A stretch of DNA of 64,000 bases, taken from Gracilibacillus orientalis. Its GTDB lineage: Bacteria; Bacillota; Bacilli; Bacillales; Amphibacillaceae. Below, piece by piece: positions 1 through 64,000 of the stretch. Both the position numbers and the translations under genes were made by a program. Positions within the stretch are counted from its first letter, which is position 1, and every line of letters starts with the position of its first letter. The notes beneath the pieces were generated by a model that was not told the origin of the DNA, did no database searches, and saw only the letters and a list, made by a program, of their open reading frames with translations. The stretch is from positions 1 to 64,000 of the forward strand of contig NZ_FOTR01000002.1 in assembly GCF_900114645.1 (NCBI RefSeq). The letters run 5' to 3'.

Positions 1-30
1 GCTGTCACCATAGGTGTAGAGCCTATCTTA

Positions 31-160
31 AAGCGTAGGAAAAATGCGAAGACTCACGGCGCGAGAATGCATGAGCTGAAGATTCATTTTATTTAACAAA
101 ATTAGCTGAAGCCATGCCCGCGGAAAGCGAAGCATTTTTCCGGAGCTGTTCCCAGCACTC
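31..160 (+). repeat. dispersed palindromic repeat, family A, copy 1
   Basis: This is an intergenic element with complementary ends: GGAAAAATGC at 38-47 pairs perfectly with GCATTTTTCC at 132-141. Inside it are the blocks AGCTGAAG (twice), GCCCGCGGAAAGCG and CAGCACTC, which recur in the copies at 6851, 63602 and 63828. It contains no convincing coding frame. It is probably a MITE-like or structured intergenic repeat; the family name is not known to me. Confidence 0.7.
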
Positions 161-253
161 TATACATTTCAAAACACTCTTTATTTATGTCGCTTCTATA
201 AGACAAAACGCTGTTATACCAAGAATTTTATACTTTCTTTAATTATAAGAAAA

Positions 254-397
254 GCTCAGGAGCGCCCGATTAAAACAAGAGCGACTTCAGAATCAACTGA
301 GATAAAGGAATCACGGTGAGTTTACGAACCGATGATGACTTTCACCTAAAGACATAAGGACGATTGGTGAAGTCGCCTAGTTTTTGGCGCTTGGAGC
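254..397. repeat. long imperfect palindromic element (structured intergenic repeat)
   Basis: Two nested arm pairs are visible: AGCGCC at 261-266 with GGCGCT at 386-391, and GCGACTTC at 281-288 with GAAGTCGC at 369-376. About 80 bases lie between the inner arms. It holds no gene and differs in sequence from the family A repeat beside it. It resembles structured intergenic elements I recall from other Bacillaceae, but that is recollection and not a search result. Confidence 0.5.
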
Positions 398-430
398 TAG
401 ACATCTCCGTTTATACTTTCTTACATATAA

Positions 431-468
431 AAAAAAGCAACTGCTTCTGAAGTAGCAGTTGCTTTTTT
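431..468 (-). terminator. intrinsic terminator after the ydjO-like gene
   Basis: The 15-bp arms AAAAAAGCAACTGCT (431-445) and AGCAGTTGCTTTTTT (454-468) surround an 8-base loop. A T run follows the stem on either strand, so the hairpin can act in both directions. It directly abuts the stop codon of the small minus-strand gene at 469. Confidence 0.85.
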
Positions 469-651
469 TTATTTCATTTCTGGAATTACTCTTACCTCTT
501 GCTTCATTTCTGATTTGCATATTGGACATGCTGGTTCTTTATCAAATGAATAATTCTCACGCATCCAGCCTTGACAATCATCACTTACACAAGACCATAC
601 ATTAGTCTCGACACTTTGTACTGGTTCTTTCTGGTTATTAAAATAAGCCAT
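469..651 (-). CDS. YdjO-like cold-inducible zinc-ribbon-type small protein
   Basis: This encodes a 60-residue protein with two CxxxxC/CxxC-type cysteine pairs (WSCVSDDC and ACPIC), as in the Bacillus YdjO cold-inducible family. The cysteines probably bind one zinc ion; the molecular role of the family is not established. The ATG at 651 is preceded by AAAGGGAG at good spacing. A promoter with -35 TTGTAT, a 17-bp spacer and -10 TATAAT lies at 682-710, so the gene need not depend on lacZ upstream. It ends at a strong terminator and is a single-gene unit. The assignment rests on overall sequence similarity that I recognise, with moderate to high certainty. Confidence 0.75.
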   Translation of the reverse strand: MAYFNNQKEPVQSVETNVWSCVSDDCQGWMRENYSFDKEPACPICKSEMKQEVRVIPEMK

Positions 652-681
652 ACGGCACTCCCTTTCATGGGTTATACCTCT

Positions 682-710
682 ATTATACGCCTATTTGTCC
701 GTAAATACAA
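682..710 (-). promoter_or_regulatory. sigma-A promoter of the ydjO-like gene
   Basis: Read on the minus strand, -35 TTGTAT (705-710) is followed by exactly 17 bases and -10 TATAAT (682-687). It lies between the lacZ stop codon and the start at 651. Confidence 0.65.
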
Positions 711-712
711 AG

Positions 713-3874
<3,162 letters not shown>

Positions 3875-3883
3875 TTACGTAGT

Positions 3884-3936
3884 ATAATAAAATAATAAGT
3901 AAAACTAGTCAAGTTAAATTTTACTTATTTTACTTA
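3884..3936 (-). promoter_or_regulatory. lacZ promoter with three operator-like half-sites
   Basis: On the minus strand -35 TTGACT (3907-3912) and -10 TATTAT (3884-3889) are 17 bp apart. An 11-bp inverted repeat, AATAAGTAAAA (3894-3904) and TTTTACTTATT (3919-3929), brackets the -35. The half-site TTTTACTTA then recurs in tandem (3919-3927 and 3928-3936), giving one reverse and two forward half-sites. A repressor bound here would block lacZ and could also autoregulate the divergent regulator gene. Confidence 0.7.
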
Positions 3937-3937
3937 A

Positions 3938-4945
<1,008 letters not shown>

Positions 4946-4955
<10 letters not shown>

Positions 4956-5722
4956 TTATTTGTTACATTATCTTTTAAAATATGCAATGTTTGCGCATCT
5001 TTTAGAAATTGTCTTTCGTCATCATCTTTGACAAATTCCATTAATACATATCGGTCACGACCATCTTTCTGGATAGCTTCTAAGTACTGTTGCCATTCCC
5101 CTTCACCACTTATTAGCTCCAAGCGATCGGCAAACGAATGCCAATGAAAAATATGAACATTGGTAATCCATTCATTCACTAAATCGATACTCGCTAACCG
5201 TTCCTCTACCGACACACCGTTAGAAGGCTGCCAATATAAGAAAAGATTATCGTGATTGATCCTTTCCATCAGCTGTCTGGCACTTTCTTTCGTATCCGTC
5301 ATCGTATTATCATGATATTCTAAATGGACACTAATTCCTTCATCTGACGCTAAATCTGCTATCCGTTGCGCATCCTCGACAACCTTTTTTAGATAGCACT
5401 CATCCGCTTCTTTACTTCCTTTCATCCCTGCCCAGACACGAATTGCTGGTGCTTGTAATTTCTTTGCCGTTTCAAGGATTGTTGTGAAATCATATTCATT
5501 TCCGATATGATCTGCTAATCGATAGTAAGACCCGTAGGAACTTACCTCTAACCCACGCGATCTGGTTACTTCCCCAACTTCTTCAGCATGGTCATAATCA
5601 CCTGGGGGAACATGGACATCTCCTCCCCATTCAATGCCGTCTAACGAAACTTCCATCGCTAAATCTACAATTTGTTCCGGATTTTTATCACGAAATGTTA
5701 CCGAGCATAATCCTAGTTTCAT
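4946..5722 (-). CDS. sugar phosphate isomerase/epimerase (AP endonuclease 2-like TIM barrel)
   Basis: This 258-residue protein has the fold of xylose-isomerase-like TIM barrels (IolE/IolI group). Family-type metal-ligand positions are visible in VHLEYHDN, in the LYWQPSN strand, in VHIFHWH and in VLMEFVKDD. The substrate is unknown; relatives interconvert or dehydrate keto-sugars and inositols. It starts 15 bases after the 2-hydroxyacid dehydrogenase gene and is probably co-transcribed with it. This suggests a small pathway that isomerises and reduces or oxidises a sugar acid or keto-sugar. It has no signal peptide. Its stop codon lies in a shared terminator with the regulator gene. The family call is firm and the function is open. 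Confidence 0.8.
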
Positions 5723-5737
5723 GTATATTCCCCTTTC

Positions 5738-6733
5738 TTAGGCCATTGTTTGAAATTGTTCTTTGGATACAGACCATTGAAGTGGCTTTTCATTGATATA
5801 TCGCTTTAATTCTTCTAACATATAAGCACCCATTCTTCCACACTCTTCTCCTTCGCTTCCTGCTAAGTGTGGTGTTAAAACAACATTAGCCATTTGATAT
5901 AACTCTGATCCTTGCTCTGGTGGTTCAGGATCTGTTACATCCAATACAGCTGTGATATCCGTTCTGTCTCGTAAAACTGCTATCATTTCTTTTTCCCGCA
6001 CAATCGCTCCTCTGGCGGTATTGATAAAACTGGCACCTTTTTTCATTAAAGAAAAATGATCAGCCGTAATCATGCCAATTGTTTCCTTCAACAATGGCGT
6101 GTGTAGTGAAATAACGTCTGCAGATCGGAATATATCTTCCAATGAACAGATTGTAACACCTAATTGATTTGCTTCTTCCTCTGAAACAAATGGATCGTAT
6201 GCTAGAATGTCTATATCAAAAGGCTTTAACAATTCTAACGTATGTCTTCCGATGGTACTTAAAGAGAGTAAACCGACAACACTTCGGTAAGCGCCTTTTA
6301 CTTCAAATGGTTTGGATGGATATTGTTGTGAAGCCTGGATATCGCGAACAAATGACCAGCCATTTTTTAAACAAAATAAGATTTGTGATAAGGTGAATTC
6401 CGCCACTGGTCGTCCATTTGCTGTAACCGCTGTAGTAAAAAGGATGCCTCTCTCCCAAGCTGCATCTGTTGCGATTGATTTAATCGAGCCTGCTGCATAC
6501 AACACAGCTTTCAGATTTGGTGCATGCTCTAGCAATCTCTCATCCAACGTTGGGCAACCCCAGCCAGTTAGTAAAATTTCGACATCTTCAAGGATCGATA
6601 GATCGTCCCATAATTGTTCTTTGCTCATAGGTTCAGCTACTATATCTACTGATTCCCCGATCTCTTCTCTGACAAACTGCGGATATACTAAATTAAATGT
6701 ACTTTGCTCCATTACATAAATCGCTTTTTTCAT
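5738..6733 (-). CDS. D-isomer-specific 2-hydroxyacid dehydrogenase family protein
   Basis: This 331-residue protein has the split substrate-binding domain and inserted Rossmann domain of NAD-dependent D-2-hydroxyacid dehydrogenases. The catalytic set is present: R241 in NTARGAIV, E270 in DVTDPEPP and H289 in LTPHLAGS. The nucleotide loop is unusual: where the family has GxGxxG it reads G154-LLSLST-IG162, with serines at two glycine positions. Such loops occur in some sugar-cluster members, but cofactor binding should not be taken for granted. It is the first gene of a two-gene unit with the TIM-barrel isomerase (15-base gap), with an AAGGTG ribosome binding site before the ATG at 6733. The substrate may be a sugar-derived hydroxy acid. 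Confidence 0.82.
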   Translation of the reverse strand: MKKAIYVMEQSTFNLVYPQFVREEIGESVDIVAEPMSKEQLWDDLSILEDVEILLTGWGCPTLDERLLEHAPNLKAVLYAAGSIKSIATDAAWERGILFTTAVTANGRPVAEFTLSQILFCLKNGWSFVRDIQASQQYPSKPFEVKGAYRSVVGLLSLSTIGRHTLELLKPFDIDILAYDPFVSEEEANQLGVTICSLEDIFRSADVISLHTPLLKETIGMITADHFSLMKKGASFINTARGAIVREKEMIAVLRDRTDITAVLDVTDPEPPEQGSELYQMANVVLTPHLAGSEGEECGRMGAYMLEELKRYINEKPLQWSVSKEQFQTMA

Positions 6734-6850
6734 TGGTTAACACCTTTCTATCTAATAAATTTTTATTTATCTATTTAACTAGAAACGATCAAAACCCATC
6801 CATAGAAATCATTCCATAAGTTTTCTTCTTTCGATAATCAGAACACTGTA

Positions 6851-7050
6851 CTTAGCGTAGGCAAGATACTTAGACTCCTACGGGAACAGCGCGAGCCGAA
6901 GATCCCGCAAGAAAACGTTCTATGTTTTCTGAGGAAGCTAAGGCCGTGCCCAGTGGCATAGAAGACACTGTGAAAGCTTGGTTGAACAGATGTCGCACTT
7001 GTGCCCTCGGGTGAAAGCGCAGTATCTTGCCGGAGCGTTTCCTAGCACTC
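6851..7050 (+). repeat. dispersed palindromic repeat, family A, copy 2
   Basis: The terminal arms GGCAAGATACT (6860-6870) and AGTATCTTGCC (7021-7031) are perfectly complementary over 11 bp. It shares ACTCCTACGGGAACAGCGCG, GATCC, GAAAGCGCAG and CTAGCACTC with the other copies. It is longer than copy 1 because of extra sequence near 6950-7010. Together with short AT-rich flanks it accounts for the gene-free stretch 6734-7178. Confidence 0.75.
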
Positions 7051-7148
7051 ATCAAAATACAGAATGAAAGAAAGTAAATCACAAAAGAGTTACTTCACTT
7101 TTTATGTTTTTTTGTGCATATTATTAATTTTCTTGCTTTCAAATGAGA

Positions 7149-7173
7149 AATCGACAAGTTTTTCTTGTCGATT
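7149..7173 (-). terminator. hairpin after the unknown membrane protein gene
   Basis: The perfect 10-bp stem AATCGACAAG (7149-7158) / CTTGTCGATT (7164-7173) has a 5-base loop. It lies just past the stop codon at 7179. The T tail on the minus strand is short (TCTCATTT), so termination may be weak. Confidence 0.5.
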
Positions 7174-7178
7174 CTTAG

Positions 7179-7796
7179 TTAGGATTCTATTAATGTTTCT
7201 AAAAATTGGGTGGTTCTCTCATGATTTTCTGAATTAACTGGTACAATTAAAACCTTGTCCTGGAAAAGTTCGACATCATCAAAAACATCCAACTGATTGC
7301 TATCCATCCCATATGAATTTTCCGTTCCAAAATCATATATTTCTACTCCATTTTCTTCTATCAATGACATGTCGACAACCTCTTCTACTTGTAATATGCC
7401 TTCCTGTTCCACCATTTGTTCGGCTATTGCTTCATTAGTTACAATGATATCAACCATGTTAGCACCAATATTTGCCCAAAACTTTTGTATATCTGCATAT
7501 GACATGTCTGAAATAGAACCGCCACCAGACGTAATATTATTTACTGTAACTTTGAAATCATCAAAATATTTCTCATTCATTTGATTGGAGAATTGTTCGG
7601 TAATTTCATACGGTATTTCACTGACAACCATGACTTCATAGCTTTCCTCTTTATCCTTAAAAACTGTCGATAAAATAGATATCAGAAATGCTACTCCTAA
7701 CACAGTCCCAATAATGTGTAATTTATAATATTCCCAAATATAATCTACTGCCTCTTTAAAAGACATCGTTTTCAAAGTTTCCCATAATTTTTTCAT
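7179..7796 (-). CDS. single-pass membrane protein of unknown function
   Basis: I do not recognise a named family. The 205-residue protein has a short basic cytoplasmic N-terminus (MKKLWETLK), one hydrophobic segment at about residues 28-45 (IIGTVLGVAFLISILSTVF) and an acidic outside domain of about 155 residues. That domain alternates short beta-like strands (YEVMVVSEI, DFKVTVNNI, MVDIIVTNEAIAE, KVLIVPVN) with helices, a pattern like one lobe of a periplasmic binding protein. The resemblance is a reading of the pattern, not a match. The gene stands alone between the family A repeat and a second palindromic element, is flanked by sugar genes, and ends at a hairpin. It may be a sensor or transporter accessory. 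Confidence 0.6.
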   Translation of the reverse strand: MKKLWETLKTMSFKEAVDYIWEYYKLHIIGTVLGVAFLISILSTVFKDKEESYEVMVVSEIPYEITEQFSNQMNEKYFDDFKVTVNNITSGGGSISDMSYADIQKFWANIGANMVDIIVTNEAIAEQMVEQEGILQVEEVVDMSLIEENGVEIYDFGTENSYGMDSNQLDVFDDVELFQDKVLIVPVNSENHERTTQFLETLIES

Positions 7797-7837
7797 CGTG
7801 TACTTACTCCCCCTGCTACAAATCTGTCTTTAAGTGC

Positions 7838-7984
7838 GTGTTCAAAAAGGTGCCAAATTAGAAGCAAGAAGATCGAGACGACGAAGTTTTGAGTAGCGGA
7901 ACGTATGCTTTTAGATACGTGAGCAACGGAAAAACAAGCCAACAAAGTGATTCGCCGCTTATCATTTGGTGCCTTTTTGAACAT
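7838..7984. repeat. palindrome-ended intergenic element (family B)
   Basis: The ends are inverted repeats: GTTCAAAAAGGTGCCAAAT at 7840-7858 and ATTTGGTGCCTTTTTGAAC at 7964-7982, matching at 17 of 19 positions. About 105 bases lie between them. Short frames that cross it on both strands are not gene-like. It is probably a small non-autonomous repeat; only one copy is seen in the window. Confidence 0.6.
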
Positions 7985-8089
7985 CCTCTTTATTCACGAG
8001 TATATCACATTCATGAGAAACTGAAATTGCAAACATCGAATTTACACAAAGTTTCCATTAATATACCTACTTTCAACTCCATCATAAAG

Positions 8090-9106
8090 TTAAGAGATTA
8101 GCAACTGATCTTTCAACCAATCATATGATTTTCTTCCACTTATTTCGTGAACTCCCGGGAAAATATCATAAGCAAATTTTTCCGGACGGTTATGATAGTA
8201 CCTTTCTAATTGTGCAATTGCTTCTTTGACATATTGATTCGGAAATATAGGATCTTTTTCACCTGACTCAATAAACAAGCTTCTCGGTGAGATTAATGAT
8301 ATCCATTCCGGTAATTCTGCGTAATTTAATATACCCGGTATATAATTATCAATACAGTGATGCATCGCCATAATGCTTCCCTTAAAAGTATTCGTAAACC
8401 CTGTTAGCACCGTTGCACTTACGCGAAGATCTAATGCTGCAGTATAGGTAGTAATTACTGCTCCTCCGGAAAAGCCCATCATACCAATCCGTGCCTTATT
8501 TACATCTGTACATGCTTCCATATAATCTAATAAACGTCGCGCTTCCCAAATTCGTAATCCTGCTAATGTTTTCCCTTCCATTAAAAGGCTCGTTGCCATC
8601 GCTTCACAAGAATTAAGGTTTCCTGCTTCCTTATCGCGTGTCAGACGACGCTCCCCAAATCCGATCACTTCTGGCGCAAACACTTTTAAACCACGTTTGA
8701 CCAGCTCTACGGCAAATTGGTTGTGAATGCCTGGCTCTCCTTGCTCTTCTTCTCCACTTTTGGTCAGTCCAACTGCTTCTTTGACACCATAGCCATGACC
8801 GTGAAGTGCTAATACAGAAGGATATGTTTGAAGTTCATTTTTAGGTGTCAGGACATAGATGGGTATGTAGATTAAATCTGTAACTGGTAAAGAAATCAAT
8901 TCTCTTGTATAGTCATCAAATTCTTTAGTTTCGATTACCTTTGGTTCCATCTCCACTCTTGTTTCATCTAAATAAGAGAAGTCACCTAATAACTCTAATA
9001 AACTACTTTTTAAAGTTAGTTTTCGTTCGACTGGGCCTACCGCTTTAAAAGTTTCTTCTAATGCATTGTCATAAAATTGATTAAACAATTGATCTAACTG
9101 ATTCAT
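8090..9106 (-). CDS. alpha/beta-hydrolase, acetyl esterase / dienelactone hydrolase-like
   Basis: This 338-residue cytoplasmic hydrolase has the complete catalytic triad: S213 in MMGFSGGAV, D285 in SGEKDPIFP and H320 in FPGVHEIS. The oxyanion-hole region is seen at ALHGHGYG (about residues 100-107). The alpha/beta core begins near residue 80, after an N-terminal helical part. It resembles esterases of the Abhydrolase_7 / acetyl xylan esterase type found in carbohydrate loci, so removing acetyl or other ester groups from imported oligosaccharides is plausible. It has its own promoter region, with -10 TATAAT at 9158-9163 and a cre-like site at 9133-9146. It is a single gene; the exact ester is unknown. 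Confidence 0.78.
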   Translation of the reverse strand: MNQLDQLFNQFYDNALEETFKAVGPVERKLTLKSSLLELLGDFSYLDETRVEMEPKVIETKEFDDYTRELISLPVTDLIYIPIYVLTPKNELQTYPSVLALHGHGYGVKEAVGLTKSGEEEQGEPGIHNQFAVELVKRGLKVFAPEVIGFGERRLTRDKEAGNLNSCEAMATSLLMEGKTLAGLRIWEARRLLDYMEACTDVNKARIGMMGFSGGAVITTYTAALDLRVSATVLTGFTNTFKGSIMAMHHCIDNYIPGILNYAELPEWISLISPRSLFIESGEKDPIFPNQYVKEAIAQLERYYHNRPEKFAYDIFPGVHEISGRKSYDWLKDQLLIS

Positions 9107-9132
9107 TAGTCCAACTCCTCTTAGCTAAATTA

Positions 9133-9146
9133 TGAAAACGTTTTAA
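9133..9146 (-). promoter_or_regulatory. cre-like site (CcpA) upstream of the esterase
   Basis: TGAAAACGTTTTAA matches 13 of 14 positions of the Bacillus cre consensus TGWNANCGNTNWCA. It lies 12 bases downstream of a -10-like TATAAT (9158-9163, minus strand), so bound CcpA would obstruct transcription of the esterase gene. Confidence 0.6.
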
Positions 9147-9273
9147 AACGTAATTCTATTATATACGATTTTTGTTCTTTTAAAAAATAAAAGATGTCAA
9201 AGAAATTATAAATTATTTTAAAAATGGCTAACCTTCCAAAATTGAAAAGTTAACCACTAAAGAATAGTCACGC

Positions 9274-9417
9274 TTATAATCCACCACAAGTTCTTCCAGT
9301 TTGTCTTTTTATAAATGTATCTCTTTCTCCGCCATCAGAAAGTTCTTCTGAGAATTCATGGTCTTTCTTGTTTTTTATCTTGTCGTTTGTATTTTTGGTT
9401 TGTCTTTTATCTTTCAT
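9274..9417 (-). CDS. small basic protein of unknown function (47 aa)
   Basis: A 47-codon frame begins at the ATG at 9417 (MKDKRQTKNTNDK...) and ends ...TGRTCGGL at 9274. It is lysine-rich in its first half and polar throughout, with no membrane segment. It overlaps the 3-prime end of the preceding small gene by 11 bases, a hallmark of translational coupling, and its own ribosome binding site is poor (AGG only). I do not recognise a family. Its ordered start, coupling and neighbours support it being real, with moderate confidence. Confidence 0.45.
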   Translation of the reverse strand: MKDKRQTKNTNDKIKNKKDHEFSEELSDGGERDTFIKRQTGRTCGGL

Positions 9418-9568
9418 CTTGAGTACCTGTATCCATATTTAGATAATCATTCCCTGGTTGTTGAAGCTTCGTTTCATCCCTGTCAGGATGGTGTGTTTCA
9501 TGATTAATTTCACGTATTTCCTCTTGTTCAATCTCGACTCTTTTTGGTGTTCTTTCCTTCTCTTTCAT
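9407..9568 (-). CDS. small acidic protein of unknown function (53 aa)
   Basis: The frame runs from the ATG at 9568 (MKEKERTPKRVEIEQEE...) to the stop at 9407. A strong ribosome binding site, GAGGGGG, lies six bases before the start. The protein is very polar, rich in E, K and H, and likely disordered. It is followed by an overlapping small gene, suggesting a two-gene unit. Short hydrophilic proteins of this kind are common in Bacillaceae, some of them sporulation-related, but nothing here shows the role. Confidence 0.5.
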   Translation of the reverse strand: MKEKERTPKRVEIEQEEIREINHETHHPDRDETKLQQPGNDYLNMDTGTQDER

Positions 9569-9657
9569 TTTTATCCCCCTCACACTTCTAGTTTATTTAA
9601 TTAAGGTGAAATTTTGCTTTGCAATTGCCCCATACCTCTGCTAAGCACAGTCTTTTA

Positions 9658-9867
9658 TTATGAATTATTCCTCACTTGTTCCATTTCTTTATTAGCAAAA
9701 TACTCGTTTGCTTCTTCTAATTCTTTGTGCGCGTCAACCGAGTCCCCTGCATAGCGCTCAACTGTATCTTCAAGATGTGCCGGATCTATGTCTTTTCTGA
9801 TCCCCAATTCACCATCTTGATTCGCTGGGATGGGCATTTGAAAACTTTTTTTTCGTTCTCTTTTCAT
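9658..9867 (-). CDS. conserved-looking small hydrophilic protein (69 aa)
   Basis: The ATG at 9867 has a near-perfect ribosome binding site, GAGGTGATC, so it is chosen over a longer frame starting at 10026 that runs through promoter sequence. The product (MKRERKKSFQMPIPANQDGE...) is charged, with an acidic helix-rich C-terminal half (HLEDTVERYAGD, ELEEANEYFANKEMEQ). There is no signal peptide or membrane segment, and I do not recognise the family. It is divergent from the UPF0180 gene. Confidence 0.55.
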   Translation of the reverse strand: MKRERKKSFQMPIPANQDGELGIRKDIDPAHLEDTVERYAGDSVDAHKELEEANEYFANKEMEQVRNNS

Positions 9868-10029
9868 GATGATCACCTCGCTTTTATCTTTTACTTTCCT
9901 ACTGTTTTCATACAACAGGTATAAAAAAAGATTTGCATTTTGAGGAATAGAACAGGAATTGCAGTTAAAAATATGACTGTATTGGAAGTAAGAATAAAGC
10001 AGATGATGATAATTCAAGGAGGTCAAACA

Positions 10030-10281
10030 ATGGCTCGCATTGGAGTAGAAGAGTCCTTAACAGATGTTCAACAACAATTACAAGCAGATGGACATGAAGT
10101 CATTACCTTAAGACAAGAAGAAGATGCCAATGGCTGTGATTGCTGTATCATTTCCGGTCAAGATCAGAATGTGATGGGAATGCAAAACACAGCTATTCAA
10201 GGTTCTGTTATTAGCGCACAAGGACATAGCGCAAATGATATTAGTCAGGAAGTACAACAAAAATTGCAACAACAGCAGTAA
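10030..10281 (+). CDS. UPF0180 family protein (YkuS-like)
   Basis: This 83-residue protein begins [18 protein letters not shown] and contains the family's conserved middle section with two cysteines ([18 protein letters not shown]), as in Bacillus YkuS. The fold is small and cytoplasmic, and the function is unknown. The start at 10030 follows a textbook AAGGAGGT. It is a single gene, divergent from the small protein at 9658-9867, and ends before a bidirectional terminator shared with the pseudouridine synthase gene. The glutamine-rich C-terminus (QQKLQQQQ) is a simple tail. Confidence 0.85.
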
Positions 10282-10376
10282 TTCTGAACATAAAAATTCA
10301 AAAATTACCAAATATTAAAAACTGAATTTGACAACAGAAATCAATTTCGATCAAGCATATTTATCGAGACATCAAA

Positions 10377-10411
10377 AAACCAGCAGTTCTCTTACACTAA
10401 ACTGCTGGTTT
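10377..10411. terminator. bidirectional terminator between ykuS-like and rluA-type genes
   Basis: The 12-bp perfect stem AAACCAGCAGTT (10377-10388) / AACTGCTGGTTT (10400-10411) has an 11-base loop. T-rich tracts follow on both strands, serving the convergent genes on either side. Confidence 0.85.
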
Positions 10412-10440
10412 CTTTTATGGATTCTATAGAATAATTCAAA

Positions 10441-11325
10441 CTACCTCTTCTTCAAAAACACTTTTGGAATATTTGATTTAAAACGCAATAACTCTCCTGT
10501 AACTGGATGTTTAAACGCTAATACGATAGCGTGCAAGCCAAGTCTGCCAATTGGATTTATTTTCGATCCATATTTTTTATCACCAACGACTGGATGACCT
10601 ATGTCAGCCATATGAACTCGAATCTGATTTTTTCTACCGGTTTCTAAGTAAACAGAAAGCAGCGACAGATTGTTGTTGGATTTAATTACCTTATAATGCG
10701 TTATTGCCTCTTTTCCATCATTCGGTTTCTCACTTGAAAACATTTTAAACGTTTTGTTTTCTTTAAGCCAAGAAGTGATCGTGTCTTCGTTTTTGGTTAA
10801 AACGCCTTCAACTAGAGCTACATAGGAACGCTCTTTCACCATATCCTTCCATCCATGTTGTAAGGTTTGCTTTACTTTTTCACTTTTAGCAAACAACATT
10901 ACTCCAGATGTATCTCGATCAAGTCGATGTACAACATAAACACGATTCTTTGGATTGATTTTACGAACATAGCTCATCAATTGTTTATAAGCAGTATGTG
11001 AGTTTTCCTTTTCGTTAGACACCGATAACAAGCCTGTATCCTTTTCAATAACAATGATCGAATCATCTTCATAAAGAATATTCATTTTTTCAAAAGTGGC
11101 TGCTTTTGCTGCTTTGTTTTTTTGAATCGTGACCGTATATCCGGATTCGAGCTTAAAATCATGTTTGGTCACTTCCTCATTATTTACAAAAACCTGACCA
11201 CGTGTAAGGATTGACTTAACGGAATTACGACTTCGTTGTGGCATGATAGCGAGTAAGAAAGTAAGGAGTTCTGCTGGTTCATCCACCTCATATTTCTCCA
11301 TGTTGGGGTTCTGACTAAGATTCAT
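10441..11325 (-). CDS. RluA-family 23S/large rRNA-type pseudouridine synthase
   Basis: This 294-residue enzyme isomerises uridine to pseudouridine in RNA. An S4-like RNA-binding segment occupies about residues 15-70 (ILTRGQVFVNNEEVTKHDF). The catalytic domain follows, with the family motif HRLDRDTSG and catalytic D136. The C-terminal motifs ETGRKNQIRVHMADIGHP and RLGLHA are also present. RluA-type enzymes of Bacillus (YhcT, YjbO and YlyB groups) look like this; which RNA position it modifies cannot be told. It is a single gene convergent with the UPF0180 gene, sharing its terminator. Confidence 0.9.
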   Translation of the reverse strand: MNLSQNPNMEKYEVDEPAELLTFLLAIMPQRSRNSVKSILTRGQVFVNNEEVTKHDFKLESGYTVTIQKNKAAKAATFEKMNILYEDDSIIVIEKDTGLLSVSNEKENSHTAYKQLMSYVRKINPKNRVYVVHRLDRDTSGVMLFAKSEKVKQTLQHGWKDMVKERSYVALVEGVLTKNEDTITSWLKENKTFKMFSSEKPNDGKEAITHYKVIKSNNNLSLLSVYLETGRKNQIRVHMADIGHPVVGDKKYGSKINPIGRLGLHAIVLAFKHPVTGELLRFKSNIPKVFLKKR

Positions 11326-11468
11326 TATTTATTATTACCTCCGTTCTATATTTCATTATACCCTTTTTGTCATTGATATGATATATTATGGCTAAAAATC
11401 TTGAAGTATACTTTTTCTTCTTTAAAGCAAGCTAATGGCAATAATGTTTCGATAAAGGAGATATCTAT

Positions 11469-12863
11469 ATGGAAGGTAGTTGGCTTGCGATTATCCCTTT
11501 TGTTGTTGTCATTGTAACTGCAATGGCAACGAAGCAAGTATTTCCAGGATTGACCCTTGGATTAGTCGTTGGAGCTTATATTGTCGAACCATCCTTAATT
11601 GGAGGTATTGAACAAGCCACACAATATATAGTTGGTAGCTTAACGGATATCAACAACTTAAAAATCATCATTTTCTTATATATGTTTTCAGGTTTAGTTG
11701 GAATTATGAAAGCTTCTGGAGGTATTAAGGGTTTTGTCGAATTAACTTCCAAAAAAATTAACTCAAAAAGGGAAGCACTATTATTAACTTGGACATCGAC
11801 ACTTGGTACATTCAGTGCACCTAGCTTTCGAATTGTAACAGTAGCACCAATTATGAAGGCATTATTACAAAAAATTAACATGACTCGTAAGGAGCTTGCC
11901 TTTATGATTGAGACAAGTACTCAACCTGTCATTGTCTTAATTCCCATTGCTACTGCTTTTGTTGGTTATATGGTTTCCGTTATAGAAATGGGATTACAAA
12001 ATCAAGGAATTGAAGCAGATCCTTATTCATTGTTTATCCGTAGCATTCCATTTAACTTTTTTGCGATATCAATGATTATTATTGGTACGTTATTCGTTAT
12101 ATTTCGCCATTCGAAAGAAGTTGATCAAGATGAACGGGATCCTGAACAAATAAAAGAGGAAGACAACACTGCTGTATCCGATGAAATATCTGCAAAACCG
12201 TGGAATCTAATCATCCCTGTCTCGTTAGTCATTATATTGACTTTGTTCCTTACCTGGTGGGACGGAAATCAACAAGGACATGGGTTTTTCCAAGCTTTTA
12301 TCGAAGCCGATGTCTTACAGGCGATGGTGATGGCGTTATTTATTACTTTAATCATAACGATTTTCATGCAAATCATCCAAAAAAATTCATTAAAAACCAC
12401 TATTCACGAATTCATTGAAGCTGGAAATAATCTAATGTCCGTTATTCTGTTATTAGCCGTAGTCTGGGCACTATCCTCTGTTACAGAAGACCTTGGTTTT
12501 TCAACGTTTGTTACGAATAACGTAGATTGGGTACCAACTATGTTGATTCCTCCTGTTATGTTTTTAATTGGTTCATTTGTGTCCTATTTTATTGGATCCT
12601 CCTGGGGAACATGGGGAATCTTGATGCCACTTGGTATTTCTCTAGCACAAGTTGCAGATGCATCTTTACCCTTAGTCATTGGAGCGGTATTTGCCAGCGG
12701 ATCCTTTGGCTCTATTGCTTCACCGTTAAGTGATAATAATAATACGATTGCTGGATTGTTGAATATTAATGCAGTGCAATACGCACGGTATAAATTAGTT
12801 CCCGCCTTAATCGCACTAGGTATTTCCGCTGTTTTATATGGTGTGATGACATATGTTTTATAA
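11469..12863 (+). CDS. NhaC-family Na+/H+ antiporter
   Basis: This 464-residue integral membrane protein has about 11-12 hydrophobic segments and belongs to the NhaC/TetB-type antiporter family. Characteristic blocks include TSTLGTFSAPSFRIVTVAP, the IGSSWGTWGILMPLG stretch and GSIASPLSDNNNTIAG. It would exchange cytoplasmic sodium for external protons, supporting pH and salt tolerance, in line with a halotolerant or alkaliphilic host. An alternative in the same superfamily is a malate/lactate-Na+ antiporter. The ATG at 11469 is preceded by AAAGGAG at the right spacing. A charged cytoplasmic loop of about 35 residues splits the two halves. The lipase gene follows after 68 bases and may be read through. 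Confidence 0.85.
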   Translation: MEGSWLAIIPFVVVIVTAMATKQVFPGLTLGLVVGAYIVEPSLIGGIEQATQYIVGSLTDINNLKIIIFLYMFSGLVGIMKASGGIKGFVELTSKKINSKREALLLTWTSTLGTFSAPSFRIVTVAPIMKALLQKINMTRKELAFMIETSTQPVIVLIPIATAFVGYMVSVIEMGLQNQGIEADPYSLFIRSIPFNFFAISMIIIGTLFVIFRHSKEVDQDERDPEQIKEEDNTAVSDEISAKPWNLIIPVSLVIILTLFLTWWDGNQQGHGFFQAFIEADVLQAMVMALFITLIITIFMQIIQKNSLKTTIHEFIEAGNNLMSVILLLAVVWALSSVTEDLGFSTFVTNNVDWVPTMLIPPVMFLIGSFVSYFIGSSWGTWGILMPLGISLAQVADASLPLVIGAVFASGSFGSIASPLSDNNNTIAGLLNINAVQYARYKLVPALIALGISAVLYGVMTYVL

Positions 12864-12931
12864 AGTGAGACTTTCATCAGTGGAGGCTTACAGACAAATA
12901 GCGCCGTGATAATCTAAAGTGGAGGTATATC

Positions 12932-13777
12932 ATGAATTCGAGCAATTTTATCAAATCACAAGATGGTATCAACCTTTTTTATCAAACATGGATTCCTTCC
13001 AAACCGAAAGCGGTAATTATTATTGTTCATGGTGCCGGTGAGCATTCCGGTAAATATCAACCTATTAGTGAACAATGTATACAACAAGATATTGCTGTAG
13101 TTGCACCTGATTTACGAGGATTTGGCCAATCAGAAGGAGCGCGAGGGCACGTTAATTCATTCCAGGATTATGTAGATGATCTACATCATTTAGTGGCGTT
13201 GGTATCTGCCAGATTTGAACACTTCCCCATCTTTTTATTTGGCCACAGCTTAGGCGGTTTAATCGTGATCCGCTACAGCCAAATTTACGCATATGAAACT
13301 AAAGGAGTAATTTTATCAGCACCTGCACTGGCATTACGTTTAAAAATCCCTATGATCGGTAAAAAAGTATTAGAACTTTCTTCAAGGTTCTTACCCACAT
13401 TATCGATTAATCCTATGAAATGGCAGCCAATCATCAGACGAATGCGCCATTTAGCACCATACTTACCGCAGAAAAAAACGTTGAGTTATGATCCTCATAT
13501 GACTGCTGAGATTACACCTAAATGGCTGGTAGAATTGCTACAAAACGGAATAAATGCTATTACGGATGCTGCTTTATTTCGCTTTCCAGTACTCTGTGTC
13601 TATGACAAAAAAGATCCCATTGTACAACCTATTATCATTCAGGATTTTCTGGACAAGTTAGATGTGATGGATAAAAAAAAGTTATCCTATAATGACGGTT
13701 TTCATCACCTTTTAAATCCCGATTATCATGAATCAACGATATCAGATATTGTTAAATGGATCGATCATCGTTTGTAA
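12932..13777 (+). CDS. lysophospholipase / monoacylglycerol lipase-like alpha/beta-hydrolase
   Basis: This 281-residue protein of the Hydrolase_4 (YtpA/PldB-like) group has the triad S106 in FGHSLGG, D228 in YDKKDP and H258 in GFHHLLN. The family signature DLRGFGQSEGARGHV lies at about residues 60-74. It has no signal peptide, so it probably acts on lipids at the inner membrane face or in the cytoplasm. The start follows GTGGAGGT. It lies 68 bases after nhaC on the same strand with no terminator between, so co-transcription is possible. Downstream is a truncated family A repeat. Confidence 0.85.
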   Translation: MNSSNFIKSQDGINLFYQTWIPSKPKAVIIIVHGAGEHSGKYQPISEQCIQQDIAVVAPDLRGFGQSEGARGHVNSFQDYVDDLHHLVALVSARFEHFPIFLFGHSLGGLIVIRYSQIYAYETKGVILSAPALALRLKIPMIGKKVLELSSRFLPTLSINPMKWQPIIRRMRHLAPYLPQKKTLSYDPHMTAEITPKWLVELLQNGINAITDAALFRFPVLCVYDKKDPIVQPIIIQDFLDKLDVMDKKKLSYNDGFHHLLNPDYHESTISDIVKWIDHRL

Positions 13778-13807
13778 AGAAGTTGAAGTGGAATTGCTTT
13801 CTCCCTT

Positions 13808-13907
13808 TCTGAATTTTGATGAGCGCCGGAATACCACTTCGGCAGAATACTACGCTTTCCGTGGGCACGGCTTCAGCTTCCTCGGAAAGCAAAATCTGAA
13901 TTTTCAT
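13808..13907 (-). repeat. partial family A repeat flanked by a 13-bp direct repeat
   Basis: The core (about 13821-13890) contains GGCAGAATACTACGCTTTCC and GGGCACGGCTTCAGCTTCCT in the reverse orientation of copies 1, 2 and 5. TCTGAATTTTGAT (13808-13820) before it and TCTGAATTTTCAT (13895-13907) after it agree at 12 of 13 positions, which looks like a target-site duplication. Confidence 0.55.
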
Positions 13908-13976
13908 TAGTTCGTAGCTAGCTTTTGTCTGCTTTTTAATCAGCTATCGGAGCAGTCCATATATGGTCGGTTTTTC

Positions 13977-14630
13977 TTATTTTCTCCAGTCAAATCCAAT
14001 TTCGTTTAAGAATGTTTTCGCTAACAACGTATGTCCGGTATGATTGGGATGAACACGATCCCACGCAATTGCTGCTGGATAGAGATCCTTTGTAACTGTG
14101 TTAAATGCTTCTTGCGTATCAATAAATAAGGTATGATGTTCATCAGCAATTTGCTTGACGACTTTTCCGTATTGATCCATCTTATGACGCATGGCATCGT
14201 TCGGATTAGGTTCGATATAATATGGTGTCATTAGCACTAATTGCTTTGCTTTTGATTGAGTTTGCTCGACTAATTCTCGGAAAGTCTTCTCATATTCATC
14301 GATATAAACATGACGATCCGGAATAAAAGGGGAATCGAATTGGCGCCAGACATCATTAATGCCAATCATGATGACTAACCAGTCCGGCTTTTGGTCAAAG
14401 ACATCTTCTTGCCAACGTGCTTTTAAGTCTGTTACATTATTTCCTGATATACCTTTGTTGACCACACGTATTCCTAGCTCAGGATATGTCGATTGTAAGA
14501 ATGCATCGATGATTGCTACATATCCGGTTCCTAATGCTTGAAATAAGCCTTCTCCCTCTGGTTTCGCTCGATCACAATCCGTTACGGAATCTCCTATGAA
14601 CAATAATTTTTGGTTTTTTTCTAGCTTCAT
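13977..14630 (-). CDS. axe2: SGNH-hydrolase acetylxylan esterase, Axe2 type
   Basis: This 217-residue intracellular esterase removes acetyl groups from xylo-oligosaccharides. Block I is FIGDSVTDCDRA with nucleophile S15; further blocks are NKGISGN, MIGINDVWRQ and the C-terminal DRVHP with D191 and H194. The S15-D191-H194 spacing equals that of Geobacillus stearothermophilus Axe2, and the whole sequence reads as its close relative. There is no signal peptide. It is a single gene with its own promoter (14785-14813) and a LacI/CcpA-like palindrome beside the start of transcription. Its place in a xylan island fits deacetylation of imported xylo-oligosaccharides before GH10, GH8 and xylosidase action. 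Confidence 0.92.
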   Translation of the reverse strand: MKLEKNQKLLFIGDSVTDCDRAKPEGEGLFQALGTGYVAIIDAFLQSTYPELGIRVVNKGISGNNVTDLKARWQEDVFDQKPDWLVIMIGINDVWRQFDSPFIPDRHVYIDEYEKTFRELVEQTQSKAKQLVLMTPYYIEPNPNDAMRHKMDQYGKVVKQIADEHHTLFIDTQEAFNTVTKDLYPAAIAWDRVHPNHTGHTLLAKTFLNEIGFDWRK

Positions 14631-14998
14631 TTTTTGGTCCTCCTAATAAAATATCCTTGAATTGGTAAAGATATCATACTTATCACGACTTGTTGTAGAA
14701 AATTGGGCTTGCTACATGCTAACGAGCAAGGATTATCGAATAACTCTAACACCCCTCGTAAAAGCGCTTTCTAAAATAGCATATTCATATATTAGCATAT
14801 TAAAGCAGTCAAGCCAATAAAGTCGTTGATTCAAATGATATTGCGTAAGGTTGGAGTAGTGGGCTTATCGACGATTACTCATATAAAAAGCCCTCAGAAA
14901 AATTCTCCGAGGGACATCTTTTACTTTAGTAAATTCCATTTCTTACTTGCTCTGATTAATAAAGGGAGGCTTATCCGAAAAATCCTCAAATGATTAAT
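14631..14998 (-). promoter_or_regulatory. axe2 upstream region: promoter and cre-like palindrome
   Basis: On the minus strand -35 TTGACT (14808-14813) is followed by 17 bases and a -10-like TATGAA (14785-14790). The palindrome AAAGCGCTTT (14762-14771), a degenerate cre-like site, sits just downstream where transcription would start. The rest of this gene-free stretch holds the terminator of the upstream oxidoreductase gene at 14891-14913 and otherwise no recognised feature. Confidence 0.55.
14891..14913 (-). terminator. terminator after the Gfo/Idh oxidoreductase gene
   Basis: The stem CCCTC (14891-14895) / GAGGG (14909-14913) is extended by AGAA/TTCT pairing inside. On the minus strand it is followed by CTTTTTATA. 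It marks the end of the GH2-oxidoreductase transcript. Confidence 0.7.
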
Positions 14999-16156
14999 TT
15001 ATTCGTATTTTCCACCGGTTGTAATTTCAGTATTTGAGAAATTCTCTACGGATGTACCTTTTTCATAGAAATGCTTCGCATTTGCCAAGATTCCTTCTCT
15101 TGTGTAAAAAGGACTCTTTTTCGTTAATGGTAATGTCACTGTCCGCTGGTAATTGGCAGATTCATAGATTGCTGTAATCAGTTCTAATGTTTGACGTCCC
15201 TGTACTCCATCTACTAAGACTGGTTTGTTTTCAATAATTGCATCGAGTACATTTTCGATTTGTCCGGGATGTCCTTCATGTTCAAGCTCAGGCTGGCTGT
15301 CAAAAGTTTCTGTCAATTGCTGTGCTAGGTCAGGATCATCATTTGGAAAACCGTTTTCTTTTGATACGGATGCTTTTACCTTCCATGGCACGGAGACACG
15401 GGCTTTCTTACCTTGGAAAATTAATTGTTGCTCTTCCCCGTGGTGAACGACTGAACTTGTGATCTGTGCTAAACTACCGTCCTGATAACGACCAATTGCA
15501 ACCGATATATCTTCCACTTCGGCATTATCATGGGCCATATTACTTGTTACCGCAGTAATCTCTGATGGCATCCCACGCATCCATTGGAAAATATCAATGT
15601 GGTGAACCGCATGGTTTAAAGTACATCCACCACCTTCTTTTTCCCAGGTACCTCGCCACCATAAGTCATAATAACTGTGTCCCCTCCACCAAAAGGAATC
15701 GACTTGCGTGTGCAGGATCGGTCCCATTAATTCTGTCTCCAGTACATGCTTCAACTTCATCATTGGGGTAGTAAAACGATTTTGGGCCACAACAGAGAGA
15801 ATTTTGTTATTCCGTTTTGCGGCATCTACCATCGCATCACACTCTTCCAAAGCAGACGCCATTGGTTTCTCTACTAGTACATGTTTCCCTGCATCCAAAC
15901 CTTCAATGGCGATATCTGCATGGGTATATGGCGGTGTACAAATGGATATGAGATCAACTTCTTCCTGAGCTATTAAATCCTGATAATGGTTATACACATT
16001 TGCATCAAGATTGAAATCCTCTTTCATTTTTTCTGCTTTTTCCGGATAAATATCACATAATGCAACGATCTTACACTTACTTGAAAATTGTAAATAACCT
16101 TTGACGTGGGAAGGGCATATTGCTCCTGCACCTATTATCGCTACTTTTTGCATCAT
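14999..16156 (-). CDS. Gfo/Idh/MocA-family oxidoreductase
   Basis: This 385-residue NAD(P)-dependent sugar dehydrogenase-type protein has an N-terminal Rossmann fold with GAGAICPSHVKGY (about residues 10-22). The family motif VLVEKPMA lies near residue 95, and the C-terminal alpha/beta domain contains WRGTWEKEGGG and the LNHAVHHIDIFQWM helix, where the catalytic histidine normally lies. It probably oxidises or reduces a sugar or glycoside released by the neighbouring GH2 enzyme, whose gene ends 13 bases upstream. Two adjacent ATG codons exist at 16156 and 16153, with AAGGAAGG just ahead; either may be used. The substrate is unknown. It is the last gene of its operon. Confidence 0.85.
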   Translation of the reverse strand: MMQKVAIIGAGAICPSHVKGYLQFSSKCKIVALCDIYPEKAEKMKEDFNLDANVYNHYQDLIAQEEVDLISICTPPYTHADIAIEGLDAGKHVLVEKPMASALEECDAMVDAAKRNNKILSVVAQNRFTTPMMKLKHVLETELMGPILHTQVDSFWWRGHSYYDLWWRGTWEKEGGGCTLNHAVHHIDIFQWMRGMPSEITAVTSNMAHDNAEVEDISVAIGRYQDGSLAQITSSVVHHGEEQQLIFQGKKARVSVPWKVKASVSKENGFPNDDPDLAQQLTETFDSQPELEHEGHPGQIENVLDAIIENKPVLVDGVQGRQTLELITAIYESANYQRTVTLPLTKKSPFYTREGILANAKHFYEKGTSVENFSNTEITTGGKYE

Positions 16157-16169
16157 AATCCTTCCTTTC

Positions 16170-19100
16170 TTATTTAAATTGAAACCAGCTAAAGTTAAAA
16201 TGAGAACCTGGTAAAAAAATGAGCGCTACTTTTTGCACACCTTTGATCTGTTCTAGTTCAAAGCTTTTTTCTTTATAACCATCGGTATGATTGAACTCCA
16301 GAATTTCAGCTCTCTCCTCATCTCCATCAAAGAAACGAACATGAATCGAATTTTTATCAATCGGTGAATGACCGTTAATTTCTAACTGAGTAGCACCTTG
16401 GTCTCCAAAGTCAAAATTATCGAACTCAAAAGAAACATTATTTCCAATTTCTTCGACTCGGTCTGGTAACTTATTGAATGTGTCACCATAAATTTGATCA
16501 GCATCTACCACATAATTTTTTGAAAAGGCACGGTTACGTTTTTTAAAAGAGAATCCTTTTATATGCATCTTTTTATTTGTAACGAAAGAGATCGATGTAA
16601 CGCCTTTTAGTTTTTGGGAAAGCTTAAATGTTTCCGGTTGGTAAACATTCCATCTTGATTCTTTCTGATAAATGGTATCCGCTAATCGTTTACTGTTCGG
16701 ATCATCTGGCATTCCTTCCCAAATCTGGAGGTCGTATACTTCACTTGAAAGTGCAAAAATAGGAACGGTAATAACATCTGATCCTTCTTTACCGAAATCA
16801 ATATTACGGAATCCTACTTGTGTTTCACCATCTCGGCTGGTCGCTATCCCTCGCTCGTTACCGTTTGTCACTTCCCCTTTGCTATCATCATACAAACCCG
16901 CAGAAACAAAGGAGAAAGGGTCTTTATATGCAGTGCCTAATCCTTCTGCTTTACATTCTAATTCGGAAATTAAGTTGATGGTGTCTTTTCCATTTTTACT
17001 TGTACAACGAACTCTGAAATCACCGTCTCCAAAAGCAGTAACTGTTGCTTCCTTTCCATCCGCTTTAATAGTAGCAATGTTAGACACAATCCCAACGTCA
17101 TTTACCACGCTCCATTCCACTTCAGTATAATCTGTATTAGTTGGGTAAAGCATGGCACGAACTTTAATTTGTTGCTTTTCTTCGTTTAAGATTTGTCCGC
17201 TGTCTGAACTAATTTCGATTTTCCGTACTGGAATTTCTTCTTGTTTTCCCGTTAACACTTTCATTGGCTGGTTATGATCCAATGACTTCCCTTTTTTGTT
17301 TGACATTGATGTTTCTTGCGAGAATAGTTGTATGGAAGCTTTCGGTAATTCAGGTGAAGTAACTGTAATCGTGACCGAACCAGCTTCTAATGTAGAACCA
17401 ATGATCGCCATCAACTTACCGTTAAATAATCGTCTACTTACCCCTTTGTATTGGTCGTAATCCGTACTGTCTCCATTATCCAATCCTAACAATCGACCTG
17501 CACCCTGGACATCAACATGCACACGATTGTTGGCGTTTTCGACAGGATTGCCATTTCTGTCATTCATACCAATTTCGATAAAAGTAAGATCTGTTCCATC
17601 TGCTTTTATGGTTCTCTGATCAGTCTCCAATTCTATCTCCGCAGGATCTTCAAATGAATATTTTTGATCATGTGCAATCATATGGTTATGCTCATCATAA
17701 GCATAGGCTTCTAAGGTTCCTTTTCGATACAATACTTTCCACCACCCGGATATGGTTTCTCCATGCTGATGATCTAATTCCTGGATTCCTAATGAATCAC
17801 CATTTAAGATTAATTCAACTTTTGGTGCATTAGTTGCTACTCTAACGTCAATCATTTGGCCTTCATTAAAATCCCAATATGGAAAGATATGAACCATTGG
17901 TGCTTTCTTATAATCCGTCCATGCCGATTGATAAATAAAATAAGAATCCTTCTTGAAAGTTGCTGTATCAATTTGGCCAAAATAAGCATTCTTGGTATGA
18001 TATGGAGTCGGTTCCCCAATATAATCAAAACCAGTCCAAATAAATTGCCCTAATGAACATGAAGTATCACGTTCTTTAAGTAATGCCGCTTCTATCGATT
18101 TCGCCCCCCAGCTTGTAGCACTATTTCCAAGTGAAGAACAATGCTGATCATCATCTGCTAAAATTGGCTTATCGAATGGAAAGTGATACACGCCTCTACT
18201 TTGAACAATGGCCATCGTTTCACTACCGTAAATCACCCAATCAGGGTGCTCTTCATGATGTTTCTCATAATATTTTTCTCCGTAGTTATACCCAACCACC
18301 TTGATCATATCAGCACACTTTTGTGCATTTTCCCAAGGCATGTAATTGGAACCAATTGTAACTACTGCATTTTGTTTAGGGTCAAATTGATAAACCGCTT
18401 CCATTAAGTCCTGTGTTACTTGTTGTCCACGTTCATCAGCATGAGTATCATAGATTTCATTTCCGATACTCCACATCAAGAGACTAACATGATTTCGATC
18501 CCGTTTCACCCATGATTCGATATCTTTGTGATACCAATTCTTAAAAAATCTTGCATAATCATATGAGGTTTTCGATCTTTCCCAGATATCAAATGCTTCC
18601 GTAACAACCAGAATTCCCATTTCATCAGCCAGTTCCATCAACTCTTTTGCCGGCATATTATGTGCTGTACGAATTGCATTGACTCCCATATCTTTTAAAA
18701 TCTGCATTCTTCTTTTTAAAGCATTAACATTAAAAGCTGCTCCTAATGCTCCTAAATCATGGTGTTCATTGACACCATATAATTTCATATGGTCACCATT
18801 AAGGAAAAAACCTTCTTTCGGATCAAGTGTTACTTCTTTAAAACCAATATGCTGAGTTTGTGACTCTACTATTTCAGATCTATCTTTTTTCTCTAACGTA
18901 GTAGTTAATTTATACAACTGAGGGGAATCGATATTCCATAGATTTGGATTGGCTATCTGTAATGACAATTCACTGGAAGTTTGTCCTTGTTCGATTAGAC
19001 TGGAAACAGTGGATATCTCCTCTCCCTCTTTTTCAAGTGAATGTGTTAATACTAGTGATTCAGAGGATTGTAGATTAGTGCCACACTCCACTCTCCAATG

Positions 19101-19583
19101 ATCATTATTTTTAAAGGTAGATACATAAATGCCATCCGTTTCGATATAATTACGACTACGCTTCTTCACCCAAACATTTCGATATATACCTGCTCCTGTA
19201 TACCATCTACTGTTCGGACTTTGATAAGTTACTTTTAGTAATATGTCATTCTTACCTGCAACTAGAAACTTCGTAATATTGTGTTCAAACTTAGAATAGC
19301 CGTATTTCCACTCTCCTACGAATTGGTTATTCACATATAACTGAGAGTCCATGTATACACCCTCGAAACATAACAATACATCAGCATGTTCTAGTACGGG
19401 CTGATAATTTAACGTTTGTTTATACCAACCGATACTATTTTCGTACAATTTTTTCGTATTATAAATTAGCCAATCATGTGGAATTTCCACTGGTTGAAAA
19501 TCAAGTTGTTCACTTGTTTTTGTGTCTAAATCGCTTTTGGCAAATAACCAATTATCATTAAATAATTGCGTTTGATTGATCAT
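16170..19583 (-). CDS. large multidomain glycoside hydrolase family 2 enzyme
   Basis: The 1137 residues begin with a GH2 sugar-binding jelly roll (about 10-145), Ig-like domain (about 150-250) and TIM barrel (about 255-540). E376 in MWSIGNE is the acid/base and E455 in IYGSETMA the likely nucleophile. After the barrel come a DUF4982-type beta domain (about 560-640), GH2 C-terminal and Ig/Big2-like modules (about 650-890, with VEWSVVND and ATIKADGKEATVTAFGDG), and two carbohydrate-binding-like beta modules to the end. Beta-galactosidase, glucuronidase or another exo-activity is possible. Despite accessory modules typical of secreted enzymes, there is no signal peptide. It lies between a DUF624 protein and a Gfo/Idh enzyme. 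Confidence 0.85.
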   Translation of the reverse strand: MINQTQLFNDNWLFAKSDLDTKTSEQLDFQPVEIPHDWLIYNTKKLYENSIGWYKQTLNYQPVLEHADVLLCFEGVYMDSQLYVNNQFVGEWKYGYSKFEHNITKFLVAGKNDILLKVTYQSPNSRWYTGAGIYRNVWVKKRSRNYIETDGIYVSTFKNNDHWRVECGTNLQSSESLVLTHSLEKEGEEISTVSSLIEQGQTSSELSLQIANPNLWNIDSPQLYKLTTTLEKKDRSEIVESQTQHIGFKEVTLDPKEGFFLNGDHMKLYGVNEHHDLGALGAAFNVNALKRRMQILKDMGVNAIRTAHNMPAKELMELADEMGILVVTEAFDIWERSKTSYDYARFFKNWYHKDIESWVKRDRNHVSLLMWSIGNEIYDTHADERGQQVTQDLMEAVYQFDPKQNAVVTIGSNYMPWENAQKCADMIKVVGYNYGEKYYEKHHEEHPDWVIYGSETMAIVQSRGVYHFPFDKPILADDDQHCSSLGNSATSWGAKSIEAALLKERDTSCSLGQFIWTGFDYIGEPTPYHTKNAYFGQIDTATFKKDSYFIYQSAWTDYKKAPMVHIFPYWDFNEGQMIDVRVATNAPKVELILNGDSLGIQELDHQHGETISGWWKVLYRKGTLEAYAYDEHNHMIAHDQKYSFEDPAEIELETDQRTIKADGTDLTFIEIGMNDRNGNPVENANNRVHVDVQGAGRLLGLDNGDSTDYDQYKGVSRRLFNGKLMAIIGSTLEAGSVTITVTSPELPKASIQLFSQETSMSNKKGKSLDHNQPMKVLTGKQEEIPVRKIEISSDSGQILNEEKQQIKVRAMLYPTNTDYTEVEWSVVNDVGIVSNIATIKADGKEATVTAFGDGDFRVRCTSKNGKDTINLISELECKAEGLGTAYKDPFSFVSAGLYDDSKGEVTNGNERGIATSRDGETQVGFRNIDFGKEGSDVITVPIFALSSEVYDLQIWEGMPDDPNSKRLADTIYQKESRWNVYQPETFKLSQKLKGVTSISFVTNKKMHIKGFSFKKRNRAFSKNYVVDADQIYGDTFNKLPDRVEEIGNNVSFEFDNFDFGDQGATQLEINGHSPIDKNSIHVRFFDGDEERAEILEFNHTDGYKEKSFELEQIKGVQKVALIFLPGSHFNFSWFQFK

Positions 19584-19610
19584 CTTGATTCCACCGTCAC
19601 TTTCTTTTTA

Positions 19611-20315
19611 TTAATTATGTATGCTGTTGTCATCATGAACATTTTTGTCTTTCACAAAACTAACTTTCACGTCTTGAATCATCGGTTTTGTATTTAATAT
19701 GAGTAACCAGGCAACTAAACTGCTAATAAACAAAATAATAAAATCAGAGGTAAAAAACATTAGCACGACTGTTAGGAAAAGAATCCCGATATTTCCTGTT
19801 GTTCTTTTAATCCATGTAAAAAAATAAAATAAAGATAATCGATAAATATCTCTTATTCGGAATTTATAATGCGTTGTAATAACTAAAGCATAAAATGCAA
19901 AAATGACCATAACAAAAAGAAGCACTAGAAAAATACCACTTAAAATTTGATACCAGACAGTTGGATTTTGATTAAAATATTGAATATCGATAATCAAGAT
20001 AAATAAAGCTGTTATTATAGGAATCCAGACTTTTAATACATCCCAGAAATTCGTCTTATATGCCTGGACAAATTCTTTGAATGGAGCTACTTCATTTTTT
20101 CTTGCCAATACACTTAAACTGTGAAACAAAGCTGCACAAGCGGGACCAGAAGGGATAAATGCAATATAATAAAAGATAGCATTTGAAATACTAGGAATTA
20201 ACAAAATAAATGCTGAAAATAAAAGAATATTGCTCATAACAAACAAAAGATTAAATATTATTAACCAATATACATAATTAGAAAAACGATAAAACCCACC
20301 TTGATTGTAATCCAT
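19611..20315 (-). CDS. DUF624 (YesL-like) membrane protein
   Basis: This 234-residue protein has about five hydrophobic segments and the DUF624 pattern: an early membrane helix pair, then FIPSGPACAALFHSL and a short loop with FVQAYKTNFWDVLKVW. DUF624 proteins travel with YesM/YesN-type sugar import loci, and their role is unknown. The ATG at 20315 is chosen because AAAGGA is correctly placed; a TTG one codon earlier is less likely. It precedes the large GH2 gene by 27 bases, so the two and the oxidoreductase probably form one operon separate from importer D, which ends at a terminator upstream. Confidence 0.8.
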   Translation of the reverse strand: MDYNQGGFYRFSNYVYWLIIFNLLFVMSNILLFSAFILLIPSISNAIFYYIAFIPSGPACAALFHSLSVLARKNEVAPFKEFVQAYKTNFWDVLKVWIPIITALFILIIDIQYFNQNPTVWYQILSGIFLVLLFVMVIFAFYALVITTHYKFRIRDIYRLSLFYFFTWIKRTTGNIGILFLTVVLMFFTSDFIILFISSLVAWLLILNTKPMIQDVKVSFVKDKNVHDDNSIHN

Positions 20316-20516
20316 CAAAAAATCCTTTCTTTCTATCTATTTATCATTTATTTTACTATAAATTCTTTTGATGCGATGATTTAGATATAAAAATCTTATA
20401 TAACTTTATTCAATTTTCTGATGAAGTAAATGAAACAAGTAGATTTTTAACTTTATCTGTTAAATACAGTATTCTGGTCCTTTACTCATTCTTGACAACC
20501 TACATAAGGAAAAGAG

Positions 20517-20547
20517 ATAACACGGAGATATGAATTCCCCGTGTTAT
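20517..20547 (-). terminator. terminator after the importer D binding-protein gene
   Basis: The stem ATAACACGG (20517-20525) / CCGTGTTAT (20539-20547) has a 13-base loop. On the minus strand it is followed by CTCTTTTCC. It sits 20 bases beyond the stop codon at 20568. Confidence 0.7.
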
Positions 20548-20567
20548 TTGTCTTATTCTTGCTTCAA

Positions 20568-22202
20568 CTATTTGTTGTTCTGATATACTTCATTAGCAAG
20601 ATCGACATATCCTTGTACGTTTTTACCTTCTAATTCTTGAACAAAAGTATCCCATTCGTCCATACTTCTGTCACCCACTATAAATTTCAATGTATTTTGG
20701 TTCACAGTATCTTTTAATGGCGTACTTAGTAATGATGCTTGCTCTAATTGCGTTTCATCATATCGAATTGGCGGATCTGGAAGTATAAGTTCTTTTGTTT
20801 CTTGCATAGCATTTTGGAACTCAACTTCTTCCTCACTAAACATTGAATGAAGTAACTCAGTTGGCCCACCATAAGAGAAGTTTCCTCCTGAAAAACCATA
20901 ATCAATTTGAAGGTGGTCTTCCGCATCAGGGTTCATTCCACGGAACTTTATATCCTCGACTAACTGACGTTCGCCGTTTTCTTTTGTAAATGTTTCACCT
21001 TCTACACCCCACTTCGCAAATTCCAGACCTTCGTCACTATATAGTAACCAGTCTATAAATTGAAGCATTGCTTCGAAGTTTGGATCATCTTTTGCATTTG
21101 CAGAAAACATGATACCGTTTTCTAATTTAGAACCATCCATTAATTGGCCAGCAGGACCACCAGGAACAACAATTTTCTTGATTTCATAGTTGTCTTCACC
21201 TAATGTTTCGTTCATCGTTGTACGATATTGTGTTAAAGTTTGACCATTTGTGTTAATAACAAAAGATTCACCACTTGTAAATTTCTCAATCGCCTGATCA
21301 TCTTCTTGTGTAACACTTTCTGGATCTAATAAACCTTTCTCAAATAAACCATTGAAATATTCTACTAAAGAACGATATTCTTCAGTCGCAGGTGAAAAAA
21401 TAAACTCATCTGATTCTTCTTCATATTTCAACATGTTACCTAATCCCCAACCAGCTCTTGTATCAAAACCAGTTGCAGCAACGTTAAGCGTACTGTCAAA
21501 CTTGAAACGGTCAGAGAAAGGATATAAATCTGGATATGCACCTTTCATTTTCTCTAACATTACTTCGACTTCTTCCCAAGTAGTTGGTTCTTCTATTCCA
21601 AGTTCTTCTAAAATATCCGTTCTAACAGCTAAACTATAGTCTGGCCATACATTTTCATGAATACCTGGCAACACATAATACTTACCATCACGTTGACGCA
21701 AACCTTCCAAGAATGGTTCGATTTCCCAATCTTCTACTTTTTGTTGATAGTGTGGCATCATGTCTACATAATCACTAATCGGCAAAATCGCTCCTGACGA
21801 CACGAATTGTGTTTCTTCTCCGGGGTAAGTTTTAGGAATAATATAAGGTGCATCTCCACTACTAATTAACAGACTTCTTTTTTCAGTGTAATCACTATTC
21901 GGTACAGAAGTAATGTCTAAGGATACATTCGTTTTCTCCTTTAATTTATCAAAGAATAACCAATTCTCATCTAATGGATAGTTTGGATGATCATTAAAAA
22001 TTGTCGTGAATGTTACTGGCTCTGTAGCTTTAAATGTGTCACCAACACCGTAATCTTCCATTGCTACACCTGAACCAGATTCACTGGATGGATCATCTCC
22101 TTCATCATCACTTGAAGATTCAGAATCATTACATGCGGCTAATACTCCGATAATCAACACTAGCATCAATGCTAGCAGCATCTTTTTCCACTGTTTTGTC
22201 AT
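20568..22202 (-). CDS. extracellular solute-binding lipoprotein, importer D (LplA-like)
   Basis: This 544-residue lipoprotein has a type II signal peptide (MTKQWKKMLLALML...) and lipobox LAAC, with the acylated cysteine at about residue 24. An acidic serine-rich linker (SESSSDDEGDD) tethers the sugar-binding fold. It belongs to the large family 1-type binding proteins of CUT1 importers related to LplA and the YtcQ group. It would deliver an oligosaccharide to the permeases encoded directly upstream in the transcript (100-base gap). The order permease, permease, binding protein is the usual one for this subfamily. The ligand is unknown; the neighbouring GH2 and oxidoreductase genes point to a plant-derived beta-glycoside. 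A terminator follows. Confidence 0.88.
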   Translation of the reverse strand: MTKQWKKMLLALMLVLIIGVLAACNDSESSSDDEGDDPSSESGSGVAMEDYGVGDTFKATEPVTFTTIFNDHPNYPLDENWLFFDKLKEKTNVSLDITSVPNSDYTEKRSLLISSGDAPYIIPKTYPGEETQFVSSGAILPISDYVDMMPHYQQKVEDWEIEPFLEGLRQRDGKYYVLPGIHENVWPDYSLAVRTDILEELGIEEPTTWEEVEVMLEKMKGAYPDLYPFSDRFKFDSTLNVAATGFDTRAGWGLGNMLKYEEESDEFIFSPATEEYRSLVEYFNGLFEKGLLDPESVTQEDDQAIEKFTSGESFVINTNGQTLTQYRTTMNETLGEDNYEIKKIVVPGGPAGQLMDGSKLENGIMFSANAKDDPNFEAMLQFIDWLLYSDEGLEFAKWGVEGETFTKENGERQLVEDIKFRGMNPDAEDHLQIDYGFSGGNFSYGGPTELLHSMFSEEEVEFQNAMQETKELILPDPPIRYDETQLEQASLLSTPLKDTVNQNTLKFIVGDRSMDEWDTFVQELEGKNVQGYVDLANEVYQNNK

Positions 22203-22302
22203 TTCACTTCCCCCTTTTCATTTTTAACCATTAATTGGTAATGTTGCATCTTTCAGCCGATAACACTTATTCCGCTTACCACCTCCTAAAAACTAAAGAA
22301 GT

Positions 22303-23175
22303 TTAACCTTTGACTGAACCTAACATAACACCAGACACAAAGTATTTTTGAATATAAGGATAAACCAATAGTATTGGTAAAACTGTTAAAACCATCGTTA
22401 CAGATTTAATATTAGCTGAGATTTGAACTAAATTATCTGCACTTGTTGCACCAGTTCCAACTGTTGCTTCTGCACCCTTAATCATATTTCTCAGATAAAT
22501 AGACACTGGAAACAACTCTTTTTCCGAAAAGAAAATGAATGCAGGGAACCATGAATTCCAATGTGTAACAGCGTAAAATAACATCATTGTTGCAAGAATT
22601 GGCTTAGATAGTGGTAGTACAATTTTAAAGAGAATTCCAAATGTACTAGATCCATCCATAATTGCCGCTTCCTCTAATTCATCCGGAATGTTTTGGAAGA
22701 AAGTTCTCATAATCAACATATTAAAAATACTAATTGCATTTGGAATAACAATAGCCCAAATACTATTTCCAAATCCTAAAGATGTTACAAGCACATAGTT
22801 TGGAATTAAACCACCGTTAAAAAACATCGTAAACACAAAGAATAAAGTTAAAAACTTCTTACCTTTTAGCCTCTTATTAGCTAACGGATACGCTATCATT
22901 GTTGATAAAATGAGTGATATTAAAGTACCAATCACAGTATAAATCACAGTATTTTTATAGTTAATCCAGAACATATTGTCAGACATAATTACTTTATATG
23001 TTTCAATATTAAATCCTTTCGGCCATAAGGTTACTTCACCAGCGTTAATATAGGATTCCGAACTAAAGGATTGTGCAACAATATTTAAAAAAGGAAATAA
23101 TGTTGCAAAAACAATAAATATTAAAATGGTCACATTAAACACTTTGAAAATTTTATATTTCCATGATTCTTTCAT
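22303..23175 (-). CDS. ABC importer permease, LplC/MalG type, importer D
   Basis: This 290-residue integral membrane protein has six predicted helices. The permease signature LEEAAIMDGSSTFGILFKIVLPLS is the EAA loop that contacts the ATPase. The C-terminus YIQKYFVSGVMLGSVKG is typical of the LplC subgroup. The ATG at 23175 follows GGGAGGT; a longer frame starting at 23235 overlaps the upstream permease gene and lacks a binding site. It lies 13 bases after the partner permease. No ATPase gene is present nearby, so it must use a shared MsmX-type ATPase. The start is well supported. Confidence 0.9.
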   Translation of the reverse strand: MKESWKYKIFKVFNVTILIFIVFATLFPFLNIVAQSFSSESYINAGEVTLWPKGFNIETYKVIMSDNMFWINYKNTVIYTVIGTLISLILSTMIAYPLANKRLKGKKFLTLFFVFTMFFNGGLIPNYVLVTSLGFGNSIWAIVIPNAISIFNMLIMRTFFQNIPDELEEAAIMDGSSTFGILFKIVLPLSKPILATMMLFYAVTHWNSWFPAFIFFSEKELFPVSIYLRNMIKGAEATVGTGATSADNLVQISANIKSVTMVLTVLPILLVYPYIQKYFVSGVMLGSVKG

Positions 23176-23188
23176 GATTTTTACCTCC

Positions 23189-24130
23189 CTACCACAAACT
23201 GTTATCAGTAATTCTATAAGATAGATAATTCGCACCTAATACGAGTACTAATCCTATTACAGATTCAAACAAACCAATTGCAGTACCGTAACTAAAACTT
23301 CCAGATTCAAGACCTACACGGTATACGTAAGTAGCAATTACGTCTCCTGTTTCATATGTTAACGGGTTATAAAGCAATAAGACTTTCTCAAAACCTATTT
23401 GAAGGAAATTACCAATATTCAAAATAAGAAGGACGACAATAGTTGGTAAAATTCCCGGTAAAGTAATGTGAATAGTTTGTTTCCATCTATTTGCTCCATC
23501 AATTCTAGCTGCCTCATATAGTTCTTCGTTGATACCTGTTAGTGCTGCAAGATAAAGTATTGCTCCCCATCCTAATGATTGCCATAAGTCAACACTTACA
23601 AATACAGTTCTAAACCATTCAGGCATTTGCATAAAACTAATTTTTTCGAATCCTAAGTTTGCTATCATACTGTTAATTGGTCCATTTAATGCTAAGAATT
23701 CAAATACCATACCTGCTACTACAACCACTGAGAAAAAGTGTGGTAAATAGGAGGCCGTCTGGACAAATCGTTTAAATAATTGATTTTTTAATTCGTTCAG
23801 TAATAATGCAAAAATAATTGGAGCCGGAAAGGTGATTACTAATAATAAAAAAGCTAAGATAAATGTATTAGCGAAAACAGTATAAAAGGTAGGATCATTC
23901 AGAAACATTTTAAAATACTGCAATCCTACCCATTCTTCCCCCATAATACTTCCACCAGGTATAAATCTTCTAAAAGCGATAATATTACCAAACATTGGAC
24001 CATATTTAAAAATGATTAAGTAGATAACCGGTAATAAAATCAGTGAATAAAGTTGCCAATCCTTCCTTATACTAGTCCATAATTCATTCTTGGAAATTTT
24101 AAGTTCCTTTACCTTTTTAGCTGCTTCCAT
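23189..24130 (-). CDS. ABC importer permease, LplB/MalF type, importer D
   Basis: This 313-residue permease has six predicted helices and the EAA-type loop YEAARIDGANRWKQTIHITLP, typical of LplB-like CUT1 permeases. It is the first gene of the importer D transcript, whose promoter (24363-24391) matches the sigma-A consensus exactly. The ATG at 24130 follows AGGGGGAAA; the longer frame from 24166 is not supported. Expression should be strong and subject to catabolite repression, given the cre-like site between promoter and start. Confidence 0.9.
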   Translation of the reverse strand: MEAAKKVKELKISKNELWTSIRKDWQLYSLILLPVIYLIIFKYGPMFGNIIAFRRFIPGGSIMGEEWVGLQYFKMFLNDPTFYTVFANTFILAFLLLVITFPAPIIFALLLNELKNQLFKRFVQTASYLPHFFSVVVVAGMVFEFLALNGPINSMIANLGFEKISFMQMPEWFRTVFVSVDLWQSLGWGAILYLAALTGINEELYEAARIDGANRWKQTIHITLPGILPTIVVLLILNIGNFLQIGFEKVLLLYNPLTYETGDVIATYVYRVGLESGSFSYGTAIGLFESVIGLVLVLGANYLSYRITDNSLW

Positions 24131-24322
24131 ACTATTTCCCCCTTCTGCATCTATCTCTAATGACAAAACCTTTATATGTAAAATATAAGAGAAAAGACGC
24201 TGCTTAATTTCTCCCCAAAAAGAAAAGGCTTACATTAGTACTCTTTTAAAACTCACGTTACAATTATTCCATTCTTCACATCACTCTAGTATTACTAGTA
24301 TGGCAGATATGACAAAATAATG

Positions 24323-24336
24323 CGTTAACGCTTTCA
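24323..24336 (-). promoter_or_regulatory. cre-like / LacI-type palindrome in the importer D leader
   Basis: CGTTAACGCTTTCA matches 13 of 14 positions of the cre consensus. It contains the perfect palindrome GCGTTAACGC (24322-24331). It lies about 27 bases downstream of the -10, a roadblock position for CcpA. A dedicated LacI-family repressor is an alternative. Confidence 0.6.
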
Positions 24337-24362
24337 ATTAACTTTGTTCATCCGTTAAATTT

Positions 24363-24391
24363 ATTATATATCGGCTAACCGTATTTGTCAA
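24363..24391 (-). promoter_or_regulatory. consensus sigma-A promoter of importer D
   Basis: On the minus strand TTGACA (24386-24391), a 17-bp spacer and TATAAT (24363-24368) give a full consensus match. The leader to the first gene is about 230 bases. Apart from the cre-like site, nothing else was recognised in the gap 24131-24449. Confidence 0.85.
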
Positions 24392-24449
24392 TATACTAGA
24401 ATGGTAGTATTTTATTATTTGAGGAATTAAAAATCTACACATAAAAAAA

Positions 24450-24486
24450 CTAACGATAGAACTAGAATAACTAGCGACATCGTTAG
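24450..24486 (-). terminator. terminator after the second Gfo/Idh gene
   Basis: CTAACGAT (24450-24457) pairs with ATCGTTAG (24479-24486), and a smaller CTAG/CTAG stem lies inside. On the minus strand it is followed by TTTTTTTATG. It separates the GH42 transcript from importer D. Confidence 0.85.
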
Positions 24487-24527
24487 CTTGATCCATCCAA
24501 AAATATAAAATAAAGCATCGAATTTAA

Positions 24528-25547
24528 TTACAAATAAACTTTTTCCCTTTTTTTCGCACTTTCTACAGCCGCGAAAACCATTTTCATACTATGAATATTA
24601 TCATGACAATCCGTTTCAGCATGACGGTTTTCTTCCAAAGCTAAGAACATCTCATCTAAACAGCCAGCATGTTGTTCATTTCCAGTCCATTTGTTTGAAA
24701 TGGTTCTTTTTTCAGTTTCTTTGAAAAAAGCTTTTTGGTCTGGGTTCTTTACTGTTTCGGTCGTTAGGTGATCAAAGCCATCCCATTTAGCCGTTCCTCT
24801 TGTTCCAATGATATGCCAATCACCATTCCATGACGTTTGTAATCCTTCTGCTGCCCATGAACCACGGAATGTAAAAACGGAGCCATCTTCCATTTCAAAT
24901 ATACAAATAGCTGAAGCATTGCCGGCATACCATGAACCTTCCGGATTGTATTCATGACAATAAACAGATACAGCGTTACTATTCGAAATATACCTCGCTT
25001 GATCGAATGTATGTATTGCCATGTCAACGATTAACGGGTGTTCCATTTGCTCCCGGAAACCGCCAAAATGAGGTCCTAAATAAAAGTCTACATTTAATGT
25101 GTGAACTTTCCCTAATTCATTGTTTTCAATGAAATGACGAAGCGACCTTATTTCTTTTAGATAACGACGATTTTGCATAACACTATATGCTTTGCTTGTT
25201 CGTTCTGAGATTTGTGTAATCTCCAATCCATCCTGTAAAGATTCCGCCATTGGTTTCTCACCGAATACATTGCATCCAGCTTCAAGTGCTGTCGTGACAA
25301 TTTGTTTATGAGCAGCTGGAATAGTGACATCAAAGACAAGATTTGCTTCTGTATCTTTAATGGCTGTTGCTAAATCGGTAAATATCGGTACTTGTAGCTT
25401 TCGTTGATCAGCCTTCTTCTGAGCTACTTCCTTATTGAGATCGACTAACCCAACAATGTCAGCGTTATCTCGTTGTTCTACATAGTCCAACCAAACATTC
25501 GCCATACCTCCACAACCTGCAACTATTATTTGATGTTTTGTTGTCAT
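24528..25547 (-). CDS. Gfo/Idh/MocA-family oxidoreductase
   Basis: This 339-residue protein has an N-terminal Rossmann fold (VAGCGGMANVWLDYV) and the family's NVFGEKPMAES motif near residue 95. The C-terminal domain has PLIVDMAIHTFDQARYI, where the catalytic D/H pair of the family is expected. It is a sugar or sugar-derivative dehydrogenase; the substrate is unknown. It is only distantly similar to the Gfo/Idh enzyme at 14999-16156. The ATG at 25547 is preceded by GAAGGGG; a GTG two codons earlier is less likely. It lies about 200 bases after the GH42 gene, with a cre-like site in between, and ends at a strong terminator. Confidence 0.85.
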   Translation of the reverse strand: MTTKHQIIVAGCGGMANVWLDYVEQRDNADIVGLVDLNKEVAQKKADQRKLQVPIFTDLATAIKDTEANLVFDVTIPAAHKQIVTTALEAGCNVFGEKPMAESLQDGLEITQISERTSKAYSVMQNRRYLKEIRSLRHFIENNELGKVHTLNVDFYLGPHFGGFREQMEHPLIVDMAIHTFDQARYISNSNAVSVYCHEYNPEGSWYAGNASAICIFEMEDGSVFTFRGSWAAEGLQTSWNGDWHIIGTRGTAKWDGFDHLTTETVKNPDQKAFFKETEKRTISNKWTGNEQHAGCLDEMFLALEENRHAETDCHDNIHSMKMVFAAVESAKKREKVYL

Positions 25548-25569
25548 AGGCACACCCCTTCACACTTCA

Positions 25570-25583
25570 TGATAACGGATTCA
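25570..25583 (-). promoter_or_regulatory. cre-like site upstream of the second Gfo/Idh gene
   Basis: TGATAACGGATTCA matches 13 of 14 positions of the cre consensus and lies 22 bases before the start codon at 25547. No strong promoter was identified in the gap, so its relevance is uncertain. Confidence 0.4.
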
Positions 25584-25697
25584 TTTTGGAGATACTAGTA
25601 ATTTGACTATAAGTTAGTCTGTTGGAGAGCTAAAGTCTTTACTTCCACAACTTCTTCTGTGTCCAGCTTTCGAATTCCCTTTCAATTGATACATTTC

Positions 25698-25731
25698 CCT
25701 GCCCCTTGACCTCAATCGGACACGGGACAGG
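25698..25731 (-). terminator. hairpin downstream of the GH42 gene
   Basis: CCTGCCCC (25698-25705) and GGGACAGG (25724-25731) form an 8-bp stem when transcribed from the minus strand, counting one G-U pair. There is no U run on that strand. A T run (25733-25738) follows on the plus strand, where the stem has one mismatch. Termination is possible but unproven. Confidence 0.35.
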
Positions 25732-25746
25732 ATTTTTTGCACTGGT

Positions 25747-27774
25747 TTATACTGTTAAAATTAAGGTGTCTTTTGCTTTGATATCAGTTTTACCATGGTA
25801 TGTTTCGCTTGTCAGGGCATTGATCCATTTGGAGTCACCTGTATCAAAGGTTGCTGGTTCGCTGTTGTGATTCATCACGAATAGTATCTTCTCACCGTTC
25901 TTCTCGCGAGCGATCACTTCAACCCCCTCTGCAGATGACATCTCCCCTTCTATGTTTTTATCTGCACTTATAGTATCAATCAAGTCTTGAACGAATGCTT
26001 GATCAGGACTGGACGCTATATAGTATGCTTCACCATTTCCATAGTTATTTTTCGTTAATACAGGCATTCCTTTGTAAAAGTCAGATCCATATGTTGCGAG
26101 AACTTCCGCTTCTTCTGCATGGATCAAATCAAATAAAAGATTACATTTATATTCTCCTGAAAGGGATCCAACAGTATCCTCGATGACAATTTCATTGGAA
26201 TGGGATGGTTCCAATGCATCAATTTCCTCTGCCCAAATCCCCACTAACTCTCGTAATTCACCTGGATAGCCTCCTAAAGTGACAAGATCATTTTCATCGA
26301 CAATACCACTGAAGAAAGTTGTCACAAAAGTACCGCCGTCTTTGACAAATTGCTTCAATCGGTCAGCATGTCCTTCCTTCACCATATATAATACAGGGGC
26401 AATCACGATATCATACTTGCTTAGATCTTCTTCAACGCTCACAATATCTACCGGAATATTACGTTGATAGAAGGCATCATAATATTTATGCACTTCTTTT
26501 ACATAATCAAGTGCAATCGAAGGTCCACTTGATAATTGAATCGCCCAACGATTTTCCCAGTCAAAGACAATCGCAACACGAGCATTGACACGACTATCAA
26601 TAATTTTATTCTCTAATTGGCTTAATTCCTGTCCTAATTCCGCAGACTCACGAAATACACGGGTATGTTCATGACCAACATGTTCGATAACAGCACCATG
26701 GTATTTTTCTGTAGCACCTCGTGATCGTCTCAGTTGGAAAAACATCACTGTATCAGCACCATGTGCTACCGCCTGATAACTCCATAAACGCATAACTCCC
26801 GGTCGTTTTAATGCATTGTATGGTTGCCAGTTTTGCTGGCTTGGCGTTTGTTCCATCAGCATAAATGGCTGACCACTGCGGAGCCCTCTCATTAAATCAT
26901 GGGTCATTGCTGTCATACTCATTGGTGTATCAATCGTTGGATAGTTATCCCATGAAACGACATCCATCTCTTTTCCCCATTTGAAATAATCAAGTTCTGG
27001 GTACAGCCCCATTAAGTTGGTTGTTACCGGAAGATTTGGTGTATGTTTTTTTAATGCATCTCTTTCCAGTTTGTACACATCCAGTAAACTATCTGACTGG
27101 AACCGGCGATAATCAAGTGAAATACCTTGGAAATTGGTGTTTTGTCCGCCTTGCCACTCTTCGCTTAAACCATTGGGTGCAACGATCTCATCCCACTCAT
27201 AAAAAGTGTGACCCCAAAAACGTGTGTTCCACGCTTTATTTACTTCTTCTAGCGTTCCATACCTTTCTTTCAACCAAACTCGGAAAGCTTTTTGACAGTT
27301 TTCGCAATAACAATAACCACCATATTCATTGGAAACATGCCAAATTAACACAGATGGGTTATCTTTGTAGCGCTCTGCCAGTTTGTCAGCGATTCGTTCT
27401 GCGTACTTCCGATATGTCGGGCTGTTTGGACAAGAGTTGTGTCTGCCACCAAATTGTCGTTTTTTTCCTTCAAAATCGACTCGACGTACATCTGGATAAC
27501 GTTTCGCCATCCACGCTGGGTGTGCAGCTGTACTTGTTGCAAGACAGACATATACGCCGTTTTGATATAAACGATCGATCGTTTCATCCAGCCAGGCAAA
27601 ATCATATGTATTTTCATCAGGCTGATTTAGCGCCCATGAGAATACATTAACGGTAGCCACATCTATGCCTGCTAACTTAAACATTCGCAAGTCTTCCGTA
27701 ACTGTTTCCTCATCCCATTGTTCTGGATTATAGTCTCCTCCATACCATATTTTAGGTAAGTTTTCGTTGATCAT
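25747..27774 (-). CDS. beta-galactosidase, glycoside hydrolase family 42
   Basis: This 675-residue cytoplasmic enzyme has the three-domain GH42 plan: TIM barrel (about 1-390), trimerisation domain (about 395-600) and a small beta domain. The acid/base is E150 in WHVSNEYGG and the nucleophile E308 in LMEQTPS. The zinc cysteines of the family are present (C115, C155, C157, C160). Such enzymes release galactose from galacto-oligosaccharides or, in some members, L-arabinopyranose. It follows the two permease genes of importer C on the same strand, like Bacillus ganA after ganPQ, so galacto-oligosaccharides are the likely cargo. AAAGGAGG precedes the ATG. It lacks a signal peptide. Confidence 0.93.
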   Translation of the reverse strand: MINENLPKIWYGGDYNPEQWDEETVTEDLRMFKLAGIDVATVNVFSWALNQPDENTYDFAWLDETIDRLYQNGVYVCLATSTAAHPAWMAKRYPDVRRVDFEGKKRQFGGRHNSCPNSPTYRKYAERIADKLAERYKDNPSVLIWHVSNEYGGYCYCENCQKAFRVWLKERYGTLEEVNKAWNTRFWGHTFYEWDEIVAPNGLSEEWQGGQNTNFQGISLDYRRFQSDSLLDVYKLERDALKKHTPNLPVTTNLMGLYPELDYFKWGKEMDVVSWDNYPTIDTPMSMTAMTHDLMRGLRSGQPFMLMEQTPSQQNWQPYNALKRPGVMRLWSYQAVAHGADTVMFFQLRRSRGATEKYHGAVIEHVGHEHTRVFRESAELGQELSQLENKIIDSRVNARVAIVFDWENRWAIQLSSGPSIALDYVKEVHKYYDAFYQRNIPVDIVSVEEDLSKYDIVIAPVLYMVKEGHADRLKQFVKDGGTFVTTFFSGIVDENDLVTLGGYPGELRELVGIWAEEIDALEPSHSNEIVIEDTVGSLSGEYKCNLLFDLIHAEEAEVLATYGSDFYKGMPVLTKNNYGNGEAYYIASSPDQAFVQDLIDTISADKNIEGEMSSAEGVEVIAREKNGEKILFVMNHNSEPATFDTGDSKWINALTSETYHGKTDIKAKDTLILTV

Positions 27775-27867
27775 TTCGTTTCCTCCTTTTATTGAATCCT
27801 TCTTTTTATTTTTATTACATTGCCCAATGTTTTAGTTCTTCGAAGGTGTTTTTATTTCGATATATAT

Positions 27868-28698
27868 TTATTGCTTTACAGCACCCGCTACACCCTCGAT
27901 AAAGTATCTTTGCATTAAGATAAAAACTATTAATACTGGTAAAAGCGAAATAGTAGCACCTGCTGCCATACCTGCCCAATCGGTTGAATATTGTCCCACA
28001 AAATTTTGCATTCCAACTGCTAATGTTCGTAACTCGGGTTTCGAAATTGTTAAAACGGTCGGAATTAAGAATGAGCTCCATGTCCAAATAAATTGCATGA
28101 TCACAGTAGTTGCCATAATTGGTTTAGCTAACGGAAGCATAACCTTAAAAAAGGTTTTAACAAAGCCACATCCATCCATAATAGCCGCTTCTTCCATTTC
28201 TTTTGGTAGAGTAGCGAAATATGATGTGAATAAAAGAACAAATAGAGTATGCGCTCCCGATGATTCGGCTAAAATAATACCAAACAATGAGTTAGTGAGT
28301 CCTAATTGATCCACCAATTCGTAAAGAGGTATTATTGTATACCCTTTAGGAATAAACATTATACCTACTACAATCCCTAAAATCGTTTTTTTACCTGGAA
28401 AATCAACTCTACCTAGTGCATACCCGGTTAAAGAACATAAAAACACAACTATTATCACTGTTGCAACAGTCATGATGACTGTATTTAAAAAGTAAGCACT
28501 AAAATTTGCGTCGATCCATGCTCTAGAATAATTTTCCCAGTTAAATCCATCTGGTATTGGGTTACCTGAAATCATAAACTCTGTATTCGTTTTCAAAGAA
28601 CCGAGTATCATCCATATAAATGGAAATATCCATATTAAACCAATAAAGATAAGAATCATATGAATTAATATTTTAATTAGTTTACTTGAAATAATCAT
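27868..28698 (-). CDS. ABC sugar importer permease, MalG type, importer C
   Basis: This 276-residue permease has six predicted helices and the loop signature EMEEAAIMDGCGFVKTFFKV MLP, followed by the MalG-like end QRYFIEGVAGAVKQ. It is the second permease of a CUT1 importer, 21 bases after its partner and 93 bases ahead of the GH42 gene. It belongs to the short MalG branch and not the LplC branch used by the three other importers here. The ATG at 28698 follows GGAAAGGAG with a slightly long spacer. The ATPase is not encoded nearby. Confidence 0.9.
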   Translation of the reverse strand: MIISSKLIKILIHMILIFIGLIWIFPFIWMILGSLKTNTEFMISGNPIPDGFNWENYSRAWIDANFSAYFLNTVIMTVATVIIVVFLCSLTGYALGRVDFPGKKTILGIVVGIMFIPKGYTIIPLYELVDQLGLTNSLFGIILAESSGAHTLFVLLFTSYFATLPKEMEEAAIMDGCGFVKTFFKVMLPLAKPIMATTVIMQFIWTWSSFLIPTVLTISKPELRTLAVGMQNFVGQYSTDWAGMAAGATISLLPVLIVFILMQRYFIEGVAGAVKQ

Positions 28699-28719
28699 TT
28701 TCTCATTCTTCTCCTTTCC

Positions 28720-29664
28720 TTATCTACTTGCTTCTTTTTTTTCTCTTTTTTGGTAATACATTGTTATCAACCCAAAAATACCACTTATTAGTAAGGTGAA
28801 CATGCCTAACATGACACCTGCAGCTGAAGCATAACCCATTCTAGTAGTAGAACCAGTCATTCCTCCTCCAAATGCATAATTAAACACATATAAATCTAAT
28901 GTTTCCGTTGTATGATATGGATTACCGTTAGTTAGTGTTTTCACCAAATCAAACGCATTCATTCCGCTTACTACTGAAAGAAGAAGAATTACCAATAATA
29001 TTGGCTTTAATAACGGAAGGGTTATATGATACAGTGTTTTCCAAAAACCGGCTCCATCCAACTGTGCTGATTCATATAATTCTGCAGGAATAGATTGTAA
29101 TCCTGATAACCAGTAAATCATGTTTATCCCTAGGTTTTTCCACGTACCCACAACGATAAGCAGTGTCATTGCTAAAGTGGATGTATTTAACCACGGAATT
29201 GGTTTTTCAGTCAAACCAACAGACTGGATTAATTGATTAACAGACCCGTCAACACCAAAAATATTTTTCATAACAACACCAATTATAGCAGTTGTAGCTA
29301 CAACTGGTATAAAATAAATGGTCCTGTAAAACGCTTTACCCTTCATATTATTAGCGTTCAAAATAATGGCCAAAACTAACGATGCTCCTACACCTAATAT
29401 AGTTGTACCAAACATATAAATAATGGTAGAAACAAGAGCTCCCCAGAAGCGTGATGAGTAAAATAATTCTGTGTAATTCTCAAATCCTACGAAATCTGTT
29501 AATGGACTAGCTCCATCCCAGGAATAAAACGAGTAAACATAACTCATGACTATTGGATACAATGATAAAAGTAGGAACACAATTGCCTGGGGTAATATAA
29601 ATATATATGCCCACATCTGTCTACTTTTAATACTTTTCGATAGATTGCTATTTTTTCTAGCCAT
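28720..29664 (-). CDS. ABC sugar importer permease, MalF type, importer C
   Basis: This 314-residue permease has six predicted helices and the EAA-loop sequence YESAQLDGAGFWKTLYHITLP, typical of MalF-like members of the CUT1 family. It forms the translocation pore together with the MalG-type partner. It starts 86 bases after the binding-protein gene; AAAGGAG precedes the ATG. It has a basic N-terminus (MARKNSNLSKSIKSR). The cargo is probably the oligosaccharide cleaved by GH42. Confidence 0.9.
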   Translation of the reverse strand: MARKNSNLSKSIKSRQMWAYIFILPQAIVFLLLSLYPIVMSYVYSFYSWDGASPLTDFVGFENYTELFYSSRFWGALVSTIIYMFGTTILGVGASLVLAIILNANNMKGKAFYRTIYFIPVVATTAIIGVVMKNIFGVDGSVNQLIQSVGLTEKPIPWLNTSTLAMTLLIVVGTWKNLGINMIYWLSGLQSIPAELYESAQLDGAGFWKTLYHITLPLLKPILLVILLLSVVSGMNAFDLVKTLTNGNPYHTTETLDLYVFNYAFGGGMTGSTTRMGYASAAGVMLGMFTLLISGIFGLITMYYQKREKKEASR

Positions 29665-29750
29665 ACTTTTTCTCCTTTCTTCAAAATAAACAGGACGAGT
29701 TTCATAATTAAAATGCTCGTCCTATTTAGTTTTAGCAATGAATAATGTAG

Positions 29751-31181
29751 TTATTCTGTTGTATAAGTTTCAAACGGTACCCAATCATCAAAAACAAAAT
29801 CTGATTGATTAACATCTTCAGATTTTTCAACATTCTCATCAAATACCTTTTGAGCTTCTTCTTGGGCTTTTTCAAGCTCAGTAGTCGGATCGCTAACTTC
29901 ACCTTGTAAGTGTCCTGCTAAAATGGATCCAACACTATAAGATAGTCCTGCTTGGTAATTTTGAATGAAATCAATAGTTTTGTTGTTCTGTTCATAAATA
30001 CTAGGTGTAGCAATACTATTTTGGGCATTTATTTCATTCAATTTATTATACTGTTCAAAAGGTGGATCACTAACTTCTATATCCATAGGAGGTTCATGAG
30101 CACCGGACTTAATAATAACTTCTTCATATCCATGTTCAATAAAATAGTTCAAGAATTTTTGTACTTCATCCCAGTGTTCCGTATTATTCGATACCATTAA
30201 TCCTTCTTTAGGAACCATGTCACTATAATATGCTCCACCATCTTTTGTAGGCATAGGTGCTACTCCCCATTCTGCAAAACCTGGTCCCTCTTCTTCATTA
30301 ACCAATACAGATCCAGCCCAATTTCCATCGAAATAAAAGGCAGATTTACCCGCGGCAAAATTTGCTATTGCTGTCGGTTCATCATATTCAACACTTGCAG
30401 GAGATAAAACGTTCTCATCCATTAACTGCTTAATATATTCAATCGTTTCAACATTTCCATCATTGAGGAAGTCAGGATTTCCTGTTTTGTAGTTGATTTG
30501 ACGTGCAACATCAATAGATGGGTGTACATCCGGTGTAATGTTCGTTGCCATTTGATTAATAGTCATATCAGATAACCAAGTAGCTTCAGCTCCCATTATT
30601 AGTCCATACACCCCTCCGCCTGATTCATCATATATGTCTTTACCTACTTTAAGTAATTCATCCCATGTACTAGGAATTTGATCTTCTGAGATACCATATT
30701 GTTCTAAAACATTTTTATTATAGTACATTAATACAGAACTTTTACCAGAGTTAAGTGGAAGTTGGTAAATATCCTCTCCGATTGTAGTAAAGTTTTCACT
30801 CCATACACCTGGATAAAAATCCTCTTTAGCTTCTGGTGTAATTACATCATTCAAATTATGCAACAAATCTTGCTCAACCAAACTTTTCATCGATGTGACA
30901 TTAGCAGTTACAAAAATATCAGGTAATTCTTCATTTTTAATGGCAGTTTGATATTGTTGATTACCAGAAGCACCTAATGTCTCGATTTCAATGTCTATTT
31001 CTGGATTCTCCTCCTCGAATTTTTGAGTAAACGCTTCAAAATCTGTACTCAATTCAGGTAATCTGTTCCAAAAAGTAAGAGTTGTTGTATCCGAATCACT
31101 ACTTTCATTCGAACTACATGCAGACAGTAAACTCACACTAATTAATAATAGTAACGTCCATTTTGAAAATGATTTAATCAT
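29751..31181 (-). CDS. extracellular sugar-binding lipoprotein, family 1, importer C
   Basis: This 476-residue lipoprotein has a lipobox LLSAC (cysteine at about residue 22) and a serine/aspartate linker. The SBP_bac_1 fold follows, with TLTFWNRLPELSTDFEAF at the start and YYNKNVLEQYGI and PSTWDELLKVGKDI in the first lobe. It is the first gene of the importer C-GH42 transcript, and AGGAGG precedes the ATG. Upstream at 31271-31286 is a perfect 16-bp palindrome also found, in altered form, upstream of importer B and the GH3 operon, so these operons may respond to one LacI-type regulator. The ligand is likely a galacto-oligosaccharide, judged only from the GH42 partner. Confidence 0.88.
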   Translation of the reverse strand: MIKSFSKWTLLLLISVSLLSACSSNESSDSDTTTLTFWNRLPELSTDFEAFTQKFEEENPEIDIEIETLGASGNQQYQTAIKNEELPDIFVTANVTSMKSLVEQDLLHNLNDVITPEAKEDFYPGVWSENFTTIGEDIYQLPLNSGKSSVLMYYNKNVLEQYGISEDQIPSTWDELLKVGKDIYDESGGGVYGLIMGAEATWLSDMTINQMATNITPDVHPSIDVARQINYKTGNPDFLNDGNVETIEYIKQLMDENVLSPASVEYDEPTAIANFAAGKSAFYFDGNWAGSVLVNEEEGPGFAEWGVAPMPTKDGGAYYSDMVPKEGLMVSNNTEHWDEVQKFLNYFIEHGYEEVIIKSGAHEPPMDIEVSDPPFEQYNKLNEINAQNSIATPSIYEQNNKTIDFIQNYQAGLSYSVGSILAGHLQGEVSDPTTELEKAQEEAQKVFDENVEKSEDVNQSDFVFDDWVPFETYTTE

Positions 31182-31270
31182 TATTAACCTCCTATTTTCT
31201 TTACTTAATTAATTTTATTTACAAAATAAACAATCAGATCTCTAAAATATTAAAGAGTCTTTGATCAACC

Positions 31271-31286
31271 AGGAAACCGGTTTCCT
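31271..31286 (-). promoter_or_regulatory. LacI-type operator palindrome, importer C
   Basis: AGGAAACCGGTTTCCT is a perfect 16-bp palindrome centred on CCGG. It lies about 90 bases before the importer C start codon. Related sites occur at 35289-35302 and 46311-46330. The form, GNAAnCGnTTNC, is that of LacI-family operators. Confidence 0.65.
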
Positions 31287-31293
31287 TTTTGGC

Positions 31294-31314
31294 TTAGTTC
31301 ATCGATTGAACTAA
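31294..31314. promoter_or_regulatory. second palindrome upstream of importer C
   Basis: TTAGTTCA (31294-31301) and TGAACTAA (31307-31314) are perfect 8-bp arms around a 5-base centre. The spacing suits a dimeric DNA-binding protein. It lies 8 bases beyond the AGGAAACCGGTTTCCT site and could be a second operator; no further copy was found. The remainder of the gap 31182-31542 is AT-rich with no gene. Confidence 0.4.
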
Positions 31315-31499
31315 TTTTATAATATCACTAGATATTTAGTTTTTCAAGTTTTTTTGGTATGTAAATATCAGTAAAAAGCTCATTTCAAGGCATTAACAAA
31401 GAAATAGTGCGCCAAAATTACATCAACAAATATCTAGATAGTCATCCATTTTTACTAAATTTATTAAAAACACATTTTCCTATCACATCAATAGATAAA

Positions 31500-31527
31500 G
31501 CCTGATGCCACTTATGTGGTATCAGGC
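31500..31527 (-). terminator. terminator after the importer B binding-protein gene
   Basis: GCCTGAT-G-CCAC (31500-31511) pairs with GTGG-T-ATCAGGC (31516-31527) around a 4-base loop. A short T-rich tail (TTTATC) follows on the minus strand. It lies 15 bases past the stop codon. Confidence 0.65.
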
Positions 31528-31542
31528 CCATCAGATACGATA

Positions 31543-33231
31543 TTATTTTGTGCCCCAAAGTTCCATAACATCTAATGTTTTTTGAGTCATTAATTCATTC
31601 GCTTTTTCAATATCCATTGCTTCCAACTCTTCAATCATGGCATCCCATGATGCGTCAAAGTCTGCTGGATCACCTAAAACAGCTTGTGTAATTCGTTGTT
31701 CTGTTAAGTCATCTGCTTTTTGTTGGATGATCTCTAATTCACTTCCAGATTCAATGGTATAATTTGCTGCAGCACCATGATTAGACATACCTAAGTCTTC
31801 TTCTGGTGGAAACCAATCAGTCCAGTTTTCCATACCATATTCTGCTACAACTTCTTTTTCGGCCTCATTGAAATTATCAATAATGTTTTGTTCGGAATCA
31901 GGTGTTATTGGTTGACCACTTGAATCTACAGCACCATTCCCCCATTGTGGAAATGGATATAAATAATACCCTACACCCGTTTCTTTTGGATAGTCAGCAT
32001 CCGTATTCTTACGTTCTCGGTCATCTTCTTGTAGCACTCGCTTACCATCTACCACGTCATAATTTTCGCCTTCAATTCCCCAGTTAGTTAAGATTTGTGC
32101 TTCCTCAGATGCCATCCAATCCAGGAATTCAAAAGCTTCTTCTTGGTATTCACTAGTAGATGAAATGGAAATACCCCATCCACCAGCAAAACCATAATCT
32201 TTTAGACCTTGTGATTTGTACTCCTCATTAATGGTTACCGGTAATGGTGCATATGTTTTCCATTCTTTCCCATCAGCTACAAGTGCTGCATCTGCGTCAC
32301 CAATATTCCAACTTTGATCAGCAATACTTAATACACGACCAGATGAAAGCTTGGAAATATAGGTATCATATGTGTGTGTAAATGATTCAGGATCTAGTAA
32401 ACCTTTATCATTCATACCATTTAACCATTTAAAATATTCTTTTAATTCTGGTAATAAGAATTTGTAAGTTGTTTCACCAGTCTCATCATTTATTGCCCAT
32501 TGCCCATCATCCGGTATCCCTGCTGCAAATCCTGCTGGGTTTCCAACAGTAATTAACCAGCGCCAATCGCTGCCTAATAGGGATAATGGAATTGTTTTTT
32601 GGCCATCTATTTCTGGATACTTTTCATAATATTCCGTAATAGCATCTTCAAAATCATCTAATGTACGGATCTCTGGGTAACCTAATTCACGAAGTACATC
32701 TAATTGAACTTGGAATGTACCGCTTGTTTCCCAACGAGCTTCTTCAACACCATAAGTACCAACATTATAAATACTTGGATCATCTATAGAATTACGTAAT
32801 CGATCAAGTTGATCACCATACAATTCTTTTAAGTTGTCACCTTTTTCTTCAATTAGTTCATCTAATTTAATGACACCACCAGCTTCAATTAGCTTTCCAA
32901 TATCACCTTTTGCAAAAATTAAATCTGGATAGTCTCCACTTGCAATCATTAACGGAATAGATTCGTCATTCCCACCAACGGGATAGTCCATTTCCAATTT
33001 GATGCCAGTCTCTTCAGTAATTTTTTGCGCCACGGGATCGTCAAATGACTTTTCTTCCCCATCTGCATTAAAGAATGTCAATGTCAGTGGCTCATCACTT
33101 TCATTCTCTTCTGTTGCATCATCATCTTCACTGCTTGTGTCTGTATCAGAATCGTCACTACAAGCCGCTAAGAAAAGTGCTGCAAACATGAATAATAAGG
33201 ATAATAATAAAATGGATAGCTTTCTCTTCAT
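31543..33231 (-). CDS. extracellular solute-binding lipoprotein, importer B (LplA-like)
   Basis: This 562-residue lipoprotein has the lipobox LAAC (cysteine at about residue 24), then a strongly acidic linker. Several segments match the importer X binding protein at 50611-52320: LRELGYPEIRTLDDF, DWRWL, NDKGLLDPESFTHTYD, ISKLSSGRV, TNWGIEGE. The two are therefore paralogues with the same general type of ligand, probably xylo- or aldouronic oligosaccharides. It is the last gene of importer B, 50 bases after the second permease gene, and AACGGAGGGG precedes the ATG. The acidity of the mature protein suits a salty environment. Confidence 0.88.
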   Translation of the reverse strand: MKRKLSILLLSLLFMFAALFLAACSDDSDTDTSSEDDDATEENESDEPLTLTFFNADGEEKSFDDPVAQKITEETGIKLEMDYPVGGNDESIPLMIASGDYPDLIFAKGDIGKLIEAGGVIKLDELIEEKGDNLKELYGDQLDRLRNSIDDPSIYNVGTYGVEEARWETSGTFQVQLDVLRELGYPEIRTLDDFEDAITEYYEKYPEIDGQKTIPLSLLGSDWRWLITVGNPAGFAAGIPDDGQWAINDETGETTYKFLLPELKEYFKWLNGMNDKGLLDPESFTHTYDTYISKLSSGRVLSIADQSWNIGDADAALVADGKEWKTYAPLPVTINEEYKSQGLKDYGFAGGWGISISSTSEYQEEAFEFLDWMASEEAQILTNWGIEGENYDVVDGKRVLQEDDRERKNTDADYPKETGVGYYLYPFPQWGNGAVDSSGQPITPDSEQNIIDNFNEAEKEVVAEYGMENWTDWFPPEEDLGMSNHGAAANYTIESGSELEIIQQKADDLTEQRITQAVLGDPADFDASWDAMIEELEAMDIEKANELMTQKTLDVMELWGTK

Positions 33232-33281
33232 GTTTTCCCCTCCGTTTTTAATAAATTTGTATATTAATTTTTCATTAATAC

Positions 33282-34166
33282 CTAGCTTTTAACTGCGCCT
33301 AACGTGAGCCCAGTTACAAAATATTTTTGCAAGAACGGATACACCATTAAAATAGGTACAGTTGCGATAATTGTAATCGCCATTTTAATCGATTGCGGGT
33401 TGGTCTGACCTGCAATTACTTCGGCATTCTGCGATGTAATATCTCCACTTGAAATATTTGCATTGTCTAATATCTTCATTAACTCAAACTGCAATGTTGT
33501 TAATGCCTCACTACCTCGGGCATATAAATACGTATCGAACCAGCTGTTCCACTGCATGACTGCTAGAAATAAAGCAATCGTTGCGATAACCGGTAAACAT
33601 AATGGAATAATAATTTTAGTAAAGATCACAAAATCATTCGCTCCATCCATTTTGGCTGATTCTTCTAATGCAGTAGGCAGGTTATCCATAAATGATCGAA
33701 TAATGATAACATTGAATGCTGAAATGAGCATCGGCCATATATAAACACCAAAATCATTAATTAATCCTAACTGGCGAATTAACATATATTCCGGAATTAA
33801 GCCACCGCTAATAAACATCGTTAATACTAGTAATAAACCTACCAAACCATTAAAAACAAAATCCCTTCTACTTAACACATAAGCAAGCATTGTACTTGCG
33901 ATAATACCTGCAATGGTTCCCACTATTGTTCTTAAGATCGACATAAAGAAGGCTTGAAGTAGCTTATCGTTACTGCCAAAAATCTCTTGATAATTAGCAA
34001 ATGTAAAGTCTCGGGGCCATATATGAATTCCACCCTTAGCTGTATCTACTGCATTATTTAAAGAAATCGCTAAGATGTTAAGGAATGGATATAACGTTAT
34101 TACAATCATGAATAGCATAGAAATAGTCAATATTATATCAAATTTCGTCCATTTTCTTTTTTTCAT
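33282..34166 (-). CDS. ABC importer permease, LplC type, importer B
   Basis: This 294-residue permease has six predicted helices. The EAA-loop sequence is LEESAKMDGANDFVIFTKIIIP and the C-terminal tag is LQKYFVTGLTLGAVKS. It is closely similar to the importer X permease at 48516-49433: both have the LTTLQFELMKIL / LTTLQYELMKIL segment and the MVYPFLQ block. The ATG at 34166 is chosen; a GTG four codons upstream overlaps the AAAGGAG binding site. The gene lies 21 bases after its partner permease gene. The ATPase is not encoded nearby. Confidence 0.88.
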   Translation of the reverse strand: MKKRKWTKFDIILTISMLFMIVITLYPFLNILAISLNNAVDTAKGGIHIWPRDFTFANYQEIFGSNDKLLQAFFMSILRTIVGTIAGIIASTMLAYVLSRRDFVFNGLVGLLLVLTMFISGGLIPEYMLIRQLGLINDFGVYIWPMLISAFNVIIIRSFMDNLPTALEESAKMDGANDFVIFTKIIIPLCLPVIATIALFLAVMQWNSWFDTYLYARGSEALTTLQFELMKILDNANISSGDITSQNAEVIAGQTNPQSIKMAITIIATVPILMVYPFLQKYFVTGLTLGAVKS

Positions 34167-34187
34167 CAGATAAAGCACTCCTTTCTG

Positions 34188-35222
34188 CTAGAATACACGT
34201 CCTTCACCAATTCGTTTAGCAAAGCCGTTACATATTAGAATGAGAATAACGCTAATAACGGATTTAAAAATCCCAATTGCGGTACCAAATGAATATCGGA
34301 ACATTCCAATACCATAATCTAATGCATATAAGTCGATAACTAAGGCCTTTTCGGCGACTATATTATTACCTAACAGCATTTGTTTTTCAAAACCAATATT
34401 GATTAAGTTACCAATATTTAAAATAAGTAATACAATGATAACCGGACGAATACTTGGCAATGTAATATGCCACATTTGGCGCCATCTACTTGCGCCATCT
34501 ACTTTTGCTGCTTCATAGAGCTGAGGATCAACACCAGCCATTGCTGCTAAATAAATAATTGCGTTCCATCCTGTCTCTTTCCATACATCTGCAGCTGTTA
34601 CAACCCCCCAAAACATATCTGGTTGAGCCATAAAGTTAAGCGGTTTGTCTAGAATACCTGTATCCACTAACAAATTGTTGATAATTCCTTCTGGTGAAAG
34701 CATGGTGATTACAATATTCGCGACAATTACCCATGATACAAAGTGGGGTAAATAAGATATTGTTTGTGTCCATTTCTTTAAAGTTAAAAACCTAACTTCA
34801 TTAAGGAGTAAGGCAAAAACAATAGCTGATAATGTACCAAATACCAGTCCTAAGATCCCCATCCCCAAGGTATTCTCTAATGCTCGATAAAACATTGGTT
34901 CATTGAAGAGATCTTTAAAATGTTTTAACCCTGCCCATTCTTGATCAAAAATACCTGATTGTGGCTTATAGTCTTGAAAAGCCATCACCCAGCCAGCAAC
35001 TGGAATGTATTTAAAAATAATTAACCAAATCACAAAAGGAAATGACATTAAGAATAACGCCTTTTGTTTACTCAACCTTTGAAAGAAGCCCTTATTGCCT
35101 GGTTTTGGTGCTCGTTTCTTTCCTTTACGCGAAGAAAATCCTGGCTTCACTGGTGTTTGTAAAGGTGAGTTCGACTCAGGAAGATTCGGTTGTGATTCTG
35201 CCGCATTGTTGATTCGACTCAT
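34188..35222 (-). CDS. ABC importer permease, LplB type, importer B
   Basis: This 344-residue permease has an unusually long, basic and proline-rich cytoplasmic N-terminus of about 50 residues (SSRKGKKRAPKPGNKG), then six predicted helices. The EAA loop is YEAAKVDGASRWRQMWHITLP. It is the first gene of importer B. It starts after AGGAGAGAG, and a promoter-operator region lies at 35255-35302. Sequence similarity to the importer X permease (YLPHFVSWVIVA, ETGWNAIIYLAA) suggests a related cargo. Confidence 0.9.
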   Translation of the reverse strand: MSRINNAAESQPNLPESNSPLQTPVKPGFSSRKGKKRAPKPGNKGFFQRLSKQKALFLMSFPFVIWLIIFKYIPVAGWVMAFQDYKPQSGIFDQEWAGLKHFKDLFNEPMFYRALENTLGMGILGLVFGTLSAIVFALLLNEVRFLTLKKWTQTISYLPHFVSWVIVANIVITMLSPEGIINNLLVDTGILDKPLNFMAQPDMFWGVVTAADVWKETGWNAIIYLAAMAGVDPQLYEAAKVDGASRWRQMWHITLPSIRPVIIVLLILNIGNLINIGFEKQMLLGNNIVAEKALVIDLYALDYGIGMFRYSFGTAIGIFKSVISVILILICNGFAKRIGEGRVF

Positions 35223-35254
35223 TTTTTCTCTCTCCTAACCTGTCAACCCTTTAT

Positions 35255-35268
35255 TGAAAGCGTTTTTT
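35255..35268 (-). promoter_or_regulatory. degenerate cre-like site, importer B leader
   Basis: TGAAAGCGTTTTTT matches 12 of 14 positions of the cre consensus. It lies between the -10 at 35281-35286 and the start codon at 35222, where CcpA would act as a roadblock. Confidence 0.45.
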
Positions 35269-35280
35269 TAAGTTACTTTT

Positions 35281-35302
35281 ATTATATTAGAAACCGTTTT
35301 CT
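35281..35302 (-). promoter_or_regulatory. importer B -10 element and adjacent LacI-type operator
   Basis: On the minus strand a TATAAT (35281-35286) is directly preceded by the near-palindrome AGAAACCGTTTTCT (35289-35302), which therefore lies in the promoter spacer. This is the arrangement of a classical repressor site. The operator is related to AGGAAACCGGTTTCCT at 31271. Two further CCGG-centred boxes lie upstream, at about 35327-35340 and 35356-35369. Confidence 0.6.
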
Positions 35303-35373
35303 TAAAAAACATGACAAACGAGACATAAAAACCGGTAAAAAGGAGAGGTGGATTAGCGTGCCGGTTTCAAAAC

Positions 35374-35408
35374 AAAGAACCCGCTTCATTTCTCGAAACA
35401 GGTTCTTT
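35374..35408. other. hairpin upstream of importer B
   Basis: AAAGAACC (35374-35381) and GGTTCTTT (35401-35408) pair perfectly, and the inner segments GCTTC and GAAAC extend the stem with one mismatch. No T run follows on either strand, so it is not an obvious terminator. It may be a protein-binding palindrome. Confidence 0.4.
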
Positions 35409-35495
35409 ATACACGAATACTCCGAATATAGCTTGGTGAATAGAACACACTACCTTACGAGAAGTTTAGCAGAAATAACTTCTATGAGTGTGCTA

Positions 35496-35801
35496 AGATT
35501 TGTCAGTTATATCAAGATAATATACAAATCTCCCTTGAATCAGATGAGATTTGTCAGTTATATCAAGATAATATACAAATCTTCCTTGAATCAGATGAGA
35601 TTTGTCAGTTATATCAAGATAATATACAAATCTTCCTTGAATCAGATGAGATTTGTCAGTTATATCAAGATAATGAACAAATCTTCCTTGAATCAGATGA
35701 GATTTGTCAGTTATATCAAGATAATGAACAATTCATCCTTGCATGAGCTAAGATTTGTCAGTTATATCAGGATAACCTATAAATCTCCCATATGTGAACT
35801 T
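35496..35801. repeat. tandem array of a 51-bp unit, about six copies
   Basis: Unit starts are at 35496, 35547, 35598, 35649, 35700 and 35751, exactly 51 bases apart. Each unit begins AGATTTGTCAGTTATATCA. In copies 1-4 the unit holds ACAAATCT about 20 bases after AGATTTGT, so it can fold into a hairpin with an 8-bp stem; copies 5 and 6 have decayed arms. The first copies are nearly identical. The array fills the gap between the end of the DUF4340 gene (35818) and the control region of importer B. Since 51 is a multiple of three, the array stays open in frame, but that is a by-product. Confidence 0.9.
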
Positions 35802-35817
35802 AGATTAATTAGATACA

Positions 35818-37167
35818 CTATGATTCAGCTTGTATCGTCCACTCTATCGCTTGTTGTAGCTTGTCTTTTTCGATGGTGAAGTCGATTTGGTTGCTGTTGT
35901 TTTTGATTATTGCATAGTGTGTATCCGATATTGCTCGGAATTCGATTGTATTCTCAATGGTTTCGTTGTTCTCATCTGTGATCAGATAGCTTATTATTAT
36001 TTCCGGCTCCTCATCGACTTGTTGCCCATTATATACTTCATCAAAGGTCAGCCCAGCTAATTGTTTGTAATCATCCCGGAAGACTTCAGTCTCCAGTTCT
36101 TCTCCTTCACGAAAAACTGTTGTTTCTACCACATCTTCCGCAGTTTCCTCATGTTCCATTGTATAGGTTACCTGATCTTCCGGTGTCTCAATTGATAGTT
36201 CGTCTATTACTTCGAGTGAAACAATATGAACAAAATGATCAATCACATCATAGGCCTGATGACTATATGGATCCAATAAATCCGTAGGTATCGTATACAC
36301 TTCTTCTTTTCCCTCAACCTTAACATAATACTGATTATCTGCCGCCGGATCACCTACTACTAGTTTCTCGTCTTTTTCTCCATTTGAAAATACAATAGAA
36401 AAGTCAGAATCCGCGAAGCCATAATCCCCTTCCCCATTAACGGTCTCTACTTGTTCGATTCCATCAACACCAACTACCATTTCCTCTGCGTTGGAAAAAG
36501 CTACACTATAAACATTTTGATATGGTTTATGCATATACCAGCCACTTATATGTGCTAATGATTCTTTCTCAGAAAAAGGAGACTCTTTACTCAACTGAAT
36601 TACTTCTTTTCCATTATCTATCTTCATTTCTGTGACATCTTCTGAAGTGACCGTTAAAATCTTATTATTCAGTAACGCTACACGTTGCAGTGGTATCATT
36701 TCAACCGATGAACGATCCACCAAATAAATGGTTTCTTTTTCTTGATGTTCAACATAATATTGTTCACCTTGTTCATGCATTTGACCAACAGCAATTTTTT
36801 GTGTCTCACCTTCCTGATCAGTAAACGAAACGACCACTTTCGGAAAATTTAAATTGACATTCTTTTTATCCACTTCGACTGCTTCTCCTGTCATCTCTTC
36901 CATCGCTAACAAAAAGCTATCCATTTTGTTCGTGTCTACTTCGTTCTCTGCATCAACAACTTGCCAGCCTTGTTCCGTTTTCGTTAAAGAAGTATTCTCA
37001 CTTGCCAACACGTCAATATTGGTTATCTGTTCAAATCGCTCAATGAGCTGTGTGGAATCCTCGTCCGTGTCATTTGTGTCTTGATTAGCATTCACCAATA
37101 AAAATAACAAAACGGACAGTCCAACAATACTTATGAGCACATATATTAATGTTCTGGTTTTCTTCAT
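35818..37167 (-). CDS. DUF4340-domain membrane-anchored protein
   Basis: This 449-residue protein has one N-terminal membrane segment (about 8-26) and a long acidic outside part of beta-rich, DUF4340-type repeats: WQVVDAENEVDTNKMDSFLLAM, then VVSFTDQEG..KIAVG and YYVEHQEKETIYLVDRSSV. The same strand pattern recurs in the C-terminal half (FSIVFSNGEKDEKLVVGDP, QYYVKVEGKEEVYTIP). Function is unknown; such proteins are seen beside gliding or ABC-2 type transport genes elsewhere. Here it is the last gene of a run with DUF624, response regulator and histidine kinase, 12 bases after DUF624. The tandem array follows immediately. A sensor accessory or cell-surface scaffold is possible. Confidence 0.7.
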   Translation of the reverse strand: MKKTRTLIYVLISIVGLSVLLFLLVNANQDTNDTDEDSTQLIERFEQITNIDVLASENTSLTKTEQGWQVVDAENEVDTNKMDSFLLAMEEMTGEAVEVDKKNVNLNFPKVVVSFTDQEGETQKIAVGQMHEQGEQYYVEHQEKETIYLVDRSSVEMIPLQRVALLNNKILTVTSEDVTEMKIDNGKEVIQLSKESPFSEKESLAHISGWYMHKPYQNVYSVAFSNAEEMVVGVDGIEQVETVNGEGDYGFADSDFSIVFSNGEKDEKLVVGDPAADNQYYVKVEGKEEVYTIPTDLLDPYSHQAYDVIDHFVHIVSLEVIDELSIETPEDQVTYTMEHEETAEDVVETTVFREGEELETEVFRDDYKQLAGLTFDEVYNGQQVDEEPEIIISYLITDENNETIENTIEFRAISDTHYAIIKNNSNQIDFTIEKDKLQQAIEWTIQAES

Positions 37168-37179
37168 ATTACATCCCTC

Positions 37180-37845
37180 TCACTTTTGTGCCAATTCTTG
37201 TTCCATCAACTTAAGCGACTTCCTCATATTAAACATGATAAAAAACGCTGCTACACTCATACAAAACCAGACGGTAATGCTAGGAGCAAAATAGTAGATA
37301 ATCGCGAGCGATACCAATGTCGATATATGAAATAAAGTCGTTTTAAAGAAACGGAATATCGCATATACCGACACAATAAACAGGTTCTTTAATTTCACCT
37401 CAAACCTTGTCATAATAGGAAAAGCATAAAGCATGACAAACAGCAGGAAAATTAATAAGATCAAAAAAACCGGAGATAATACTGCAAGATATTGGCTAGC
37501 GTAATGCATATCCACAATCAAAATCGACATAATCGTCCACTGTATCAGCCAATATTTTGTCGCAATACCAAAGTTATTCTTATAATACTTCCAGAAATCC
37601 TTTGTTGGACTTAGATCACGTTTGCGAATCATTTTTCCCATAGTTGCGTATAATGCAGCAAAGGAAGGTCCTGCCGGCAATAACGCAATATAAAAAAGAA
37701 TGATATTCTGCACTGACATTTCCACAAAAACAAAAGCTAGTAAAAATAACAAATTTGCCAGCATAAAGTGAATATTGGTGACGAGAAAATAATAAAAATA
37801 TTGAATAGCTATATATAATGGCCTTTCTGTAACTATTTGTGCCAT
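37180..37845 (-). CDS. DUF624 (YesL-like) membrane protein
   Basis: This 221-residue protein has about five hydrophobic segments and the family hallmark ALLPAGPSFAALYATMGKM followed by a conserved aromatic stretch (FWKYYKNNFGIATKYWLIQW). The ATG at 37845 fits AAGGGG upstream; another in-frame ATG two codons earlier is too close to it. It lies 12 bases after the response regulator gene. This pairing with a YesN/YesM-type system also occurs at 55899-56564, in the other gene order, pointing to a working link between DUF624 and sensor kinase or transporter. Confidence 0.8.
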   Translation of the reverse strand: MAQIVTERPLYIAIQYFYYFLVTNIHFMLANLLFLLAFVFVEMSVQNIILFYIALLPAGPSFAALYATMGKMIRKRDLSPTKDFWKYYKNNFGIATKYWLIQWTIMSILIVDMHYASQYLAVLSPVFLILLIFLLFVMLYAFPIMTRFEVKLKNLFIVSVYAIFRFFKTTLFHISTLVSLAIIYYFAPSITVWFCMSVAAFFIMFNMRKSLKLMEQELAQK

Positions 37846-37857
37846 AGACATTCCCCT

Positions 37858-39342
37858 TTAAGCGTGTTGTTTCCGATGTTTTTTCTGAAACTCTTTCGGA
37901 CTAACGCCTACATATTTTTTAAACTTCTTATAGAAATAATCATTATTGGAATAACCCACTTTTTCTGATACTTCATATACTTTCAAATCTTCTTCAACTA
38001 AGAAATATTTTGCCTTTTCCATTCTGACAATGTCCAGATAATGATGAAAATAATTGTCTGTTTGCTTCTTGAATTTCTTACCTAAATAAGAGCGGTTGTA
38101 ATTGAACAAATCAGCTATAACTTTTAAATTTAAATCCTTATAATAAAACCTCTCGACAAACTCAATAATTTTCTCAATCGTATTTTCTGCATTACAAGCA
38201 AACCCATTAATTTCAGAAGCGGTTTTGCTTAGTTGATCCTTTAACGAAGACAACAGTTCTTGTAATGTCTGAGACGCACAGATAATACTTGCCATTTCTT
38301 CATTTGACGGTATATGAATATCTGTGTTTGCTTTAGATAATATCGTATAAATATCTTTCGTTATTTCAATTAATTCAGCCGTAATTCGTGGTGATTGATA
38401 TTGTTTTGCCTGATAATATCTTTCGATTTCTTCAAAATAGCTATCTAGTTTATTATCATCTTCAAACTCAATCGAACGACATACTTCCTTCACCCAATCT
38501 TGTGCTAAACCAGACTTCTCTGCAATAAGCTTGTTATTAGATAGAATCGTTGTGTTTCCATAACTGAAGTGTAAATCTTGCAATTGTTTAATCTGGTTGA
38601 CGATTTCTGGTAGTTTTTCAATGGTTGTACCTTCTTCTATAAGTTGAAACTGATGTTGTTTGGCAGCCATTAACCGGCTTGTTGATTGAAAGAACCGATT
38701 AATAGAAGCAATATCACTATTTTTAAATAAAAGATACATTACTTGATCCATCCAAAAATATTTATAAAGTCGATCCGTATCTAGCTTGCCCTCCACCCAG
38801 CTTTTTTCCGGATTCTCAATAAATGTGACACTAGCTATATGGAAAGTCTCATTCTGATCATGTTTCAACCAGCTATCACTCTTTTTTCTTCCTAGTAAAA
38901 ATCCCTTCCACTCTTCATACTCTGTCATTGTCTCATACTCGTGTATTTGTGAATGCAGCAAGTTTTCACTTATACACTTTTCTTTAAGCTGTTGTATAAG
39001 TGGTATCAATTCCTCCTCATCAATTGGTTTCAACAAATAGGATTCCATCCCCAGACGAATCGATTGCTGTGCATAAGAAAAATTGGAATAACCGGATAAT
39101 ACGACAAATTTACATGGAAAACCTTCACTCTTCGCTTGCTTTACCATATCAATTCCACTTAAGCCTGGCATTCGAATATCAACAAACACGACATCTGGTC
39201 TTAATGTTCTTATTTTTTCTAAGCCAACTTTACCATTTTTCGCTGTTCCTACCACTTGATAACCATAATTACCCCACTCAATAATGGAAGTAAGACCCTC
39301 TCTGATCAATGGTTCATCATCTATAAACAATACCTTTAACAT
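37858..39342 (-). CDS. response regulator, YesN type (REC + AraC HTH)
   Basis: This 494-residue regulator has a receiver domain (about 1-120) with the acidic pair D8-D9, phospho-acceptor D55 in FVDIRMPG and K106 region LLKPIDEEE. A middle segment of about 260 residues of YesN type follows. The C-terminus holds two AraC-type helix-turn-helix motifs (LKVIADLFNYNRSYLGKKFKKQ and YEVSEKVGYSNNDYFYKKFK). It starts 4 bases after the histidine kinase stop, so they are translationally linked. It likely activates importer B and/or the GH3-GH95 operon on oligosaccharide sensing. GGGGG precedes the ATG. Confidence 0.92.
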   Translation of the reverse strand: MLKVLFIDDEPLIREGLTSIIEWGNYGYQVVGTAKNGKVGLEKIRTLRPDVVFVDIRMPGLSGIDMVKQAKSEGFPCKFVVLSGYSNFSYAQQSIRLGMESYLLKPIDEEELIPLIQQLKEKCISENLLHSQIHEYETMTEYEEWKGFLLGRKKSDSWLKHDQNETFHIASVTFIENPEKSWVEGKLDTDRLYKYFWMDQVMYLLFKNSDIASINRFFQSTSRLMAAKQHQFQLIEEGTTIEKLPEIVNQIKQLQDLHFSYGNTTILSNNKLIAEKSGLAQDWVKEVCRSIEFEDDNKLDSYFEEIERYYQAKQYQSPRITAELIEITKDIYTILSKANTDIHIPSNEEMASIICASQTLQELLSSLKDQLSKTASEINGFACNAENTIEKIIEFVERFYYKDLNLKVIADLFNYNRSYLGKKFKKQTDNYFHHYLDIVRMEKAKYFLVEEDLKVYEVSEKVGYSNNDYFYKKFKKYVGVSPKEFQKKHRKQHA

Positions 39343-39346
39343 TCAT

Positions 39347-41149
39347 CTACCCCCTCTCATGCTGATCGTTTTTTATTTTTGGTATTTTAAGAGTCATCGT
39401 GGTACCCAATCCTTCAATGCTGTCCATTTCAATCCCATATTTATCTCCGTAATACAGCCTTAGTCGTTGATGTACGTTGTGTAAGCCAATACGATTGCCA
39501 TCAGAATAGTAATCTTCATCGTTAAGACGCTCTCTGATTTCTATTAAATTAGCTTTTGGCATGCCAGCACCATTATCTTTTACTTCAACCTGAATATATT
39601 GATCTTCTTCTTCCATCGTTATCTTAACAAACCCATCTTCTTCCTTTGGCTCTAAACCGTGGATAATTGCATTCTCTACAATGGGCTGAATCAATAAAGG
39701 AAAAATATAATAGTCTTCTACTCCATCTTCCACTTCTAATTTATAGCTGAATTTTTCACCGAAACGTAATATCTGAATTTCTAGATAATGATGCATTAGA
39801 GCAATTTCTTCCGTAATAGGTACTGGGCGATCTGTTCTTTCTAATGAGGACCGCATCATTTTACTTAACATTTTTACGATTTTTGCAACTTCCGGGTCTT
39901 GGTTTAAAATCGCCTTCATCCGAATCATCTCTAATGTATTGTAAAGAAAATGTGGATTAATTTGGCTTGCAAGCATTTTAAAATCCATTTCTTTTTGTTT
40001 GCGCTTCCATGTTTCTTCTTTAATTTTATGAATATAGACTTCATCAATGATTTTTTGGACACTCTCGGAAGTGGTTGCTAAATCTCGGTAGACCTCACTG
40101 ATTTCGTCGCGCCCTTTTATATGCTTGTTAACTTGGAAATTACCTTTTGCGACTTGAAACATCGTTTGTCTTAATTGCTGAATCCGTTTATGGAAACTTC
40201 TTATGAAGATACCTATTAAAAAAATCGATACCGTCAAAGCACCAATAATCACTAAAAAACCTCGTACATAGATGGCATTTGGTTCCTTCATTACTTCATC
40301 AACGGGAATAACAGAAGATACTTGAAAACTATTATCTAATGATTTATCAGGTTGAAAGTCGTGCACATTTATTTTGACATGCTCTTCTTGAAAATCTGTA
40401 TCGATAACGTAATTACCCATTTGCTCATCATCTTGAGTAAAAAAAGTGGCTTTTTCTCCAATATATTCACGCTCTGTATTATATACGATTGTTTCTTGAT
40501 CTAATGTGATAAATGCTTGATATGGTTCTCCCTCTACTACTGATTTCAGCATATCCGGGGAGACATAAATAGCTAATACCCCTAATAAATCATTACTTTG
40601 ACCATAGACCGCTCTTGTTAATGCTAATAATTCCTGTCCAGTCCAATAATCATCCATGTAAACCCATGATAAACGACCACTTTTGGAGACTGCTTCTTGA
40701 TACCAATTTTCCTGTTTTACTATTGAGTCCGCATAAATAAAATGTGAATCCGTTATCATATCTTTGTTCATGAAAAATTGAATTGTTTCAATTTCATCAT
40801 AATATTTCAGGAAATCATCAAACACCGGATAACGATTATAAGCATTGTAAATTTCTAATGTCGACTCATAATCATTTTCCAACAACTCTTTCATATTTTG
40901 ATTTATATAAACCATATCCGCAATACTTATCACACGATTAAAGATAGTTTGTAATCGCAATTCAAGCTTATCCACATTCGATTCTGCTTCACTTAATGAA
41001 TGATTCAATACAATATCTCTCGTACTATAGTTCAAATATGCACCAACCAAAAGAATAGGTATCGCTGTGACAATCAGGTAAATGCCTAACAATTTATGCT
41101 TTACTTTTAAATAGTCAAATAAAGACATGATTTTTTTCTTTAGAAACAT
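39347..41149 (-). CDS. sensor histidine kinase, YesM type
   Basis: This 600-residue kinase has a first membrane helix at about 20-40, an extracellular sensor domain of about 250 residues (dCache-like arrangement), a second helix at about 296-317, a HAMP domain (about 318-370) and a His_kinase domain with H400 in QINPHFLYNTLEMIRM. The ATPase domain has the N box (PIVENAIIHGLEP) and G boxes (DNGAGMP, GIGLHN-like RIGLHNVHQRL). It would sense sugars or a loaded binding protein outside the cell and phosphorylate the regulator encoded next. It starts 73 bases after the GH95 gene with GGGGGGAT upstream, so it may be on the GH3-GH95 transcript. Confidence 0.92.
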   Translation of the reverse strand: MFLKKKIMSLFDYLKVKHKLLGIYLIVTAIPILLVGAYLNYSTRDIVLNHSLSEAESNVDKLELRLQTIFNRVISIADMVYINQNMKELLENDYESTLEIYNAYNRYPVFDDFLKYYDEIETIQFFMNKDMITDSHFIYADSIVKQENWYQEAVSKSGRLSWVYMDDYWTGQELLALTRAVYGQSNDLLGVLAIYVSPDMLKSVVEGEPYQAFITLDQETIVYNTEREYIGEKATFFTQDDEQMGNYVIDTDFQEEHVKINVHDFQPDKSLDNSFQVSSVIPVDEVMKEPNAIYVRGFLVIIGALTVSIFLIGIFIRSFHKRIQQLRQTMFQVAKGNFQVNKHIKGRDEISEVYRDLATTSESVQKIIDEVYIHKIKEETWKRKQKEMDFKMLASQINPHFLYNTLEMIRMKAILNQDPEVAKIVKMLSKMMRSSLERTDRPVPITEEIALMHHYLEIQILRFGEKFSYKLEVEDGVEDYYIFPLLIQPIVENAIIHGLEPKEEDGFVKITMEEEDQYIQVEVKDNGAGMPKANLIEIRERLNDEDYYSDGNRIGLHNVHQRLRLYYGDKYGIEMDSIEGLGTTMTLKIPKIKNDQHERG

Positions 41150-41222
41150 TTGTTATCCCCCCTGTCACAGCACTTATTTATTTATTATCCAGGTTTTCTC
41201 TGTTCAGTTCAATACGCTCCTT

Positions 41223-43472
41223 CTACAAATTTATTACGAATGATACTTGTTTATTTTGCTGTAACGAAATACGCTGATGGTGTTCCTCGACTTCTGGATA
41301 AAGTGGAAAATACAGCTTTACCTCTTGATCGATTTGACTTATTATTTGTAGCTCGAGGTGTTTTGCCTCTGTATCCCACTTCAATCTGTTAATGATCATC
41401 TGGTTTGGCAGGCGGATACCTGTGATTTCTCCTTTTGGTAGGGAAGACGGAATGGCACCTAACAATGTCAACCTGCCATTACTAAAGTCCGCTAACATTT
41501 CATGAACGACTTGTGGTAAAGCCCCATTGCCATCCACATTGAACACATTCTGCTCGTTATAATGGGACATCATTAGGGACGAATAAAAGCAATTATGATC
41601 AATCAAAAGACGGAAAATATCTTCAATTAGATCATGTCTATGGAATTGGGTGGCACATAATGCAGAGTGCATTCGGCCATGTGTAGAAGTTGTATCCCCA
41701 TCTTCATTTAACAACCATGCTTCTAGACGTTTATCAAATGCCGTTCTTGCCGCTTGCCACATCTCTGGGTCTGTTTCATTATTGAACTCCCTGCTTTGAA
41801 AAACAGGATACAAGTGAGAAAAATGACGATGATTATAATTTTCTCCTTTTTCCGAAGTTAACCATTCTTTTAAGGCACCATCTTCATTTACCTGATAAGC
41901 AGGCATTTTACTTCTCATTTCTCGGCATTTCTTTACCTTTTCTTGCGGATAACCTAAAATTTGATAAGCCTCACTTAAGTTGGTTAATACTTCGTTCGCT
42001 ACTGCTATATCCTGTGTTGCATTATCGGCCGCTCCATTTTCTGCTGAATAAGAAGGGGTAAAACGATAGGGCCCGTCTGTATCTTCAATCAGAAAGTCCT
42101 CGTAAAACAGGACAATATCTTCTAAAAACGGCACAACTTCATGTTGTAAAAACAGCTTATCACCGGTAAAACGGTAATATTGATAATACCAATGTGCTAA
42201 CCAACCGGCACCACATGTCCATAAATGTAAGGGCCATTCCTGATTCCAATGAACATGCTTACCACAGTTACTGGAGTGGATAGCTGCCATCACACCGCGT
42301 GCGCCATAGTATTTCTGTGCATTTTCACGAAAGCCTGGCATTAACTCTTTTATTAAGCCGAAATACCCTTCCAATCCTTCTAATAAATTACTGGATAGGG
42401 CAGCCGCAATCGATAGCTCAACATTGGTATCAAAGGTAAAATCCCCGCTCCATGGAGGGTCAAACGTTCCTGTCCAGATTCCTTGTAAATTTGGTGTTAA
42501 TTCTCCGGCACTGCAAATATACATATAGCGACCAGCATCATACATTTTCTCCAACAAAACAGGTGTGATCTTTCCTTGCTGTTTTGCTTGTTCTACTAAT
42601 GACCAGATCTGTTGTTGACGTTCTTGATCTGTCGCCAGAGTTAGCTCTACTCGTTCAAACATCTCCTGATGAATAGACACATGTTTAGCAAAAAGAGTAG
42701 GATAATCTTCAGAAGAGCTTAACGATTGTTTAATAATCTTGCGCTCTGATTTCTCCTTGTATGGCACAATCTCCATTCGAATCTGGACCGATTTTTCGCT
42801 GTTTATTTCAAAACCGACCGCCTTGGAAAGAGGTTTTACACCTTCCGCAATCACGTCAACTAACACATCATATCCAGCTTCACTATAACGATAATCAAAA
42901 TGAGTATGAATCGTTTGCTGATCCATCATACTCGTTTGGCTCATTTTGGGATCTTGATAGTCTGTTAACTTTATCGTGTAATTACCTGGGCTTAGATAAT
43001 GGATGATTTGATTACAGTCTTGCGAAACAAAGGTTCTTCTTACATATGACTGTTCGTTTACTTTATAGGAGACGCTAAGCTCCCCTGTCTCGTAATTGAT
43101 GCTTCGTTTGTAATCCGTATATTTCTGGTGATCGGTTTCAATATGCATATGGAAACCTGGGTGTGATGGATCACTCATCGTTAATCCCTGATAGCCGAGT
43201 TCTTTCGCCTTTTGATAATAAAAGGAAATAGCTTTTTCATATCCTTGTTCTCGGATTATCTTTCGCATTTCTTCTAAGTATGGTGCCATATCTGGTAAAT
43301 CATAACTATTACCTTGTGGTAAATAAAGCCGGCAATGATTGCCGATGACCGTATCATGCACTGGATCACCGAATACCATCACCCCATGACTACCATTACC
43401 GCTTACTAAAGCATCTTCCCATTTAGAAGCAGGTTGATCCGTCCAGATCCCGCGTTTAGGTAATTGGTGCAA
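41223..43472 (-). CDS. glycoside hydrolase family 95-type enzyme
   Basis: This 749-residue protein shows the GH95 plan: N-terminal beta-sandwich beginning WEDALVSGNGSHGVMVFG, a linker, then an (alpha/alpha)6 barrel with LTPNLQGIWTGTFDPPWSGDFT, HWNQEWPLHLWTCGAGWLAHW, RFTPSYSAENGA and HRHFSHLYPVFQ. GH95 enzymes are alpha-L-fucosidases or alpha-L-galactosidases; both sugars occur as side groups on hemicellulose. There is no signal peptide, so it acts on imported material. The start is a TTG at 43472 with GAAGGATGAG before it; that binding site overlaps the GH3 stop codon, showing tight coupling. Which sugar it removes is not decided by sequence. Confidence 0.85.
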   Translation of the reverse strand: MHQLPKRGIWTDQPASKWEDALVSGNGSHGVMVFGDPVHDTVIGNHCRLYLPQGNSYDLPDMAPYLEEMRKIIREQGYEKAISFYYQKAKELGYQGLTMSDPSHPGFHMHIETDHQKYTDYKRSINYETGELSVSYKVNEQSYVRRTFVSQDCNQIIHYLSPGNYTIKLTDYQDPKMSQTSMMDQQTIHTHFDYRYSEAGYDVLVDVIAEGVKPLSKAVGFEINSEKSVQIRMEIVPYKEKSERKIIKQSLSSSEDYPTLFAKHVSIHQEMFERVELTLATDQERQQQIWSLVEQAKQQGKITPVLLEKMYDAGRYMYICSAGELTPNLQGIWTGTFDPPWSGDFTFDTNVELSIAAALSSNLLEGLEGYFGLIKELMPGFRENAQKYYGARGVMAAIHSSNCGKHVHWNQEWPLHLWTCGAGWLAHWYYQYYRFTGDKLFLQHEVVPFLEDIVLFYEDFLIEDTDGPYRFTPSYSAENGAADNATQDIAVANEVLTNLSEAYQILGYPQEKVKKCREMRSKMPAYQVNEDGALKEWLTSEKGENYNHRHFSHLYPVFQSREFNNETDPEMWQAARTAFDKRLEAWLLNEDGDTTSTHGRMHSALCATQFHRHDLIEDIFRLLIDHNCFYSSLMMSHYNEQNVFNVDGNGALPQVVHEMLADFSNGRLTLLGAIPSSLPKGEITGIRLPNQMIINRLKWDTEAKHLELQIISQIDQEVKLYFPLYPEVEEHHQRISLQQNKQVSFVINL

Positions 43473-43478
43473 GAAGAC

Positions 43479-46274
43479 TCATCCTTCCATTAATTGTATT
43501 GATTGAATAGACAGCTGCTTGATTTCCAGAATGATATCGCTCGGTTCACTATTCTGTACATGCCAATCTATTATTTGATCTGTCCATTGATTCGCAGCAA
43601 TTTTTTGCGTAGTGACCGGTGAGTTTTTACGGTCATTTGCATAAACACTTAACTGACCATTCTCACCTTTTACTCTTACTTTCAATTTTGCTTTTGACTG
43701 ATATTGTACATTTCGAAACAGAATCCAGCCTTGTTGATCAGCTGTCACACAAGGTCTTTCCATTTCCCCTTTAGTTAACGTAATATGCTCATAATCATCA
43801 TAGTTCTCTGCTGATGTTAGTTGCTCGAGGGAACGTCTAGTGATCACTTCCCCCTTAATCGTTACCGGAGCAGAAGTGAAAACAAATTGCTCACTTGATT
43901 GGCCAATATGGAAATGTACCATTCCTTGTTCCAGTACGAACTGATTTGTTCTCACATCAAATACTTTTAATTGATCCGTGTCCATCGATAATGTTATCTG
44001 TTTTTCCTGATCAGGTAATAATAAGACTTTTTCAAATGCGACCAATTGTTTATTTGCTCTCGGATAGTAGCCTCCCGTTACATCTGCGTACACCTGGACA
44101 ACTTCCAATCTGTTAAAATCGCTTTGATTTTTTAAAGTGACTGATATGGATATTTTTTCATTTTCCGAGATCACATTTTTATTGATGTGTACATCCTGAT
44201 AAGTAACCGTACCGTAACTTAAACCATGGCCAAATGGATACAAAATATTAGCATCGGCATATTGATAGGTACGCTTTCCTTTACGAATATCATAATCTGT
44301 TATATCAGGTAATAGATCGGCATCTCGATACCAAGTCATGCTCAATTTGCCAGAAGGATTATTGCCTCCAAATATCGTCGCAGCCAGGCTATGACCAAGT
44401 TCTTGCGATCCATGTGAACTATATATTATCGCAGGAATATGATCTTGTTCCCAGTTTATTGCAAAAGGATAGCTTCCAAACACAACTAAAACCATATTCG
44501 GATTAGCTTGATAGACTGCTTGAACCAAGCGTTGCTGATAGTCTGCCAGTTTAATATCTTGTCGATCCTCTGTTTCTTTCCCATTAATCATTGGGTGATT
44601 TCCTACGCAAACAATGGCAACATCACTTTCTTTCGCACGATCGACAGCTTCTTGTATGCCATTTTCAATAATCTTTTTCTCAAAAAGAGCAGCATCTTTT
44701 TCGTTCACCGTCACTTTATTTTGTTCTACTGTTAATGGATAACCGTTCCAGTTGTTTAATGTATATAAATCCTGATCATTAGCTCTAACACTTATTTTTT
44801 CACGATTAAACCAGTCAAAAATTTCTTCTTTTGTGGCTGAAAAGGTTGGAGCTTTTTCCATTTGCGTTAAATAATGATTCGTCTTCACACTTTTAAAGAC
44901 ATGCCAGCCATTTCCCCAGTCTTCATCAACTAAAGCAGCATGACTTACATCATCTTGCGTAGCGACCCAATGATTTTCTTCATTCACTCCTAAATGATTG
45001 GAAGATAACTTCGGTTTCCAAACAATGCGATCAAACCCATCATGATAGGAAATATCTACATCTGGAAGGTATTCTTTGATACCTGCTAATGGCGTTACCT
45101 TATAAGGTGGGTACCCCGTATACCAATCACGGAAAACATCATTAGCTGTTGGCCCAATAACCGCAAGCTTTTCCAGTTTATTTTTACGTAAAGGTAAAAA
45201 CTCCTGGTCATTTTTTAATAATACGATTGATTCATCAGTTGCTTTCCGAGCAAGCTTACTATGCTCCTCACTACACATTACATCTAAAGGTAAGTTATGG
45301 TAGGGATTTTGACTAGGATCCTGATCAAAGTGGCCTAAACGAAAACGTACTTTTAACATCCGACGGATAGCCCGGTCCATATCTTGCGGTTCGATTAATT
45401 GTTTATCCAGTGCGTTCTTCGCTGCTTCTTCGACAATTTCTTTACGATCTACGAAACAATCAATTCCTTTTTTCAAAGCGTCTGCCAGTGCATCTTCGAA
45501 TGTAGCATAATACTGATACTCTTCCACATTTAACGTCAATGCACCGCCATCACTTACAATAAAACCATCCATCTCCCATTCATTGCGGACAATTTCTTCA
45601 ATTTCATGTATTTGCATGCACGGGATGCCATTGACTCCATTATAGGCAGTCATCATCGATAGCGCATTTGCTTCTTTAAATGCTGGTTCAAATGCTTTTA
45701 AATAATATTCTTTTCTATTACGCAAATCCATACTGTTCGATGTATCTTCGCGCCCTTTTTCATGATTATTACCATAAAAATGCTTCGGTGCGGCAACAAG
45801 TTTTACATAAAAGGGATCATCACCTTGCATCCCTTTAATCAATTCTTTGGACAGTTGACCAGTTAAATACGGATCTTCTCCATATGCTTCTTCTGTCCGT
45901 CCCCAACGAGGATCACGTTCCATATCAATCGTTGGTGCCCATAATGTCAGGCCAGTTTTTTCGTTTTGTAGCTGATAAAAAACTCTTGCTTCATCACCAA
46001 TAACACTTCCTACTTGATGCATTAAGGGTTTATTCCATGTACTCGAAAGTCCGATCGGCTGTGGAAATACTGTCGCTTTACCGCCATTACGATCGACTAC
46101 TCCATGAGCCGCTTCCCCTCCAACTGCATAAGCATTGATCCCTAATCGCGGAATCGCACTTTGCTGTGTACTCAGTAGCGATATTTTCTCACTTAACGTT
46201 AGCGCTTCCATTAATACCGATAAACGATTTTCTAATGATAAAGATGGTGACTGAATCTTTTCTACTATACTCAA
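43479..46274 (-). CDS. glycoside hydrolase family 3 beta-glycosidase (xylosidase/glucosidase type)
   Basis: This roughly 931-residue cytoplasmic enzyme has a GH3 TIM barrel (about 1-340) with KHFYGNN, GRTEEAYGEDP and nucleophile D242 in FIVSDGGAL (numbering from the TTG). The GH3 C-terminal sandwich carries an inserted beta domain near residues 420-510 (WGNGWHVFKSVKTNHYLTQ), which contains the HPMINGKETEDR loop further on. A fibronectin-III-like domain and a C-terminal CBM6-like domain follow. The TTG at 46274 is chosen because GAAAGGTGTGAG precedes it; an ATG six codons upstream lacks a binding site. It is the first gene of the operon, with a LacI-type operator upstream. Beta-xylosidase activity is likely from context but beta-glucosidase cannot be excluded. 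Confidence 0.87.
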   Translation of the reverse strand: MSIVEKIQSPSLSLENRLSVLMEALTLSEKISLLSTQQSAIPRLGINAYAVGGEAAHGVVDRNGGKATVFPQPIGLSSTWNKPLMHQVGSVIGDEARVFYQLQNEKTGLTLWAPTIDMERDPRWGRTEEAYGEDPYLTGQLSKELIKGMQGDDPFYVKLVAAPKHFYGNNHEKGREDTSNSMDLRNRKEYYLKAFEPAFKEANALSMMTAYNGVNGIPCMQIHEIEEIVRNEWEMDGFIVSDGGALTLNVEEYQYYATFEDALADALKKGIDCFVDRKEIVEEAAKNALDKQLIEPQDMDRAIRRMLKVRFRLGHFDQDPSQNPYHNLPLDVMCSEEHSKLARKATDESIVLLKNDQEFLPLRKNKLEKLAVIGPTANDVFRDWYTGYPPYKVTPLAGIKEYLPDVDISYHDGFDRIVWKPKLSSNHLGVNEENHWVATQDDVSHAALVDEDWGNGWHVFKSVKTNHYLTQMEKAPTFSATKEEIFDWFNREKISVRANDQDLYTLNNWNGYPLTVEQNKVTVNEKDAALFEKKIIENGIQEAVDRAKESDVAIVCVGNHPMINGKETEDRQDIKLADYQQRLVQAVYQANPNMVLVVFGSYPFAINWEQDHIPAIIYSSHGSQELGHSLAATIFGGNNPSGKLSMTWYRDADLLPDITDYDIRKGKRTYQYADANILYPFGHGLSYGTVTYQDVHINKNVISENEKISISVTLKNQSDFNRLEVVQVYADVTGGYYPRANKQLVAFEKVLLLPDQEKQITLSMDTDQLKVFDVRTNQFVLEQGMVHFHIGQSSEQFVFTSAPVTIKGEVITRRSLEQLTSAENYDDYEHITLTKGEMERPCVTADQQGWILFRNVQYQSKAKLKVRVKGENGQLSVYANDRKNSPVTTQKIAANQWTDQIIDWHVQNSEPSDIILEIKQLSIQSIQLMEG

Positions 46275-46310
46275 AAACTCACACCTTTCCATAGATTTGG
46301 ACGTGACTTT

Positions 46311-46330
46311 AAAGGAAATCGGTTTCCTTT
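46311..46330 (-). promoter_or_regulatory. LacI-type operator upstream of the GH3 operon
   Basis: AAAGGAAATCGGTTTCCTTT has perfect 8-bp arms and differs from the 31271 palindrome by one central base. A possible promoter, -35 TTGCTT and -10 TATAAT (46370-46375) with 17-bp spacing on the minus strand, lies upstream, which would put the operator in the early leader. Confidence 0.6.
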
Positions 46331-46396
46331 CTCGCCTAATAAAGTTGTGTTAATATTAGAATCATGTTTATTATAAATAAATTAAATTAAAAAAGC

Positions 46397-46424
46397 AATG
46401 GCATTCCATAATTGGAATGCCATT
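46397..46424 (-). terminator. terminator after the Nif3-like gene
   Basis: The 12-bp perfect stem AATGGCATTCCA (46397-46408) / TGGAATGCCATT (46413-46424) has a 4-base loop. On the minus strand it is followed by GCTTTTTTAA. It separates the xylan operon from the GH3 operon. Confidence 0.88.
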
Positions 46425-46495
46425 TTGTAATGAAGGGTTGCTTGGTATGAGCAAATACGTGGATTATTTAATAACAAAATTCATTCCATGCCCCC

Positions 46496-47284
46496 TTAAA
46501 ATAATTGAAACCGACTTGTCGTTGGTAAAAACGTGACTGGAACAGTTGGAAATCCAAGTTGTAACTGATTGGCTAACCACTTCATCCCAGGGTCTTCACT
46601 TTCTGCATGACCGAGTTGAATTATCCCTTTGGAAGAACCTTGCTGGACTGCATCCCAGACAAATTCAGGTGTTTCCCATTCCGGACCTTCACCATAGATG
46701 ACAAGATCAACCTTTTCTAACAAAGGGATAGTTGTCGCTCCGTTCCCACGGTAACCTACGAGCACAGCTATTTTTTCACACTTCATGTCTTTGTTACCGA
46801 CAAAGCGCAGATACTCAATGCCTAATTTCTCTTTTAAATGGGAGGCAATCTTCGCAAGTGTTGCATTTGGTATATGAAGTATACTGTAGGCTGGTTGTTG
46901 CTCGTTTACATATTGCTGCCAATTTAGTTCTGCTATTAAGCCTTGCGTAATGCCATCCGGTTGGTAACGATGAACTACGTCATGATTGCGATAGATAGCT
47001 AGATTGGTTTGTGCAATGATTGATTTCTTTTGTTCTATTAAGTTAGTGTTTTTTTCTAACGTTTGATTAGAATGATGTTGATAAAAAAGGGCTTCATGTG
47101 TAATCAATAAATTGGCTTTGATCTCAGCAGTTTTTTGAATAACAGCTATACTGGGCATAAAACTAACAGCTATAGCCTTTACTTCATCTTCTCTGTTTCC
47201 ATATTTCAATCCGTCAACGGTTGAAGAATCAAGTGTAATATCTTTTTCGATTTGATTCATAACATCCTGGATAGTAATCATCAT
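46496..47284 (-). CDS. Nif3-like dinuclear metal centre protein (DUF34)
   Basis: This 262-residue protein has the Nif3/DUF34 metal motifs: LLITHEALFY (near residue 80), YRNHDVVH (near 105) and IIQLGHAESED (near 225). The family forms hexameric rings with a two-metal site; its reaction is uncertain and proposals include hydrolase activity. It is the short form, without the inserted PII-like domain found in the roughly 370-residue Bacillus YqfO. It lies 195 bases downstream of the GH10 xylanase gene and before a terminator. Short Nif3-like genes are found in other sugar clusters, so a role in clearing a sugar-derived compound is possible. AAAGGAG precedes the ATG. Confidence 0.82.
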   Translation of the reverse strand: MMITIQDVMNQIEKDITLDSSTVDGLKYGNREDEVKAIAVSFMPSIAVIQKTAEIKANLLITHEALFYQHHSNQTLEKNTNLIEQKKSIIAQTNLAIYRNHDVVHRYQPDGITQGLIAELNWQQYVNEQQPAYSILHIPNATLAKIASHLKEKLGIEYLRFVGNKDMKCEKIAVLVGYRGNGATTIPLLEKVDLVIYGEGPEWETPEFVWDAVQQGSSKGIIQLGHAESEDPGMKWLANQLQLGFPTVPVTFLPTTSRFQLF

Positions 47285-47390
47285 CTTCTGCTCCTTTCTC
47301 TGATAACGGACTTTTAGTTACTAACTCTACTAGAAAATATCCATTAGGTCCTAACTTTACGTATATTTGCTTGTTTCCAGTACTATGCAA

Positions 47391-47413
47391 CCGCTACGGC
47401 AGAATACTTCGCT
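47391..47413 (-). repeat. short remnant of family A repeat
   Basis: CCGCTACGGCAGAATACTTCGCT is nearly identical to the end of the family A repeats (compare 63615-63640), then the similarity stops. It lies in the gap between the GH10 and Nif3-like genes and suggests an old, decayed copy. Confidence 0.4.
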
Positions 47414-47478
47414 GGTAATAAACAATATACGGATAATATGATTGAAACAAGTTTATACCTGTTAGACTATGGTTACTA

Positions 47479-48495
47479 TCAATAATTAGTAAATATAGAA
47501 CGGTCACTTTGCAGGATCTTTTGCAACACTTGTTTTGGCTGTTGGTTTTTGTCAAATAAGAATGGCCAATTTTTTCGCCCTTTCACTGGGAAATCATGTA
47601 ACCATGTATAATCATCTGCCACACCCCAGAATGTTATAGCACCGATATGATCTTTATATTCTTTAAAGACATCAAAGAATTTTAGATAGCGCTCGGTTTG
47701 CAATGCTTTCATTTCATCTGTTGGTTCGGTTAGATCTGTCCGCTTGTCATCAAATGCAAACATCGAAACATCCATCTCCGTAATTTGTACTTCCACACCT
47801 AAAGATGCATATTTTTCTATTGCCTTACGGATATTATCCAGGGATGGATCATAAATATTCCAATGAGCTTGCATGCCGACTCCATGAACTGGGACATCTT
47901 TTTCCTTTAACTGTTTAACTAATTGATAGATTTTATCGCGTTTTGCCGGATTTGATTCATTGTAATCATTGTATAGTAACGTTGCATCGGGATCTTTCAA
48001 ATGTGCATATTCAAATGCTTTTTCAATAAATGATGCGCCAAGTACTTGATACCATTTGGAGTCACGATAGAATTTGTCTTCTTCGTCTGCAATTACTTCA
48101 TTCACAACATCCCAGCTGTAAATCTTACCTTTATATCTGCCAACGACCGTATCAATATGTTCCTTCATTCTCTTAAGTAAGGTATCCGCATCTACAAGTC
48201 CACCATTCTGTTCAAAAATCCAATCACTCGTTTGATTATGCCATACTAAGGTATGACCTCTCATTGCTTTTTGATGTTCTTCAGCAAACGCTACCATTTT
48301 GTCGCTGATTTCAAAATTATATTCATTTTCACTAGGGTGAAGACTTTCAAACTTCATTTCATTTTCTGCTGTTAAACTATTAAAATGTTTTTTTATCACA
48401 TGCTCTGATGAGCGCATGGTCCGTTGATTAATTGCTGCTCCAATTTTGAAATCTTTCTCAAATTGCTGATAAAAACTTGGTATTTGTTCTGTCAT
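47479..48495 (-). CDS. intracellular endo-1,4-beta-xylanase, GH10
   Basis: This 338-residue GH10 enzyme has no signal peptide and matches the intracellular xylanase type (XynA2/IXT6-like). The acid/base is E133 in WDVVNEV and the nucleophile E240 in QITEMDVS. The subsite motifs LTAENEMKFE and RGHTLVWHNQTSDW are conserved, as are HGVGMQAHWN and FWGVADDYTWL. It cleaves imported xylo-oligosaccharides or aldouronic acids inside the cell. It is the last gene of importer X, starting 20 bases after the permease gene with AAAAGGAG upstream. The length is as expected for a single-domain GH10 (about 330). Confidence 0.95.
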   Translation of the reverse strand: MTEQIPSFYQQFEKDFKIGAAINQRTMRSSEHVIKKHFNSLTAENEMKFESLHPSENEYNFEISDKMVAFAEEHQKAMRGHTLVWHNQTSDWIFEQNGGLVDADTLLKRMKEHIDTVVGRYKGKIYSWDVVNEVIADEEDKFYRDSKWYQVLGASFIEKAFEYAHLKDPDATLLYNDYNESNPAKRDKIYQLVKQLKEKDVPVHGVGMQAHWNIYDPSLDNIRKAIEKYASLGVEVQITEMDVSMFAFDDKRTDLTEPTDEMKALQTERYLKFFDVFKEYKDHIGAITFWGVADDYTWLHDFPVKGRKNWPFLFDKNQQPKQVLQKILQSDRSIFTNY

Positions 48496-48515
48496 TTAAA
48501 AAACTCCTTTTACTT

Positions 48516-49433
48516 CTATTTTACTGCTCCTAGTGTCATCCCTTTAACAAAGTATCGTTGCAGGAATGGATAAACCATAATGATAGGTAAACTTGCAACA
48601 ATTGTCATCGTAGCCTGAATCGACTTCGGTGTCACCATATTGGCATTACCATCAGCTGAATTCGCAAAGGCAGATGCCATATCACCACTTGAGGTTGTAC
48701 TTGAATTTTGCAAGATTTTCATTAACTCATACTGTAAGGTAGTGAGATGTTCTTGACTTGAATTATATAAGAACACATCAAACCACTGATTCCATTGAAA
48801 GACAGCAACGAATAGTGCAACAGTTGCTAATACCGGCAATGATAACGGTAAGACAATTTGGAAGAAAATCCGAAAATCTCCTGCACCATCTATTTTTGCT
48901 GATTCAAAGATACTATTAGGCAAGCCTTCAATAAATGAACGCATAATGATCAAATTAAATGCACTAATTAATGTTGGTAAAATATAAACCCAAAAAGACC
49001 CGATTAATTGTAAATCTCTCATTAATAGGAATGTCGGGATTAACCCACCATTAAAATACATCGTCATGATAAAAATAATCGTAATTGATTTTTTAAAGAT
49101 AAAATGCGGTTGGGCAATGGCGTAAGCTACCATTGCAGTACAAAATAGACCGACACCCGCACCAATAATCGTTCTCAGTACCGAAATAAAGATAGCCTGA
49201 TAGATAGCAGCCTTTTCAAATACGTGTGCATAGTTATGCCACGTAAACTCTCTCGGCCATAAATAAATACCGCCTCGGACAGAATCTGCTGCATCGTTTA
49301 AGGAAATCGCTATTTGATTTATAAATGGATATAACATCAATATACATAATATGAACATAAAAATGATGTTACCTGTATCAAAGAGAATGTCTTCTCTTGT
49401 TCGTATAAAACTCGCTTTTTTACGTCTGAACAT
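48516..49433 (-). CDS. ABC importer permease, LplC type, importer X (XynG-like)
   Basis: This 305-residue permease has six predicted helices. The EAA-loop region is IFESAKIDGAGDFRIFFQIVLP and the C-terminal end is LQRYFVKGMTLGAVK. It corresponds to XynG of the Geobacillus xylo-oligosaccharide importer by gene order (binding protein, permease, permease, after a sensor pair). AGGAGG precedes the ATG. It is 12 bases from its partner gene and 20 from the xylanase gene, indicating one transcript. The ATPase is missing from the locus. Confidence 0.88.
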   Translation of the reverse strand: MFRRKKASFIRTREDILFDTGNIIFMFILCILMLYPFINQIAISLNDAADSVRGGIYLWPREFTWHNYAHVFEKAAIYQAIFISVLRTIIGAGVGLFCTAMVAYAIAQPHFIFKKSITIIFIMTMYFNGGLIPTFLLMRDLQLIGSFWVYILPTLISAFNLIIMRSFIEGLPNSIFESAKIDGAGDFRIFFQIVLPLSLPVLATVALFVAVFQWNQWFDVFLYNSSQEHLTTLQYELMKILQNSSTTSSGDMASAFANSADGNANMVTPKSIQATMTIVASLPIIMVYPFLQRYFVKGMTLGAVK

Positions 49434-49445
49434 ATTGTATACCTC

Positions 49446-50423
49446 CTAGTAAAGTCCACCTTGACCCATTTTCTTAGATAATGAATTGGCTGCAATTAAA
49501 AATATAAAGCTGATGACTGTTTTGAACATTCCTGCTGCAGTTGCTAATGAGAAGTTAAACATCGATATACCATATTTAATAACAAACACATCGATATTTT
49601 CTGAGTACTCAACGTTTTGACCATTTCCTAGTAAGTATTGCGGTTCAAAACCAGCTTCTAAGATATAACCAATATTCATAATTAAAAGGACAATGATTAC
49701 AGACTTCATACCAGGAATGGTGATATGCAAGATTCGTTGAATTCGGGATGCACCATCAATTTTCGCTGCTTCATATTGTTCCTGATCAATCATGGAAATC
49801 GCAGCCAAATAGATAATCGCATTCCACCCGACATTTTTCCATGTTTCCGCAGCACCTAAGATCCCCCAGAAATATTCTCCGACACCCAACCAAAGGATTT
49901 CATCATCAATGAAACCTAATCCCATTAATATATCATTGATGATCCCATCAATCGATAACACAGAGGATACCAACGCTGCGGCTACTACCCATGATAAGAA
50001 ATGTGGTAAATAACTGATCGTTTGCACCACTCGTTTAAATTTTATGTTGGTTAATTCATTGATTAAAACAGCTAAGGCAATAGCTGTCACAAAACCTAAT
50101 ACAAGGTTGATAAGACTCTGTGCTAATGTATTGCGTAGAACGCCCAAAAAGCGATCATCTGTAAATAAAAACAGGAAATGTTTCAAACCTACCCATTCTT
50201 GTTCAGAAAAATTCAGTGCAGGTTTAAAGTTTTGAAAGGCCATTGTCCAACCCCATACAGGCAAATATTTAAAAATAAAAACCCAGATGACAAATGGAAC
50301 TGTCATCCATAACAAAGCTTGTTGGTCTTTACATTTTTTGATAAATGCTTTAATGCCTTTCTCTTTCTGTTCAGTTGGAAGTGAATTGGTATTTCTATCC
50401 ATTGTATTTGATTCAATTGGCAT
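49446..50423 (-). CDS. ABC importer permease, LplB type, importer X (XynF-like)
   Basis: This 325-residue permease has six predicted helices and the EAA loop YEAAKIDGASRIQRILHITIP. The polar N-terminus has about 40 residues. The ATG at 50423 was chosen because AAGGGGGG lies just before it; the longer frame beginning at 50504 covers the leader. The terminator-like hairpin at 50574-50600 between the binding-protein gene and this one should reduce permease expression relative to the binding protein. Gene order corresponds to XynF. Confidence 0.88.
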   Translation of the reverse strand: MPIESNTMDRNTNSLPTEQKEKGIKAFIKKCKDQQALLWMTVPFVIWVFIFKYLPVWGWTMAFQNFKPALNFSEQEWVGLKHFLFLFTDDRFLGVLRNTLAQSLINLVLGFVTAIALAVLINELTNIKFKRVVQTISYLPHFLSWVVAAALVSSVLSIDGIINDILMGLGFIDDEILWLGVGEYFWGILGAAETWKNVGWNAIIYLAAISMIDQEQYEAAKIDGASRIQRILHITIPGMKSVIIVLLIMNIGYILEAGFEPQYLLGNGQNVEYSENIDVFVIKYGISMFNFSLATAAGMFKTVISFIFLIAANSLSKKMGQGGLY

Positions 50424-50573
50424 AGTTGTTCCCCCCTTACTTGTAGTAAATTCTCTAAATTTTCGGACCATTAGGCAAATCTGTATGATTCGCCTAATGA
50501 TCAATTCTTTTATTACAAATTAATTCATTCTATAAAAGAATGGTCCGAAAATACAAGACATTTTTTAAAAAGC

Positions 50574-50600
50574 GGAAGGCTGAAACTGCTACAGCCTTCC
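50574..50600 (-). terminator. intercistronic hairpin between binding-protein and permease genes
   Basis: The perfect 9-bp stem GGAAGGCTG (50574-50582) / CAGCCTTCC (50592-50600) is followed on the minus strand by GCTTTTTAA. It lies inside the importer X operon, so it probably acts as a partial terminator or RNA-end stabiliser that raises binding-protein yield. Confidence 0.7.
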
Positions 50601-50610
50601 TAACCCTTTT

Positions 50611-52320
50611 TTATTCTGCACTGCCTTCTACTAGTTTAGCTTTATTTTGAACGAATTCGGTAATTACTTTTTCATACGCATCAGATGGTAGATCTGAAAA
50701 TTCACCTTTATATGCTTCCCATTGAGAATTGAATTCACTAGGGTCAGCAAATATAATTTCAGGAAATTTACGTTTCATCAAGTCATCTAACTGTTGTTCA
50801 TACAACTGAGCCTCAGATCCTGTTTCAATAGGTGCATCATAGGCAGGATACCAAGGACGTGCATCAGGTTCCGAGAATAATCCTGTAAAAGTTTCAATCC
50901 CGTAAGATTCCAAGAACTCTTTATCGCCATCATCATACATTAAGCTAGCCACTTCTTCTTGTTTAGGAGGTTCAACTGCATTCCCGTCTTCATATTCACC
51001 ATTCATACGTGGCCAGCCCCATTCGAAGTATGTGAAGCCAAATTGATCACGGAATTCTGTTTTAGATGTCTCATCAATTTGTTCTTCTGTACGATAATAA
51101 CGACCATCATCGTCGACCTCATAAGTTTCTCCTTCAATACCCCATGTAATTAATTTTTGTGTTTCTTCTTTAGCGATATGATCAAGGTATTTTATAATAC
51201 GTATTTGATCCTCTTCAGGCGTGCCAGCTGTAATACCCATACCAGGTGAAGCAGTAAACCCTATTGGATCAAGATATTGATCTTTCGTATCTTCATCAAA
51301 TACAATCGGGAACCCCATATAATCGTTATACGGATCATCATCTTCTTCTAATGTATTTAATGCTTGCCCCACTTGCCAACGATAGTCAAAGAACCCTACC
51401 ACTCTTCCAGAAGTAATTTTTGCCAAGTACTCATCGTAATTTTGAGTAAATGCCTCTTGGTCAAATAAACCTTTATCATTAACTTCATTCAATTTTTTCA
51501 ACCAACGTTGCGTAGTTTCTTTGTCGCCATAAACTTCTGCTTCACGTGTTTCCATATCGATAATAGACCCACCATCATTTGGATAGCCTGCTAAATGCAT
51601 CGGTTGGTTGGAAAGTGCGAAAAATCTCCAGTCGTGTGTAAGTGCAGTAAACCCGGTCGTATCAGCACCGTCAATTTGCGGATTTGCAGCTGTATACTCT
51701 TCAATAATATTGAAATAATCATCTAGTGTTTTTGGTTCTGGATATCCTAATTCTTTTAGTACATCACGTTTTATCCACCATGCTCCTTGATTCAAGTTTG
51801 CTGGTTTTCGGTAACCTTGAGGTGCACCAGATGAAATAACATATATATTCCCATCATCACGTTTCATTAATTCCCAATATGGCTCATACATGTTATATAA
51901 ATTCGGTGCATGTTCTTTAATCAAATCATTCAATGCAACAAAACCACCTGCATCAATAACTGCATCTGTTGATTGTTCTGCATTTAATAAGGTTGGATAT
52001 TCACCACTAGCAATCATTGTTCCAATCTTTTGGTTTACATCCCCAACAATGTGTTCGATGTCGAAATTAACTCCTGTTTCTTCTTCAAACATCTTTCCTA
52101 GATTAGTCTCTGCTGTATTTATATCTTCTCCAGGACCAGATGCATCAAAGAAATCATAAGTGTAAATCTCTCCATCACTTTCTTCGTTACTGGACTCTTC
52201 AGAGCTATCGTCTCCACTATCAGTAGAGCCTGTTTCTTCACTATCGTCGCTACAAGCTGCTAATACTAATAATAGTGCAGCGAGTAAACAGAATAGCCAC
52301 GCATTTTTTTTCCACCCCAT
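50611..52320 (-). CDS. xylo-oligosaccharide-binding lipoprotein, importer X (XynE-like)
   Basis: This 569-residue lipoprotein has the signal peptide MGWKKNAWLFCLLAALLL and lipobox LAAC, then an acidic serine linker of about 25 residues. The LplA-type binding fold follows, with MIASGEYPTLL, KELGYPEPKTLDDYF and NDKGLFDQEAFTQNYDEYL. It is a paralogue of the importer B binding protein. The locus order of kinase, regulator, this protein, two permeases and GH10 matches the Geobacillus xynDCEFG-xynA2 arrangement, so xylo-oligosaccharide binding is likely. A cre-like site and repeated AAACTTT boxes lie upstream. It is the first gene after the kinase, with a 276-base control region. Confidence 0.88.
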   Translation of the reverse strand: MGWKKNAWLFCLLAALLLVLAACSDDSEETGSTDSGDDSSEESSNEESDGEIYTYDFFDASGPGEDINTAETNLGKMFEEETGVNFDIEHIVGDVNQKIGTMIASGEYPTLLNAEQSTDAVIDAGGFVALNDLIKEHAPNLYNMYEPYWELMKRDDGNIYVISSGAPQGYRKPANLNQGAWWIKRDVLKELGYPEPKTLDDYFNIIEEYTAANPQIDGADTTGFTALTHDWRFFALSNQPMHLAGYPNDGGSIIDMETREAEVYGDKETTQRWLKKLNEVNDKGLFDQEAFTQNYDEYLAKITSGRVVGFFDYRWQVGQALNTLEEDDDPYNDYMGFPIVFDEDTKDQYLDPIGFTASPGMGITAGTPEEDQIRIIKYLDHIAKEETQKLITWGIEGETYEVDDDGRYYRTEEQIDETSKTEFRDQFGFTYFEWGWPRMNGEYEDGNAVEPPKQEEVASLMYDDGDKEFLESYGIETFTGLFSEPDARPWYPAYDAPIETGSEAQLYEQQLDDLMKRKFPEIIFADPSEFNSQWEAYKGEFSDLPSDAYEKVITEFVQNKAKLVEGSAE

Positions 52321-52368
52321 AAACTAATTCCCCTTTCTTTTTCAAAGTTTTCTTTTGCTGCTATTAAT

Positions 52369-52382
52369 TGTAAGCACTTTCA
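52369..52382 (-). promoter_or_regulatory. cre-like site upstream of importer X
   Basis: TGTAAGCACTTTCA matches 13 of 14 positions of the cre consensus, with one G to A change in the central CG. It lies 49 bases before the start codon at 52320. Confidence 0.5.
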
Positions 52383-52416
52383 TTGTAACTTGTAACATTT
52401 TCAATTGTTACCCACC

Positions 52417-52449
52417 AAAGTTTAGCTGAAACTTTGAAAAATAAACTTT
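52417..52449 (-). promoter_or_regulatory. repeated AAACTTT boxes, possible response-regulator site
   Basis: AAACTTT occurs at 52429-52435 and 52443-52449, 14 bases apart, with an inverted AAAGTTT at 52417-52423. Direct repeats of this kind upstream of a binding-protein operon suit the two AraC-type DNA-binding motifs of a YesN-type activator. No strong sigma-A promoter was seen nearby, as expected for an activated gene. Nothing else was recognised in 52450-52596. Confidence 0.4.
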
Positions 52450-52596
52450 AGATCATTCATTCTGGATAACTTTTTGCAACAGAAAAAGACTATCCACAAG
52501 GTTAGCTCGTTTAGAATATACTTGTTTTCAACGGACAACACTGAGCCTATTTGCTAGTGAGGTCAGTTGATATCTCGCATATTCCTATAACTAACC

Positions 52597-54357
52597 TTAT
52601 TGAACAGTCCTTACAGTTTGTACATTAACAGGTATTTTAAGATAAACCGTTGTTCCCTGACCTTGTTCTGTTTCAATCTTTAACTCGAAATCATCATGAT
52701 AATACATTTTTAACCGCTGATACACATTCCTGATACCAATACTCTCACCTACCATTTCATCTTCTTCAAAGGAATCAATCATCTCATTGTATATACCTTT
52801 TTCAATACCAGTCCCGTTATCTTCTATTCTACAATGGAGGTGGTTTGTATCAATTTTTATTGTCACGTTGATATTCCCGTTTGTTTTTAATGGTTCAATC
52901 CCATGAATACTGGCATTTTCGACAAAAGGTATCATCGTCATATTGGGTATTAGAATATGTTCTGCAGCTTCCGCTAGATGAATACTGTATTGCATCTTGT
53001 CAGCAAAGCGATATTGTTGTATCTCTAGAAAGGATTGTATTAATCGGACTTCTTCTTTCACAGTTACAAAGTCTTTATCCCATGTAATTGAGTTTCTTAA
53101 AAGCTGTGCCATATTACGAATTATTTCAGCCGTTTCATCCTCTTTTTTCAATAAACTTCTCATTCTAATGGTTTCCAGTACGTTAAATAAAAAGTGTGGA
53201 TTAATTTGACTTTGAAGTGCTTTTAATTGCGTTTCTTTGTTTTGTATTTGCAAATCTTTTTTTTGAATACGTGCAATGTAGACATCATTGATCAAGTCCT
53301 TAATCTTCTTGGACATTCTATTAAATTCGGTTGTTAATACACCTATCTCATCTTTATAAGGTTTTCCTGGTATGAGCTCGAAGTTTTGATCTTTTACTTT
53401 TCTCATTTTTTTCACGATTGTATTTAATCGAAAATGAATGTTACCAGCAATGTAAACAATAAATAAGGTCGGGATCACAAAATTCCATAACGCTAAATAC
53501 AAGATAGACGGAATCGATTTCCTTACTTCTGCTAACAATTGATCTTCCGACATGACACCAACAACTTTCCAATCCGACATATATTGCACCGGATAGGATT
53601 CTTCTAATACAGTTGAGCTGTTAGGAATTTGAATAGTTTCAAAGGAAATATATTGGGACTGCCATTGAACATATTGATTCGTGGTATACTCGATGTTATT
53701 TTGCTCATTTAATAAATAGATATCTCCTTCAAACGTTTCATTAGCAAACAATTGATGAATAAAACGGTCATTTAAATTAATCATGATAACCTTTTCATTT
53801 GATGAACTATCATTTGAATCCAAGGCTCTTACCACGACAAATTGACTTAGATTACCATCTTCTGCCGCAACTTTTGATACAACCGGATACTTTTTTCGTC
53901 TATCAAGTGTTGATTGATACCAGTGTGATTCCTTCACTTCTTCATCAATAGCAACTATTCCACCTGCCGTAATGACTGTCGGGTTGTCAGTAAATAGATA
54001 AATCGATCGAATCGAAGAATAGACAGGCGTATACTTATTAATATCACGAAAATTATTATTATAAGCTAAGATAAAATCGATGGGTGACTCATAAGTAGTT
54101 TCTAATAACTGATAAACAAACGCATCAGAATAAAGAACGGATGCTATCCCGACAGCATCCTCAACTCCTTGCTTAAAACTATTTGCAACTTGGCGTAACG
54201 CAAGTTCATTATCATGAATTTTTTGTGTGCGGACATTTTCCGATGTTACATTATAAAAAATCACATTCGTTAATACTATTGGTAAAAATACCGAAAACAT
54301 ATAGATTAATAATAATTTATTGCGAATGCGAATATCATTTAAGTGAATTTTTTTCAT
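52597..54357 (-). CDS. sensor histidine kinase, YesM/XynD type
   Basis: This 586-residue kinase has membrane helices at about 14-34 and 288-308, with an extracellular sensor domain between them. A HAMP domain (about 310-360) precedes H388 in SQINPHFLFNVLETIRM. The ATPase domain has MIPFVENASIHGIEP, DNGTGIEKG and GIRNVYQRL. It would detect xylo-oligosaccharides and phosphorylate the regulator whose gene ends 10 bases before its start. By order and type it corresponds to XynD of Geobacillus. The operon DUF624-regulator-kinase has its own promoter region with a cre-like site (56583-56596). GAAGGG precedes the ATG. Confidence 0.92.
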   Translation of the reverse strand: MKKIHLNDIRIRNKLLLIYMFSVFLPIVLTNVIFYNVTSENVRTQKIHDNELALRQVANSFKQGVEDAVGIASVLYSDAFVYQLLETTYESPIDFILAYNNNFRDINKYTPVYSSIRSIYLFTDNPTVITAGGIVAIDEEVKESHWYQSTLDRRKKYPVVSKVAAEDGNLSQFVVVRALDSNDSSSNEKVIMINLNDRFIHQLFANETFEGDIYLLNEQNNIEYTTNQYVQWQSQYISFETIQIPNSSTVLEESYPVQYMSDWKVVGVMSEDQLLAEVRKSIPSILYLALWNFVIPTLFIVYIAGNIHFRLNTIVKKMRKVKDQNFELIPGKPYKDEIGVLTTEFNRMSKKIKDLINDVYIARIQKKDLQIQNKETQLKALQSQINPHFLFNVLETIRMRSLLKKEDETAEIIRNMAQLLRNSITWDKDFVTVKEEVRLIQSFLEIQQYRFADKMQYSIHLAEAAEHILIPNMTMIPFVENASIHGIEPLKTNGNINVTIKIDTNHLHCRIEDNGTGIEKGIYNEMIDSFEEDEMVGESIGIRNVYQRLKMYYHDDFELKIETEQGQGTTVYLKIPVNVQTVRTVQ

Positions 54358-54367
54358 GGAAACCCTT

Positions 54368-55906
54368 CTAACTGATTCGATTCATTAATTTTTTCCGATA
54401 TTGTGATGGAGTGGTTTTTACAATCTTTTCAAATTGGGTAACAAAATAATCTGGATTATTAAATCCTACATTTTCCGCCACTTCATACACTTTTAAATCG
54501 GTAGTCCGAAGCAGTTTCTTGGCTTCATCCATTCTTACTTTTAAGATGTAATCTTTAAAATAAACACCATATGTTTTTTTAAATAATTGTCCCATATACA
54601 CTGGATTCATATAAAACTTATTCGCAATAGACTTAAGTGTTATCGACTGATCATAATGTGAGTGGATATATTTCTTGATTTGATAAATCGTACCTTTCAC
54701 ATTGTTTTGATTTAATTTAGCCAGAATGTTAGCTGCATCTTTCATAAAGCCTCCCCATAATTCTTCTACCTGCCGGAGACTTAAAGAATATTGATCCCAC
54801 TCTAACATGTCTTTTAAATTCGTGATTTTCTGTTCATTTCCTTCTGATTCTTTAATAGATTTTAAGATTTTATGATTGAGGCGATTTACCATTGTTCGTA
54901 AGGCATCTTTAGCAAAATTCATTTCTTTACATGTCTGTATCATATTATTTAATTGTTTTTCGATGTATTCATGATTATTCTCTTCAATAAATTCCATCAT
55001 TTTGTCATAATAGCTTTGATCCAGATCGATAAAAAAAACATCTTTTTCGTCTATCAGAGAAGCTGTAATAATAGGCTCATCAAATAAATATTTAAATTGC
55101 ACACATTTTTTTGCTGTCTTATAAGAAGTGGTTAATTCCTTGATCTTATGAACCGTTTCACCACAGTAAACATGCATATCTAAAGCAGCTTGTCGATACC
55201 ATTCTTCCAGAAATTGATCTATCGTTTTATGGTTTGCAGTTAAAAATTTGTCATTGATTACTAAACCAAAGCAATTGATGTTGTCTTCAAAACACATAAA
55301 ATGATTTTGTCCATCCATCTCCAACAATGCGTTTTCTAATTTTTCAAAGTTTAGTTGATAATCCATATTCAATCCGTTTATCTCAATCTTTATAAATGTA
55401 TAATGCTTTCCATCCAAAAACGGATGATCCCATTCAGTTGACAGGTTACATTCCTTGTCACATAGCAGAAGTTTTTTTATTTCTGATACCGTTTCCATTT
55501 TATCTTTCATTTGTTTTGTTTCATATTCATCTTCAATCGCTCCAGATATTTTGCGTAATGTTTGATGGATTTCTTCTTGATCAACAGGCTTCAGAATAAA
55601 ATCCTTTACTCCATACCGAAGTGCTCGCTGCGCATATTTAAAGTCGTTATAACCACTGATCACAATAAAATAAGGAGAGCGGGATAAAGTTTCCTTCGAA
55701 TGTTTTATTAAATCCAATCCATCTAATACAGGCATTCGTATATCGGTAAGCACAAGGTCTGGCTGTAGTTCCTTAATCTCAGACAATGCATCTTCTCCAT
55801 TACCAGCCTCACCACAGACTTTAAAACCGTATGACTCCCAATCTATCAACGTTTTAATTCCTTTACGAACAAAGATATCATCATCGACCAAATAGACTTT
55901 ATGCAT
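54368..55906 (-). CDS. response regulator, YesN/XynC type (REC + AraC HTH)
   Basis: This 512-residue regulator has a receiver domain with acidic D8-D10, phospho-acceptor D55 in LTDIRMPVLDG and the lysine in ILKPVDQEE. A long middle domain follows. The C-terminal AraC-type pair is LKSIANKFYMNPVYMGQLFKKTYG and YEVAENVGFNNPDYFVTQFEK. Its first codons overlap the DUF624 stop by 8 bases, so translation is coupled; AAAGGGGAG lies upstream. It probably activates importer X and the xylanase gene and, by location, perhaps the divergent GH8 gene. Confidence 0.92.
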   Translation of the reverse strand: MHKVYLVDDDIFVRKGIKTLIDWESYGFKVCGEAGNGEDALSEIKELQPDLVLTDIRMPVLDGLDLIKHSKETLSRSPYFIVISGYNDFKYAQRALRYGVKDFILKPVDQEEIHQTLRKISGAIEDEYETKQMKDKMETVSEIKKLLLCDKECNLSTEWDHPFLDGKHYTFIKIEINGLNMDYQLNFEKLENALLEMDGQNHFMCFEDNINCFGLVINDKFLTANHKTIDQFLEEWYRQAALDMHVYCGETVHKIKELTTSYKTAKKCVQFKYLFDEPIITASLIDEKDVFFIDLDQSYYDKMMEFIEENNHEYIEKQLNNMIQTCKEMNFAKDALRTMVNRLNHKILKSIKESEGNEQKITNLKDMLEWDQYSLSLRQVEELWGGFMKDAANILAKLNQNNVKGTIYQIKKYIHSHYDQSITLKSIANKFYMNPVYMGQLFKKTYGVYFKDYILKVRMDEAKKLLRTTDLKVYEVAENVGFNNPDYFVTQFEKIVKTTPSQYRKKLMNRIS

Positions 55907-56564
55907 GCTTCTTCTCCCCTTTCACATAATCTTTTTCTAATAAGCTTTGCTGCCTGTTTTCAAAGCTTTCAAAGGAAAATAGCGCTAACCGAGTGACAAT
56001 ATAAAAGGTGAAGCTAACACCAACAACAGGGAGTAGCCCTGGAATAAACCTCCATACATATTGCAGTAAAAACAAAGCAACAAACATTCCGATCGTAACG
56101 AGTGGACTGAATAATCCTAATACAATCGCATGCTTCAATGTTTGTCGTATCGATAAATCAAAATGTGCAAAAGTTGGAAAGATATATAATATTGCAATAG
56201 TGTAAATAATCCCCATGACGATAAATAAGACCAAAAATAATGATTGGAAGGTTGTTGTATGTTGCATGACCCACTGAAAATCTACAAATAGGATATATCC
56301 AACGATTGTCAACAGATAACCAATCATGTTTGATTTGATGAAAGTTTTTTTATATGCTTTAAAAAATATTTTGTTAAAAGCAACTTCATTCTTTTGAACA
56401 CACCACTCCCTTATTGTAATTACTAATGCCATTGTTGCCGGAAATAAACCGAGAAAAACTACTCCTGCCAATGACATCACTACCCACAACAGATTTAAAT
56501 ACATGATCCACATGAGCCATTCCAAAAAACGATAAAAACCATTAGAATTCACTGTTTTTGTCAT
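55899..56564 (-). CDS. DUF624 (YesL-like) membrane protein
   Basis: This 221-residue protein has about five membrane segments and the family features FLGLFPATMALVITIREW and FFKAYKKTFIKSNMIGYLLT. It is the first gene of the operon with regulator and kinase, preceded by AGGTAGGGGGG. It is one of three DUF624 genes in this window, each beside a sugar import or hydrolase locus. Its role is unknown; coupling to the sensor pair suggests a regulatory or assembly function. Confidence 0.8.
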   Translation of the reverse strand: MTKTVNSNGFYRFLEWLMWIMYLNLLWVVMSLAGVVFLGLFPATMALVITIREWCVQKNEVAFNKIFFKAYKKTFIKSNMIGYLLTIVGYILFVDFQWVMQHTTTFQSLFLVLFIVMGIIYTIAILYIFPTFAHFDLSIRQTLKHAIVLGLFSPLVTIGMFVALFLLQYVWRFIPGLLPVVGVSFTFYIVTRLALFSFESFENRQQSLLEKDYVKGEKKHA

Positions 56565-56582
56565 AATAATACCCCCCTACCT

Positions 56583-56596
56583 TGAAAACGCTTTAA
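56583..56596 (-). promoter_or_regulatory. cre-like site ahead of the DUF624-regulator-kinase operon
   Basis: TGAAAACGCTTTAA matches 13 of 14 positions of the cre consensus. It lies 19 bases before the start at 56564 and about 45 bases after a -10-like TATAAT (56642-56647, minus strand). Confidence 0.6.
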
Positions 56597-56669
56597 TTTA
56601 CAAAGAAAAAAATATACTTTGTTCATTCGATAGACATACTTATTATAGTACAATATATCTTAAAAGAAA

Positions 56670-56706
56670 AGTGGGTTTTCCATTTATGGTGATTATTTTA
56701 CCCACT
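56670..56706. promoter_or_regulatory. inverted repeat in the divergent DUF624 / GH8 control region
   Basis: AGTGGGT (56670-56676) and ACCCACT (56700-56706) are perfect inverted arms 23 bases apart. They lie between the divergent genes. They could be two half-sites for the two-component regulator. This is inference from position. Confidence 0.35.
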
Positions 56707-56768
56707 AAACTATTCCATTTTATGGTCGAAATAATCAATTAAGAACATCTGAAGGAGGAGTTTTATTT

Positions 56769-57908
56769 ATGAGTTACGCTACTACATTTACAAACAGGAA
56801 CTATCGAAACGTACTAAAAGAATATGGTTATGACAAGGAGCAGATTGATCATAAGGTGGTGAATACATGGAAACAATTATTTGATTCCTCTCACCCGGAA
56901 ACACAAATATATTTTTCTATTGGTGATGACTTAGCATATATGCTTGATACAGGAAATGACGATGTGCGTACAGAAGGTATGTCCTACGGTATGATGATGG
57001 CCGTACAAATGAATGACAAAGACATCTTCGACAGGTTATGGAAGTGGTCCATGACTTATATGTATATGGAAGAAGGGGAAAATGCAGGATACTTTGCATG
57101 GTCATGTGCACCAGATGGGGCAAAGAATGCTTATGGCCCTGCACCAGATGGAGAAGAATATTTTGCGCTTGCGTTGTTTTTTGCTTCGCATCGCTGGGGA
57201 GACGGTTCAGGAATCTATGAATATAGTAAACATGCAAAGGATTTATTACATCATTGCATTCATAAAGGGGAAAACAATGACGGGTATCCAATGTGGAATC
57301 CAGATAATAAACTGATAAAGTTTGTTCCTAGTGTAGAATTTTCTGATCCTTCCTATCATTTACCTCACTTTTACGAACTGTTTGCATTATGGAGTTATGA
57401 GGAAGATCGTGTTTTTTGGAAGGAAGCAGCCATTGCCAGCAGACAATATATCGCAACATCTGCACATCCTGTAACAGGTTTAGCACCTGAATATGCTTTC
57501 TATGATGGGAATCCTAATCATATTCGCGGGTTTGGACATTTTTTCAGTGATTCTTACCGTGTTGCCTGTAACATTGCGTTAGATTATGAATGGTTTAAAG
57601 ATAATGCTTGTCCAGTTGTTGTCAATGAAAAGATTCAAGCCTTCTTTGCTGATAAAGATCCAGAGGATTACAGAAGATATACAATTGATGGAGAACCTTT
57701 TGACGAAAAAGCTCTTCACCCGGTTGGGCTGATAGCTACCAACGCCATGGCATCTTTAGCTACAAGTGGTAATCATGCAAAAAAATGTGTCGACCTTTTC
57801 TGGAACACCCCTGTCAGAACCGGAAAGAGAAGATACTATGATAACTGCTTATACTTTTTCAGTCTATTAGCACTAAGCGGGAACTTCAAAATCTGGTTTC
57901 CAGAATAA
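56769..57908 (+). CDS. reducing-end xylose-releasing exo-oligoxylanase, GH8 (Rex8A type)
   Basis: This 379-residue intracellular GH8 enzyme is close to Rex of Bacillus halodurans, which removes xylose from the reducing end of xylotriose and longer oligomers. The proton donor is E69 in DVRTEGMSYGMMMAVQ; the general base lies in the HFFSDSYRVA region near residue 260. The barrel motifs FAWSCAPDG and PVGLIATNAMASLA are also present. There is no signal peptide. AAGGAGGAG precedes the ATG. It is divergent from the sensor operon and convergent with xylB, sharing a bidirectional terminator. It complements GH10 and an exo-acting xylosidase by working from the opposite chain end. Confidence 0.92.
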   Translation: MSYATTFTNRNYRNVLKEYGYDKEQIDHKVVNTWKQLFDSSHPETQIYFSIGDDLAYMLDTGNDDVRTEGMSYGMMMAVQMNDKDIFDRLWKWSMTYMYMEEGENAGYFAWSCAPDGAKNAYGPAPDGEEYFALALFFASHRWGDGSGIYEYSKHAKDLLHHCIHKGENNDGYPMWNPDNKLIKFVPSVEFSDPSYHLPHFYELFALWSYEEDRVFWKEAAIASRQYIATSAHPVTGLAPEYAFYDGNPNHIRGFGHFFSDSYRVACNIALDYEWFKDNACPVVVNEKIQAFFADKDPEDYRRYTIDGEPFDEKALHPVGLIATNAMASLATSGNHAKKCVDLFWNTPVRTGKRRYYDNCLYFFSLLALSGNFKIWFPE

Positions 57909-58022
57909 TTAGCTCAGCATGCTCTGTTTACTTCCTGCCCTCTACTTATTAGTAATGCGTTTATGAACATGTAACTTCACTGTGCTGGAAAGAGGTCGGG
58001 GGCAGGAGTACTCGATTATGAG

Positions 58023-58060
58023 ACAAAACACGGACATCAAGTTGGATGTCCGTGTTTTGT
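58023..58060. terminator. bidirectional terminator between rex and xylB
   Basis: The 16-bp perfect stem ACAAAACACGGACATC (58023-58038) / GATGTCCGTGTTTTGT (58045-58060) has a 6-base loop and T-rich outer ends. It serves both convergent genes. Confidence 0.85.
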
Positions 58061-58128
58061 TCCTTGGAAAAATGAATATATCCAAGGAAGAGAAGTATTA
58101 CTAATCTCTCTTAAACTATGTTTGTTGT

Positions 58129-59628
58129 TTATTTTCTAAAGTCCATCAAATCTTGATTTAGTTGCTTCGTTTGTTGGTAGACATCTTTATAGAGTTTAAA
58201 TAACACTTTATATTGTTCCACGTTTTCTGGATTTGGCTGATATGTTTCGGCATCTTCTAAAATGGTATCAGCACATTCTTTTAACGACGTATACCACCCT
58301 GATCCATAGGCAGCAAGCATCGCTGCACCCATTCCAGGACCTTGTTCACTCTTTAATTTTACGATGTTAGCATCAAAAATATCTGCTTGCATTTGAAGCC
58401 AATCAGGATTCTTTGCACCACCACCGATAGAATAGATCGTATCGATTTGCTTTCCATTTTCTCTAAAGATCGCAATCGATTCATTTAGAGAGAAGGTAAT
58501 CCCCTCTAAAACAGAACGAGCAAAATCTTTCAATGTATGAGAACTGTCCATACCAATAAAGCTTCCACGAATTTGCGAATCAGCATGTGGCGTACGTTCA
58601 CCTACAAGATAAGGCGTAAATAGTAAACCATTAGCACCAGCAGGTACATCGCCTACACCGTCTAACAGCTCTTCGAAACTTTTTTCCGCTGCGAATGTTT
58701 GTTTAAACCAGTTTAAGCTATGACCAGCAGCTAAGGTAACCCCCATGGCATAGTACGCATCCTGTTCACCGTGGTTGAAATAGTGTACTTTTCCTTTATA
58801 GTCTTTATCACCTGTTGGCTCATAGGAAAGAACAACTCCAGATGTACCAATACTTGCAAAAGTTTTACCTTCAGATAAAATACCTGAACCAATCGCTCCA
58901 CAGGCATTATCCGCTCCACCAGCAAACACATCTGTATCTGCCGATAACCCTGTCTCACCTGCAACTGCTGACGTGATTTTCCCAACATTTTGATCTGAAT
59001 CAACTAGTGGCGGGCAAATCGAAACGTCTAAGTCAAGCAGGTCACAAATTTCTTTGCTCCACTCTTTTTTTGCAATGTCTAATAAACTTGTACCTGCAGC
59101 ATCGGAATAATCCATATGCACTTGCTCTGTTAAACGATAGCGCACGTAATCTTTCGGTAAAACAAAGGTTTTCGCTTTCGCAAAAATTTCAGGCTCATGC
59201 TCTTTCACCCATAACATTTTTGGTAAGGTGAAACCTTCCAACGCCATGTTTTTCGTAATATCAATAAACTTTTCTTTTCCAACTTTTTGATAAATTTCTT
59301 CACATTGTGCTGTCGTACGCGTATCATTCCAGAGAATCGCGTTGCGTAGCACCTGATTATTCTGATCAAGTAAAACTAATCCATGCATTTGTCCAGAGAA
59401 GCTTAAGCCTTCAATGTCGGAAATATTTCCGTCAAATTGTTGGACAAGCTCTTTTAAACCAGCAACTGTTTGTTCTACCCAGTCTTCCGGCTTTTGCTCG
59501 GAATAACCGGTTTTCTCTTGAATTAGTGGATAGTCCTTGGAAACTTCCTGAACTACTTCACCAGTTTTATTAACTAATAACAGCTTAACTGCACTCGTGC
59601 CAAGATCGACACCGATTACATAACTCAC
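58129..59628 (-). CDS. xylB: xylulokinase
   Basis: This 499-residue FGGY-family kinase makes D-xylulose 5-phosphate from D-xylulose and ATP. The N-terminal phosphate motif is VIGVDLGTSAVK, the substrate loop is SFSGQMHGLV, and the catalytic base is D240 in FAGGADNACGAIG. The C-terminal ATP-binding motif is IYSIGGGAKNPDWLQM. The GTG at 59628 is chosen, since GAGAGGTG is five bases upstream and the length then equals Bacillus XylB; a longer frame from 59661 is not supported. It follows xylA after a 120-base gap that contains a terminator-like hairpin. Confidence 0.95.
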   Translation of the reverse strand: MSYVIGVDLGTSAVKLLLVNKTGEVVQEVSKDYPLIQEKTGYSEQKPEDWVEQTVAGLKELVQQFDGNISDIEGLSFSGQMHGLVLLDQNNQVLRNAILWNDTRTTAQCEEIYQKVGKEKFIDITKNMALEGFTLPKMLWVKEHEPEIFAKAKTFVLPKDYVRYRLTEQVHMDYSDAAGTSLLDIAKKEWSKEICDLLDLDVSICPPLVDSDQNVGKITSAVAGETGLSADTDVFAGGADNACGAIGSGILSEGKTFASIGTSGVVLSYEPTGDKDYKGKVHYFNHGEQDAYYAMGVTLAAGHSLNWFKQTFAAEKSFEELLDGVGDVPAGANGLLFTPYLVGERTPHADSQIRGSFIGMDSSHTLKDFARSVLEGITFSLNESIAIFRENGKQIDTIYSIGGGAKNPDWLQMQADIFDANIVKLKSEQGPGMGAAMLAAYGSGWYTSLKECADTILEDAETYQPNPENVEQYKVLFKLYKDVYQQTKQLNQDLMDFRK

Positions 59629-59699
59629 AGCGACACCTCTCTCTTTTACTTTTTTTATCAAAATTCGTAGCCATTTTCATCCTTATAAGCGCAGTTAAA

Positions 59700-59729
59700 G
59701 ACTTAGCCATGCATAAGCTTAGCTAAGTC
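59700..59729 (-). terminator. intercistronic hairpin between xylA and xylB
   Basis: GACTTAGC (59700-59707) pairs with GCTAAGTC (59722-59729) around a 14-base loop that itself contains a short palindrome. On the minus strand it is followed by TTTAACTG. It probably lowers xylB expression relative to xylA. Confidence 0.55.
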
Positions 59730-59748
59730 TCCTCCTCACTGCCTTTTC

Positions 59749-61074
59749 TTATTGATCTGCGTATGCGTTTAACAGATATCTGTTGATGGTTGCTTTGATT
59801 ACTTCTAAGCGGCCAGATTTGTTTTTGATTTCTTTTAGGTTTAGTGCATGTTCTTCAAGTGATTTGAAGTCTGCTTTACCATCGACGATATCTTTACCGA
59901 TTCCTTCTTTAAAACTTGCATAACGATCGTCAATGATATTTTCGAATACTTTATCTTCTGCTAATTTGCTAGCTACTTTGTAACCAGCAGCAAAGTGATC
60001 CATACCTGCAATATGTGCATGGAACAAGTCGTTTTGTTCGAATGAACCACGACGTACTTTTGCATCAAAGTTTAGACCACCAGCTCCAAGTCCACCATTT
60101 TTGATGATTTCATACATAGCTAATGTTATAGAGTAGATATCTGCAGGGAACTCATCTGTATCCCATCCTAATAACGGGTCACCCTGGTTCGCATCAACAG
60201 AACCTAATAATCCATTAACACGTGCATAACGAAGCTCGTGTTCGAATGTATGACCAGCAAGTGTTGCATGGTTTGCTTCAATATTTAGCTTGAAGTCATC
60301 CTGCAATCCATATTTTAATAAGAATGCATGTGCAGATTGAGAATCAAAATCATATTGATGAGTTGTTGGTTCTTTTGGTTTTGGTTCAATCAAGAATTGT
60401 GCATCAAAACCAATTTCTTTCGCGTAATCTACTGCCATGTGGAAGAAACGACCAAGGTTATCTTGCTCTAATCCAAGGTCTGTATTAAGTAGTGTTTCAT
60501 ACCCTTCACGGCCACCCCAGAATACGTAGTTTTCTCCACCAAGCTCTTTACCAATTTCTAATTGTTTCTTAACTTTTGCTGCTGCATATGCAAATACATC
60601 TGCATTGCTAGAAGATGCTGCACCATGAACAAAGCGTGGATTTGTAAAATTGTTAGCTGTGTTCCAAAGAAGTTTTACATCACTATCTTTCATGTGATCT
60701 TTAATTAGCGCAACAATGGTATCTAGGTTTTGATATGTTTCGCGTAGTGTATTGCCTTCTGGAGCAATATCTACATCGTGGAAACAAAAATATTTAGCAC
60801 CGATTTTATCAAAGAATTCAAATGCAGCTTCTACTCTTGCTTTAGCACGATCCATTCCATCATACTTGTCCCAATTTCGAATCGCTGTACCTGTACCAAA
60901 TGGATCTGATAAATCCTCTGTAAATGTGTGCCAGTAAGCTACACCAAAACGAAGAAATTCTTCCATTGTTTGACCGTTAATTTTCTCTTTCGGATTATAA
61001 AATTTAAATGCTAGTGGATTAGTTGACTTCGGTCCTTCATATTGAATCTTGCTAACGTTTTCAAACCATGTCAT
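59749..61074 (-). CDS. xylA: xylose isomerase
   Basis: This 441-residue cytoplasmic enzyme converts D-xylose to D-xylulose. It has catalytic H99 and D102 in CFHDVD, metal ligands E230 in [11 protein letters not shown] and E266/H269 in [12 protein letters not shown], the DANQGD loop and FDAKVRR. The length matches class II Bacillus enzymes. The ATG at 61074 follows TTGGAGG at normal spacing; an ATG nine codons upstream lies ahead of that binding site and is rejected. The promoter and xylO-like operator lie at 61125-61166. A cre-like site lies within the first codons (61050-61063), as is known inside xylA in Bacillus subtilis. Confidence 0.97.
61050..61063 (-). promoter_or_regulatory. cre-like site inside the start of xylA
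   Basis: TGCTAACGTTTTCA matches 13 of 14 positions of the cre consensus. It lies in codons 4-9 of xylA. Intragenic cre sites in xylA are established in Bacillus subtilis. Confidence 0.6.
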
Positions 61075-61124
61075 TGATTCATACCTCCAAGTTATATCCA
61101 TTCAGAATTTTTGATTTCGTGATA

Positions 61125-61166
61125 ATTATAGCAACTCGTTTAAAGTTTGTCTAGTGAATAAACAAA
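61125..61166 (-). promoter_or_regulatory. xylA promoter and xylO-like operator
   Basis: On the minus strand -35 TAGACA (61148-61153), a 17-bp spacer and -10 TATAAT (61125-61130) form a good promoter. The AGTTTGT half-site (61144-61150) overlaps the -35, and an inverted ACAAA (61162-61166) follows 11 bases away, as in XylR operators. Repression by XylR and relief by xylose are expected. Confidence 0.7.
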
Positions 61167-61228
61167 GATCATAGAATTATTTTTGGGATTGTGTTAAAAT
61201 GAGGTAAATTTATTCGTTGAGGGAAAGA

Positions 61229-62413
61229 GTGAGCAGATTGAGTCAAACGTGGAATCAGCATGTCGTAAAGAAAGAGAACAAAGCATTAGTTCTTAAAACC
61301 ATTCAGGGAAAAGCACCAATCTCACGAGCAGCTATTGCTAATGTAACCGGCTTAAACAAAGGAACTGTTTCATCACTTGTAAGTGAACTAATAGATGAAA
61401 AATTAATCCATGAATCTGGTACAGGTAAATCCAGCGGTGGCAGACGACCAGTGATGTTACTGTTGAATGAAACTGCTGGGTTTACTATTTCTGTGGACCT
61501 CGGTGTTAAAAGCATTTTAGGTGTATTAACAGATCTTCGTGGCAATATTTTATCGGAGAAAAAAATACGTTTCAAAAAGAAAGATTTCGATGACGTTTTG
61601 ACATTATTATATCAATTAATTGATGAATTAAAAAATGATGCCCCGGAATCTGAATACGGGATTGTCGGTATCGGTATCGGTGTACCAGGTGTTGTTACAA
61701 CGGAAGGCGAAATTTTATTAGCGCCAAATTTAGGTTGGAAAAAGGTCCCACTCCAACAAATTCTTTTTGACCACTACCATGTCCCTGTTACAGTGGAAAA
61801 TGAAGCAAATGCTGGGGCATACGGTGAGAAAGTATACGGAGTCGGCCAAATGTCTAATGAGTTAGTCTATGCAAGTATCAGTATCGGTATTGGTGTCGGT
61901 TTGATATTGGAAGGTAAATTGTATAAAGGATTAAGAGGTTTCTCTGGTGAGCTCGGTCATATGACAATTGAAAAAGATGGGGCAAATTGCCGTTGTGGAA
62001 ACAAAGGCTGCTGGGAGCTCTATGCTTCGGAACAAGCCTTATTGGATCAAGCTCAAATAAATGGTTTTGATGACGCTACCGTTGAAAAATTGATCGAAGC
62101 TGCTGATCAAGGGGACACTAAAGCAATACAGTTATTAGAAAATGTTGGTGATTATTTAGGTGTTGGTATTACTAATATTATTCATATTTTTAATCCTGAG
62201 CAAGTTGTTGTCGGCAACACTTTACGACAAGCAGAAAAATATATTATGCCTGCTATTGAAAAAAGAATTGAGAAAAATGCAATTGGTTTTAACAAGAATG
62301 ATGTCGTGTTAAACGTGGCAAAACTAAAAAAACATTCTACTGTAATGGGAATCGCTGCCTTTAATATCGAAAAGTTTTTCGAGGAAACTGGAAGAGAGAC
62401 TGTTCTGACTTAA
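61229..62413 (+). CDS. xylR: xylose repressor XylR (ROK family)
   Basis: This 394-residue repressor has an N-terminal winged helix (ISRAAIANVTGLNKGTVSSLVSELI, about 30-55), then the ROK sugar-binding fold with VDLGVKSILGVLTDLRG and IGIGVPGVV. The zinc-binding ROK signature GELGHMTIEKDGANCRCGNKGCWE is present. It is divergent from xylA and should repress xylAB in the absence of xylose. The start is uncertain: GTG at 61229 with GAGGGAAAG upstream is preferred, but TTG codons at 61217 and 61238 are possible. The call is firm. Confidence 0.93.
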   Translation: MSRLSQTWNQHVVKKENKALVLKTIQGKAPISRAAIANVTGLNKGTVSSLVSELIDEKLIHESGTGKSSGGRRPVMLLLNETAGFTISVDLGVKSILGVLTDLRGNILSEKKIRFKKKDFDDVLTLLYQLIDELKNDAPESEYGIVGIGIGVPGVVTTEGEILLAPNLGWKKVPLQQILFDHYHVPVTVENEANAGAYGEKVYGVGQMSNELVYASISIGIGVGLILEGKLYKGLRGFSGELGHMTIEKDGANCRCGNKGCWELYASEQALLDQAQINGFDDATVEKLIEAADQGDTKAIQLLENVGDYLGVGITNIIHIFNPEQVVVGNTLRQAEKYIMPAIEKRIEKNAIGFNKNDVVLNVAKLKKHSTVMGIAAFNIEKFFEETGRETVLT

Positions 62414-62550
62414 TTTTTCTTGTTATTAGACAGACTTATACATAAGCTGGACACTTAGATTTATTCTCAAGAATCTCAGTTGCTGTATATCAAAAACTCC
62501 AAAACACGGTACCATTTCGTTACCACTTTCCATTTAAATGAACGTAGATA

Positions 62551-62592
62551 ATCACCCCATGTAGGCTTTTTACATATGCTACATGGGGTGAT
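62551..62592 (+). promoter_or_regulatory. 14-bp hairpin covering the sodF ribosome binding site
   Basis: ATCACCCCATGTAG (62551-62564) and CTACATGGGGTGAT (62579-62592) are perfect inverted repeats with a 14-base loop. The right arm contains the whole Shine-Dalgarno sequence GGGGTGAT of the gene starting at 62596. If transcribed, the left arm would hide that site. The palindrome could instead be an operator. Confidence 0.7.
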
Positions 62593-62595
62593 GTC

Positions 62596-63468
62596 ATGGA
62601 TAAAGAATACAAGGAATATCTTGAAGGCATGTTGGATTGGGGAGAAAAGCTCAAACAAACTGTCCAGGGAACTGAGCTTTCAGAAGATGAAAAAATGCAT
62701 GCAATACAACAGGTGGAAAAATGGCAGGAAAATATTCATCAATTATTTAAGGAAGGGCAAGACGAAGCCTATCAAGATAGAATGTTAGATTTAAGAGCAG
62801 CAGGTGAAAATCTGATAACCGAAATCCAAAGTTCGTCCAGTAGGGAGAGTGTGCCGTACGGAAAGCATAAGTTACCACCTTTACCTTATGCATATGATGC
62901 ACTGGAGCCTTATATTAGTGAACAAATTATGTGGTTACATCATACGAAACATCATCAGTCCTATGTAGATGGATTAAATAAAGCCGAAGAAGCATTATAT
63001 ACCGGCAAAAAAGGCAAAGAACCGATCAAGCATTGGCTAAGAGAACAAGCATTTAACGGTTCTGGCCATTATTTGCATACTATCTTTTGGGATAACATGA
63101 CACCAAATAGTAAGAAAAAGCCATCTGGTTCATTACTCAAGCAAATCGAAAAAGATTTTGGTTCATGGAATAGTTTTAAAGCGTTATTTACTAAGGTTGC
63201 AGAATCAGTGGAAGGTAATGGTTGGGCTGTATTGTTGTGGTCACCGAGAAGTGGCAAACTTGCAATCCAATCATTTGAAAAGCATCAGTTATTTCAAGTA
63301 CCAGATACCATACCTTTATTAGTATTAGACGTTTGGGAACATGCGTATTACCTGCAGCACTATAATGATAAAGCGTCTTATATAAAGAATTGGTGGAATG
63401 TAGTAAATTGGGATAATGTGAATGAGAGATTTAACAAAGCAAAAAATCTTAAATGGCAGTTATTCTAA
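62596..63468 (+). CDS. sodF: Fe/Mn superoxide dismutase with N-terminal extension (SodF type)
   Basis: This 290-residue protein has a dismutase core from about residue 88, opening with HKLPPLPYAYDALEPYI. The metal ligands are H115 in WLHHTKHH, H161 in GHYLHTIFW, and D245 and H249 in LDVWEHAYYLQ. The first 85 residues form a charged helical extension, as in Bacillus SodF (281 aa), and have no signal peptide. The metal may be iron or manganese; the sequence alone does not settle it. The start follows a GGGGTGAT site enclosed in a 14-bp hairpin, so translation may be controlled. It is a single gene ending at a strong terminator, unrelated to sugar use. Confidence 0.92.
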   Translation: MDKEYKEYLEGMLDWGEKLKQTVQGTELSEDEKMHAIQQVEKWQENIHQLFKEGQDEAYQDRMLDLRAAGENLITEIQSSSSRESVPYGKHKLPPLPYAYDALEPYISEQIMWLHHTKHHQSYVDGLNKAEEALYTGKKGKEPIKHWLREQAFNGSGHYLHTIFWDNMTPNSKKKPSGSLLKQIEKDFGSWNSFKALFTKVAESVEGNGWAVLLWSPRSGKLAIQSFEKHQLFQVPDTIPLLVLDVWEHAYYLQHYNDKASYIKNWWNVVNWDNVNERFNKAKNLKWQLF

Positions 63469-63511
63469 CAAAAAGTCGACGTGATAGCCTTTATTCACGT
63501 CGACTTTTTGT
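63468..63511 (+). terminator. intrinsic terminator of sodF
   Basis: The 17-bp perfect stem ACAAAAAGTCGACGTGA (63468-63484) / TCACGTCGACTTTTTGT (63495-63511) has a 10-base loop. The T run in the right arm makes a strong plus-strand terminator directly after the stop codon. Confidence 0.88.
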
Positions 63512-63601
63512 TCAAAATAAAAAATATACAATAGTGCATATAAAACATAAACTGCGCAGTAACTTTCATGTGAATTTGCTGCTTTCATTCTGATTAATGG
63601 T

Positions 63602-63750
63602 GAGTGCTAGGAAACGCTACGGCAAGATACTGCGCTTTCCACGGGAACGGCCTCAGCCTCCTCAGAAAACCAAGTACGTTTTCTTGCGGGGTCTTCGGCT
63701 CGCGCTGTTCCCGTAGGAGTCTACGTATCTTACCTCCGCTTTGCGTAGTG
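63602..63750 (-). repeat. dispersed palindromic repeat, family A, copy 4 (reverse)
   Basis: This copy is the reverse complement orientation of copies 1, 2 and 5: it begins GAGTGCTAGGAAACGC, then GGCAAGATACTGCGC, and ends with GTATCTTACCTCCGC. It shares GGGAACGGCCTCAGCCTCCT and CTGTTCCCGTAGGAGTCT with the others. It faces copy 5 at 63828. The rest of the gap 63512-64000 holds no gene. Confidence 0.75.
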
Positions 63751-63827
63751 TTCTGGTTTTTGAAAGAAGTAATACATGGGAATTGGTTTCCGAGTATTTT
63801 CACTTTAAAAAGATAGAAACATGTTAT

Positions 63828-63968
63828 CAGCGTAGGCAGAATACGCAGACTCCTGTGGGAACAGCACGGGCTGAAGATCCACTTGGTAAAGTGCTTTTAT
63901 TTACCAAGTTAGCTGAAGCCTTGCCCACGGAAAGCGCAGTATTCTGCCGGAGCGATGTTCCAGCACTC
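63828..63968 (+). repeat. dispersed palindromic repeat, family A, copy 5
   Basis: The terminal arms GGCAGAATAC (63835-63844) and GTATTCTGCC (63939-63948) are perfectly complementary. An inner hairpin has arms ACTTGGTAAA and TTTACCAAGT. It shares AGACTCCTGTGGGAACAGCA and CAGCACTC with the family. With copy 4 it forms a large inverted pair. Confidence 0.75.
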
Positions 63969-64000
63969 TCCACGGAAAGATTGGAAGAAAGTCTCACTCC

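Follow-up and report, generated by a model that had tools for sequence, protein, structure and literature searches.

A dispersed family of extragenic palindromic tandem arrays in Gracilibacillus, with a counterpart in Neobacillus

The window, a stretch of 64,000 nucleotides from the genome of Gracilibacillus orientalis (labelled G000; by pattern matches that coincide with contig positions in these species, G009 is read as G. suaedae, G014 as G. oryzae and G015 as G. lacisalsi), carries an array of six 51-bp units between two genes read on the minus strand. The features at this locus are:

35496..35801, no strand assigned: array of six 51-bp units, each with an arm of 8, an interior of 20, an inverted arm of 8 and a linker of 15
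35496..35546, no strand assigned: unit 1, arms at 35496-35503 and 35524-35531, exact
35547..35597, no strand assigned: unit 2, both arms exact
35598..35648, no strand assigned: unit 3, both arms exact, identical to unit 2
35649..35699, no strand assigned: unit 4, both arms exact, two changes in the interior
35700..35750, no strand assigned: unit 5, right arm decayed to ACAATTCA
35751..35801, no strand assigned: unit 6, right arm ATAAATCT, linker diverged
35802..35817, no strand assigned: possible remnant of a further left arm, AGATTAAT..., seen by eye and weak
35818..37167, minus strand: DUF4340 gene (PF14238), its 3' end next to the array
34188..35222, minus strand: permease gene of a binding-protein-dependent ABC importer, downstream of the array
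35372..35410, minus strand: terminator-like hairpin beyond the array for minus-strand transcripts, -20.5 kcal/mol, z -6.3

Tandem Repeats Finder, an in-register reading of the units and Pfam bear out the six units and their flanks as originally predicted. Tandem Repeats Finder reports 35496-35786 with a period of 51, 5.7 copies, 93% matches and no indels; at lag 51 the array is 0.91 identical to itself, and no other lag between 20 and 149 exceeds 0.40 (102 excepted). Read unit by unit, the arms AGATTTGT and ACAAATCT are exact in units 1-4, and single units fold better than shuffles, in agreement with the hairpin-forming capacity proposed for these four: unit 1 (36 nt) folds at -8.9 kcal/mol on the plus strand (z -4.3 against shuffles) and at -6.5 kcal/mol on the minus strand (z -2.4), and the minus-strand fold of 35490-35800 has a z of -3.2. 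Unit 1 differs from the identical units 2 and 3 at one base and unit 4 at two, while units 5 and 6 are decayed, which fits the proposed recent expansion of the inner copies with a decayed edge. The array lies 16 bp from the end of the DUF4340 gene. Two-copy tandem repeats occur in the window at 34479-34504 (13 bp, exact) and 16174-16215 (22 bp, 80%).

The array is not a local oddity; it belongs to a dispersed family. When the unit is searched for elsewhere in the genome, a check the original prediction had proposed, at least 20 arrays come to light, the window array among them. Searched at the DNA level, the genome yields 18 matches, two of which overlap matches on the other strand; a pattern of three arms with loosely set gaps matches 41 times forward and 39 times in reverse, with none for the reversed-pattern control; and the stretches fetched from this genome hold 20 arrays of the same period, one of which (C6:545655) has three arms only. 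A further array, C14:765987, is found with a looser core pattern. The interior CAGTTATATCnnTTTTTGTG or close forms of it are common to most of these arrays, with more symmetric interiors in the window array, C23:62181 and C10, and some arrays have as much as several hundred bases of flank in common. The left flank that some of them share contains a coding-like stretch, which is full of stops. Outside arrays, AGATTTGT occurs 23 times in 285 kb, compared with 6 to 22 times for seven control words; a reading as a scattered uptake sequence was dropped, since there is no clear excess over these words.

Across genomes, the repeats form a family that is dispersed and extragenic in Gracilibacillus and has its counterpart in Neobacillus. 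The exact-arm pattern matches 7 of 159 genomes of the family, all of them among the 17 of Gracilibacillus; with only AGATTT fixed, 10 of these 17 match (four with one match per strand), and the control gives zero in all 17. Pattern scans of contigs recover the same architecture in Neobacillus, Bacillus sp. OV166 and the metagenome-assembled genome RH52, and in the genus of G185 (Neobacillus niacini) 15 of 61 genomes match, 11 with units that look real by eye and four chance-like. The spacing is strongly conserved: among exact arms in Gracilibacillus, the gap is 20 inside the palindrome in 40/41 cases and 15-16 between palindromes in 43/45, and in loci of the Neobacillus type it is 21 inside in 38/38 and 15-16 between in 39/40. 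The period of the architecture is 51-52 bp, and relatives have periods of 52 and 53. Class-wide, 13 of 398 genomes match, 12 of them once and only G. orientalis more than once, compared with 14 genomes for the reversed control; and in the 52 stretches of the genome-contig scan, gaps are scattered outside Gracilibacillus, Neobacillus, Bacillus sp. OV166 and RH52. In these pattern scans the architecture was thus not found above chance beyond Gracilibacillus and a minority of Neobacillus genomes. Plasmids and phages gave no match to the window array at E 0.001, and the four pattern matches in viral contigs have scattered gaps.

Individual arrays persist at fixed positions. Orthologues of the DUF4340 protein occur in 14 of the 17 Gracilibacillus genomes, and the downstream regions of 11 of them (all save G008, G006 and G003; 520-640 bases each) were inspected. 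An array follows the gene in G. orientalis, G002 and G. suaedae. G. lacisalsi has AGATTTCCC twice and GGGAAATC twice at this place, 52 apart and in the same architecture, with both arms rewritten from AGATTTGT/ACAAATCT; in G013, G007, G011, G005, G014 and G010 no array was seen by eye after the gene. G016 (L219 from about 3000) has seven 52-bp copies after its orthologue, which start with AGATTTGT save for one that has AGGTTTGT; no inverted arm was found in this repeat, which is possibly a one-armed form, so that the dyad is not always kept. Between the DUF4340 arrays of G. orientalis, G002 and G. suaedae, arms are 0.91-0.97 identical, interiors 0.61-0.70 and linkers 0.56-0.71, units with more than three arm mismatches having been left out, which makes the arm figure partly circular. 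The window array is old and orthologous across species. Further orthologous arrays are shared by G. orientalis and G. suaedae at two loci, by G. lacisalsi and G. suaedae, and by Neobacillus niacini PL-B1 and RH52; at the orthologous locus beside a Peripla_BP_2 gene, the array of G002 is a short form and G. lacisalsi has none. Unit number differs between orthologous arrays, so the suggestion of a variable-number locus holds in the comparison across species, and units within one array resemble each other more than those of the orthologous array.

Each unit consists of two half-sites of roughly 15 bp that form an imperfect palindrome around a variable centre of 6-7 bp, and these palindromes follow one another head to tail with a linker of 15-16 bp. 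One half is AGATTTnnnnnTnAT in most species. In G008, in part of G. oryzae and in G. lacisalsi the arms are AGATTTCC/GGAAATCT, a CC/GG form in place of GT/AC, and in G010 the half-sites are AGATTTGGTTGTGAT and AGATTTCGTCCTGAT around six variable bases. Half-sites thus differ between species, with both arms changing together, and some positions persist through speciation; in logos, the outer bases and the A at position 14 are conserved and the centre is variable. Among 83 array consensuses, drawn from ten groups and with the central base taken out of the Neobacillus rows, position 8 is paired in 82, compared with 46.8 in shuffles that leave relatedness among arrays in place, position 7 in 73 (54.6 in shuffles), position 9 in 56 (34.3) and position 10, more weakly, in 34 (20.9). 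Positions 11, 13 and 14 are also paired above shuffles, pairing above chance was not found for positions 12 and 15 of these consensuses, and positions 1-6 are fixed by the search and thus uninformative. Within single genera, the excess is seen only at positions 9 and 10 of Gracilibacillus (exact-arm arrays).

Arrays favour the 3' ends of genes. Of 48 placed between two called genes (uncurated open reading frames of at least 90 codons, in a pool that does not include G010), 29 lie in co-directional, 18 in convergent and 1 in divergent gaps; among the 364 remaining gaps of 100 bp or more in the stretches around them, the numbers are 235, 50 and 79. Divergent gaps are thus avoided (1/48 against 79/364, Fisher p 0.0003) and convergent ones favoured (18/48 against 50/364, Fisher p 0.0002). 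In G010, 2 of 10 arrays lie in apparent divergent gaps. The arrays also have a polarity, marked in G. orientalis by TTATC in the interior: it agrees with GC skew in 16 of 20 arrays and with gene-strand bias in 15 of 20, counts in which transcription and replication are not separable, as most genes follow replication. The four exceptions to skew are the window array, C10, C17:67151 and C23:62181, and the interiors of the window array, C10 and C23 are near-symmetric or mixed. In other Gracilibacillus genomes, where arrays were scored differently, by how closely they resemble typed reference interiors, 17 of 20 follow GC skew (G. suaedae 12/12, G. oryzae 4/7, G. lacisalsi 1/1). G002 agrees in four of five, the exception being the orthologue of the window array, and the DUF4340-locus array of G. 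suaedae, by eye, also runs against skew; in G010, with a marker picked once the data had been seen, 7 of 11 arrays follow skew, 3 oppose it and 1 lies where there is none.

That these arrays form a conserved, dispersed family of extragenic palindromes is well supported, and the evidence points to an undescribed kind of bacterial DNA element that selection maintains, as opposed to a one-off tandem repeat. As to what the family is, the reading favoured here, which stands at about an even chance, is an extragenic family akin to STAR and BIME elements, each unit being a dyad-symmetric DNA site bound by a protein, with recombination homogenising the units. Each unit would be a binding site for a putative DNA-binding dimer, and the array a multivalent platform at the ends of transcription units and between convergent genes, which may work in topology, compaction or as a boundary, by analogy with BIME-2/REP or STAR elements; it would grow, and its units stay alike, through slippage, unequal recombination or conversion. 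The protein-binding array of the original prediction is compatible with a dyad symmetry kept through paired changes. Against such a protein site stand the two divergent gaps of G010, the unpaired positions 12 and 15, the possibly one-armed repeat of G016, shuffles that leave relatedness in place, the probable transcription of the window array, and the fact that a hairpin of RNA or single-stranded DNA would have symmetric arms just as well. A wider and more tentative proposal, itself rather unlikely, is that of a chromosomal organising system in Gracilibacillus and Neobacillus, in which a putative dimeric protein would read dyad-site arrays at transcription-unit ends, its specificity co-evolving with the arms (GT/AC, CC/GG and G010-type), and polarity would be set relative to the replication fork.

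The main rival of a protein-bound DNA site is a role in RNA, in which transcribed arrays would fold into hairpin after hairpin within 3' UTRs, slowing 3'-to-5' decay or aiding the end of transcription. The folds of the units, the covariation of the arms, the preference for gene 3' ends and the position of the window array between the DUF4340 gene and an apparent terminator all speak for this role, which is nevertheless improbable on balance. At 39 of the 71 gene 3' ends facing an array, a crude finder of our own calls a terminator-like hairpin ahead of the array, compared with 28 of 72 control gene ends (Fisher p 0.07), a loose comparison, as the control stretches are from G. orientalis only and, at no more than 150 bases, shorter than the test stretches. 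A general role of the arrays as terminators, the 'multi-hairpin transcription end' of the original prediction, is thus unlikely; the units also lack a T-tract after their arms, and those of the window do not have the G+C-rich stem and T run of an intrinsic terminator. The folded Gracilibacillus units have large loops or internal loops, at -6.5 to -10.8 kcal/mol (one unit of the Neobacillus type reaches -19.5 kcal/mol), and six arm bases are nearly invariant, which also weighs against RNA, though the searches were anchored on them. In the window, no terminator-like hairpin was found between the DUF4340 gene and the array, so that the array is probably transcribed; where gene and array thus have no terminator between them, the RNA decay barrier that had been proposed is possible. 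By eye, a hairpin similar to that at 35372-35410 also follows the DUF4340-locus array in G002 and G. suaedae. A scan of 35200-35900 with a terminator consensus gave none and missed the hairpin at 35372-35410 as well, and is hence a weak negative. Rfam has no match in the window at gathering score, and its sole match over the fetched array loci is the L31 leader, in nine of them.

Other readings concern what moves, encodes or merely tolerates the arrays. A non-autonomous, REP-like mobile element spread by an IS200-type (Y1/HUH) transposase would account for the shared flanks of several arrays in G. orientalis and for an interior polarity that follows GC skew (16/20 there and 12/12 in G. suaedae), and is of the kind proposed for RAYTs and REP/BIME: REP/BIME arrays have been tied to RAYT transposases (excerpt of PMC2817692), and some insertion sequences are reported to be associated with REPs (excerpt of PMC1525189). 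An IS200-type gene adjoins an array in G010, where, at C18 (L330 9196-10210), it lies between a SIS-domain gene and the array, with a half unit directly after a hairpin-like end. Nevertheless, the distribution of Y1_Tnp (PF01797), present in 12 of 17 Gracilibacillus genomes, is unrelated to that of the arrays: none was found in G002, G011 and G. lacisalsi and only a 35-position fragment in G. orientalis, while G007 has ten matches and no array match. IS200-type transposase was therefore rejected as the driver and, with orthologous arrays persisting at fixed places, a mobile element is unlikely. Neutral satellite DNA, arising by slippage and drifting, would produce nearly identical inner copies, decayed edges and unit numbers that differ between orthologues, all of which are seen; it would be a poor match to arms that change in pairs, arm gaps conserved in two genera, the avoidance of divergent gaps, and arms 0.91-0.98 identical between orthologous arrays with interiors at 0.47-0.70 (partly circular, given the arm filter), and is judged quite unlikely. 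The core sites of tyrosine recombinases consist of half-sites flanking a variable centre, and the 15-bp half-sites around 6-7 variable bases seen in the logos, most clearly in G010, invite this comparison. However, when the 478 proteins of the array loci are clustered, they give orthologous loci and broad families, and among the ten annotated from the widest clusters, mostly ABC ATPases and permeases, with one nitrite-reductase-like and one amylase-like protein, none stands out as a shared neighbour and none is a recombinase; a recombinase site is very improbable. A protein-coding repeat, finally, could be read from the plus-strand frame at 35358-35879 (173 aa, with 17-residue repeats), which is open and whose period of 51 is a multiple of three; it has no Pfam match, and relatives with periods of 52 and 53 break the repeating frame, which contradicts this reading and leaves it a vanishingly small chance.

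Among known kinds, the family comes closest to BIME-2/REP arrays, which are best known from Proteobacteria, and to the STAR elements of staphylococci. As excerpted from PMC2817692, BIMEs are regularly spaced REPs in alternating orientation, their palindrome kept via complementary changes, and BIME-2 is reported as a strong binder of gyrase; the Gracilibacillus arrays likewise are tandem units of extragenic imperfect palindromes with alternating orientation and regular spacing, in which paired changes preserve the palindrome. They also share a location: REPs, according to the excerpted part of PMC3733652, are placed downstream of coding regions and chiefly in gaps between unidirectional or convergent genes, and the arrays lie mainly in co-directional and convergent gaps. 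They differ in that a cognate RAYT (Y1 transposase) does not track them, in that the GTAG/CGTC tag is absent at the arms of the window units (the G010 half-sites hold CGTC inside), and in that the arms alone are not palindromes, each unit of 51-52 bp forming a single one. STAR elements are intergenic tandem repeats of about 50 nt, with a short conserved motif spaced 40-44 bp, stable positions, and spacers that vary from locus to locus and lineage to lineage, and no function had been described for them at the time of a 2012 review (PMC3532100). The short motif, fixed spacing, intergenic tandem arrays and lineage-differing spacers are common to both; however, the STAR motif T(G/A/T)TGTTG(G/T)GGCCC(C/A), a GC-rich direct repeat of 14 bp, is unrelated in sequence and not found in the window units, and the excerpt describes no inverted partner for it. 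A further difference is that most arrays of G. orientalis are of one interior type, so that its loci are not independent. With CRISPR arrays, the family has in common the regular spacing of repeats but not unique spacers, since interiors and linkers in the window repeat from unit to unit, and it further differs in its alternating inverted motif and in having about 20 arrays per genome. No published description of the Gracilibacillus/Neobacillus family was found among the listed titles and abstract beginnings of open-licence papers, and the main text of the REP survey PMC12306157 names neither genus. In Bacillales, a family whose architecture is fixed, whose positions are orthologous and whose two arms are rewritten in concert, and which no IS200-type transposase tracks, offers a clean case for asking what maintains such arrays, and its species-specific half-sites are ready baits in a search for the binding protein.

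A second dispersed repeat in G. orientalis, without an Rfam match at gathering score, runs from near AAAGCTCAGGAGCGCCCGCTTAAA to near GGAGCTAGACATCTCCGTT and lies close to several arrays at varying positions; it is seen at L140 (5667-6689), L144 (5646-6757) and L132 (5475-5760). At two other loci, L139 (about 6016-6301) and L141 (about 6152-6312), the arrays have about 330-340 bp in common on either side, at 89-94% identity and in opposite orientation, as if the segment had been duplicated and inverted.
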